Shown in pieces: positions 1-38,253 of a stretch of 38,253 nucleotides of DNA. The notes under the pieces were generated by a model. That model ran no database searches. It saw only the letters and a program-made list of their open reading frames with translations, and had not been told where the DNA came from. The first letter of the stretch is position 1. Every line of letters starts with the position of its first letter. This DNA is from a virus: the IMG/VR virus record IMGVR_UViG_3300023184_002195, positions 1 through 38,253 of that record; one strand, given 5' to 3'. Both the position numbers and the translations under genes were made by a program.

Positions 1-143
1 CCACCAAGAACACCAATTTCCAGTATGCGTGGTTTCTTACCAACGAACTTACCTAAGTGTCTTTCATATACATCAAAATAACCAGACCATTTAGTACAAC
101 CCTTGTCCAAATTCCAGAAGATTTCTTTTAGATTATTTGTCAT
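1..143 (-). CDS. class I SAM-dependent methyltransferase, N-terminal part (runs off window)
   Basis: The reading frame starts at ATG 143-141 and runs open off the left edge, giving about 47 residues. The translation has a Lys-Trp...Tyr-Phe-Asp-Val-Tyr-Glu-Arg-His stretch followed by LEIGVLGG, the glycine-rich SAM-binding motif I of class I methyltransferases. The 'YFDxYERHxxxF...LEIGV' layout is typical of small-molecule or sugar O-methyltransferases found near glycosylation genes. The first codons overlap the 3' end of the upstream glycosyltransferase by 11 bases, so the two are probably co-translated. The catalytic part is outside the window, so the substrate cannot be judged; a sugar is an inference from the neighbour. 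Confidence 0.7.
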   Translation of the reverse strand, partial: MTNNLKEIFWNLDKGCTKWSGYFDVYERHLGKFVGKKPRILEIGVLG

Positions 144-981
144 TATATTTCGCCTCAATTATTTTTTTCCATTCCGGTACTCGATCATACTGATGAACAA
201 TAGTATACTCCATTCCTGTCGATGTTACAACTTTATCATCTTCCATTTTTGGTGATGGTTCGAGCAAGAATGGACGGAACTGATCTATCTTACTAGGATC
301 GGCAGTTGTACCCAATTGACATGCCCATCCATCTTCCGATCTGGTATACATGGAAGTTGACAAATAAGGATGTTGTGAAATTAGAAAGTTGAATGTTGAT
401 TGGTCACAAATTTTGATTGGTCGATGCATACATGATGCAAAGATGTTCATCATCAAGTCTTTCATGGCGTATCCATAACCAGCAAGAACACCTACATTAA
501 AGATAGTATGATTCTTGAAGTCCTCATATATCTGTGGTCCAAATGTTTCTAAAAGATTTTGATTACCCCACGGTTCATCTTTATACTTCATACTCTCAGA
601 TGAGAATACCAAATTTTCTTGTCTCATCTCTGCTAGATTTGCTTTCAACCATTCAGATGGATTCTTTTGAAACACCACATCTTTGACATCGGTAGTAATA
701 ACAAACCGATATTGATTATCTTTTAAAAGTTGGTAAATATGAAAGAATCTCTCAACATGAACCATCATGTTGGAATTGTATGTTAAATTACCATTTGTAT
801 CTTGATTGAATGCTATGATAGAGAAACCTGAATCAGAAATCTTCTTTACGGTATCTTTATCACAGTTCATGAGAATCAGAACTTTATCACCTTCAAAGCC
901 TGATCTATTGATGGAATTAACCCAATACTTCAATTTCGACCAATCGTAATTAGTCGCACAACCCACGATCAAATCCTTCAT
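133..981 (-). CDS. putative glycosyltransferase (GT-A-like)
   Basis: 282 residues, start ATG at 981 with GGAG a few bases upstream. The N-terminus MKDLIVGCATNYDW begins a Rossmann-like strand. At about residues 94-104 there is FVITTDVKDVVF, an acidic pair (D98, D101) after a hydrophobic strand, like the metal-binding DxD of GT-A glycosyltransferases. Later segments (NVGVLAGYG, DQSTFNFLI) resemble nucleotide-sugar transferases that act on surface glycans. It sits next to a methyltransferase start (11-base overlap), consistent with a small glycan-modifying pair. I do not recognise a specific family member, and the donor sugar and acceptor are unknown. A role in modifying virion or host-surface glycan is inference. 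Confidence 0.6.
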   Translation of the reverse strand: MKDLIVGCATNYDWSKLKYWVNSINRSGFEGDKVLILMNCDKDTVKKISDSGFSIIAFNQDTNGNLTYNSNMMVHVERFFHIYQLLKDNQYRFVITTDVKDVVFQKNPSEWLKANLAEMRQENLVFSSESMKYKDEPWGNQNLLETFGPQIYEDFKNHTIFNVGVLAGYGYAMKDLMMNIFASCMHRPIKICDQSTFNFLISQHPYLSTSMYTRSEDGWACQLGTTADPSKIDQFRPFLLEPSPKMEDDKVVTSTGMEYTIVHQYDRVPEWKKIIEAKYNDK

Positions 982-998
982 AACAACTCCATTAAAAA

Positions 999-1214
999 TT
1001 ATTCTTTAGTCCATTTACCTATCGGACAGTCCACACCAGAAAGTCTTACTTTAAATGGCATAAAACATCCACATTTATTACATGTTTTAAACTTACTTAT
1101 TTCTTCACATTCCAGACAGATAGCATATCGTTTTTTCGCAAAAGGTAATTTTTCGATTTTTGCTTCTTCTCGTTGCAATAACTCTTCATCAGTATAATGT
1201 TTACTATCTTCCAT
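999..1214 (-). CDS. small zinc-finger-like protein, conserved in T4-like phages
   Basis: 71 residues. The N-terminal half is charged (EELLQREEAKIEKL). The C-terminal half holds cysteines in the order ICLEC, CNKCGC and DCPIGKW, a likely zinc-ribbon arrangement of six Cys. The ending 'CPxGKW' is a pattern I associate with small phage proteins of unknown function. It starts 2 bases after the stop of the 52-residue gene and has no strong Shine-Dalgarno, suggesting translational coupling. Function unknown; a nucleic-acid- or protein-binding role is only suggested by the cysteines. Confidence 0.6.
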   Translation of the reverse strand: MEDSKHYTDEELLQREEAKIEKLPFAKKRYAICLECEEISKFKTCNKCGCFMPFKVRLSGVDCPIGKWTKE

Positions 1215-1216
1215 GA

Positions 1217-1375
1217 TTAATTTGTGTTTTTCTTATATATCTCTACACTTTGACCAGGTGTATCTTGCACATACTTCTGAACGGATTCCGGTCTACCCCA
1301 TTCGCCAGCACCTGCTTTGGAGACAAACTCCTGTTTACCTTCTAGGTCTTTGATATATTCTTTGAATGATTTCAT
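1217..1375 (-). CDS. small hypothetical protein, 52 aa
   Basis: I read this frame directly from the sequence. It starts at ATG 1375-1373, overlaps the ErpA-like stop codon as ATGA, and ends at TAA 1219-1217. The translation begins MKSFKEYIKDLEGKQEF and ends IYKKNTN. It fills exactly the gap between the Fe-S carrier gene and the zinc-finger gene, and the 4-base stop/start overlap is the same coupling used elsewhere in this genome. The 'MKSFKEYI' start is common among small phage proteins encoded near head and baseplate genes, but no function can be given. Confidence 0.6.
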   Translation of the reverse strand: MKSFKEYIKDLEGKQEFVSKAGAGEWGRPESVQKYVQDTPGQSVEIYKKNTN

Positions 1376-1695
1376 ACGGCAAAAGATGAACCGCAACCAC
1401 AGGTTGCTTTAACGTTAGGATTACGAATAGTAAAATTAGAACCCATCATACTTTCGGTATAATCTATTTCTGCTTCAGTCATATACTGCATACTAACACT
1501 ATCTATGACAACTCCAACACCATCTTTTTCGAATGTAAAATCATCTTCTGCTGGTGCTTGTTCTTCAATCGAGAATCCATACTTGAATCCTGTGCAACCA
1601 CCACCCTCAACAAACACACGTAGTTTAAGTGATGGGTCTTCGGCATCAATAATAGTTTTAATTTTATTTGCGGCTGCTGGTGTAATGGTAATCAT
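1372..1695 (-). CDS. iron-sulfur cluster carrier/insertion protein, ErpA/IscA (HesB) family
   Basis: 107 residues, the full length of an A-type Fe-S carrier. The three cluster-binding cysteines are present: C34 in GGGCTGFKYGF, and C99 and C101 in TCGCGSSF near the C-terminus. The internal segments LKLRVFVEGGG and FTIRNPNVKATCGCGSSF look like bacterial ErpA rather than IscA. A-type carriers hand [2Fe-2S] or [4Fe-4S] clusters to apoproteins in the cytoplasm. In this phage, possible clients are the radical SAM enzyme encoded at 29834-31351 or host proteins; that link is inference. The gene overlaps both neighbours by 4 bases (ATGA). HesB-like genes are known in some T4-like phages. Confidence 0.93.
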   Translation of the reverse strand: MITITPAAANKIKTIIDAEDPSLKLRVFVEGGGCTGFKYGFSIEEQAPAEDDFTFEKDGVGVVIDSVSMQYMTEAEIDYTESMMGSNFTIRNPNVKATCGCGSSFAV

Positions 1696-1970
1696 TTTTT
1701 ACCTAAGAATTTTTTCGGCTTTTGTGATGGTTTAGCTGGAGTCTTCTCTTCTTTGTACAACTCCACCGTCTTTGGTGGTTCTGGTTTGAGCATATTTTTA
1801 AACATCAAGACAACTCTCGGTTTTTCTCTCTCAGTTATTATCTTGACTGCTTCTAACTTAGATTCATAACTTTTGGCACCGTCTAAGAATTCTTCTGGTA
1901 CCGAAAGTTTTTTCTTTTTGGGTTTTAAAGCATCTAGCTTTTTCTTAAACTCTTCTTGTTCGTCGTTCAT
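1692..1970 (-). CDS. hypothetical protein, lysine-rich, 92 aa
   Basis: The protein is strongly basic and rich in Lys and Pro: KPKKKKLSVP near the N-terminus, and TPAKPSQKPKKFLGKK at the C-terminus. The middle part (FLDGAKSYESKLEAVKIITEREKPRVVLMFKNML) is probably helical. The basic, Pro-rich tails suggest an unstructured nucleic-acid-contacting protein. It overlaps the upstream gene as TAATG and the ErpA-like gene as ATGA, so it is a member of the same coupled set. I do not recognise the family and assign no function. Confidence 0.6.
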   Translation of the reverse strand: MNDEQEEFKKKLDALKPKKKKLSVPEEFLDGAKSYESKLEAVKIITEREKPRVVLMFKNMLKPEPPKTVELYKEEKTPAKPSQKPKKFLGKK

Positions 1971-2242
1971 TATCCACGTGTCAATGAAAGTATTTTTTGT
2001 ATTTGTGCTTCAACAAGAGTTTTACGATTTGGCCAATAAATGTATTCTTTGTCTGCTGTCTTCAACAACTTAGTAAAAAATGGTAAAACAAGCTTCTCCA
2101 CCTCTGCCAACCTATGTTTGTAAGCTTCTGCTGTGTCTGCGGTTTCAGTAATAACAGCATTGTATTCGGCTTCGGAAACAGCAGAAAAACCAAAGTCATC
2201 TTCTCCGTATTCGGCTAATATTTTATTGATATCGTATGACAT
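1970..2242 (-). CDS. hypothetical protein, 90 aa
   Basis: Start ATG 2242 with a good ribosome-binding site (AAGGAG about 6 bases upstream). The N-terminus has an acidic helix (INKILAEYGEDDFGFSAVSE), then a long helix around AEAYKHRLAEVEKLVLPFFTKLL and a Tyr/Trp-rich YIYWPNRK segment. Short proteins of this layout are common in T4-like phages, but I cannot name a function. It lies just after gp41, and a T4-type late promoter motif TATAAATA lies between the two, so it and the ErpA set may be expressed late as well as by read-through. Confidence 0.65.
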   Translation of the reverse strand: MSYDINKILAEYGEDDFGFSAVSEAEYNAVITETADTAEAYKHRLAEVEKLVLPFFTKLLKTADKEYIYWPNRKTLVEAQIQKILSLTRG

Positions 2243-2259
2243 TCAATTCTCCTTTCCTT

Positions 2260-2267
2260 TATTTATA
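2260..2267 (-). promoter_or_regulatory. T4-type late promoter motif TATAAATA
   Basis: An exact TATAAATA on the minus strand overlaps the last codon of gp41. If initiation occurs six bases downstream, the leader to the ATG at 2242 is about 12 bases and carries AAGGAG. This is the element recognised by gp55-type late RNA polymerase, and a gp55 gene is present in the window. Activity is inferred. Confidence 0.5.
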
Positions 2268-3660
2268 CTTTGAAACCACCAAAATTCTTTGTACGGCGTT
2301 CACGTTCACCAAACGTATTCAAAGGCTTATCGTCCACCTGTCCAGCATCCACCAAGTCTTCCTGCGCTACCTGTTCAACGTCATATAGTTTCATCTTGGC
2401 ACGATCAATGCCAATCACAAACCTCTTAAAATAGTTAGGGTCATTGTATCGATTCTTTAGTTGTTTTACCATTATTTGATTCATCTGTTGCAGTTCTTCA
2501 GTTGAAATCAAGGCAAACATAAAGTCTGCTGTTGCTGGTAAACCAAATGATTCTGATGTATCTTCAAGACCAGGATCAGAACTGGTAAATCCTGAACGAG
2601 TAGTTTGTGTAGCGGAAACAATCGGCACGTTGAATTCAACTGCCAAACCGCGCAACTCTTCAGCAATAGCCTTGATATAACTGTATGAGTTTACATTGGC
2701 ACCCGCTTTGATTCGTGCCGATGAACAGATGTTTAAGTAATCAATAAAGATAATACTTGGTTTGAAACTTTTCTTGAGTTGAAGTTCATTCAGTAGAGCA
2801 CGGAAATGCATTGCCGATGCAGATGCTGTTGGATATTCTTTGATGATAAGTTTACCTTGTGTTTTTGAACACAATGCTGTGAACTTACGATCATAGTCCG
2901 TTTTACTCATCGTATGTAAATCAGATATATCAATGTTCAATAGATTAGCATCAATTCGTTCAGCAATTTTTTCTTCTGCCATTTCTAATGTAATGTACAA
3001 AACATTCAACCCCTGTGACATTGCTGATGCAGCCACATGACACATGAACAAAGATTTACCTACACCTGTACCAGCAAGTGCAATGTTCAATGTTTTGTTT
3101 GGTATACCACCTTTAGTGATCTTATTGAAGATATCCAAGTCAAATGGTATTTTTGTTTCGTGCCGATGATAGAAATCGAATCGACTGCTGTAGTCATCAA
3201 TGTAATCATGTCCTACAGATGAATCGAATGAAACTCCAAGTGCATCACTCAAGAGTTTTGGTATAGAACCTTTGGATTGTTTATCCACTTTGTCATCAAG
3301 GATACGAACTGATTCCATGATGGCATTATAGATTGCCTTATCTTGGCAGAACTTTTCAGTCTGATCGGTCAGCCATTCCGTATCTGTTGGTTCGTCTTTA
3401 TTTGCATTGATTTCACGAATCAATTCAACAGCACCACGAACTTGTTCTTCTGTTAACTTCTTAGATTCTGTGAAATTGATTACGAGTGATTCGTATGTGG
3501 GTAGATGTTTATACTGATTGATGTGTTCGTTTATTTCTGTGAATACATTTTTCTCTGTGGAATCGGAAAAGTATTCTAACTTGATAAACGGTAAAATCTT
3601 ACGTGCAAATGCCTCATTGTATATTAAATTCTTGAGGATCGTCGTTTCTAATCTTTTCAT
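2263..3660 (-). CDS. 41: replicative DNA helicase, DnaB-like, T4 gp41 family
   Basis: 465 residues, close to T4 gp41 (475). The N-terminal domain (LETTILKNLIYNEAF) aligns with T4 gp41's first residues, which supports the start. Walker A AGTGVGKS is at 196-203. The following segments VLYITLEMAEEKIAERIDANLL, IIFIDYLNIC and SESFGLPATADFMFALI match the T4 helicase core closely. It is the hexameric 5'-3' helicase of the replication fork and partner of the primase (not in this window). Its start lies 47 bases inside the preceding gene, and no clear Shine-Dalgarno is visible, so translation is probably coupled. Confidence 0.97.
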   Translation of the reverse strand: MKRLETTILKNLIYNEAFARKILPFIKLEYFSDSTEKNVFTEINEHINQYKHLPTYESLVINFTESKKLTEEQVRGAVELIREINANKDEPTDTEWLTDQTEKFCQDKAIYNAIMESVRILDDKVDKQSKGSIPKLLSDALGVSFDSSVGHDYIDDYSSRFDFYHRHETKIPFDLDIFNKITKGGIPNKTLNIALAGTGVGKSLFMCHVAASAMSQGLNVLYITLEMAEEKIAERIDANLLNIDISDLHTMSKTDYDRKFTALCSKTQGKLIIKEYPTASASAMHFRALLNELQLKKSFKPSIIFIDYLNICSSARIKAGANVNSYSYIKAIAEELRGLAVEFNVPIVSATQTTRSGFTSSDPGLEDTSESFGLPATADFMFALISTEELQQMNQIMVKQLKNRYNDPNYFKRFVIGIDRAKMKLYDVEQVAQEDLVDAGQVDDKPLNTFGERERRTKNFGGFKV

Positions 3661-3985
3661 TGGATTGTTTCAGTAGAATATCTGTTAGTATATCACCAAT
3701 CATTGTATGAAATTCTTGATCAATTGTCAAATCATGAACGGTGAAATTCGGAGAATGCTCAATCGTATAATCAAAATATAATCGAGCAAACTCACCCTCT
3801 TCAATTACCTTTGCTTTACCATAATGATACAGCACACCAGCATACTTTCCTTTTAGTATACCAATGCCTGTTATTTGCTCATCATCAGACGGTATAAATT
3901 GATAATCGATTTCTTCTTTATAACCCACTTGCTTCTTCTTCCAGAACGTCATCTTGTCCAAGAATGCTACTATACGTGATCTCAT
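3614..3985 (-). CDS. protein at the T4 gene 40 position, 123 aa
   Basis: It lies exactly between uvsX and gp41, as gene 40 does in T4, and has similar length. ATG 3985 is preceded by AAGGA at good spacing inside the uvsX coding region, which supports the long 68-base overlap with uvsX. Its 3' end overlaps gp41 by 47 bases. The sequence starts with a basic segment (KMTFWKKKQVGYK), then a beta-rich part (GIGILKGKYAGVLYHYGKAKVIEEGEFARLYFDYTI) and an acidic C-terminal part. T4 gp40 has been linked to head vertex assembly, but I cannot demonstrate homology by eye. The identity is positional. Confidence 0.7.
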   Translation of the reverse strand: MRSRIVAFLDKMTFWKKKQVGYKEEIDYQFIPSDDEQITGIGILKGKYAGVLYHYGKAKVIEEGEFARLYFDYTIEHSPNFTVHDLTIDQEFHTMIGDILTDILLKQSNEKIRNDDPQEFNIQ

Positions 3986-4976
3986 ATCGTTTCCTTACAT
4001 ATTCTTTAAATTTCTCACTGGCAAGAATATCATTCCAGAATTCTGCATTCTGTGTATCATCAAAGCGTTTCTTATCACCGATCTCACCTGTCTCTTGATC
4101 GACCTTTGCATACCAACCATTGGATGGTTTATTTACAAAGTTACCCTCAAGTGCAATGTCCATCAGACCAGAATACTTTTGAATACCACCATCAAATGAA
4201 ACTGCTACAGGAATCTTTGACTTCTCACGAACAAAACGTGATTTCTCAACGTTGATGATGAAGTTATATCCTGTGATTTCAGTTCCGGTCTTTTCTTGCT
4301 GGCGACCAAGAATCCAAATCGTATCTGCTGAATAATATGAACCTGTACCACCACCAACGATGTCTTTAGGATACAGACCGATTTCTTTGTATGTGTGATT
4401 CACAACAATCATCGGAATGTCTTTCATCGTCAGATGTGGTGTGACCATACGAAACAAACTCTTAATTTGTTTAGCACGACTCATGTCTGCTACAGTCTTA
4501 CCTTCAATAGAATCGTCAACTTCTTTCTTAGATGCCAGATTACCAATAGAATCAAGAATGATAATAACCTTATCTTCTTTACCAATTTCCTGCATCTGTA
4601 CCATGATGTCATGTTTCAACTGTTCAACATCAGTAATTGGTGTATGTAAAACGCGATCAGTATCAATATTGAATGTATCAAAGTAAGCTTGTGGTGTACC
4701 GAACTCTGAATCATAGAACAGTACTACAGCATCAGGGTATTTCTTCATATATGCCGATGCCATCAACAAAGCAAATGCTGTTTTAAAGTGTTTGGATGGA
4801 CCTGCAAACATAGTCAATCCGGGTGTCAATCCACCATCCAGATTACCAGATAGTGCGACATTTATCATAGGCACATCAGTTTGTATCATGTCTTTTTCTG
4901 TAAAGAACTGTGACTTTGCAAGTATCGACGAGTCTTTAATCGTCGAACCTTTCTTTAATCTATCAAGAACGCTCAT
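3918..4976 (-). CDS. uvsX: RecA-like recombinase UvsX
   Basis: 352 residues. Walker A is GPSKHFKT at 59-66, close to T4 UvsX GPSKSFKS rather than the RecA consensus. The Walker B-like strand KVIIILDSIGNLASKKE and the VVNHTYKEIG segment follow. UvsX forms filaments on single-stranded DNA and carries out strand exchange for recombination-dependent replication, with UvsY and UvsW (both in this window). Start ATG 4976 has GGAG nine bases upstream. The gene overlaps the membrane-protein gene by 14 bases and contains the start of the next gene, so these four genes (membrane protein, uvsX, 40-like, gp41) are tightly coupled. Confidence 0.97.
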   Translation of the reverse strand: MSVLDRLKKGSTIKDSSILAKSQFFTEKDMIQTDVPMINVALSGNLDGGLTPGLTMFAGPSKHFKTAFALLMASAYMKKYPDAVVLFYDSEFGTPQAYFDTFNIDTDRVLHTPITDVEQLKHDIMVQMQEIGKEDKVIIILDSIGNLASKKEVDDSIEGKTVADMSRAKQIKSLFRMVTPHLTMKDIPMIVVNHTYKEIGLYPKDIVGGGTGSYYSADTIWILGRQQEKTGTEITGYNFIINVEKSRFVREKSKIPVAVSFDGGIQKYSGLMDIALEGNFVNKPSNGWYAKVDQETGEIGDKKRFDDTQNAEFWNDILASEKFKEYVRKRYEITYSSILGQDDVLEEEASGL

Positions 4977-5877
4977 TCATATCTCCATTCATGTCAGCTA
5001 TTTTATCTTTGGCAATAACAGTGTGGTTATCATCTACAAAGAATGATTCTAAACTAGGCGTTGTTGCCTTGTCAATTTTCTTTTTCTTAATTACCTTTAT
5101 TGGTTCAGGTTTTGTTTGTTTATCTTGTTTCAATCTACGATAAGTTTGATTGGCAGCAATCAGCAACAATACCGCAAGTGGATCAAATACCACAATAATT
5201 ACAAATATAACTAGTCGTACTGCTTTGTCTATCAAGTCTCGGTCTTGCGTCCCATAAACTACATCTGCCACATATTTTATAGGCCCCAAGTCCGACTCAG
5301 CCTTTTTAATTTCCAAGGATATAGGAGACTTTTCCTCCGTAATTTTCTGTATTTCGGTCTGCGCCCTAGCAATCTCATCAGCCTGTCGTGTGCGCTCCTT
5401 CTGTTGGGTTTTGCGGATTTGATTCGCCCTTTCCGCACCCCTTTCATCCGTTGACCTTGCCATGACTTGATCAACCGCCGCATCCAACTGGAGGACATTT
5501 TTGCGATTAGCCTCGATACCCTCTTTGAGGGTTTTAATCTTCTCCTCATAAATCATTTCCTTTTCAACTAATGGTGAAATGCTTGATGAATGTTCAATGT
5601 GTGCCTTTGAAAGATAACCAAAAATACCCATCGAAGTGATTGCCATTAATAGTATAACGGCAGTCAGGAAATAAAATTTCATCGCAGAGAATGTATCTTT
5701 CCAATGCGTATGTAACCACGATACAGTTACCAATTTTGCTGCTTCAAGTACAGAACCCATGATAATAATTGGCCAGTATGAACCAGGAAATATCTGTGCA
5801 AGACCAATTACAGAATAGTACGCTGCAATTGCAGATAAAGCAATAGCAGTCAAAAATGGTAATATGGCATGTATCAT
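4963..5877 (-). CDS. membrane protein with coiled coil and PIP-like motif
   Basis: 304 residues. Three hydrophobic helices lie at about 3-30, 35-55 and 68-89. A long charged helical segment at about 103-205 is likely coiled coil and probably lies on one side of the membrane. A fourth helix at about 222-243 is followed by a basic cytoplasmic-type tail. In the tail, SLESFF at 275-280 copies the clamp-binding tail of the polymerase encoded just upstream (TLESFF). The gene overlaps gp43 by ATGA and uvsX by 14 bases, so it is made with the replication proteins. Similar uncharacterised membrane proteins occur in marine T4-like phages. A role in attaching the replisome or clamp to the membrane is my inference from motif and context. 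Confidence 0.8.
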   Translation of the reverse strand: MIHAILPFLTAIALSAIAAYYSVIGLAQIFPGSYWPIIIMGSVLEAAKLVTVSWLHTHWKDTFSAMKFYFLTAVILLMAITSMGIFGYLSKAHIEHSSSISPLVEKEMIYEEKIKTLKEGIEANRKNVLQLDAAVDQVMARSTDERGAERANQIRKTQQKERTRQADEIARAQTEIQKITEEKSPISLEIKKAESDLGPIKYVADVVYGTQDRDLIDKAVRLVIFVIIVVFDPLAVLLLIAANQTYRRLKQDKQTKPEPIKVIKKKKIDKATTPSLESFFVDDNHTVIAKDKIADMNGDMNERS

Positions 5878-8417
5878 CCGAAGAAACTTTCTAAAGTTGC
5901 TTGTTTTTCAGCTTTCCAATTCAAGCAATTTAAAATAACCTGAATTGGCTCCAAGAATGTTTTCTCAAACTGTGTATCATAATCAATGTATTCCTGTAAA
6001 CCAAATTCTTTTGGTAAACGTGTTGGATATGATATGACAGTATCTTTAAATGGATTCGGTGTCCTTAAATACGTAAACTTCAGCTTCTCACCTTCTTGTA
6101 TCAAAGGATACTTGTTAGTAAGATTTAATTGTTTCAGATAATGATTATAAAGTATTGCACCCTTAACATGAATCGGTGTTCCTTTTCTGTAAAGAGTTAC
6201 TGAATCAGAGTATTCTTGTAAACCATTCAATCCACGTGGGAACGAAATGTCTTCCGCAGGTAATGATTTAAATTTATCTCTAAACTCTGAGATAAAATTC
6301 TGTATTTCAGATTCATCCGAAACCATGATCAACTTGATTAGTTGACGCATCTTCTCACGCACAGCATATGGTGTAGAAGACTTGATCATCTCAAGACCCA
6401 TAACTTTTAAGTGTGGTTCATTATACTGAACACCTTCATTGTTATAGACATTAAGAATGTAGCGTTTCTTGGCAGTCCAGATACCTTTATCTGCAAGTGC
6501 CTCACGCTTCATGATCATTTTTTGGTCAAACGCATGTACATAATCAGCAAGTTCCTTATAGCTTTCATCAATAAACGGTTGCAGTTTCTCTTCACACGCA
6601 CTATCCATGAATTCGATAACTTTATTGGTAGGCATCGATACTTTGCCTCCCGAACCGCACACTTTTTCAACCAGTGGGCTAAGTTTGAGATAAATCGAAT
6701 CTGTGTCAGAGGCGATAACATAATCTGTTTCAGTCTTCAGTAAATTGTTTAAATATTCATTTAGTTTATTTTCAATCCAACGAATAGACAATTGACCTGC
6801 TGAAGTCACAGCTAGTGCTATGCGTAAATCATAGAACCTAAAATACTGTGAACCCATTGCACCATATGCTGAATTCAATGAAACCTTTTTGGCTAGTTGC
6901 AGATTGTTGTATCGTGCAATCAGCTTCTCGATTTCATATTTCTTCGAATCGTCTTTTTCATCTTCATAATCTTGCTGTGCCTTGAGCATCAGCTTTTTGT
7001 ACTTCTTACGATCTTCATACATCTCAAGCATCATTTTCGGTAAGAAACCCTGCTTGTCGGTACGGAAGAATTGTGCATTGGGTGTCACTGTAACACTAGT
7101 GAGTTTCGAAGTGTCTATACGCTTAACTAACAAAGCATCAACAGAAACATCCTGTGAAAGAACCTCTCGCATCTCATCAGTATAATCTTCAGACTCAAGC
7201 AACGTTTCTGGTGAAATGTTGTATTGAATAATCAAGTGTGGATATAGACTATTCAAGTCAAACGATGCCACCCAATTATGTAAGCCCACCTGTGGGTCTT
7301 TGACGTATGCACCTTCAAATGCCGCTGTTTTATTTTGTATCACCCGTGGTGGAACAATGATATGCTTATCGTGAAGGTAGTTATATATCAATGCATCCCA
7401 CATACGAGTTTGTGCAAAAACATCCTCATAATTTGTTTTAGTGTCATATGCCAGAGTTAATGCCAACTCAATCAACTTCAACTTATCCTCAAGCTTCAGA
7501 ATAAGTTCAACGTCTTTGATGTTGTATTCGATAAACTTTTGATGATTCAATCTATACAATTGATTCAAATTGTCATATTCATCAAATGACAATTTATTCT
7601 CACCAAGTTCTACACTGGCAATATTATCCAGTTTATAGGATTCTTGTGACTTACCATTTGGAGCGTACCATTGATACAGTTCATAATAGTCAAGTACTGG
7701 TACGCCAATAATCTCATGGATTACTTGCGTTTTACCTTTGAAAGTAGTTTCACGTTGACTTAAAAATCCCCAAGGTGAAAGTTTCTTTAGGTTATCTTCG
7801 CCAAGTATACGTGTGAAGCGATTGATAATGTAAGGAATATCAAAAAGCTTGACATTCCAACCAGTGACGATATCAGGATAGCTATTTGACCAATCAGCAA
7901 GAAACCGTTTACACAAATCGACTTCATTTTTACATAAGACATAAGTTTCATCACCTTTTACTTTATACTCACCACAACCATAAACAGTAACTCCACCATT
8001 TAACTGCTGAACACCAATAGCAGTAATTGGTTCAGTTGCTTTAGTTGGATCAGGAAATCCATTCTCAGAACCTACCTCAATATCGATTATGAGAATTGAT
8101 AAATCATTAATATCCCAATCGACAACACCTCTAAATGTGTCTGCAATGAAGGCATACTCATACCGAGTATTACCATAGATTTTAAAGTTTGCAACATCTT
8201 CATAACGTTTAACGAAATTTCTTGTTTCACGAATGGTTTCAAATTTCATCGCCTCCAGTGGTTCATTAAATAATGTTTTCCACTCTGTGGCTTTCTTGGA
8301 TGGCAAAAACAAAGTCGGAGAGTATTGGACTTTTTCCTTGACTCTCCGACCATTGTTGATACCTCTATACAGGATATTATTACCATGTATAGCAACACTG
8401 GTATAGTATTTACTCAT
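5874..8417 (-). CDS. 43: family B DNA polymerase, T4 gp43
   Basis: 847 residues (T4: 898). Exonuclease motif I is IIDIEVGSENGF with D112 and E114. Polymerase motif A is FDLNSLYPHLI, motif B KKVSLNSAYGAMG, and motif C ASDTDSIYL, where Ser replaces the usual Gly of GDTDS. The protein ends TLESFFG, the expected hydrophobic clamp-binding tail for gp45. It is the leading- and lagging-strand replicase with 3'-5' proofreading. No Shine-Dalgarno is obvious before ATG 8417 (AT-rich leader), which fits a gene under translational control; T4 gp43 is autoregulated and a RegA gene is present here. The stop overlaps the membrane-protein start. Confidence 0.98.
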   Translation of the reverse strand: MSKYYTSVAIHGNNILYRGINNGRRVKEKVQYSPTLFLPSKKATEWKTLFNEPLEAMKFETIRETRNFVKRYEDVANFKIYGNTRYEYAFIADTFRGVVDWDINDLSILIIDIEVGSENGFPDPTKATEPITAIGVQQLNGGVTVYGCGEYKVKGDETYVLCKNEVDLCKRFLADWSNSYPDIVTGWNVKLFDIPYIINRFTRILGEDNLKKLSPWGFLSQRETTFKGKTQVIHEIIGVPVLDYYELYQWYAPNGKSQESYKLDNIASVELGENKLSFDEYDNLNQLYRLNHQKFIEYNIKDVELILKLEDKLKLIELALTLAYDTKTNYEDVFAQTRMWDALIYNYLHDKHIIVPPRVIQNKTAAFEGAYVKDPQVGLHNWVASFDLNSLYPHLIIQYNISPETLLESEDYTDEMREVLSQDVSVDALLVKRIDTSKLTSVTVTPNAQFFRTDKQGFLPKMMLEMYEDRKKYKKLMLKAQQDYEDEKDDSKKYEIEKLIARYNNLQLAKKVSLNSAYGAMGSQYFRFYDLRIALAVTSAGQLSIRWIENKLNEYLNNLLKTETDYVIASDTDSIYLKLSPLVEKVCGSGGKVSMPTNKVIEFMDSACEEKLQPFIDESYKELADYVHAFDQKMIMKREALADKGIWTAKKRYILNVYNNEGVQYNEPHLKVMGLEMIKSSTPYAVREKMRQLIKLIMVSDESEIQNFISEFRDKFKSLPAEDISFPRGLNGLQEYSDSVTLYRKGTPIHVKGAILYNHYLKQLNLTNKYPLIQEGEKLKFTYLRTPNPFKDTVISYPTRLPKEFGLQEYIDYDTQFEKTFLEPIQVILNCLNWKAEKQATLESFFG

Positions 8418-8429
8418 TAAATGATTATA

Positions 8430-8735
8430 TCATAGTTTCAAGCCAGCAGGAGCGATTTCAATACGACTAAACATTCTAGTATATTGATTTAGCAAATCTG
8501 TTACAGGTGTATTGATTGTCAAAACTTCTGATTTTGGCAATTTTACACCTTTATCAAATTCTTCAACAAAAGCAAGATATGGTGCAAAACCAACTCCACC
8601 AGGATCACTAGCAGAACGTGGTGGTACTGCAATTACTTGCACTGGATTTTTGATAATATAATTGGTTTCGTCTTCACCTAAATCACCCATGATGGTCTGG
8701 TGAGTTTTAAATGTTACACATTTAATTTCATTCAT
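8430..8735 (-). CDS. Sm-like small protein, 101 aa, paralogous to 31366-31791
   Basis: The protein starts MNEIKCVTFKTHQTIMGDLGEDETNYIIKNP in pieces that align with the protein at 31366-31791 (MHNVKIIRMQTGEDVMASMIGEDEE...LLADP). Both continue with an APYLA/PWLPV segment and an 'EVLTINTP / DIVTIIEP' strand, then a C-terminal helix. The short-strand pattern resembles an Sm/LSm-type barrel, as in small phage proteins of this kind. I cannot prove the fold by eye. It starts by ATGA overlap with the 76-residue gene and lies just before the polymerase gene. An RNA- or protein-binding role is a guess. Confidence 0.65.
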   Translation of the reverse strand: MNEIKCVTFKTHQTIMGDLGEDETNYIIKNPVQVIAVPPRSASDPGGVGFAPYLAFVEEFDKGVKLPKSEVLTINTPVTDLLNQYTRMFSRIEIAPAGLKL

Positions 8736-8962
8736 GCTGCCACCTTCATTGAAGTTTCGAGAACATCAAGTGTCACCCATTTTTTAGGAAACAACATTTC
8801 ACGACCACGAAAGTCGGCGATGTCATACGTTGGATCATCAACCAAACCAATCAATTCAACCTTGTTGTCGAATTCGCGCAGTACAACATCATATTTGTAT
8901 GCTTTAGGATATTTTGGATTTGTTTCTGCGATTTGTTTTGCGACTTTTGTAGTTGAACTCAT
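8732..8962 (-). CDS. hypothetical protein, 76 aa
   Basis: Start ATG 8962 with AAGGAG at good spacing. The sequence has a basic N-terminus (TTKVAKQIAETNPKYPKAYKYD) and then a run of short beta-strand-like segments (VVLREFDNKVELIGLVDD) and a Trp-containing end. No motif is recognised. It is the first gene after a consensus sigma70-type promoter, followed with a 4-base overlap by the Sm-like gene and then gp43, so it heads the polymerase transcript. Confidence 0.6.
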   Translation of the reverse strand: MSSTTKVAKQIAETNPKYPKAYKYDVVLREFDNKVELIGLVDDPTYDIADFRGREMLFPKKWVTLDVLETSMKVAA

Positions 8963-8992
8963 GCAAACTCCTTATAAATCATCATTTTTAAA

Positions 8993-9021
8993 ATTATAAT
9001 AAATTTTTCACTCAGTGTCAA
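8993..9021 (-). promoter_or_regulatory. consensus sigma70 promoter (TTGACA-17-TATAAT) for the polymerase transcript
   Basis: On the minus strand, TTGACA (9021-9016) and TATAAT (8998-8993) are separated by exactly 17 bases, a perfect match to the bacterial housekeeping consensus. The -35 element lies inside the end of the dCMP deaminase gene. Transcription would start near 8986 and run into the 76-aa gene, the Sm-like gene and gp43. Confidence 0.8.
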
Positions 9022-9508
9022 GTTTATATACATCTATACCGCATTTTTTTAAAAAATCAGCACCACCATTTGAACTCGAATAAGAATTTTTATAGTATAC
9101 CTCTTTGATTCCTGCTTGATGTATGATTTTAGCACAATTTAAGCAAGGTTCATGCGTAACAAATAATGATGCGCCATCTGAAGAATTGGTGGAACGTGCA
9201 ACCTTTGCCAGAGCATTGGTTTCGGCATGAAGCACTTCACGCTTAGTTCTTTTTCTTGACCAACCATGAGCAGTTTCAGTATATCCGTTTGAAATTAATA
9301 CTTCTTGAGAAATGTAACACTCGTCTTTCAAGATATATTCGATATCTTCACAGACATTATCCCAACCGCTTGGCATACCATTATACCCGATACCAATGAT
9401 TGTGTTGTCTTTTACGACTACGCAACCGACATGAAGTCTAGTTGCTGATGATAATTCTGCATATACTTCAGCAGCCTTCATGTGTGCTTGTATAAATTTA
9501 GTTTTCAT
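9008..9508 (-). CDS. cd: deoxycytidylate (dCMP) deaminase
   Basis: 166 residues. It has the zinc-binding HAE motif at 94-96 and PCLNC at 121-125, the signature of the cytidine/deoxycytidylate deaminase family. GYNGMPSGWDN is typical of dCMP deaminases. The enzyme converts dCMP to dUMP for thymidylate synthesis and balances phage nucleotide pools. The start at 9508 agrees with bacterial relatives (FIQAHMKAAEVYAELS at the N-terminus). No Shine-Dalgarno is visible; TATAAT directly precedes the ATG, but I find no -35 partner. A consensus promoter for downstream genes begins inside its last codons. Confidence 0.95.
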   Translation of the reverse strand: MKTKFIQAHMKAAEVYAELSSATRLHVGCVVVKDNTIIGIGYNGMPSGWDNVCEDIEYILKDECYISQEVLISNGYTETAHGWSRKRTKREVLHAETNALAKVARSTNSSDGASLFVTHEPCLNCAKIIHQAGIKEVYYKNSYSSSNGGADFLKKCGIDVYKLDTE

Positions 9509-9563
9509 ATTATAAAGTAAGTACTCACTTCACGTATAGCTTTTGGGGGGATTTCTTCCGCGA

Positions 9564-10382
9564 CTATTCCAAAATCACTAATGGCACATGGATTGGAGCC
9601 TTGGCATTCATCGCAATGAAGAATGGTAGGAACCTTTCACCTAAAAATCCTGGATACCTCCAAGGCAGTGGTTCTGGTGTGGTCTGTTGTGTTGGATATG
9701 CTGTCTTGGCATATGTCCAAATGTACTCATAGATTTCAAACAACTCACTGACATACTTTTTAAACAATTGCTTACGCATGATGTAGCAAGTCTCAAAACT
9801 GATTTTATTACCGTTGAACCAATCTAGTTTATTACGATAGTCAGGTAACAATTCAGTAATTGCTTTTTCAAACAGTTCCCAATACTCAGCAGGTTGTGAC
9901 TGTAGATACTGGTCTTTGATTGAGAACGGCAAATGAGTTTGTATGTTAGTGATGACATCATGATTTTGAAGCATGTGCAATGCTGCATTTGCCATTCGAT
10001 CTGATGATAGATAGTCAGCATTTATTTGATTTGCTGCCATAGTAATCTTTGGTACTGCTTGTGTAATATCATCAAGTAATAAGTATCGACGATACGTTGT
10101 GCAACCAATGTAGTCTGTCTTACCATACTTCCACAGCCAATACTCGGATGCTTGTTGACCCATAGCTTTTAAAAAATCAAGTTCAGTTACACCACGATAG
10201 TGATGATGATATTCTTGAATTCGATTTGGTTCACGTGATGTGTTAATCCACACACCTTCTTTACTTGGTGGATAGTATTCATATGCTCCTGTACCACCAG
10301 CATATGCTGCTCTCATCCATGAAGAGTTATGATTAAATGGAAAGTCCTTGTGAAAGTGACTTAACATTAATAAATCATTCAT
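9564..10382 (-). CDS. DUF4422-type glycosyltransferase
   Basis: 272 residues. YIGCTTYRRYLLL (about 111-123) matches the 'YIGLxHYRRY' signature of DUF4422, and GFLGERFLPFF near the C-terminus matches the 'GFLSERLF' end of that domain. These are capsular or LPS-type glycosyltransferases. The start overlaps the 54-aa gene by 8 bases. It lies between the 2OG oxygenase and dCMP deaminase genes, unrelated in function, so it looks like an accessory insertion. It may glycosylate virion or host surface; the donor is unknown. A 55-base gap without a gene follows. Confidence 0.8.
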   Translation of the reverse strand: MNDLLMLSHFHKDFPFNHNSSWMRAAYAGGTGAYEYYPPSKEGVWINTSREPNRIQEYHHHYRGVTELDFLKAMGQQASEYWLWKYGKTDYIGCTTYRRYLLLDDITQAVPKITMAANQINADYLSSDRMANAALHMLQNHDVITNIQTHLPFSIKDQYLQSQPAEYWELFEKAITELLPDYRNKLDWFNGNKISFETCYIMRKQLFKKYVSELFEIYEYIWTYAKTAYPTQQTTPEPLPWRYPGFLGERFLPFFIAMNAKAPIHVPLVILE

Positions 10383-10539
10383 CTACAACTTCCTCTTTCT
10401 TTTTCTTTTTGAACTCAAGTTTCGGTGCAATGATTGCTGATATCATGGCATCACGAAAATCTTTTTTGCGTTCACGTTCCATATTGATCAAAATGACCTT
10501 CAATGGTTTTGTCATTCTAAAATTTGAATTAGGTTTCAT
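10375..10539 (-). CDS. small basic hypothetical protein, 54 aa
   Basis: I read this frame directly. It starts at ATG 10539, overlapping the oxygenase stop as TAATG (a second ATG lies at 10545), and ends at TGA 10377-10375. The translation starts MKPNSNFRMTKPLKVILINM and contains a Lys run followed by an acidic end (EEVVDE). It fills the only gap between the two neighbouring genes and overlaps the glycosyltransferase start by 8 bases. Function unknown; the basic/acidic tail suggests a small binding protein. Confidence 0.55.
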   Translation of the reverse strand: MKPNSNFRMTKPLKVILINMERERKKDFRDAMISAIIAPKLEFKKKKKEEVVDE

Positions 10540-11105
10540 TACCATGCCCAAGAAACAAATGAGTATCTGGTGCCTTCAGTCACCAACTTGACCTCATGTG
10601 GATATAAAAAGTTTGAAGGAAATATCATTATTTCACCTGCTTTTAACTCAACAATTGTATCATCCCAAAATTTAAGTTCACCTCCTTTGTAATCATTATT
10701 CAAAGAACCTAGAATACTTAGTGTGGGGATACCTTTTCGATTACCATCAAACATGGAATGAATATGGTCACAATGAAGTTTCATTTGCGTATCTGTACGA
10801 TAACGATTGAATCGTACTTCAGAGTAACCATTCCAACTAACAAACCACCCCTTCATGTCCAAATCTTCTATGTATTTCTTCAATGTATTCCATATCTGTT
10901 CCATAATCAAATCTTTTGTTTCAATCTGTGAGTATGCTACAGACAACTCATGTTCATAGGAATGATATGTACCATCAGTTGAATTGTAAAATTGATGTGT
11001 TTGGAATTCTTTATCTTTTTCTTCCAGAGCATTAACTGTCTTGATACATTCTTCTTCAGAAAGCACCTGATAAACTTTAAGATATGATTCTATATTTCTG
11101 TCCAT
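10539..11105 (-). CDS. 2-oxoglutarate/Fe(II)-dependent oxygenase (prolyl 4-hydroxylase type)
   Basis: 188 residues from ATG 11105, chosen because AAAGG precedes it and the longer frame upstream would run into a hairpin. The iron ligands are H111 and D113 (LHCDH), with distal H170 (YPHEV), and R180 can bind 2-oxoglutarate (GTRYSFVSW). GGELKFWDD and LKAGEIMIFPS are typical of P4H-like dioxygenases common in T4-like environmental phages. The enzyme uses O2 and 2-oxoglutarate to hydroxylate a target, likely a protein, though the substrate is unknown. It is preceded by Hsp20 with a hairpin in between. Confidence 0.92.
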   Translation of the reverse strand: MDRNIESYLKVYQVLSEEECIKTVNALEEKDKEFQTHQFYNSTDGTYHSYEHELSVAYSQIETKDLIMEQIWNTLKKYIEDLDMKGWFVSWNGYSEVRFNRYRTDTQMKLHCDHIHSMFDGNRKGIPTLSILGSLNNDYKGGELKFWDDTIVELKAGEIMIFPSNFLYPHEVKLVTEGTRYSFVSWAW

Positions 11106-11121
11106 AATATACCTTTCAATA

Positions 11122-11142
11122 AGTGGGGCATGAAGCCCCACT
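11122..11142 (-). terminator. GC-rich hairpin between hsp20 and oxygenase genes
   Basis: The 8-bp perfect stem AGTGGGGC / GCCCCACT has a 5-base loop and lies right after the hsp20 stop codon. On the minus strand it is followed by TTATTG rather than a long U-run, so it may be a weak terminator or an mRNA-stabilising hairpin. Confidence 0.55.
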
Positions 11143-11144
11143 CT

Positions 11145-11648
11145 TTATGACGCTTGATTGTCAGCGTAAGTTGACGGGTCTAAGTGTCTTTGTTGCTCTT
11201 GTAAAAGTTGTGGCTTAAACTCTTTCAAGTCATTACCAATTTCAATCTTGCGTGGTTTCTTATGTTCAGGAATGATGTTCTCAAGTCCAACACGTAGAAT
11301 ACCATCTTTAATTTCAGCACCTTTCACTTCAATGGTGTCTGCAATCGTAATTACTTTGGTGAAAGAACGAGTGCCGATACCACGGTGTAGATATGTTGAA
11401 TCATCTTTATCTTTCTTCTCACCTTTGATTATCAAGTTACCTTCTTGAACTTCAATATCAATTTCATCTTTAGCAAAACCTGCAACAGCAAGTTCTACAA
11501 CATACTTATTATCATCTGCTTTGATGATGTTGTGTGGTGGGAAAGTTGATGGTTTGATTTCACTATCAAGAATTTTCTCAACATCACGAATAAAGTTTTC
11601 AAAACCAAGTGTTTGATGGAACAACGGTCCAAATGAAATGCGTGTCAT
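11145..11648 (-). CDS. hsp20: small heat-shock protein, Hsp20/alpha-crystallin family
   Basis: 167 residues. The N-terminus MTRISFGPLFHQTLGFENF is like IbpA. The alpha-crystallin domain runs from about 38 to 140 (YVVELAVAGFAKDEIDIEV, LIIKGEKK, YLHRGIGTRSFTKVITIAD, GILRVGLENIIPE), with a short Lys-rich tail. It is an ATP-independent holdase chaperone that binds unfolding proteins. Hsp20 genes are a hallmark of cyanophage-like T4 relatives; the phage role (capsid assembly or host stress) is not settled. Start ATG 11648 has AGGAG upstream. It is bracketed by two hairpins. Confidence 0.96.
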   Translation of the reverse strand: MTRISFGPLFHQTLGFENFIRDVEKILDSEIKPSTFPPHNIIKADDNKYVVELAVAGFAKDEIDIEVQEGNLIIKGEKKDKDDSTYLHRGIGTRSFTKVITIADTIEVKGAEIKDGILRVGLENIIPEHKKPRKIEIGNDLKEFKPQLLQEQQRHLDPSTYADNQAS

Positions 11649-11677
11649 ACTTTTCTCCTATTAAGCAAGTTAAATTA

Positions 11678-11698
11678 CGTGACCCCGAAGGCATCACG
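11678..11698 (-). other. UUCG-tetraloop hairpin upstream of hsp20
   Basis: On the minus strand the arms CGTGA / TCACG enclose CC-TTCG-GG, forming a stem capped by the very stable C(UUCG)G tetraloop. No U-run follows. It lies between the 62-aa gene and hsp20 and may be an attenuator or RNA processing/stability element. Confidence 0.5.
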
Positions 11699-11700
11699 AC

Positions 11701-11883
11701 TTACTTGACAACCTCAAACGCTGTGCGATTGACAAGATAAGTTCTTTGAGGATTTGATTCGGCAAAGACTCGAACAAATTCGTTGGAGCCTTCCCTAATC
11801 ACATCATCGTAATCTCTAGTGTATACTTGTTCTTTGGTGTACTTATTTACAAGCTTGACCAAATTGTTTTTCACTTTGTTCAT
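11701..11883 (-). CDS. conserved small protein, about 60 aa
   Basis: The translation from ATG 11883 is MNKVKNNLVKLVNKYTKEQV..., ending NPQRTYLVNRTAFEVVK; a second ATG at 11889 would add two residues. The 'LVNKYTKE' and 'NPQRTYLVNR' segments resemble small proteins I have seen between regA-type and hsp20 genes in T4-like phages. It has no catalytic motif and the function is unknown. It follows RegA by a few bases and probably shares its transcript. Confidence 0.65.
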   Translation of the reverse strand: MNKVKNNLVKLVNKYTKEQVYTRDYDDVIREGSNEFVRVFAESNPQRTYLVNRTAFEVVK

Positions 11884-11897
11884 GATCATTCACCATT

Positions 11898-12302
11898 TCA
11901 GTATTCGTTTTTCTTCTTACCTATATTATATTTAGCAATCAGTTCCCAATCATCCTTCTCTTTGAAAGCAATGATTTTGATTTGGTGAATCGGTGCCATG
12001 TTATGTTCAACTATATCATAGTTGATAATTTTTAACAAGCCCCACTCTTCTAACAAGTTGGCAATAGCATTACGTCTTTGTATATCATTTTCGGTAATCG
12101 TAGATAGTTTACCGTCTAAAGCAAATAGTTCTTTGAAATGTGTAATGTAATACTTGCCCTGCTTATGTAGTATATGGCAAGACTGATACAATACTTTTTC
12201 TTTCCTAGAAGAAACCCCAATCCGTGTTAGCGTTTCCCTGACCTTCAGGAAGTCATCCTGTTCCACCAGAGTGACTTCAACAAATTTCGATAAATCAACC
12301 AT
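11898..12302 (-). CDS. regA: translational repressor RegA
   Basis: 134 residues from ATG 12302; T4 RegA is 122. The segments DDFLKVRETLTRIGV, KEKVLYQSCHILHKQGKYYITHFKELF and NAIANLLEEWGLLKII align almost residue by residue with T4 RegA. RegA binds the start regions of phage early mRNAs (clamp, clamp loader and polymerase in T4) and blocks ribosomes. It sits directly after gp62, as in T4. A longer start at 12320 exists, but it would lie inside gp62; ATG 12302 begins just beyond the gp62 stop and has GGGA upstream. Confidence 0.95.
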   Translation of the reverse strand: MVDLSKFVEVTLVEQDDFLKVRETLTRIGVSSRKEKVLYQSCHILHKQGKYYITHFKELFALDGKLSTITENDIQRRNAIANLLEEWGLLKIINYDIVEHNMAPIHQIKIIAFKEKDDWELIAKYNIGKKKNEY

Positions 12303-12303
12303 A

Positions 12304-12690
12304 TCATTTTCCCAATCCACCCGTTAAGGTCTGTTCTTTTAATTGTTGGATTTGTTCTTTGGTTAGTAGGCGCAAGGCTTCAAGTGCCTTGGTGTCGGAG
12401 AATCCATAGACCAGCTTTACGCATTCTATATCATCATTTTCTTCCGACTTTTCCCACTTCGCATAGGGTCTTTTCATAGACCTAATGGTATTTAGTAAAA
12501 AGTCATTCTGCAACTTTTTGTCTAAATGGGGACGTTGATTCATCTGATTAACAAAGTACACACAATCCTTGTAAAAAGACAACCCTTTATTCACCAAGAA
12601 AGGTTTGTATGATTTCTCTGTAAGTTCATCCACAATAAGATTCTTTTTGTCTTTAAGAATCTCTTTAACATAATCAAATGGGTTGCTCAT
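12304..12690 (-). CDS. 62: clamp loader small subunit gp62
   Basis: 128 residues, shorter than T4 gp62 (187) but similar to the compact versions in non-enteric T4-like phages. The N-terminus NPFDYVKEILKDKKNL and the 'FVNQMNQRPHLDKKLQNDFLLNTI' segment fit gp62, which joins four gp44 subunits to make the sliding-clamp loader. It ends in a Gln/Leu-rich tail. The gene is followed within 2 bases by RegA, as in T4, but is separated from gp44 by two inserted genes (HExxH peptidase and endonuclease VII). Confidence 0.85.
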   Translation of the reverse strand: MSNPFDYVKEILKDKKNLIVDELTEKSYKPFLVNKGLSFYKDCVYFVNQMNQRPHLDKKLQNDFLLNTIRSMKRPYAKWEKSEENDDIECVKLVYGFSDTKALEALRLLTKEQIQQLKEQTLTGGLGK

Positions 12691-12981
12691 TTATTCCACA
12701 CTAAAAATATCAGTAACAAGGGTGGGATTATCTCGGAGCAAAGCAACAAAAGCGTGGGTAATAATCTTGACCTCTTCCTCAGTCAAATGTATACCATAGC
12801 TGTCAGAAAGCAAATGAAGTATCTCATGGAAGATTGCTATCTGTTTCGTTTGTGCTGTGTGTGTTGTGTTAATGTTGATTTCTTGTTTATTAAAGTCTGC
12901 TGATCCGATCAACCCCCCCATTTCCTCAACTGTTTTAAAGTTAATTTTATATTCTAATCCCGAAATCTTTATTGTCTTCAT
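12691..12981 (-). CDS. small HExxH zinc peptidase-like protein (ImmA/IrrE-like)
   Basis: 96 residues. HEILHLLSD at 52-60 gives the HExxH zinc motif, within a helix preceded by QEININTTHTAQTKQIAIF, the arrangement of ImmA/IrrE-type and SprT-like short metallopeptidases. A helix rich in Glu follows (LTEEEVKIITHAFVALL). Such proteins in phages often cleave host regulators, but only the motif supports that here. It lies between endonuclease VII and gp62 with 4-base overlap and no gap, so it is expressed with the clamp loader. Confidence 0.8.
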   Translation of the reverse strand: MKTIKISGLEYKINFKTVEEMGGLIGSADFNKQEININTTHTAQTKQIAIFHEILHLLSDSYGIHLTEEEVKIITHAFVALLRDNPTLVTDIFSVE

Positions 12982-13385
12982 TTCTTTTTCCTTTTTTTAT
13001 ATCTCCTGTGATACTCCAGCAATTTTTTAATACCTTCTTCGTTATCCCCAAGCAAACCAAAGGCAACGTTACATGCATTACAGAGCCAACCACGAAAAGC
13101 AAGTGTTTCTGGATCGTGATCCATTGCCAAGCTAACCTTCCTCCTGCCAGCCTGATTCACTGGTGGCTTTCCACAGCAATCACACACCTCTGTCTTTGGT
13201 GGTGCGGTCTTTCGTATATGATTCGTTTGCTTTGAACGCTCTTTAATACATGATCTACATCTGGTATCATATCCATCGTAGCACCCCTTGTGTTTAGGGA
13301 ATTCGAACAAAGGTTTCTCGGTGCTACAGTATGAACATGTTTTTGCAAGTACTTTCTCTTCCCCAAAAAGGTTTCGTACTTTCAA
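12978..13385 (-). CDS. recombination endonuclease VII-like nuclease
   Basis: 135 residues. LAMDHDPETLAFRGWLCNACNVAFGLLGDN at about 87-115 has the DH...C-x2-C pattern of the T4 endonuclease VII (gp49) His-Me fold (D89, H90, C102, C105). Ahead of it are two further Cys pairs, C17/C20 and C43/C46, a zinc ribbon often fused to phage members of this family. Endonuclease VII resolves Holliday junctions and branched DNA before packaging. The tail is very basic (KKRKKK). T4 gp49 lies elsewhere in that genome; here it is inserted next to gp44 with a 4-base overlap. It could alternatively be a homing-type relative. Confidence 0.88.
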   Translation of the reverse strand: MKVRNLFGEEKVLAKTCSYCSTEKPLFEFPKHKGCYDGYDTRCRSCIKERSKQTNHIRKTAPPKTEVCDCCGKPPVNQAGRRKVSLAMDHDPETLAFRGWLCNACNVAFGLLGDNEEGIKKLLEYHRRYKKRKKK

Positions 13386-14311
13386 ATAAATTCCCCATTC
13401 GCCATGATCTCAGTCAAACACGCGACCAAATTAATTTCACGATCAGCAACGAATGCTTGTTTGTATTGGTAGTCAGCAAGAATTACTACGATTTGTGGAA
13501 TGCATTGTGGTTTCAAAAACTCATACATGCCATCATAAAGTTTACGATAGATTGTAGTATGATCACCATCAGATGTTGCTGCCCACTTACGCATGGATGT
13601 AAAGTCTTTAGCCTTCAGATACTTAACCACATCGGCAATTGATATGTCAGCAATCTGAGATAGAAGACCTACATCAATCTTACCTAACTTAGCGTATCGT
13701 TGCAGTTCATTAATGACTCGACGAAAATCTGGAAAGTGTTTCTTGATGAGTTCAGCAACAACCTTCTTGTCGTATTCAATTTTTTCTGAGTCTAACACAT
13801 ACTCGATTCGTTTAAAGAATCCAGATGCCATCTGTGTCTTCTCATCAGCCTTGAGATTAAAATCTACAACGGCGCAACGTGAATGTAATGGTTCAATGAT
13901 CTTTGCTTTATAATTACATGTAAAGATAAATGAACAGTTGTTGGCAAACTCTTCAATAGCATTACGAAGAATAGCTTGTGCATTGGCAGTCAAGTAATCA
14001 GCTTCATCGATGATGATAACTTTTCTACCGCCAAAGAATGCTAATGATGATGCATAGTTCTTTATCTTGACACGAATTGTATCAACACCATTCTCATCAG
14101 AACCATTGATTATCATGAAGTCGCAGCCGACTTCGTTGCACATTGCCTTGGCTATTGTTGTCTTGCCGACCCCCGCCCCACCAGACAACAGCAGGTTGGG
14201 TATCTCTTTTTGGTTCACAAATTCTTGAAATACCTTCTTTAATCTGTCTGGAAGAATACAATCTTCCACTTTCGTTGGACGATACTTTTCTGTCCACAAG
14301 AGATGTTCCAT
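13382..14311 (-). CDS. 44: clamp loader large subunit gp44 (AAA+ ATPase)
   Basis: 309 residues (T4: 319). Walker A is GGAGVGKTT around 44-52, Walker B VIIIDEADYL about 96-105, and the SRC motif appears in LHSRCAVVDF. WTEKYRPTKVEDCILP at the N-terminus is typical of RFC-like clamp loaders. Four gp44 subunits and one gp62 load gp45 onto primer-template DNA. The stop overlaps the endonuclease VII start as ATGA. Confidence 0.97.
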   Translation of the reverse strand: MEHLLWTEKYRPTKVEDCILPDRLKKVFQEFVNQKEIPNLLLSGGAGVGKTTIAKAMCNEVGCDFMIINGSDENGVDTIRVKIKNYASSLAFFGGRKVIIIDEADYLTANAQAILRNAIEEFANNCSFIFTCNYKAKIIEPLHSRCAVVDFNLKADEKTQMASGFFKRIEYVLDSEKIEYDKKVVAELIKKHFPDFRRVINELQRYAKLGKIDVGLLSQIADISIADVVKYLKAKDFTSMRKWAATSDGDHTTIYRKLYDGMYEFLKPQCIPQIVVILADYQYKQAFVADREINLVACLTEIMANGEFI

Positions 14312-14334
14312 GAGAACCTTTCACATAAATCATA

Positions 14335-15306
14335 TTAATTAAAAAACTCTTCAAGAGTTGTCTGGTTATCCTCTACTTCGATTATCTTTTCTTCAGCCAT
14401 AATTCTTTCTTGCTGAAGAGATTGATACTCATGATTGAGTTCACAACCCAAATACTGCCTACGATTCTTGATAGCAACTGCTGCGGTAGTACCGGAACCC
14501 ATGAATGGGTCAAGCACTATATCACCTTCACGTGAACCTGCTAATACACAGGGTTCAATTAGTTCCTGTGGATAGACTGCAAAGTGTGCGCCCTTGTATG
14601 GTTTGGTATTGACTGTCCACACACTACGCTTGTTAGCTTTAGTGTAGTCATTCTTTTTTAAACCACCCATCTTTGTACGACCTGGTGTGTTGTTCAATCG
14701 AGTTTCGTCACGATTGCGATCTGTGTTGTCTGTGCTTGTAGCATCATATTTAATTGCTTCATTGTCGTAGTAATAGTTCTTCGATTTTGATAGCAAGAAA
14801 ATATATTCATGCGCCTTGGTGCAACGATCACGAACTGATTCGGGCATGGGGTTTGGTTTGTGCCAGATAATATCTTGACGTAGATACCAACCATCAGCAC
14901 GAAGTGCAAAGGCAAGCATCCAAGGAATACCAATCAAGTCTTTTTCTTTCAGACCTTCAAGTTTGTTTCCTCTTCTTGCACATGTCTGCGGTAAGTCTTG
15001 ATCGTTACTAGCAACAGATTGTTTTACCAATGCTTGACCTTTACCAGGTCTGTAGTTGTAATAGCTGTCACCAATGTTAACCCATATCACACCGTCATCA
15101 GCAAGGATTTCTCGAACATGTCGAAAGACATCAACCAAATTCTCAATGAATTCTTCGGGTGATTCTTCAAGACCTATCTGACCTGAGTGACCATAATCAC
15201 GTAGACCATAGTACGGTGGACTTGTGATGCAAGTTTGTACCTTCACACCTTCAGTTGCCCACCGTGCCATAGTCTCACGGCAATCTCCGAACTCAATTTT
15301 GTTCAT
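14335..15306 (-). CDS. DNA methyltransferase (amino-methyltransferase) with C-terminal clamp-binding motif
   Basis: 323 residues. Catalytic motif IV TSPPYY is at 28-33, and the SAM-binding motif DPFMGSGTT is at 266-274. This order (IV before I) is the beta class of N4-cytosine or N6-adenine methyltransferases. The last residues are QTTLEEFFN, which matches the clamp-binding tail of the polymerase (QATLESFFG). No restriction endonuclease is nearby, so it is an orphan methyltransferase within the clamp/clamp-loader operon. I infer that it binds gp45 and methylates newly replicated phage DNA, perhaps to resist host restriction. The recognition site is not predictable by eye. Confidence 0.94.
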   Translation of the reverse strand: MNKIEFGDCRETMARWATEGVKVQTCITSPPYYGLRDYGHSGQIGLEESPEEFIENLVDVFRHVREILADDGVIWVNIGDSYYNYRPGKGQALVKQSVASNDQDLPQTCARRGNKLEGLKEKDLIGIPWMLAFALRADGWYLRQDIIWHKPNPMPESVRDRCTKAHEYIFLLSKSKNYYYDNEAIKYDATSTDNTDRNRDETRLNNTPGRTKMGGLKKNDYTKANKRSVWTVNTKPYKGAHFAVYPQELIEPCVLAGSREGDIVLDPFMGSGTTAAVAIKNRRQYLGCELNHEYQSLQQERIMAEEKIIEVEDNQTTLEEFFN

Positions 15307-15317
15307 AATATAAAAGT

Positions 15318-15335
15318 AAAAAGATTAATCTTTTT
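15318..15335 (-). terminator. AT-rich perfect palindrome after the 71-aa gene
   Basis: AAAAAGATTAATCTTTTT is its own reverse complement. On RNA it can form a 7-bp stem with a 4-base loop, ending in U residues; it contains the stop codon of the 71-aa gene. It could be a weak terminator before the methyltransferase gene. Confidence 0.4.
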
Positions 15336-15540
15336 GGTTCAGTGTCGCAACGACCTCAAGATAGGGTTCTTTGACATGCCAATCAGTACCATTGACACCA
15401 AAGATAACTGTACGCATTTGGAGTTTAGCATTCTCATCTGGTGTGATCAGTTCAAAAACTGATGCAACGATGTCTGAGTTGATGGCGATTGATTCACCTT
15501 CGAATGCTGCTGATGCATTTGTAAACATTTTCATTGCCAT
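15325..15540 (-). CDS. conserved small protein next to gp45, 71 aa (FlbD-like pattern)
   Basis: The sequence has SIAINSDIVASVFEL, then MRTVIFGVNGTDWHVKEPYLEVVATLN. The layout 'I-INxxxIxxV ... TxIxGxxGxxWxVxExxxxVv' is reminiscent of the FlbD-like small fold. Similar short proteins sit between gp45 and gp44 in several cyanophage-type genomes, but the function is unknown. It starts only 2 bases after the gp45 stop, so its expression is tied to the clamp. Confidence 0.7.
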   Translation of the reverse strand: MAMKMFTNASAAFEGESIAINSDIVASVFELITPDENAKLQMRTVIFGVNGTDWHVKEPYLEVVATLNQKD

Positions 15541-15542
15541 GA

Positions 15543-16223
15543 TTAAGCCTTTTCAAATTTGGAACCAGCTTCAGTTGCAACCCAATACTGAATGTTGGAA
15601 GTTTTATGTTTAAAGTGTGAGATTCCTTTAGAAGAAATCTTGACCTCATACCCACCAGAAATCATTTTAAAGTTTTCAGTTTTAAATATCATGCGATACT
15701 TATCACCATTACCTTTAGTAATCTGTAGAGAATCAGTGTGTTTAGAATCATCTGTCAAGTCTAATGTTGACACAAAAATCTCAGTGCCATCAGATTCAAC
15801 AACAATATGTGGTGACGATAAAACATTTGCTGCTCTCATGATCCAATCAAAATCTTCTGCTGATAATTCAAATACGATTTCAGGATCAGGAACAGCCAAT
15901 TGTTTTTCTGGTGGAACAGTAATCATACTAGGCGCACAGAAACGATACTTGATCTTGCTGCGACCTTTCATACCAGAGATAAGAACATTGTTATCTTGGA
16001 AGTCTAGGTTCGTATCATCTTTATGTAACGATAGGACAGTAAGAAAATTATTCAGATCAAATACACCAAACTCTGTTGGGATTTCTTCTGAAATTGTTGC
16101 TTCAGCCATCACATTCTTTTGGTTAGATACTGTACGAAGTGTCTTACCTTTTTTGAAGAGAATGCCTTGATTGATTGAAGCAAAGTTCTTCAATACAGTT
16201 AACGTGTCGTTGGACAGTTTCAT
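15543..16223 (-). CDS. 45: sliding clamp gp45
   Basis: 226 residues, the same size as T4 gp45 (228). MKLSNDTLTVLKNFASINQGILFKKGKTL is the typical clamp N-terminus, and the two-domain PCNA-like repeat follows (FGVFDLNNFLTVL, then VFELSAEDFDWIMRAANVL). The trimeric ring tethers gp43 to DNA and, with gp55, activates late promoters. It is followed by the 71-aa gene and later gp44 and gp62. A GGAG lies upstream of ATG 16223. Confidence 0.97.
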   Translation of the reverse strand: MKLSNDTLTVLKNFASINQGILFKKGKTLRTVSNQKNVMAEATISEEIPTEFGVFDLNNFLTVLSLHKDDTNLDFQDNNVLISGMKGRSKIKYRFCAPSMITVPPEKQLAVPDPEIVFELSAEDFDWIMRAANVLSSPHIVVESDGTEIFVSTLDLTDDSKHTDSLQITKGNGDKYRMIFKTENFKMISGGYEVKISSKGISHFKHKTSNIQYWVATEAGSKFEKA

Positions 16224-16243
16224 AAATTACTCCATGATTAAAA

Positions 16244-16579
16244 TTATTTTTCACTTGCTGAATACACTATATCATGTTCATATAAAAACATCAAGCAACA
16301 CAGCGCATGTGCTAAATGATGTTTACCAGATTCGGGATCAATTGTTTCACCTTCTTTGAATGCCCACATGTGTCGTTGGGCTGCATCAAAATATCGGTTT
16401 AATGAATCTGGAACATGTTTCCAATTATCTGGTTCATATTTCTCGGCACCGAAAGTCAGAACATCAGCAGTCGCTTTGAGTGCTAATGGTGGTAAAAGAC
16501 CATAACGAATTTTACCACCATCAAATTTACGACCACCTGTTGTTGCTGTTTGAGATGCCTTGATAGCATCCTTGCCCAT
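16244..16579 (-). CDS. DUF5664 dATP/dGTP diphosphohydrolase-like protein
   Basis: 111 residues. RKFDGGKIRYGLLPPLAL, VLTFGAEKYEPDNW, RYFDAAQRHMWAF and DPESGKHHLAHALCCLMFL are the signature of the DUF5664 (MazG-like all-alpha) family. Relatives include dATP/dGTP pyrophosphohydrolases of phages, MazZ among them. It would adjust dNTP pools by hydrolysing dNTPs to dNMPs. It lies immediately before the sliding clamp and overlaps the glycosyltransferase stop as TAATG. No 2-aminoadenine synthesis gene (PurZ) is seen in the window, so a Z-genome function is not supported. Confidence 0.85.
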   Translation of the reverse strand: MGKDAIKASQTATTGGRKFDGGKIRYGLLPPLALKATADVLTFGAEKYEPDNWKHVPDSLNRYFDAAQRHMWAFKEGETIDPESGKHHLAHALCCLMFLYEHDIVYSASEK

Positions 16580-17394
16580 TACAACCTACCAGTATACTGT
16601 GCAACCGCTGGCATGTTACCAGTGAATGCATAGGTACCGATGTGTTGAGTCTTCATCCAAGGACACAGATAGATTTGACCACCCATCTTACGCCACATCT
16701 GACAGAACATATAATCTTCTGATAGATAACGCTCTGAACCACCACCAACGATAGAATCTTTACTATCAATAACGGTATCGAAGTATGCGTGAATGTAACG
16801 TGAACCATCAAAGTGTTGTTGACCAACATGATCAGGTTTGTATCGAATGGTTGGATACTCTACCGCCATCTTGTCAAACACTTCACGCTTGATCATCATG
16901 TGACCCGTACCAATTTCCATTACCTCTAATGGTTCTGAAACTTGGAACTGCTGTGTGCCTTTAACAACGTTGAACACGTATTCGCCAACCAGATTCTCAA
17001 GTTCTTTGGGATTCAAGTCTGGATTTTTACGTGCAGTCTCGGCAATGTTATTCCAGTTGATGGATTTCTTTGGGTATGGACCACCGATAACATCTTTGTC
17101 GAGTGCCATTAGTGCGACGATATCATTCGGATCAAAGTGGATGTCCGAATCGATGAACAACATGTGTGTGAAGTCTGTGCGTAGGAATTCATCTACAAGG
17201 TAATTACGTGCCCGTGTGATGAGTGATTCGTTGAATAGGAAGGAGAACTTTACTTCGATGCCATAACGCATCATGACGGTTTGTAGATCGAGACAGGACT
17301 TGACGTACAATCCATGTGACATTCCACCATACATCGGGGTGGCCACGAACAATTTATTCTTTCTCAATTCCTCAATGTTTACCTGAATTTGCAT
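16579..17394 (-). CDS. glycosyltransferase, GT-A fold, DSD motif
   Basis: 271 residues. LFVATPMYGGMSH begins the nucleotide-binding half, and FIDSDIHFDP at about 80-89 gives the DxD metal site (D82, D84). The pattern NESLITRARNYLVDEF before it is common in phage-encoded glycosyltransferases of this family. IGTGHMMIKREVF and EDYMFCQMWRKMGG follow. It may glucosylate DNA, virion or host surface; nothing in the sequence separates these. It is the first gene after the promoter/terminator element at 17405-17476, with GGGTAA as a weak ribosome-binding site. Confidence 0.8.
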   Translation of the reverse strand: MQIQVNIEELRKNKLFVATPMYGGMSHGLYVKSCLDLQTVMMRYGIEVKFSFLFNESLITRARNYLVDEFLRTDFTHMLFIDSDIHFDPNDIVALMALDKDVIGGPYPKKSINWNNIAETARKNPDLNPKELENLVGEYVFNVVKGTQQFQVSEPLEVMEIGTGHMMIKREVFDKMAVEYPTIRYKPDHVGQQHFDGSRYIHAYFDTVIDSKDSIVGGGSERYLSEDYMFCQMWRKMGGQIYLCPWMKTQHIGTYAFTGNMPAVAQYTGRL

Positions 17395-17405
17395 AATTTA
17401 CCCAT

Positions 17406-17445
17406 AAAAAAGTGAAGATACCCTGTATATATGTATCTTCACTTT
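17406..17445 (-). terminator. rho-independent terminator (13-bp stem)
   Basis: On the minus strand AAAGTGAAGATAC pairs perfectly with GTATCTTCACTTT across an 11-base loop and is followed by a run of six T. It lies between the CobS-like gene and the glycosyltransferase gene. The promoter at 17448-17476 points into it, so it could also act as an attenuator or release a very short RNA. Confidence 0.85.
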
Positions 17446-17447
17446 GA

Positions 17448-17476
17448 AGTATGACAATTCGTTACAGCAATGTCAA
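17448..17476 (-). promoter_or_regulatory. sigma70-type promoter TTGACA-17-CATACT
   Basis: TTGACA (17476-17471) is a perfect -35, and CATACT (17453-17448) matches four of six -10 bases, with 17-base spacing. The predicted start, near 17442, falls at the beginning of the terminator stem. Orientation is towards the glycosyltransferase and clamp genes. Confidence 0.6.
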
Positions 17477-17503
17477 TACTTTTTATGGGTTTTTGTTTAC
17501 TTT

Positions 17504-18682
17504 TTAAAAAGGTTCTTCTACCGAAACCTCTGGTGTTTTGGGTACCTCAGTCAGGGATTCGGCGGTAGCACCTGCATCAATTTTGGTATACAAATCCATG
17601 AAAGAGATTTTAGTATCTGTATCAAAACGATTCAGACTGTATTCAATCGCTTTCATTTTGCTGCCAAAGATACCATAGGTCTTTACAATGTGTACCAACC
17701 TACGAGTCGAGATAACTTCATCGCAGCCACCTTCAGCAAAAGTACGACGAGTAACATCTGCCCATGTAACAAGCTTCTGAGCAAAGTCATCATCAGTTTT
17801 ATCAACTGATGAAAGTTCTTTAGCAACAATCTTTTGTTCGATCTTTGCAGGTGGCCAATCTTGTTCAAACGTATTTGGAAAACGTTCCAAGAAAGCTTCG
17901 TTCAATACATTCGTAAACATATAACGACCATCATCAGAACCTTTACCTTTGGTATTTGCTGTAGCAAACACAGTAAAACCCGCAGCAGGTTTAACCAATT
18001 CATTTTTCTTTTTCAGAAGAAATGGTTTACCTTCAAAGACACGTTGCAGTGCTGACAGATTGTTTGAACCATAATCGATTTCATCGATACAAAGAACAGC
18101 ACCTTGACGAGCAGCAACTGTCACTGGACCGTCACGCCATTCCATCTGACCGTTGATCAACACAAAGTTACCAAGCAAGTCACCTTCATCAGTATCGGGA
18201 GTCATTGATACGCAAACAAACTTACGATTGAGTTTGGCACACGCCTGTTCAATCGACATTGTTTTACCGTTACCAGACTGACCAGTAATGAATACCGGAA
18301 AGAACTTCTCTGATTTGATAATAGAAACCACATCATCGAAGTTACCAAAAGGAATGTAGTTATCGTAAACTTCTGGCACCAAGTTTTCTATTTCTAGATC
18401 AGTGACAACATTAGTAATACGATTCTCTACAGCCTTTGGTTGGGTCATAGGAATAACTTGTGCCACCATATTGATACCCGCAGCAACATCAGCATCAAAT
18501 ACATTAGGAACCTTGTACATACCACGACCAATACGATTGGCATCATCTTTGGTAAACCATTGCGGCAACGGTACACCCGCAGAATCTGCTATGTCTTTAA
18601 CTTCTTGAAATGTAACTGTTGATTTATTAGTAGCCATCAACGCTTTAAGAAACTTCTCGCGGATTTCAACTCGACTTGTCAT
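17504..18682 (-). CDS. CobS-like AAA+ ATPase (MoxR-type)
   Basis: 392 residues from ATG 18682, chosen because GGGAG precedes it; a start 15 bases earlier would lie across that site. The N-terminal part (VTFQEVKDIADSAGVPLPQWFT) is the small domain of CobS-type proteins. The AAA+ core has Walker A GQSGNGKT, Walker B VLCIDEIDYG and sensor 1 TVFATANT. Cobaltochelatase-type AAA+ proteins work with a VWA partner, and the gene next upstream encodes one. CobS-like genes are widespread in T4-like cyanophages. No large CobN chelatase subunit is present here, so cobalt insertion is doubtful, and remodelling of a protein complex is more likely. Confidence 0.9.
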   Translation of the reverse strand: MTSRVEIREKFLKALMATNKSTVTFQEVKDIADSAGVPLPQWFTKDDANRIGRGMYKVPNVFDADVAAGINMVAQVIPMTQPKAVENRITNVVTDLEIENLVPEVYDNYIPFGNFDDVVSIIKSEKFFPVFITGQSGNGKTMSIEQACAKLNRKFVCVSMTPDTDEGDLLGNFVLINGQMEWRDGPVTVAARQGAVLCIDEIDYGSNNLSALQRVFEGKPFLLKKKNELVKPAAGFTVFATANTKGKGSDDGRYMFTNVLNEAFLERFPNTFEQDWPPAKIEQKIVAKELSSVDKTDDDFAQKLVTWADVTRRTFAEGGCDEVISTRRLVHIVKTYGIFGSKMKAIEYSLNRFDTDTKISFMDLYTKIDAGATAESLTEVPKTPEVSVEEPF

Positions 18683-18712
18683 AATATAAACTCCCATTCA
18701 CAATGTACAGCC

Positions 18713-18741
18713 ATTATATTTGATAAACGGTAAACTGTCAA
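18713..18741 (-). promoter_or_regulatory. consensus sigma70 promoter (TTGACA-17-TATAAT) for the CobS-like gene
   Basis: TTGACA (18741-18736) and TATAAT (18718-18713) are perfect with 17-base spacing. The start would be near 18706, giving a leader of about 24 bases with GGGAG. The -35 region is flanked by a perfect 9-base inverted repeat (18726-18757), a candidate operator. Confidence 0.85.
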
Positions 18742-18757
18742 GCACCAATTTACCGTT
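18726..18757. repeat. 9-bp inverted repeat around the -35 box
   Basis: AACGGTAAA at 18726-18734 and TTTACCGTT at 18749-18757 are perfect reverse complements, with 14 bases between. The -35 hexamer sits in the spacer and one arm lies between -35 and -10. It looks like an operator, or a hairpin after the CobT-like stop codon (18771). Confidence 0.7.
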
Positions 18758-18770
18758 GTATTTTTACCAC

Positions 18771-20978
18771 TTATACTGTTATCAACCCGATGAACCGTGA
18801 TACCAGAACACGATTGATTTGTCGTGTCTTATTATACTTCATAAATGCTTTGGCTAGGTTTGTAGCATTTACTTTAGCAGGTGCTTCAAATTCATCATCA
18901 GATACCGCCAACGAGTTACCCGCAGGTATGATAAAGAAAGAATTGTAACCAGTATTAGTTGATTCCAAAAACTTTTCTTTACGCAAAACTCTAGCATATC
19001 TATTCACTGCATCAGATAAGCCAATAGTTTTAGGATCACTACGCAATGCATTCATCTCTTTATTAAACAACCTACGGCGTAATGCATTCTTTAAATAGTT
19101 TTCATCTGCAAGAAAGAATCCAATAACTTTAGTGTCAGTTGTTTTAGCTAACCATTCTGAGATAGCCCAACGTACACCATCACCATTCAAATCATCATGC
19201 TTTACTTTAATTTGAATTTTGTTTTTCTTATCATTGATAAAAACATTCATCCAACCAGTAGCAAAACCATTATGTCCTGAACCAACATTATATGTGGACT
19301 CGACTTTATCGGCATCACCATCATGAATGATTACTGTGTTCACAATATCTAAGTTATTCTTTTCCCTAAACTTTTCAATCAAAGGCTTGACAGCAACCAA
19401 AGATTCAGTCATTGGAGTATTTGATAATGCTTCGGCTGCGGTACGATAAAAATGATTTGCTTTCCAGTTACCCTTGAACGTAGTCATCAATGCCAAAATA
19501 TTTTTAACTGCTTTCAAGAACTGAGCATTACCCATATTGGAATTCAGGTACTCACGCAAATAAACATTACTAAAAACCAGTTCATTTTGTTTATCTGTAA
19601 AGCATTTCACGTGACCATCTTCATTTGGAAAATCACATACTCGTCCAACCGCACTATCACCATAACCATAAACGGTAAACGGTATGTTAACTTTGCGGCA
19701 GAACATAGACAGAATCAGAATTTGTTCAAGTGATGCTGACAAGTTACTCTGCATAGAACCAGACTTGTCCAACAACAAAACCAGACCGTGGGATTTACCT
19801 TTGGGTACACGCATAATCTTTTTGAAGATGCTATCGTCCAGTTGGTATTTGTAAATTTTATTTACATCAATATCACCAGTGGATGCAACCTTTGCTTTGG
19901 CATATTTACTTGCGGCTTTACGCATCTCAAATTCTTTGGCAAGCAAACCAATATAACGTTCATTCTTTTTACGGAACTGTTCATATAATATTTTAACAAC
20001 ATTATCATAATCAGAACACTGTTCTTTAAATGATTGAGTAAGGATTTCCTGAACACGTGTTACTGGAGTAACAATGTTCTTTAAGATTGGTGTGGGCAAT
20101 TCAGCGTAAAAATATGTACGTGATTTAGCATCCAACAATTTCTGTTCGTTCTTGCGAAACTCATCATCAGTTTCACATACTGGTTCGAAATCGTCATGGG
20201 AAGCTTCGGAACGTTTATCCCGATTGATTTTGTTGCCATCATCACCTTCTTCATCATCATCTTCACTATCACCTGGCTCACCTGGCTCACCCCGACCAAA
20301 TTCTTGATCGGATTCTTCACCATCGTCATCAGACTCACCAGATTTGGTACCAGTTTCATCACCATCGGAATCTTCAATGAAGTATTCTTGTGAGAATTGT
20401 TTCATTTTACTTTGTTCATCTTTGGAATAGTTCCAAATTTCTTCAGTAACTCTGAGAACATCTTCCCATGTTTCACAATCTTTAACTTTCTCCACCAACT
20501 CTTCTTCATAGTCAGTGAAGTTAATATTTAAAGTGTAATCAGATTTTGTAAGTATGTTAAGTCTATCAATGAAAGGTAGTTCATCTAGGTTACGATCTTT
20601 GATACCAAAGAAATCACGAACCATCAAATTCTCATAACCACGAATGAATGAAGAACGCAAACCTGGATACTTACGTTTGATTTTCTTTTCGATACGTGGG
20701 TCTTCAATTACATTCAAAAAACTTTTGTACTTCTGACCGCGATCACATACCGCAGTGTGCCAACCATCTGCTGGAGTATATAATGCGTGACCAACTTCGT
20801 GACCCATCAAGAGATCATAGAGACTACCAGACATATCTTCCCATATAGGGCATGTTAGTACCCGTGTTATAGGATGAAATGATGCTGTCTGTGCTTTGGT
20901 ATGTTGAACTGTGATGTTTTCAGTAGCCATTAGTTTGGCTAACTGAGATTTTTGCTGCGAATTTGGTGTGATATCCAT
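18771..20978 (-). CDS. CobT-like protein: HExxH metallopeptidase domain plus VWA domain
   Basis: 735 residues from ATG 20978, which has GGAGAG upstream. HEVGHALYTP at 60-69 gives the zinc HExxH, and NVIEDPRIEKK further on supplies a likely third ligand. A very acidic low-complexity linker (Asp/Glu/Gly-rich, including GEPGEPG) follows, as in CobT. The C-terminal half holds a von Willebrand A domain with the MIDAS motif DKSGSM. Together with the AAA+ ATPase encoded next, it resembles a CobS/CobT or MoxR-VWA pair. I infer a protease or assembly chaperone driven by the ATPase rather than a metal chelatase. It is transcribed from its own promoter. Confidence 0.88.
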   Translation of the reverse strand: MDITPNSQQKSQLAKLMATENITVQHTKAQTASFHPITRVLTCPIWEDMSGSLYDLLMGHEVGHALYTPADGWHTAVCDRGQKYKSFLNVIEDPRIEKKIKRKYPGLRSSFIRGYENLMVRDFFGIKDRNLDELPFIDRLNILTKSDYTLNINFTDYEEELVEKVKDCETWEDVLRVTEEIWNYSKDEQSKMKQFSQEYFIEDSDGDETGTKSGESDDDGEESDQEFGRGEPGEPGDSEDDDEEGDDGNKINRDKRSEASHDDFEPVCETDDEFRKNEQKLLDAKSRTYFYAELPTPILKNIVTPVTRVQEILTQSFKEQCSDYDNVVKILYEQFRKKNERYIGLLAKEFEMRKAASKYAKAKVASTGDIDVNKIYKYQLDDSIFKKIMRVPKGKSHGLVLLLDKSGSMQSNLSASLEQILILSMFCRKVNIPFTVYGYGDSAVGRVCDFPNEDGHVKCFTDKQNELVFSNVYLREYLNSNMGNAQFLKAVKNILALMTTFKGNWKANHFYRTAAEALSNTPMTESLVAVKPLIEKFREKNNLDIVNTVIIHDGDADKVESTYNVGSGHNGFATGWMNVFINDKKNKIQIKVKHDDLNGDGVRWAISEWLAKTTDTKVIGFFLADENYLKNALRRRLFNKEMNALRSDPKTIGLSDAVNRYARVLRKEKFLESTNTGYNSFFIIPAGNSLAVSDDEFEAPAKVNATNLAKAFMKYNKTRQINRVLVSRFIGLITV

Positions 20979-21003
20979 TTGTCTCTCCGTTGAATACACA
21001 ACA

Positions 21004-21032
21004 ATTCTACAATAAGGTCACCAAAAATTCAA
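21004..21032 (-). promoter_or_regulatory. sigma70-type promoter TTGAAT-17-TAGAAT
   Basis: TTGAAT (21032-21027) and TAGAAT (21009-21004) with 17-base spacing lie just upstream of the CobT-like gene. The hexamers match four and five of six consensus bases. The leader to ATG 20978 is about 19 bases and contains GGAGAG. Confidence 0.65.
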
Positions 21033-21063
21033 GGTAAATGATTATTGTTGCAAAAATACAACA

Positions 21064-21633
21064 CTATTTACGAGTTCGTTGTATCTTTTTGATAATTTTT
21101 ACTTGCTTTTTCTTTGCCATTTGTAATGCTACTGGCTTAACATAGTTAGTAAAACGTATACCATTCAGGTGATCTAGTTCATGTAGGAAACATATCGCAC
21201 TCACACCCTGAAGTTTACCTTCTTTAACTACGCCAAACTCATCTATATATTCTACCTCAATCCATTCAGGTCTTTCGATACCCAAAAACAATCCAGGATA
21301 TGATAAGCATCCTTCTTTAGCTTTTATTTTTGTTTCCGATTGATTAACAACTTTAGGATTGATGCATGTCATTTGGAATTCGTCTGTACCAATAACAAAC
21401 ATTCTTTCAGAGACACCACATTGATTAGCAGACAGACCTAGACCAGCATATAGTTTCATGGTCATTCGCATACGCTTGGCTAACGTAACCAACGCTGGAT
21501 TAGGAAACTCACCAACGTATTCTGGCATAGCCTTTTGTAGCAGTGGAAAGTCTTCACCATAGATTGGTAGTTGATCAATCTTTTCTGTTGTCTGTATACC
21601 TGCACTGGTATCAATCGTTAATATCTCACTCAT
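21064..21633 (-). CDS. def: peptide deformylase
   Basis: 189 residues. The three family motifs are present: GLGLSANQ at 64-71 (Ser for the usual Ala), EGCLS at 107-111 and HELDH at 151-155, with Cys109 and both His as metal ligands. The C-terminal basic tail (KKKQVKIIKKIQRTRK) is an extra. The enzyme removes the formyl group from nascent proteins. Phage-encoded deformylases are known in T4-like cyanophages and are thought to favour phage protein maturation. The start overlaps the gp46 stop as ATGA, so it is translated with the recombination nuclease. Confidence 0.95.
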   Translation of the reverse strand: MSEILTIDTSAGIQTTEKIDQLPIYGEDFPLLQKAMPEYVGEFPNPALVTLAKRMRMTMKLYAGLGLSANQCGVSERMFVIGTDEFQMTCINPKVVNQSETKIKAKEGCLSYPGLFLGIERPEWIEVEYIDEFGVVKEGKLQGVSAICFLHELDHLNGIRFTNYVKPVALQMAKKKQVKIIKKIQRTRK

Positions 21634-23342
21634 TTTACCACCTTTGAAAAGTTCTTTACCTTTTGAAATTTAATAACATTTGTAAACTTGTCTTGTAGGA
21701 TATCACCCTTATGACTAATCACAAACAGATTAACATCCTCCAATGAATGCAGAATGCCCATCAGTTTCTCTGTGCCTGTGGTATCCAAAGATGAATCAAA
21801 CACTTCATCCAGTATCAATAGATTAGTGCTGGATGAGTTCTTTAGTTTTGCAACTGCTCTCCATGTCAACATCAATGCCATATCAATACGTTGCTTCTCA
21901 CCCTCAGAAAAATTATGGTATGAGAAATCATCTCGGTGTCTGGACTTGATTGTTTCTTTAAATGATTCATCCAGATTAAAGTTCACAAAGAAATCCATCG
22001 ATGATAAGTACATGTTGATCAACTTATTAATTACTGGTAAGTATTGTTTGATGATCTTAGTTTTAATTCCAGAATCTTTTAACAGGACAGCGGCTGCATC
22101 AAAGTATGACTTCTCATCTCTCAGAAGAATTAGTTCATTAGCAATAACTACTATCTGTTCCTTCAACTCCTCAAGTTCTTTTGCTGCGTTCTCATCTTTG
22201 ATTTGTTCTTGTTGTAACAGTTCAAGTTGTTTCGTTAATGTGTTGATAGTATTACTAACGCCAGTAATAGAAGTATTAGTAACTGCCAGCTTGGTACGGA
22301 GATCATATAGTTTTTCCTCTTGCTGATCCAATACATCAAATAAACTTTCTTGTTCTTTTAGTTTGTCTTGGAGTTCTCGTTGTCCCGTCGATAGTTCCAA
22401 CTCTTTACTGGACAGTCGCTGAAACTCCCCTTCCTTAAACTCCACGGTAATGGCTTGCCTACACGTTGGGCAATCCTCATTGTGTTCAAAAAAATGTTTA
22501 TCCATTCCCACTTTGGATATTTTTTCTTCAATTTGAGATTCAATTTTTCTAAACGATTTGATCTTCGCATCAACTTTATTTTTCTCTGCCACGGAAACGG
22601 TAAGTTCTTCAACCTGTTTTCCCAAGACATCAGCCGATTCATATAAGGTTTGTAAGGCTTTCTTCTGACTATCAATCTGATCAACATGGTCTTTCACCCT
22701 CACTTCAATACTTTGATTGGTATTATCAAAATGTTCTTTCTTTATATCATATCTTTGTTTAAGAAGTTCCAGTTCATTCTTTTTAATAATTATGTTATCT
22801 TTATTGCCAGATGACCTAGCCTTCACCAGACTATTCATACTGGAAAAGATTTGAATGTCTAGCAGGTCTTCGATGATTGCTCTACGATCACCAGCAGACA
22901 ATTGCATGAATGGAACAAACGATGCTGAACCTAGAATAACAATCTGAGTAAACGATTTAAAGTCTAGCTTGATAATGAATCGTTCAAGATATTCTTGATA
23001 GTCTTTCGTTGCTGCATCTTGATTTAAAAGAACACCATCCTGATAAATCTGGAAGATGTTTGGTTTGATACCACGGATAACTTTATATTCTTTATTACCA
23101 ATCTGGAACTCTACCTCTACCAGACACTCTTTATTATTGATTGAGTTCAGTAGTGTAGGCTTATTGATATTACGAAATGCCTTACCGAATAAAGCAAAGC
23201 ATAATGCATCAAGCATCGTTGATTTACCTGAACCATTTGTTCCAACAATCAATGTGTTTGGGTTGGCATCTAGTTTAGTTTCAATAAAATAGTTACCCGT
23301 TGAAAGCATGTTCTTCCAACGTAATGTTTTAAATTTTATCAT
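21630..23342 (-). CDS. 46: recombination nuclease ATPase subunit gp46 (Rad50/SbcC-like)
   Basis: 570 residues (T4: 560). Walker A GTNGSGKS lies at 34-41. A long coiled coil with a zinc hook follows, C291-P-T-C294. The ABC signature is FSEGEKQRIDMALML and Walker B is LLILDEVFDSSLD. With gp47 it forms the Mre11/Rad50-type complex that resects DNA ends and degrades host DNA for recombination-dependent replication. Start and stop both overlap neighbours by 4 bases. Confidence 0.97.
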   Translation of the reverse strand: MIKFKTLRWKNMLSTGNYFIETKLDANPNTLIVGTNGSGKSTMLDALCFALFGKAFRNINKPTLLNSINNKECLVEVEFQIGNKEYKVIRGIKPNIFQIYQDGVLLNQDAATKDYQEYLERFIIKLDFKSFTQIVILGSASFVPFMQLSAGDRRAIIEDLLDIQIFSSMNSLVKARSSGNKDNIIIKKNELELLKQRYDIKKEHFDNTNQSIEVRVKDHVDQIDSQKKALQTLYESADVLGKQVEELTVSVAEKNKVDAKIKSFRKIESQIEEKISKVGMDKHFFEHNEDCPTCRQAITVEFKEGEFQRLSSKELELSTGQRELQDKLKEQESLFDVLDQQEEKLYDLRTKLAVTNTSITGVSNTINTLTKQLELLQQEQIKDENAAKELEELKEQIVVIANELILLRDEKSYFDAAAVLLKDSGIKTKIIKQYLPVINKLINMYLSSMDFFVNFNLDESFKETIKSRHRDDFSYHNFSEGEKQRIDMALMLTWRAVAKLKNSSSTNLLILDEVFDSSLDTTGTEKLMGILHSLEDVNLFVISHKGDILQDKFTNVIKFQKVKNFSKVVK

Positions 23343-24412
23343 TCAGAATCATCATGGTTTATAGCTTCAACATACAGTTCACGCATTAATGTTTTCAGCT
23401 TATCATTCTCAACAGGTAGTTTGAGATTATCAATGTACTTAGAAAGAATAGTTATAGTATCTTCTGCCTGATCAATGATGTCCTGATCATTAGTTTCGGA
23501 ATCATCACTGAAGTCTTCTACAATAGTAATGTCTGTGACATCAGCTTTATATAAACTTTCAATTACAAAATCGAATAGAAATGGATTATGTTTTTCTACA
23601 ACAACAACTTTGACATAACAATCTTTGTACACACTGTAATCAAATGTGCGCCACTGTTCGGCTATGTTTTCTAGGCTATCGTTGTAATTAATCTTACGGA
23701 AAATTCTATGGGGGTTGCGGAAGAATTCTAGTTCACGGGTATTCAAATCAAAGATGTGAAACCCACGCATGTCATCATAATCAGACCATGTGATTTCACC
23801 AGGCGTACCAACATAATAGATATGTCCGTCACTGGAACGATGATGGAAGTGACCAGTAAGAACCATATCATACTTGGATAATAAAGTACGGTCTAAACCT
23901 TCATGACAAATGACACCTCGTTCCATTTCAAAACCTGAAATTTCGAAATGACCAAAACAAATCTCTGAACGACTTTGTTTTACTTTATCAAAGATATCAT
24001 CTTGGTTACTATCGCATAGCCAAGGTATAATATCAACATTAATCCCGTCAAAATCAACTGTATTAAAAGAATTATATACAGTAACGTTACCATATTCCCC
24101 TAGTAATAGTTCTGAAGAGTTAACTTCTAGTGTATTTTTAAATGCAATGTCGTGATTACCCAATAGGGTTATCAGTTTGATATCATATTCTTTAAGCTTA
24201 TCAAAGAAGTATTTTCTAGCTAAGTGTAAAGAATTGAAGTTGATATACTTGCGGCGATCAAATAAATCACCTAGCTGAACAACGGTTTTAATGTTGTTCT
24301 CTAATAGATATGGGAAGAATGTAGTCGTATAGAACTTCTCATAGTATTTATGAAAATCCAACGAGTCATTTCGCATTCCAAAATGGGTGTCACCAAGAAT
24401 AGCTATTTTCAT
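23339..24412 (-). CDS. 47: recombination nuclease subunit gp47 (Mre11/SbcD-like)
   Basis: 357 residues (T4: 339). The metallophosphatase motifs occur in order: GDTHFG (D8, H10), LGDLFDRR, LLGNHD, GHFEISG and LTGHFHHR. It is the nuclease partner of gp46. The C-terminal part is acidic (EDFSDDSETNDQDIIDQAED). It begins 5 bases after the gp55 stop. In T4 the gp47-gp46 order is the same. Confidence 0.97.
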   Translation of the reverse strand: MKIAILGDTHFGMRNDSLDFHKYYEKFYTTTFFPYLLENNIKTVVQLGDLFDRRKYINFNSLHLARKYFFDKLKEYDIKLITLLGNHDIAFKNTLEVNSSELLLGEYGNVTVYNSFNTVDFDGINVDIIPWLCDSNQDDIFDKVKQSRSEICFGHFEISGFEMERGVICHEGLDRTLLSKYDMVLTGHFHHRSSDGHIYYVGTPGEITWSDYDDMRGFHIFDLNTRELEFFRNPHRIFRKINYNDSLENIAEQWRTFDYSVYKDCYVKVVVVEKHNPFLFDFVIESLYKADVTDITIVEDFSDDSETNDQDIIDQAEDTITILSKYIDNLKLPVENDKLKTLMRELYVEAINHDDSE

Positions 24413-24416
24413 TATG

Positions 24417-24953
24417 CTATTCTACATCATCTTGAATAAAGTTTTCAAGTCCTTTTGCGGTTTTAGTCTTCTTTTTCTTCTTATTTTCTTCAAAGTTAAA
24501 GATAAACTCAGAGATGTTGTCATAAAGTTCAAACTGTTTCATGTTGCCGTTCTCATCTTCATACATCTCCCCCTCATCCAGTAGACCAAACTGTTGGGTG
24601 GCTTTATACTTTACATATAATTGTTTCTTCTCCCGCATGATCCTACGGAGAAAGGCATAATATATAATTTGGGTAAAGTAGGCAAATGGATTCTTGCTTT
24701 TACTTGGATCAAAGTTACGGAAATACATGATACAGTTCTCGACCCCATCAGATATCATCTCATCACGGTAAGTGTAGGAAATGAAGTTGGGTTTCCGCGA
24801 TAGGTGTTCCGCTATCTTTAGGAAACACTCGCCGATGTAATTGGGAATGTTGGGGTCTGGTTGGTTTTCCGCTTTTGCCTTGGCACAATCATCCCGATAT
24901 TGGATAAGAGCCACCAGAAAATCGGCGTTGTTTACATAATGATTAGATGCCAT
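24417..24953 (-). CDS. 55: late transcription sigma factor gp55
   Basis: 178 residues (T4: 185). YVNNADFLVALIQYRD, IAEHLSRKPNFISYTYRDEMISDGVENCI and FDPSKSKNPFAYFTQIIYYAFLRRI align with T4 gp55, the divergent sigma-family subunit that directs RNA polymerase to TATAAATA late promoters. The C-terminus GLENFIQDDVE after a Lys-rich linker resembles the short hydrophobic/acidic end of T4 gp55 (SLDFLYEAND), which binds the sliding clamp. The sequence before its start shows no clear own promoter on the minus strand. Confidence 0.95.
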   Translation of the reverse strand: MASNHYVNNADFLVALIQYRDDCAKAKAENQPDPNIPNYIGECFLKIAEHLSRKPNFISYTYRDEMISDGVENCIMYFRNFDPSKSKNPFAYFTQIIYYAFLRRIMREKKQLYVKYKATQQFGLLDEGEMYEDENGNMKQFELYDNISEFIFNFEENKKKKKTKTAKGLENFIQDDVE

Positions 24954-24977
24954 TGTTTACCTTTTTTTGTCTGCCTA

Positions 24978-25006
24978 TTGACAACCTTTCGACGAGTGGA
25001 TAAAAT
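24978..25006 (+). promoter_or_regulatory. plus-strand sigma70-type promoter TTGACA-17-TAAAAT (antisense)
   Basis: TTGACA (24978-24983) and TAAAAT (25001-25006) with 17-base spacing lie in the gap between gp55 and the epimerase gene. They face right, against every gene in the window. A transcript would start near 25013 and run antisense through the epimerase gene. No plus-strand gene is supported downstream. It could be a chance match. Confidence 0.4.
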
Positions 25007-25030
25007 GCCTTTGTTCCAAATAAAATTATC

Positions 25031-25966
25031 TTATATATTACCGTATATGTTATTCTTAATCATCTTATAACCTTTAAGTAATTCTTCAATACCAAAATCA
25101 AGATCGTACATTGGTTCAAAACCAGTAGCTTCTAACTTAGCATTAGAGACAATGTAGTTCCGCTGATCAGGGTCTTTCTTAATCTCACCTTCCACAACAG
25201 TAAAATTAGGAACATGTTTCTTAATTACTTCACACAGTTCCAGCTTAGAAACATTAGCAGTTGAAAGTCCTACGTTGTAGATTTCACCCTTCATCGTATT
25301 GAAGTTATAAATTGCATGGATGAAAGCATCACACACATCACGGACATGGATGTAGTTACGTTTAAAATGTCCTTCAAAGATAATTACATAACCATCATTG
25401 ACAGCACGGTAAGTTAAATCATTTACCAACAAATCAGTACGCATACGTGGAGACATACCAAACACAGTAGCCAAACGGTAACTGATCGAGTTCTCACGTT
25501 GCATCAACATCTCTTCTACCTTAACTTTATCTATAGCATACTTGGAGATAGGATTAAGCGGAGACTCTTCAGTACAGAAATTATTCTCATCACCTGAACC
25601 ATATGCTGAATTGGTAGTAGGCATAATGATTCTTTGTTCTTTAGATACTTTATCCAGCATCATAAAGATTGCTTCTTTGTTTGTAGTATCTGCACCAACA
25701 ATATCTTTATTACAAAGAGGTGCACCCACTAAAGCAGCCAAAGGAATAATCACATCAGCATCTTTTAACAAAGGTTGAATGTGAGCCATGTTACGGATGT
25801 CACCGTTGACTACATTAAATCCAGACCTAGAACAAAGATGATTCAGGCTGGATTGTTTATACATAAAGTTGTCGAGTACAGTTACTTTAAATCCTAAATC
25901 CAAAAGAAATTCTGTTAAGATAGAACCAATGTATCCTGCACCACCTGTCACTAAAATGTTTTCCAT
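25031..25966 (-). CDS. NAD-dependent sugar-nucleotide epimerase/dehydratase (extended SDR)
   Basis: 311 residues. The NAD-binding GGAGYIG is at 8-14, and the catalytic Y143xxxK147 sits in SKYAIDK. MPTTNSAYGSG and the RNYIHVRDVCDAFIHAI segment are typical of NDP-sugar epimerases or dehydratases. It is the last gene of the sugar cassette, following the ColD-like enzyme by one base. It would change the configuration or reduce a keto group of an activated sugar; the exact reaction is not readable. Confidence 0.92.
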   Translation of the reverse strand: MENILVTGGAGYIGSILTEFLLDLGFKVTVLDNFMYKQSSLNHLCSRSGFNVVNGDIRNMAHIQPLLKDADVIIPLAALVGAPLCNKDIVGADTTNKEAIFMMLDKVSKEQRIIMPTTNSAYGSGDENNFCTEESPLNPISKYAIDKVKVEEMLMQRENSISYRLATVFGMSPRMRTDLLVNDLTYRAVNDGYVIIFEGHFKRNYIHVRDVCDAFIHAIYNFNTMKGEIYNVGLSTANVSKLELCEVIKKHVPNFTVVEGEIKKDPDQRNYIVSNAKLEATGFEPMYDLDFGIEELLKGYKMIKNNIYGNI

Positions 25967-25967
25967 G

Positions 25968-27143
25968 TTATACCTTATTCAATACGTCAGTTATTTCTTT
26001 GATTGCAATCTTAGATAATGTTGGATAGTTACCCACATAGAAACTATAAAAATGCATGTGATCTGTGTTAGGATAATTCTTGTAATGATCTTCAGGAACA
26101 ATACCTTTTAGATATGGTTGACGAAGTTGATTACCACCACCAGCAGAACCACGACGAAACTCAATCTCATTATCACGCATCTTATTCATCAACCTTTGAA
26201 CAAACTCTTTGTTTGCATACTCAGGTTGTAGAACAATATTGAATGCATAGTTACTGCAACCAACTAAACGAAAATCTACTTTGTATTTCTTTTGATCTAA
26301 TTTAGATAAAAATTCGAATAGATTTTCATTACGAATCTTAACATTTTGATCAAGGTATTTCAACTGATTCTGTCCTAAAATCCCACCTATTTCTGTGTTG
26401 CGTACATTGTATGCAGCAAACGCAAAGATGAATTCTGGATTCAATTCTGGATATACTTTCTGATAGTTCTTTATCATCGGTTCCGAACCACATTCACGCA
26501 CCATACCATGTGAACGAAGCATACGAATTGTGTGATAAACATTCTCATCGTTGGTACACACCATACCACCTTCAATCGTAGACATATGATGAGCAAAGTA
26601 GAATGAGAAGTTAGACATCCACCCCCACGAACCTAACAATTTACCATTATGTGTAGCACCATGTGACTCACACACATCTTCAATTAATGGAATGTTTCTG
26701 TTTAATAATTCAGTTACAAGTTTATCGGATAGGCAATCAAAGCCTTGTGCATAGGTAATAAACACAGCACGTGTCTTGTCCGTAATAGCGTCAATGATCT
26801 TATCAGTGTTCATGCCAAGAGTATCTAAATCGATATCTACAAATACAGGAGTGAAACCACATTGAATGATGGAAGCAATGTCTGATACCCATGTGAATGG
26901 TGGTACAATAACTTCACCGCCTTCTGGATGTTTGATCTTGAGCATAGCCATCGAAAGAAGATTAGCTGAAGCACCTGAGTTGACAAACACAGAATACTTT
27001 ACACCTAACCATTTGCTCCATGCCTCTTCAAAAGCACGGCATTCTGGACCGTTAGTTAGTTTGGGATTGTCTTTCTTTAGATGTTCGATTACCAAATCTA
27101 AATCTTCTCTGGAAATATTGTCACTCATCAATGGGTACTTCAT
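25968..27143 (-). CDS. DegT/ColD-type PLP enzyme with His in place of catalytic Lys (sugar 3-dehydrase)
   Basis: 391 residues from ATG 27143, which has GAGG six bases upstream. PLP-binding segments of the DegT/DnrJ/EryC1/StrS family are present: VNSGASANLL, EDVCESHGA, and SFYFAHHMSTIEGG at 180-193. In aminotransferases the sixth residue of the last motif is the Lys that binds PLP; here it is His185. His at this position is known in ColD and in the RfbH/E1 3-dehydrases, which use PMP to remove the C3 hydroxyl of a 4-keto-6-deoxy sugar. The product would be a 3,6-dideoxy-4-keto sugar. The substrate nucleotide (GDP or CDP) is not determined. Confidence 0.9.
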   Translation of the reverse strand: MKYPLMSDNISREDLDLVIEHLKKDNPKLTNGPECRAFEEAWSKWLGVKYSVFVNSGASANLLSMAMLKIKHPEGGEVIVPPFTWVSDIASIIQCGFTPVFVDIDLDTLGMNTDKIIDAITDKTRAVFITYAQGFDCLSDKLVTELLNRNIPLIEDVCESHGATHNGKLLGSWGWMSNFSFYFAHHMSTIEGGMVCTNDENVYHTIRMLRSHGMVRECGSEPMIKNYQKVYPELNPEFIFAFAAYNVRNTEIGGILGQNQLKYLDQNVKIRNENLFEFLSKLDQKKYKVDFRLVGCSNYAFNIVLQPEYANKEFVQRLMNKMRDNEIEFRRGSAGGGNQLRQPYLKGIVPEDHYKNYPNTDHMHFYSFYVGNYPTLSKIAIKEITDVLNKV

Positions 27144-27145
27144 AA

Positions 27146-27682
27146 TCACCTCATAATAATTTTGGAACCCTCATAGTCAAAACTGAACGGTATCCATACG
27201 TTAATTTGTTTTAATGCATCTTTAATCTTTTGATGTGCATCTGGTGGTGCAAGGAACATAAAGAAACCACCACCACCTGCTCCCATCAATTTGCCGCCGT
27301 ATGCTCCCGCTTGTATTGCAGCATCGTATATACTATTTATGTTGCTATTTGAGACGCTATCTGTGAGAGTCTTTTTATAGTTCCACTGCTCTTGCAGTAG
27401 CAGACCTATATCTTTGATTGAAGAACTGGATTCGTGCTCGAATACTCTGAGTGCTTCAAGGGTAAGTTTTTGCATAGCCTCAAGCGTTTGAACTGACTTA
27501 CCTTCTTTGATGGAGTCAACTTGTTTCTTTGCTTGAACTTCAGATAGTCTACTGATGCCAGAAAATCCTAACATAATATGTTGTTCTAAATCTTCAACAT
27601 AATGATCAGGTATTCTTAGATCACGAACTTTAGTATTAGCACCAGACAATTCAAGAACTTTAATGCCACCATATGCTGCCAT
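27146..27682 (-). CDS. GHMP sugar kinase, C-terminal fragment (frameshifted gene)
   Basis: This frame holds the C-terminal GHMP domain: KLMGAGGGGFFMFL is kinase motif 3. The same frame can be read upstream to about 27722 as IIGESVGVQDQIMAA, the segment that normally follows 'IDIxR' in heptose-type GHMP kinases. It therefore belongs to the gene at 27700-28134, and the ATG used here is not an authentic start. A single missing A would explain the break. It is either a broken gene, an assembly error or a translational frameshift. Confidence 0.75.
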   Translation of the reverse strand: MAAYGGIKVLELSGANTKVRDLRIPDHYVEDLEQHIMLGFSGISRLSEVQAKKQVDSIKEGKSVQTLEAMQKLTLEALRVFEHESSSSIKDIGLLLQEQWNYKKTLTDSVSNSNINSIYDAAIQAGAYGGKLMGAGGGGFFMFLAPPDAHQKIKDALKQINVWIPFSFDYEGSKIIMR

Positions 27683-27699
27683 GATTTGATCTTGAACTC

Positions 27700-28134
27700 C
27701 TACAGATTCACCAATGATGTTCTGTTAATATCAATTGCTTGTAATGCTAGTTCATGTACAGTAAGTGGTTTACCAAGATACGTTTGAAGAGCGTTGATTA
27801 ATCCAACAGTAAATGAAGAAGATGATCCAATGCCAGAGCGAGCAGGAAGATCACCGTCATGAGTAATAGAAATACCATTAGGCACCTGTAAATGTTTTAA
27901 ACATGCACGTACAGATGGATGTTCTATCTCGTCAAATGTAGGTACACTTTCTATTTTGGAATAGATGACACGGTTAACATAATCAAAGTAAGGTGGCAGT
28001 CCTTTCACACTGATATAGCAATAGTTTGCCATAGCAGCAGAGATTAACTTGGTCGGATTGGATACAAACCAAGAAGGATAGTCTGCACCGCCACCAAACA
28101 ATGATAAACGATACGGTGTTCTAGAAATTATCAT
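27700..28134 (-). CDS. GHMP sugar kinase, N-terminal fragment (frameshifted gene)
   Basis: 144 residues. MIISRTPYRLSLFGGGADYPSWF is the start of HddA-type (heptose 7-phosphate) kinases, and ARSGIGSSSSFTVGL is the ATP-binding GHMP motif 2. After QAIDINR the frame runs SLVNL and stops at TAG, while the neighbouring frame continues with the family sequence IIGESVGVQDQ. Joined, the two parts would give a kinase of about 330 residues, the family's usual size. The start overlaps the transketolase C-terminal gene by 14 bases. Phosphorylation of a sugar for nucleotide activation is the expected role if the protein is made. Confidence 0.8.
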   Translation of the reverse strand: MIISRTPYRLSLFGGGADYPSWFVSNPTKLISAAMANYCYISVKGLPPYFDYVNRVIYSKIESVPTFDEIEHPSVRACLKHLQVPNGISITHDGDLPARSGIGSSSSFTVGLINALQTYLGKPLTVHELALQAIDINRTSLVNL

Positions 28135-29035
28135 TCAATGTTTTTAGGATACTGTCTTTGTTCAATCCTAATTTGTTGAGTAGATATTCCCTACCACCAT
28201 TTTCATACACATACATTTCAGGTATGGTAATCGTTTTAATCTTTTTTAGAATGTCAGCATCAGCACATGCTTCCATTACCGCAGCACCAAGTGAACCGGA
28301 TGGTGTCTGTTCATCAATAACAATAACACCTTTGGCAATGCTGATAGCATTCAATAGAGTTTTTGGAAATGGTTTAGCATGAATCAAATCAACACCAAAA
28401 ATCTTTTCTGGCTGTTCATCATATGCTTTCTTAACCACATGCGCCATCTTACCAGAACCAATAACAAGTACCTTGTCTTCAGTAACTGTATCACTCATGA
28501 CACGATAGTCTAGATCATTTATAAAATTAGTTACTTCTAATTCTGGTTGGTCGTGGCGGTCAAAACGAATGTAGCACAACTCTGGTTTATGTAATAGTTT
28601 CTTTGCCAATCGTGTTGCAGTTCCAGCATCTGCGGTGGTATAAATGTTGCAGTTGATAATAGAACGCAGACACGCAAAATCTTCTGTGATGTAGTGAGTT
28701 GGACCAGCATCAGCATAACCAATACCAATACCTACTGACATGATACAGATAGGTAAGTTCATCATACTTGGACCAGTTTTGATCTGTTCAATAGCACGAA
28801 GAGAAATAAATGGTGCCATTGCATAGCAGAATACTTTCTTGCCTTGCAGTGCCAGACCTGTGGCAATATCAATCATTGCCTGTTCAGAAATACCACAGTG
28901 AATAAAGTTCTCTGGATATTTTTCACGCAGCACATCTAATGCTGCTGCACCAAAGTCAGCAGATAAAAAGTAAATGTCTTTATCTGTCTCTAACTTCTTA
29001 GTAATTTCTTCAATAAAAGCATCACGCTGTAGCAT
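28121..29035 (-). CDS. transketolase, C-terminal (pyrimidine-binding) subunit
   Basis: About 304 residues; ATG 29035 (or 29038) is preceded by AAGGAG. ENFIHCGISEQAMIDIATGLALQGKKVF is the conserved start of the pyrimidine-binding domain, with the catalytic Glu in GISEQ. The C-terminal third (FGVDLIHAKPFPKTLL, VIVIDEQTPSGSLGAAV) is the third transketolase domain. Together with the upstream gene it forms a two-subunit transketolase-like thiamine-diphosphate enzyme. In sugar clusters such split enzymes can move a two-carbon ketol group. The start overlaps the N-terminal subunit gene. Confidence 0.9.
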   Translation of the reverse strand: MLQRDAFIEEITKKLETDKDIYFLSADFGAAALDVLREKYPENFIHCGISEQAMIDIATGLALQGKKVFCYAMAPFISLRAIEQIKTGPSMMNLPICIMSVGIGIGYADAGPTHYITEDFACLRSIINCNIYTTADAGTATRLAKKLLHKPELCYIRFDRHDQPELEVTNFINDLDYRVMSDTVTEDKVLVIGSGKMAHVVKKAYDEQPEKIFGVDLIHAKPFPKTLLNAISIAKGVIVIDEQTPSGSLGAAVMEACADADILKKIKTITIPEMYVYENGGREYLLNKLGLNKDSILKTLNDNF

Positions 29036-29831
29036 CATTAATCTCCTTACGGCACTGTTCAATTTGTTCTGGTGTAATAGCTTGCATGTAATGCCACTCA
29101 GGTTTATTCTCCATCAATGAGAAACCTTTACCTTTGACTGTATTACATAAAATAATTTTTGGTTGATATGCTACTGCATCTAAAGCAGCAACAATTGATT
29201 CTGGTTCGTGTCCATCAACTGAGTATAAATCGAATGGAAACCCTGTTAACTTTTCACGGATACTATTGAGCATTAGGCAATCATCTGTCTTACCAAGAAT
29301 GATAAGGTTATTGATGTCAATGAAGATGGTCATGTTTTTTATTTGACGGTGAGCAACAAAAAGCAATGCTTCCCATGTTGAACCTTCATACAGTTCACCT
29401 TCAGAGATGACTGTGTAGATGTGTTGATCTGGATTTGCAATTGCCATACCTGCACCAACACCAACACCATGTCCTAACGAACCTGATGTCATATCAATAC
29501 CAGGAATGGAAATGTTACCGAAGACACGAAGACATGATGGTAATCCTTTACCCCAATTGTCCCAATCTTCTTTTGGTAGAACCCCAAAGTGTTTTAGTAT
29601 AGGATATAATGCTACTGTGGCATGACCTTTACTAATCAATACTTTGTTGTTGAATTTGTTTTTACTATGATTGAAGTTCATATAACCACCATGATATAAA
29701 GTGGCTACGATATCAAGCATTGAAAATGTAGAACCTGGATGTCCTTGTTCCACTTCCACAAACTTCTCAAACAATTCTTTGCGGTATTCATTAGCAATCT
29801 TTTTTATAAAACCTAATTCATGAGAATCCAT
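29022..29831 (-). CDS. transketolase, N-terminal (thiamine-diphosphate-binding) subunit
   Basis: 269 residues from ATG 29831, which has GGAG at ideal spacing. EQGHPGSTFSMLDIVATLYHGG and NNKVLISKGHATVALYPIL are standard transketolase N-terminal segments. The ThDP motif appears as SEGELYEGSTWEA ... IDINN, with Ser for Gly at the first position. TSGSLGHGVGVGAGMA follows the family. It pairs with the next gene; stop and start overlap. Confidence 0.9.
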   Translation of the reverse strand: MDSHELGFIKKIANEYRKELFEKFVEVEQGHPGSTFSMLDIVATLYHGGYMNFNHSKNKFNNKVLISKGHATVALYPILKHFGVLPKEDWDNWGKGLPSCLRVFGNISIPGIDMTSGSLGHGVGVGAGMAIANPDQHIYTVISEGELYEGSTWEALLFVAHRQIKNMTIFIDINNLIILGKTDDCLMLNSIREKLTGFPFDLYSVDGHEPESIVAALDAVAYQPKIILCNTVKGKGFSLMENKPEWHYMQAITPEQIEQCRKEINDATA

Positions 29832-29833
29832 TA

Positions 29834-31351
29834 TCAATCTCCAAGTAACTTGCGTTTCAATTTAATCTGCGACATTTCTTCAATGTTTTGGCGTGAATCT
29901 AAACCAAACTTTGTCTCTACCAAATCTAAGAATGGTTTGTGTGAGAAGTATTTGTGCCATGCCTCATCACGGAACTTTAAAACTTCAGGACCAGTAAGAG
30001 TTTTGGTACGCAGTGGTCTGCAATCGTATGATAAAAAAGCATACTCTTCAAATGTTTGGGGCAGTTCCCAATCGTTTGCCATAGCATCACGATGTAAAGC
30101 AGAACCTGGCAATGCCATTGCAGCATAGAAGTTTGCATGTTCACAATTCAACTCAAGTGCAAGGTCTAAAGTCTCTTGCATAGTTTCATATGTATCTTCA
30201 GGGAATCCAAACATGTAGTTACCAAGAATATTGATGCCAGCATCTTTGATATCTTTTACAATTTCATAGATGTCCACATCTTGAAACTTACCCTTCTCAA
30301 TCTCAAGGCGCACATTACGGTTACCCGCTTCAATACCAAGACACAACCAATTTACCCCTGCTTTTTTAAAGAGTTCAAGTTGATCTTTACGTACAGAATC
30401 TACACGTGCATATGCCCAAATGTTAAATTTGATACCTCGTTGAACCAGACCTTGTAGAATAGGCACATAATATTTTTTATTCAGGAAGAACATTTCATCA
30501 GTCAGGCGCAGTGTACGTACACCAGACTCCCAAAGATACTCCAACTCTTTGAGCATCAATTCAGGTGACCAGAAACGCATACCTCTTGAGTCTGATGCAA
30601 CAGCAGGATCAAATGATGTACGATTCACAATGTTAATCATGCAGAAACTGCAACCAAATGAACAACCTAATGATGTGTAGATGGCAGCAAATGGTGTGCG
30701 ACCTTCATCTTTAAAATAGTTGTGCCAATAATGAGCACGATACTTGTCTAATAGTTTACCGTTGGATGGTAGTAAGTCCCATGCATAACCTGGCATTACG
30801 CGATCCATATCAGCAGTCTGTACAAGTCTACCTGACGCACCCTTTGCAGGTAACCCATTCTTCTTGTATACCAAACTGGATACTTTATCCAACTCATCTT
30901 CAAGATTTGTTTGAAGTAATTCTAATAAACCATAGACACCTTCATTGATGAACACAAAATCAATAAAGGGAAAACTAATTGTTTCATATGGCATAGCAGA
31001 TGCATGTGAACCAATGAATACAATTTTGATATCGGGATGTGATGCTTTGAGTTGTTTAGCAAGAGCAGTAGCACCGATCATCATCGTGGTGCCAGAGTTT
31101 GGATTTTGTCCATAGAGAACAAAGACTGCTAATCTAGATTTGGTTGCAGCAATCTTATCTGATGCAGTCACATCATCACATGGTTCAGCATCAAAGTCCA
31201 AGATACATGGGTCGTAACCATCAACACGAAGTGCACTTGCTAATAACAGTGCCCACGTTGGAGGTTCAATTGCTGCATATTTGTTTGCTAAACCTTGATA
31301 TGCTTTGGCAGCACTGCTTGGTATAACAAAAGTTACTGTCTCACCACCCAT
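29834..31351 (-). CDS. radical SAM enzyme with B12-binding-type N-terminal domain
   Basis: 505 residues. The N-terminal Rossmann-like part (about 1-170) contains YQGLANKYAAIEPPTWALLLASALR and VFIGSHASAMP, as in cobalamin-binding domains of BchE-like enzymes. The [4Fe-4S] cysteines are C230, C234 and C237 in LGCSFGCSFC, followed by a TIM-barrel pattern (LRLTDEMFFLNKKY, CLGIEAGN, NILGNYMFGFPEDT). It would use SAM radical chemistry, often to methylate or rearrange an unactivated carbon. It starts the sugar cassette, with AAGGTGA upstream, and may depend on the phage's ErpA-like carrier. The substrate is unknown. Confidence 0.92.
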   Translation of the reverse strand: MGGETVTFVIPSSAAKAYQGLANKYAAIEPPTWALLLASALRVDGYDPCILDFDAEPCDDVTASDKIAATKSRLAVFVLYGQNPNSGTTMMIGATALAKQLKASHPDIKIVFIGSHASAMPYETISFPFIDFVFINEGVYGLLELLQTNLEDELDKVSSLVYKKNGLPAKGASGRLVQTADMDRVMPGYAWDLLPSNGKLLDKYRAHYWHNYFKDEGRTPFAAIYTSLGCSFGCSFCMINIVNRTSFDPAVASDSRGMRFWSPELMLKELEYLWESGVRTLRLTDEMFFLNKKYYVPILQGLVQRGIKFNIWAYARVDSVRKDQLELFKKAGVNWLCLGIEAGNRNVRLEIEKGKFQDVDIYEIVKDIKDAGINILGNYMFGFPEDTYETMQETLDLALELNCEHANFYAAMALPGSALHRDAMANDWELPQTFEEYAFLSYDCRPLRTKTLTGPEVLKFRDEAWHKYFSHKPFLDLVETKFGLDSRQNIEEMSQIKLKRKLLGD

Positions 31352-31365
31352 AATAAATCACCTTT

Positions 31366-31791
31366 TTAATGTAATGTTCTGTTCTTTATTTCTTCTATGT
31401 ATTGAGTTAGTTCTTCCATACTAAATGCTTCTGATTCTTCTTCCGCATCCGACTCTTCTTGCTGGTCTTTAAGAAGTTGTTCAATCATTCCTTCCGATTT
31501 TTCCATCTCAATTAAAGTTTTAGTAACTAAATTATCATAGTATTCAATCATTGAATCTTTAGGTTCAATAATAGTAACGATGTCTGTGTTGTATATCAGG
31601 GCACTATTATCTTTAATCAATTCAACGGGTAGCCAAGGCATCATCATCAACACAGTCTGACCTGTGGGCATACGACGATAGATTAATCTCATTGGATCAG
31701 CAAGAAGAACTGTCTCTTCTTCATCTTCACCTATCATAGATGCCATGACATCTTCACCAGTTTGCATTCTTATAATTTTTACATTATGCAT
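31366..31791 (-). CDS. Sm-like small protein, 141 aa, paralogous to 8430-8735
   Basis: The N-terminal 80 residues (KIIRMQTGEDVMASMI, LLADPMRLIY, VLMMMPWLPVEL, DIVTIIEP) form a run of short strands that resemble an Sm-type barrel and align with the 101-aa protein before gp43. The C-terminal 60 residues are an acidic helix (QQEESDAEEESEAFSMEEL) missing from the paralogue. RBS AGAGG precedes ATG 31791, and it overlaps UvsW by 8 bases. Similar proteins are found in marine T4-like phages; the function is unknown. Confidence 0.7.
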   Translation of the reverse strand: MHNVKIIRMQTGEDVMASMIGEDEEETVLLADPMRLIYRRMPTGQTVLMMMPWLPVELIKDNSALIYNTDIVTIIEPKDSMIEYYDNLVTKTLIEMEKSEGMIEQLLKDQQEESDAEEESEAFSMEELTQYIEEIKNRTLH

Positions 31792-33253
31792 CTTTGACCT
31801 CTATGTTGTAGAATTTATATTTGAACTTTTCTTCATCATATATTTTAACTCTTTCAATGAAGTGTTTCAATGTAAAATTCACATGCTTACCTACACGAAA
31901 ATCATCTGCAATATCAAACAGTACAGCTTCCTTTTTATTGTCACCTATTCTAAGTCCACGACCAATTGATTGTAAGTTACGTACTCTGGATTTGCTTGGA
32001 GAAGCAAAGATAACGTTGTGTAAGTTTCTAATATTGACACCAGTACTAAAAGTACCATAAGACGCAACAATAATTGCATTGTTTTCTTTCTCCGTAATCT
32101 CTCTAACTGACTCACGAATCTCTACATCAGTACCACCATAGACAAAAAATACATGGCGGTTTTTTGCCTTCTCAGCGATCATAGAATGTAATTGTTTACC
32201 ATGTTTCTCAACCAACTGAAACAGTACTAAAGAATTACCCTCTAAGGATAGAACTAGATTACGAATGAACTCATTTCTTTGCTTGCTTCTTACTATATAT
32301 CCTATCTCATTTAGATAGTCCCACGACTTAGATTCTTTACAAATAGCCTCAGAGTATTTTAGAACCAGGCATTTGATTCTGAAATCTGCCAACTGTTTAT
32401 TCTCAATTAGTTCAGATGTAGTTGTGGATTTAAATACCGGACCAAACAATCCTTCCAGAACTAACTTGTGGGTCTGTGTACCATCCAATGTTCCTGTACA
32501 ACCAATACGATATGATGCATTGGTCAACCCTGTCATAATCGTAGTCAAAGACTTGGCTTTGAATAGATGAGCCTCATCCCCAAATACAAAATCAAACTGT
32601 TCAAAATATTCTGTGGGATTCTTATAGATAGATTGCCAAGTTGTTATGGTCAGAAACTTGTCAGAATCTTTATCTTTACCGGAGTATTGACGATGACAGA
32701 ACTTATCAGAATCGTAACCGTAGTCTTTAAAGTCTTTGAACATCTGCTCAACCAAAGATGTTGTCGGAACAATAAGCAATCCTTTTTTGTGTTCTTGTTG
32801 TTGCAGATACCGAAGTATGATATATTGAATCAATGATTTGCCTGATGCCGTTGGTGATACCAACATCATTCTTTTCTCACGAACTGCACGGACAAATGCT
32901 TTTAATTGATAGTCTCTGACCTCATGTGGGAGAGATAATGAATCAACAAACTGTTGTGCTTCAACCAAAGAAAAATTTTCGGTGCAACTAATCTTTGAAT
33001 CTATTTCTATTTTATAGTTTCGTTCCTCACAGAACTGTTGTATGTAAGGAACGACACCATGATAAATGGTAAAATATTTTAGATTAAATAATCTTATTTT
33101 CCCGTCCCATACTTTGGATTTATATTGCGGCATAAATTGATAACCAGGAACATAAAATTCAAAGTATGAAGATAGTTCTTGTGCTATACTTCTTTCACAA
33201 ACACAATGTATAAAAGCTTCATTTTTTTTATGTAATATTATATCTGGTTGCAT
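31784..33253 (-). CDS. uvsW: recombination helicase UvsW
   Basis: 489 residues (T4: 503). Walker A SPTASGKS is at 133-140, the DEAH box at 226-229 (FGDEAHLFKA), and motif VI IGRGLRIGDNKKEAVLFDI near the C-terminus. UvsW is a superfamily 2 helicase that remodels recombination intermediates and unwinds R-loops, shutting off origin replication late. Its start overlaps the endonuclease-like gene by 26 bases. Directly upstream is ATTTAAATA, a late-promoter-like sequence, in line with T4 uvsW being a late gene. No Shine-Dalgarno is seen. Confidence 0.95.
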   Translation of the reverse strand: MQPDIILHKKNEAFIHCVCERSIAQELSSYFEFYVPGYQFMPQYKSKVWDGKIRLFNLKYFTIYHGVVPYIQQFCEERNYKIEIDSKISCTENFSLVEAQQFVDSLSLPHEVRDYQLKAFVRAVREKRMMLVSPTASGKSLIQYIILRYLQQQEHKKGLLIVPTTSLVEQMFKDFKDYGYDSDKFCHRQYSGKDKDSDKFLTITTWQSIYKNPTEYFEQFDFVFGDEAHLFKAKSLTTIMTGLTNASYRIGCTGTLDGTQTHKLVLEGLFGPVFKSTTTSELIENKQLADFRIKCLVLKYSEAICKESKSWDYLNEIGYIVRSKQRNEFIRNLVLSLEGNSLVLFQLVEKHGKQLHSMIAEKAKNRHVFFVYGGTDVEIRESVREITEKENNAIIVASYGTFSTGVNIRNLHNVIFASPSKSRVRNLQSIGRGLRIGDNKKEAVLFDIADDFRVGKHVNFTLKHFIERVKIYDEEKFKYKFYNIEVKDA

Positions 33254-33644
33254 GTTTACAATTATTTAAATGCCATCGGTTTAAATTACCAATATTTGTT
33301 TTCTTCTTACAATGAGGGCATTCATAAATTAACTTATTAGTTTTTGCCATAGATTCTTTTCGCCATTCACTGTCGTAACCTTTTTTAACATAATTATTAA
33401 TTAGCCATCTATCTTTGTAATCGGGATTATTTTTTCTCCAATTTTCCCAATATTCTTTTTTTATTTTTGATTGATTTGGATTAGAAACGCCCTTATTCCA
33501 AGCTTCTTGTAGACCTTTTTTTCCTTTATTGGGTGGTGGAATAAATTTACTATATTCTAAAGTAGATACATTTAATGGATTGTTCTTACACCACGCAGTG
33601 ATACTAATGACGAATTCGTTATTTGCGTCTGAATAAATAGACAT
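33228..33644 (-). CDS. homing-endonuclease-like DNA-binding protein (NUMOD-type), no nuclease motif seen
   Basis: 138 residues from ATG 33644 (AAGGA upstream); a longer frame to 33701 would run through a hairpin. AWCKNNPLNVSTLEYSKF resembles a NUMOD1 helix, and PPPNKGKKGLQEAWNKG looks like NUMOD3. The C-terminal YECPHCKKKTNIGNLNRWHLNNCK in pieces forms a Cys2-His-Cys zinc finger common in phage homing endonucleases. I see neither an HNH nor a GIY-YIG catalytic core, so it is probably a reduced or partner-dependent remnant. It sits between uvsY and uvsW, which are adjacent in T4, and has its own late promoter. Confidence 0.75.
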   Translation of the reverse strand: MSIYSDANNEFVISITAWCKNNPLNVSTLEYSKFIPPPNKGKKGLQEAWNKGVSNPNQSKIKKEYWENWRKNNPDYKDRWLINNYVKKGYDSEWRKESMAKTNKLIYECPHCKKKTNIGNLNRWHLNNCKHATRYNIT

Positions 33645-33669
33645 GCTGACATTCCTTTGCAATGTTAGA

Positions 33670-33699
33670 GTATGTGAGGGCTGCAACCCTGCGACATAC
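33670..33699 (-). other. hairpin in the leader of the endonuclease-like gene
   Basis: Arms GTATGT / ACATAC (6 bp) enclose AGGG / CCCT (4 bp) with a small internal loop. It lies between the TATAAATA late promoter and the AAGGA ribosome-binding site, so it could block read-through translation or terminate the uvsY transcript. Confidence 0.5.
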
Positions 33700-33702
33700 A
33701 CC

Positions 33703-33710
33703 TATTTATA
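33703..33710 (-). promoter_or_regulatory. T4-type late promoter motif TATAAATA
   Basis: An exact TATAAATA on the minus strand, 5 bases after the uvsY stop codon. The predicted start, near 33697, gives a leader of about 53 bases to the endonuclease-like gene and then uvsW. Confidence 0.6.
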
Positions 33711-33714
33711 ATAA

Positions 33715-34149
33715 TCATGCACCCTGTATGAATCTTTCCCAATCAATAAATGATTTTAATTCCCATGCACGATTATTTAACTCCTTCAAAATAGCATTAC
33801 AGACATCAACAATCTCTTCATGAAGTAATTTACTTGCCAAATACTTGTTGATATCTTCATCTGATTCAAGGTAATATGAGATGTCAGCTTTTAATGTGAA
33901 AGGAAAAGGTTCCCACCCATGTCTCTTTAAATCATCATCGTCAAGTTTACCAGTATAGTATTCCCACTTTAACTTCTTCATTCTGTTGTATTTAAATTCA
34001 GCATCCTTGGCTTGAAGCCTGTGATGTGATAATATATTTAAATACTTACTGTGAAGTTTAGGGATTTCAATCAAGGCTTTGCCGGGTTCAGTTCTATCAA
34101 TGATAGAATCGTTTGCCCACGCCTGTAATAATTCGTCAAGCTTACTCAT
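33715..34149 (-). CDS. uvsY: recombination mediator UvsY
   Basis: 144 residues (T4: 137). The N-terminus MSKLDELLQAWANDSIID and the central region KYLNILSHHRLQAKDAEFKYNRMKKLKWEYYTGKLDDDDL follow the T4 UvsY pattern, including 'YYxG', and the C-terminus VDVCNAILKELNNRAWELKSFIDWERFIQGA matches its last helices. UvsY loads UvsX onto SSB-coated single-stranded DNA. It is followed by uvsW, as in T4. It has its own sigma70-type promoter and a perfect AGGAGG ribosome-binding site. Confidence 0.88.
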   Translation of the reverse strand: MSKLDELLQAWANDSIIDRTEPGKALIEIPKLHSKYLNILSHHRLQAKDAEFKYNRMKKLKWEYYTGKLDDDDLKRHGWEPFPFTLKADISYYLESDEDINKYLASKLLHEEIVDVCNAILKELNNRAWELKSFIDWERFIQGA

Positions 34150-34167
34150 TTCGAACCTCCTACACGG

Positions 34168-34196
34168 AGTTTATCACATAGTTTTTATTTTGTCAA
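34168..34196 (-). promoter_or_regulatory. sigma70-type promoter TTGACA-17-TAAACT for uvsY
   Basis: TTGACA (34196-34191) overlaps the stop codon of the tail-tube-like gene, and TAAACT (34173-34168) lies 17 bases on. The -10 matches four of six bases. The leader ends with AGGAGG before the uvsY ATG. Confidence 0.6.
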
Positions 34197-34741
34197 GTAC
34201 TTTTTATTAATTTTTCTACATTAAAATAGGTAAACCTAAATGTAGCGTCTGCGGTGATGACTGTATCTGGACTGTCTGTTGCACTAATTGTGAAACCAGA
34301 CAAAGATATTGGGAAAAGATCAATGAAATTAATCTTAAAGTAGGGAACGTTTGATGCAGATAATAGTGTTACTGAACCATCAGAATACTGTGGCAGTGAA
34401 GACTTAGCTGCGACAGTAAACTTATTTAAGTTACCTAAGTTTTTATACTCTTCATATTCTGTTGGGAATGTCAAGGCACGTAACCAATCATGAACCTCCA
34501 ACCAAGCTTTCAATTCCATGTCTACCAAGAATGTAATGTTCAAGGTATCATAGATTGCTTTTTCACCTGGGGCATACAACTCTACAAAAGGATTGTTTAC
34601 CGGAATCTCAGATGTAGAGAGACCAGGTAACGTAATCATCTGGCAGAAGTATTGTATGTTTGGAATCCTAGAGAAGTTCAACTGAAACTTGTTCGGTTGA
34701 TACATGTTAGGATTGGATGGATTTCTATTGAGTGCTGTCAT
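34193..34741 (-). CDS. tail-tube-family structural protein
   Basis: 182 residues from ATG 34741; the upstream GTG at 34771 lies within a terminator stem and would translate the promoter, so I reject it. The sequence has YQPNKFQLNFSRIPNIQYFCQMITLPG at the N-terminus, the pattern 'FxVxFxRIPxxxYxCxxxxLPG' seen in T4 gp19/gp54-like tail-tube proteins, then LNITFLVDMELKAWLEVHDWLRAL and a beta-rich end. It is therefore a tube or tube-initiator-type virion protein. It follows gp23 with its own late promoter, whose predicted start coincides with the ATG. Which T4 protein it replaces is unclear. Confidence 0.75.
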   Translation of the reverse strand: MTALNRNPSNPNMYQPNKFQLNFSRIPNIQYFCQMITLPGLSTSEIPVNNPFVELYAPGEKAIYDTLNITFLVDMELKAWLEVHDWLRALTFPTEYEEYKNLGNLNKFTVAAKSSLPQYSDGSVTLLSASNVPYFKINFIDLFPISLSGFTISATDSPDTVITADATFRFTYFNVEKLIKST

Positions 34742-34746
34742 ATGTG

Positions 34747-34754
34747 TATTTATA
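34747..34754 (-). promoter_or_regulatory. T4-type late promoter motif TATAAATA (leaderless arrangement)
   Basis: TATAAATA is followed by CACAT and then the ATG of the tail-tube gene. If transcription starts six bases after the motif, the mRNA begins at the A of ATG 34741. No Shine-Dalgarno is present. Confidence 0.65.
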
Positions 34755-34757
34755 AGC

Positions 34758-34785
34758 AAAAAAAGAGACACCCGAAGGTGTCTCT
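34758..34785 (-). terminator. rho-independent terminator after the capsid gene
   Basis: The 9-bp stem AGAGACACC / GGTGTCTCT has a TTCG loop and is followed by seven T on the minus strand. It lies 30 bases after the gp23 stop and ends the capsid transcript. Confidence 0.93.
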
Positions 34786-34814
34786 CTAAAGTCCACTCTT
34801 AACGGTGGTTTAAT

Positions 34815-36158
34815 TTACATCAAGTTGGCAATACGGAATGCACGGTAGTAGTTATTCAACTGTGTATTCAGTGCGCCAAGACCTTGACCTGTACCTTCAG
34901 CAAAAGGATTAGCAACCAGACCGTAACGAGTCTTGAAGCCGATCTTAGGCTGGAATGTACCAGTGTCAACAGCACGAACCATTTGCAGAGGAACGTATGG
35001 GCAGTAGAAAATACCTGCGTCATAAGCATTCGTACCTTTGTAACCAACAACAGCAAACTCGGAAGTTGAGCCAGTTGGGAAGTATGGATCGATGTAGACT
35101 TTGATACGACCAAAGATAGTACCAGCAAATGTGTTGCCAGTATCATCAACAGTCAACGATACTTGACCTTGCAGAGCCGATTGATAATCGAGAATGCCAG
35201 CCATTGCCAGTGCAGATGCAACATCCGATGAACACATCATGATGTTACCTTTGCCACGACGAGTCAGCTTGGCGATTTGATTAGCTTCACGCTCAATTTG
35301 GAACGCCAAACCTTTGATCTTTTCAACCATCCAACGACCATTTGAGTCGGTGTCAAGGTTAAACACACCAGCAGTAGTTGTACCAGCTTGTGCGCCAGGC
35401 TTTGCTACTTTGTAGATTGTACGGATAACTTCACGGTTGATCTCAGCCAGAATTTCAGCAGACAAAATGTTTGCCAATTCAGTCTCAGCGTCCAGACCGT
35501 GAACTGCTTTCAAGTCTTGTGCAAGTTCCATCGAGTATTCAGCTTTCAAAGCACGTGTACGTGCAGTGACAGTTACTTTCTCGATTGAGAATGCCATTTC
35601 TTGGAATGTGTTACCAGCAGCACCGTCACCCAAGGCTTCAGCGGAACCAGTTGTCATTGCGCCAGTAGGAGCAGCGTTACCTGTGAACAGATAGTCGGTG
35701 GTGTTACCAGCAACAGTCATGCTCGAAGCAACGATAGCACCGTTAGCACCAGAGAATGCAGTGTTAGCTTCGTTGTAGAAAGCTTCAGTACCACCTTGCG
35801 ATGCATACTTAGTACGCATTGCGAAGATCAGACCAGTAGGACCTGTCATTGGCTGAACGCCGCAAACGTCATACGCAATCAGATTAGGCAATGAACGACG
35901 AACCAAACTGATAAGGATTGGATCGAAACCAGCAACAGGGCCAGCAGCAGCAGCACCGCCACCGAAACCACCTGTACCAGCAAAGTTAGTTGGGGAACCT
36001 GCTTCGTGCAGAATACCAGCTTCTTTCATCATCTCTTGAGCTTGGTTCTCAAGAATGACAGCGGTAACAGCTTTACGATAGGGGTCTTTAATAGGAGCCA
36101 AGTCTGGATGATCCAGAACCGATGCCCACTTTTGTTGTGTATGTTCAGACAAATACAT
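34815..36158 (-). CDS. 23: major capsid protein gp23
   Basis: 447 residues. The N-terminal propeptide (KWASVLDHPDLAPIKDPYRKAVTAVILENQ) is followed by LHE at 50-52 before AGSPTNFAG, a likely cut site for the gp21-type protease (after L/I-x-E). The following FDPILISLVRRSLPNLIAYDVCGVQPMTGPTGLIFAMRTKY is the hallmark gp23 segment used for environmental surveys. RBS GGAG precedes ATG 36158. A late-promoter-like TTTAAATA lies 16 bases upstream, and a strong terminator follows. Confidence 0.98.
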   Translation of the reverse strand: MYLSEHTQQKWASVLDHPDLAPIKDPYRKAVTAVILENQAQEMMKEAGILHEAGSPTNFAGTGGFGGGAAAAGPVAGFDPILISLVRRSLPNLIAYDVCGVQPMTGPTGLIFAMRTKYASQGGTEAFYNEANTAFSGANGAIVASSMTVAGNTTDYLFTGNAAPTGAMTTGSAEALGDGAAGNTFQEMAFSIEKVTVTARTRALKAEYSMELAQDLKAVHGLDAETELANILSAEILAEINREVIRTIYKVAKPGAQAGTTTAGVFNLDTDSNGRWMVEKIKGLAFQIEREANQIAKLTRRGKGNIMMCSSDVASALAMAGILDYQSALQGQVSLTVDDTGNTFAGTIFGRIKVYIDPYFPTGSTSEFAVVGYKGTNAYDAGIFYCPYVPLQMVRAVDTGTFQPKIGFKTRYGLVANPFAEGTGQGLGALNTQLNNYYRAFRIANLM

Positions 36159-36173
36159 TTGTATCTCCTTGAT

Positions 36174-36181
36174 TATTTAAA
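36174..36181 (-). promoter_or_regulatory. late-promoter-like TTTAAATA upstream of gp23
   Basis: It differs from TATAAATA in one base. The expected start is about 10 bases before the ATG, at the GGAG. The same variant precedes uvsW (33263-33270). Confidence 0.4.
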
Positions 36182-37247
36182 TTTTTGTTTTCGAAATCGC
36201 TTGCGATACCATTGCGACATAAGGATCGGCAATCACTTTCTTGTCTTCGGTATCTTCAAATTGCTCTTGAAGATGTGATACACTTGCCTTCTGGATACCA
36301 GATGGGAAGTAATTCTCACGCAATGTTTCGAGTTTCTCTACAAACTCTTCCTCTGTGGAAAAGTCAACACTCTCTGCGAGTGATTTGATTTTCTCTACTT
36401 GTGTTGCGGTCAAACCGTCACATACTTCTACTGTCAATTGTTCTTTAATAGCTTCTGTCAAAGCCTTTTTATATTCAATGTTAGTTTCGATTTCTTCGTT
36501 CAACTTAGTTTCGAGGTCTTCTACTTTAGCAGCCAACTCTTCTACTAGGTCAACTTTGTCTTCGGGAACATTGATATAGTTTTCTGCAAACAGATTACGT
36601 AGACCCGCAATGAAGTCTTCAGTGATTTCAGAACGCAGACCGCTTTCGATAGCGATTTGATTCTCTTCCATCCACTGCTCTACTACGTAGTTCAGGTAGT
36701 CATCTACCTTCTCTGTCAGATCGGTTTTGATTGTCTCAACTGCTTCTTCGAGCATGTCGGCATATTGAGATTCGATTTCTTCTTGAATTTGTGCAACACG
36801 GTCTAGGACACGTGCTTCGAAAATTGTTGATGCTTTAGCTTTGAAGTCTTCCGAAATGGTAGAGTCATCGCCGAACAAAGAATCAACATCTTCTTTCATT
36901 TTTTTCTTCATCATCTTATATGCTTCTTCAACCGATTCTTGATCTTCATCAATCAACTCTTCGTCTTGCTCTTCATCTTCGCGCATGGTTTTCTTACCAC
37001 CAGCAGGATGATTCTGAGTATCAGATGATGCGGCAGAAGGTTTAGTTGTAGGGGCAGTTGCAGACTTAGCACCTTTGGTTACATCGATTTTATTCGAATC
37101 ATCCATAGGTTTAGAATCTTGAGGTGTAGGACCGCCCATGTCTACAGTAGTAGCACCTGGAAGTTTTTGCATTGGCATAGCAGGAGCGGAACTCTTGCTA
37201 CCCGCAAGGATTTCTGCCGCTGCTTCCATGAGTTTGTTTGTTGCCAT
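36177..37247 (-). CDS. 22: prohead core scaffolding protein gp22
   Basis: 356 residues (T4 gp22: 269). The first 100 residues are Ala/Pro/Lys-rich and unstructured in appearance (KSSAPAMPMQKLPGATTVDM), followed by acidic stretches. The rest is a long helical, Glu/Val-rich region (VDDYLNYVVEQWMEENQIAIESGLRSEITEDFIAGLRNLF) that matches the gp22 core of T4-like phages. It forms the prohead scaffold and is degraded by gp21. The size increase comes mainly from the N-terminal extension. RBS AAGGAG precedes ATG 37247. Confidence 0.93.
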   Translation of the reverse strand: MATNKLMEAAAEILAGSKSSAPAMPMQKLPGATTVDMGGPTPQDSKPMDDSNKIDVTKGAKSATAPTTKPSAASSDTQNHPAGGKKTMREDEEQDEELIDEDQESVEEAYKMMKKKMKEDVDSLFGDDSTISEDFKAKASTIFEARVLDRVAQIQEEIESQYADMLEEAVETIKTDLTEKVDDYLNYVVEQWMEENQIAIESGLRSEITEDFIAGLRNLFAENYINVPEDKVDLVEELAAKVEDLETKLNEEIETNIEYKKALTEAIKEQLTVEVCDGLTATQVEKIKSLAESVDFSTEEEFVEKLETLRENYFPSGIQKASVSHLQEQFEDTEDKKVIADPYVAMVSQAISKTKI

Positions 37248-37269
37248 TGGATATCTCCTTATGATTTCT

Positions 37270-37277
37270 TATTTATA
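37270..37277 (-). promoter_or_regulatory. T4-type late promoter motif TATAAATA upstream of gp22
   Basis: An exact TATAAATA on the minus strand between gp21 and gp22. The predicted start leaves a leader of about 17 bases with AAGGAG before ATG 37247. Confidence 0.65.
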
Positions 37278-37281
37278 AATT

Positions 37282-37932
37282 TTAAAGTTTAGATAGGTAA
37301 TTTTCAAACAGTTTGAGCGCAACTTCCTCTATCTGACGGGGAGATGCAGCACGAATTTGTCTCTTAGCGTTGTCAATATCCACTTCAACAAAACGACCTT
37401 CGACGAACAACCATTCTTTGTTTTCCATAATACCCTGAACAAAGGCACCTGGAGCCGATGGGTCAGCCACAATGTCTGCTGCTGTAGCTAAACGTAGATC
37501 ATCCTGCACCAAGTTATAACCTTCTTTGGTCATGACAACAGAACCCATAGCGCGAGAAGATACACCAAGATTAACCCCTGAATCGATAAAGTTTTTAACA
37601 ATTTGACCATACGGTGTCTCCAGTACAAGTGCTTTACCACGAAAGGTATTACCATCTTCTACAAGACTTACAATCTTATGTGACACACGTTCCAGATTCA
37701 ATGACGGTGTATCGGGATGTCCAAGTTCACCAAGGGCACGATTAGTATCGATGTAATCTTTGGTGTAACGTGCCACTTCTTGGCGCAGAGTATCCATCTT
37801 ATACATGCGGTTATTACGGTTGACTTCATCACCAACTAGAAACCGACCTTCAATGTACATGTTCTTTTTACCACTCTCGGTGGTTTCGGTAAGATACTTA
37901 ACCTCTTCTATATGTTCTTTAATTAACTTCAT
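37282..37932 (-). CDS. 21: prohead core protease gp21
   Basis: 216 residues (T4: 212). H72 in ALGELGHPD and the Ser in GVSSRAMG at about 123-130 are the His and Ser of the catalytic triad of this serine protease family. NMYIEGRFLVGDEVNRNNRMY is the characteristic N-terminal segment. The enzyme matures the head by cutting gp22 and gp23 after L/I-x-E. It overlaps the upstream gene as ATGA and is followed by gp22 and gp23 in T4 order. Confidence 0.96.
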   Translation of the reverse strand: MKLIKEHIEEVKYLTETTESGKKNMYIEGRFLVGDEVNRNNRMYKMDTLRQEVARYTKDYIDTNRALGELGHPDTPSLNLERVSHKIVSLVEDGNTFRGKALVLETPYGQIVKNFIDSGVNLGVSSRAMGSVVMTKEGYNLVQDDLRLATAADIVADPSAPGAFVQGIMENKEWLFVEGRFVEVDIDNAKRQIRAASPRQIEEVALKLFENYLSKL

Positions 37933-38253
37933 GGAATAGAAACTCCTGTGTATGGATCAACATTATAAGTTGCAACCTTAGCAACTTCCATAACAAAAGT
38001 ACCTCCAGTAGTAATGGTGATTACCATGCTACTACCGTTATTACTATTAATCGCGGCACCAAAATCATCAAAACGCATTTCACCTGCACTGTGTAGAGCA
38101 AGTAACGGGAAACCATTTCGTGAAAGAGTAATGCTGCCGTTGGTAGACCAAGAGATGCGTCTAATGTCGGCAGCAGATACTGTTTCGGTGGTTGCATTTG
38201 CTCTCAGATCAGTTAGTGCAATTGTGGCTGTGCCAGGATCGCATCCAGTGATA
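37929..38253 (-). CDS. putative virion structural protein, C-terminal part (runs off window)
   Basis: I read 107 open codons from the right edge to TGA 37931-37929, overlapping the gp21 start as ATGA. The translation is beta-rich with the segment RRISWSTNGSITLSRNG, later SAGEMRFDDFGAAINSNNGSSM, and ends VDPYTGVSIP. Small proteins with this 'SWSTNGxxxxSRNG' pattern occur in cyanophage-like genomes and are probably virion-associated. It occupies the place of T4 genes 67/68 between portal and gp21, but I see no homology to those. The N-terminus is outside the window. Confidence 0.7.
   Translation of the reverse strand, partial: ITGCDPGTATIALTDLRANATTETVSAADIRRISWSTNGSITLSRNGFPLLALHSAGEMRFDDFGAAINSNNGSSMVITITTGGTFVMEVAKVATYNVDPYTGVSIP

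Follow-up and report, generated by a model that had tools for sequence, protein, structure and literature searches.

Late transcription in bacteriophage T4 is a textbook system, and all T4 late-type boxes examined leave room in the leader for a ribosome-binding site. In the window, i.e. the whole stretch of 38,253 nucleotides of viral DNA analysed here (IMG/VR record IMGVR_UViG_3300023184_002195), a box of this type lies so close to an ATG that the question arises whether the late message begins on the start codon itself.

Results

The minus-strand sequence of the window at this site is ...AGAGACACCTTCGGGTGTCTCTTTTTTTGCT-TATAAATA-CACAT-ATG ACA GCA..., comprising a T4-type late promoter box TATAAATA (NATAAATA; 34747..34754), a 5-nt spacer (34742..34746), fixed in length and variable in its letters among relatives, and the start codon (34739..34741). 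The 16-mer TATAAATA-CACAT-ATG (34754-34739) is unique in the whole record. T4 late promoters depend on gp55, gp33 and gp45 and carry TATAAATA at -13 to -6 (PMC1524935). Applied to the site, this published geometry places the spacer at -5 to -1 and the predicted +1 on the A of the ATG, at 34741, a prediction that draws also on the invariant box-to-ATG spacing described below. No Shine-Dalgarno (SD) sequence was found between box and ATG, and an Rfam search of the window matched no RNA family. The upstream neighbour, the SD-led major capsid gene gp23 (34815..36158, minus strand), stops 73 nt upstream, and between the two lies a strong intrinsic terminator (34757..34787, minus strand; 11-bp stem, UUCG loop, U-run; MFE -17 kcal/mol, z -5.5). 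The initial annotation, which had described the box, spacer and ATG, a +1 on the A by T4 spacing, the lack of an SD and a terminator just upstream, was borne out on each of these points.

The downstream gene (34193..34741, minus strand; 182 aa) had been named a tail-tube gene in that annotation, and its family, PHROG_45, indeed carries the label 'tail tube'. The gene order gp21-gp22-gp23-X-uvsY-(..)-uvsW is common to the window, cyanophages and pelagiphages, and the gene at position X, between gp23 and uvsY, is annotated gp3, tail completion/sheath stabiliser, in cyanophages and in the pelagiphage HTVC008M. Because synteny identifies X as gp3, we replace the earlier name despite the PHROG label: the gene is most plausibly gp3-like (tail completion/terminator) and not the gp19 tail tube, and both its sequence family and the order gp23-gp3-uvsY-uvsW fit this assignment. 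Six copies of gp3 are present per T4 tail. Codon conservation is raised, to 0.81, in the last gp3 codons (34193-34230, minus strand), perhaps reflecting an overlapping signal for downstream uvsY.

The window has four exact TATAAATA sites; each precedes an ORF and lies on the coding strand, here the minus strand. The one before gp22 (37270-37277) is followed by an SD leader (AAGGAGA) with 22 nt to the ATG, a spacing identical across the clade contigs examined, and that before a 90-aa ORF (1970-2242) lies at 2260-2267, with an SD leader (AGGAG) and 17 nt to the ATG. A second exact box at 5 nt was seen at 33644-33710 (minus strand; TATAAATA-GGTGT-ATG); its ATG opens only a 10-codon ORF, an HNH-like ORF (33228-33644, minus strand) starts ~50 nt beyond, and the element is possibly a leaderless mini-ORF or the leader of a homing-endonuclease-like gene. 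Boxes with one mismatch occurred at chance level in the AT-rich window (75 observed, 74 expected), and the argument is therefore built on comparison rather than on the match by itself. The window encodes the late sigma factor gp55 (24417..24953, minus strand; PHROG_234, E 3.2e-61), the trans-acting factor of the late promoter, as well as the sliding clamp gp45 (15543..16223, minus strand; PHROG_223, E 2.3e-69), the late-transcription activator in T4, which gives it known trans-factors for late transcription. It also carries a phage-encoded peptide deformylase (21064-21633, minus strand) and, between uvsW and gp55, an aminotransferase and nucleotide-sugar epimerase pair (25031-27149, minus strand).

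Comparison of the promoter-ATG distance in related phages, which the initial annotation had suggested as a check, gave an invariant 5 nt at gp3. In the close clade, (T/C)ATAAATA-N5-ATG was found in 21/21 IMG/VR relatives (69-96% identity) for which the DNA upstream is available; the box was TATAAATA or CATAAATA throughout, and the spacers (CACAT, TAGGT, TACGT, GACGT, AAGGT, AACGT, GAGAT and AAGAT) were always 5 nt long. In L011, L016 and L017 the terminator is swapped for an unrelated one with the 5-nt gap intact, and the terminator-to-box distance varies among close relatives. A distant pelagiphage-like group (28% protein identity) displayed xTAAATA-N5-ATG in 78/78 evaluable loci, i.e. those whose contig extends upstream of the gene; 76 of them were scored directly, the other two being L118 and L121, for which the match as listed started 15 nt into the gene, and some of the contigs are near-duplicates. 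Among cultured phages, the gp3 genes of the pelagiphages HTVC008M and Mosig are preceded by ACTAAATA-GTAAT-ATG and, with a terminator of its own in front, GATAAATA-TTAGT-ATG, respectively. The non-cyanobacterial methylophage Melnitz has kept TATAAATA-GTAGT-ATG, but the start annotated for its gp3 lies about 18 nt farther on, with the SD AAAGGG in front. The cyanophages inspected had no N5-ATG at gp3, other genes usually lying between gp23 and gp3; T4 gp3 has an SD and no adjoining box; and TAAATA-N5-ATG is wholly absent from Sinorhizobium phage phiM12. A gp23 tree, which bears on ancestry versus convergence as the origin of the trait, set the window clade apart and left the deep branches without resolution.

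The spacing was then evaluated genome-wide by measuring how far the ATG of each ORF-called gene lies from the closest N(A/C)TAAATA box upstream of it, with a uniform gap over 0-45 nt as the binomial null. Exactly 5 nt separated box and ATG in 11/22 box-preceded genes of HTVC008M (p 3e-13), 6/30 of Mosig (p 4e-5), 3/30 of Melnitz (p 0.03) and 13/24 of four pelagiphage-like contigs (p 5e-16), while the corresponding values were 0/26 for T4 (smallest gap 12) and 0/23 for cyanophage Syn9 (smallest gap 15). This spike coincides exactly with the T4 +1 offset in the -13 to -6 geometry (PMC1524935). The HTVC008M starts that were checked (6280, 7562, 11972, 16007, 18916, 18943, 19456, 31132, 49760 and 75830) are the deposited CDS starts, and the genes include gp2, gp3, gp4, gp25 and the tail tape measure gene. 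A similar membrane-like protein has N5-ATG in both HTVC008M (11972, plus strand; L151), where it is annotated adenylate/guanylyl cyclase, and Melnitz (53573, plus strand; L161). In the window's clade the gap is 5 nt at gp3 and 4 nt at gp25 and gp2 in both large contigs (respectively 34545, plus, and 29684, minus, of G004 in L033; 11283, plus, and 4331, minus, of G018 in L675, the G018 names coming from N-terminal similarity to scanned G004 proteins), so that a start shifted by 1 nt would be needed for these two genes.

Next, the IMG/VR collection was searched with the pattern TATAAATA-GTANT-ATG. In-frame stops occur in the N4 and N6 patterns but not in N5; a scrambled-box N5 control was therefore added together with a filter for start-like ORFs (at least 60 aa long and preceded by an in-frame stop no more than 25 codons upstream). 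The test compares ORF fractions among the matches listed, not abundances. Among these matches a start-like ORF followed in 85/117 cases (73%) for N5, compared to 42/117 (36%) for N6, 38/119 (32%) for N4 and 22/111 (20%) for the scrambled box. The 102 N5 proteins among the matches listed fell into 40 groups, the largest being gp3 (19), the DNA end protector gp2 (19), gp25 (7) and a head-tail adaptor (5), with neck, tube cap, portal and terminase further represented. As GTANT is a pelagiphage-type spacer, the sample leans to the pelagiphage group.

Genes at N5 share several hallmarks of leaderless messages. In eight genomes or contigs their start codon was ATG in all 24 cases (0 GTG, 0 TTG). An SD-like core preceded 2/24 genes at 5 nt, as against 42/56 genes whose box lies at least 15 nt away (HTVC008M 6/6, Mosig 11/19, Melnitz 15/21, G004 10/10). 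The first 40 nt of gp3 were unstructured in 17/17 sequences (mean -0.7 kcal/mol, versus -4.0 kcal/mol within the gene), with 0 kcal/mol for the 5' end of the window's gp3, although ordinary genes, too, often have A-rich 5' codons and starts free of structure. A preference of the initiator for ATG at +1 that has nothing to do with translation was ruled out as the source of N5-ATG, since just 3/97 SD-led late promoters have an ATG at +1.

Discussion

We consider it probable, from the sequence comparisons above, that a late promoter of the gp55/gp45 type has its start point on the A of the gp3 AUG and gives rise to a leaderless late message. The initial annotation had proposed such a message; the spacing comparison supports the proposal, leaderlessness itself being deduced from position. 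It further expected leaderless structural genes to be unusual among T4-like phages, which is true of T4 and Syn9, where no box-preceded gene lies at 5 nt, but not of pelagiphages, in which the arrangement is common.

The alternative that survives best, albeit an unlikely one, accepts the late promoter as real and lets transcription start further upstream, or gp3 be expressed mainly by gp23 read-through, so that the ATG of a leadered mRNA is reached via 70S scanning, coupling or A/U-rich non-SD initiation. No terminator works with full efficiency, translational coupling is frequent in compact phage genomes, and some pelagiphage-like upstream genes seem to stop inside the box (e.g. GAT AAA TAG). 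Yet the end of gp23 and the ATG of gp3 are separated by 73 nt and a strong terminator, genes of these genomes with a more distant box are mostly SD-led, and coupling or read-through would not fix the gap at 5 nt across groups with different upstream genes and terminators. Still less probable is a gp3 start at an internal Met13, which would leave a leader of about 36 nt: Met13 is present in the window and several relatives, but L018-L022 and the pelagiphage-like group keep N5-ATG without it, no SD precedes it, and codon identity is raised to 0.76 over the first 12 codons after the upstream ATG, compared to about 0.5-0.64 mid-gene. Chance or shared ancestry, i.e. an AT-rich octamer near one start codon inherited by close relatives, accords with the chance level of one-mismatch boxes and with the common descent of those relatives, but is scarcely credible, given that spacing stays constant while spacer letters and terminators change, that the 5-nt spike recurs in many unrelated genes of distant phages, and that scrambled and shifted controls fail.

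Under the leaderless reading, RNA polymerase of the gp55 type would begin on the A of the AUG, and ribosomes, probably as 70S, would take the 5'-terminal AUG without an SD. The terminator would shield gp3 from the message of gp23, which is very abundant, thereby giving this low-copy tail terminator its own, separately controlled message; terminator read-through or an upstream promoter could add some leadered gp3 message. The same design would serve the recurrent late genes gp2, gp3, gp25, neck, tube cap and portal, and it appears to be used across a large group of non-cyanobacterial marine T4-like phages. The recurrent N5 genes encode mostly low-copy parts, and gp22 and gp23 in the window are SD-led; we infer a dosage rationale in which low-copy late parts would be leaderless and high-copy ones SD-led.

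Genes for ribosomal protein bS21 were found in HTVC008M (91237-91392; L672), Mosig (9983-10132; L673) and Melnitz (34209-34367; L674), and the cultured phages with bS21 are those with N5-ATG late genes; the gene is absent in T4 and Syn9, and none was found in the fragments of the window's clade. bS21 is a core gene of pelagimyophages and not of cyanomyophages (PMC7029224). We regard a link between bS21 and the N5-ATG class as a lead only. A broader proposal, tentative and in our judgement rather doubtful, is that a large marine T4-like lineage combines a leaderless late class of low-copy virion parts with host ribosomes retuned by the phage late in infection, with a phage-encoded bS21 possibly taking part in pelagiphages; the combination would act as a stoichiometry switch apart from the SD-led, high-copy gp22 and gp23.

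If the leaderless reading is true, one 16-bp element merges the choice of transcription start with that of translation start, gene after gene. Late-promoter prediction failed in pelagimyophages (PMC7029224), for which the N5-ATG layout may account, and the Melnitz paper lists late promoters with their spacing unremarked (PMC9004378). Neither of these two papers mentions leaderless late genes, nor did we find literature on such genes in T4-like phages or pelagiphages in a search of mostly non-subscription papers. The N5-ATG rule would aid start annotation of many marine phage genes, and the lineage would offer a natural test bed for the competition of leaderless mRNAs late in infection, including the role of phage bS21; the cultured HTVC008M and Mosig make the leaderless late reading directly testable.

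With the T4 late promoter the arrangement shares the box, the gp55 and gp45 genes of the window, and, at gp22, the use of the box with a normal SD leader; in contrast to T4 and Syn9, where at least 12 nt separate box and ATG, the predicted +1 in the window is the start codon. Leaderless mRNAs are common in Mycobacterium and Deinococcus, and the phage example in a review of them is lambda cI, a single regulatory gene (PMC9031893). A predicted 5'-terminal AUG, the lack of an SD, exclusive use of ATG and an unstructured 5' end are the points of likeness to them, while, unlike lambda cI, the genes concerned here form a class of late structural genes that recurs, and a phage sigma factor is predicted to drive them. 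The pelagimyophages HTVC008M and Mosig (PMC7029224) have the same gp3 arrangement and several N5-ATG late genes, and methylophage Melnitz (PMC9004378) likewise has several N5-ATG late genes, whereas by gp23 the phage of the window belongs to a separate clade. The T4 late promoter and the leaderless mRNA are each known, and their regular combination in T4-like late genes is one for which we found no description. Together, the same exact spacing in uncultured and SAR11-infecting marine relatives, and not in T4, points to an undescribed mode of starting late proteins, best read as a lineage-wide variant in which gp55-dependent late promoters would produce leaderless mRNAs.
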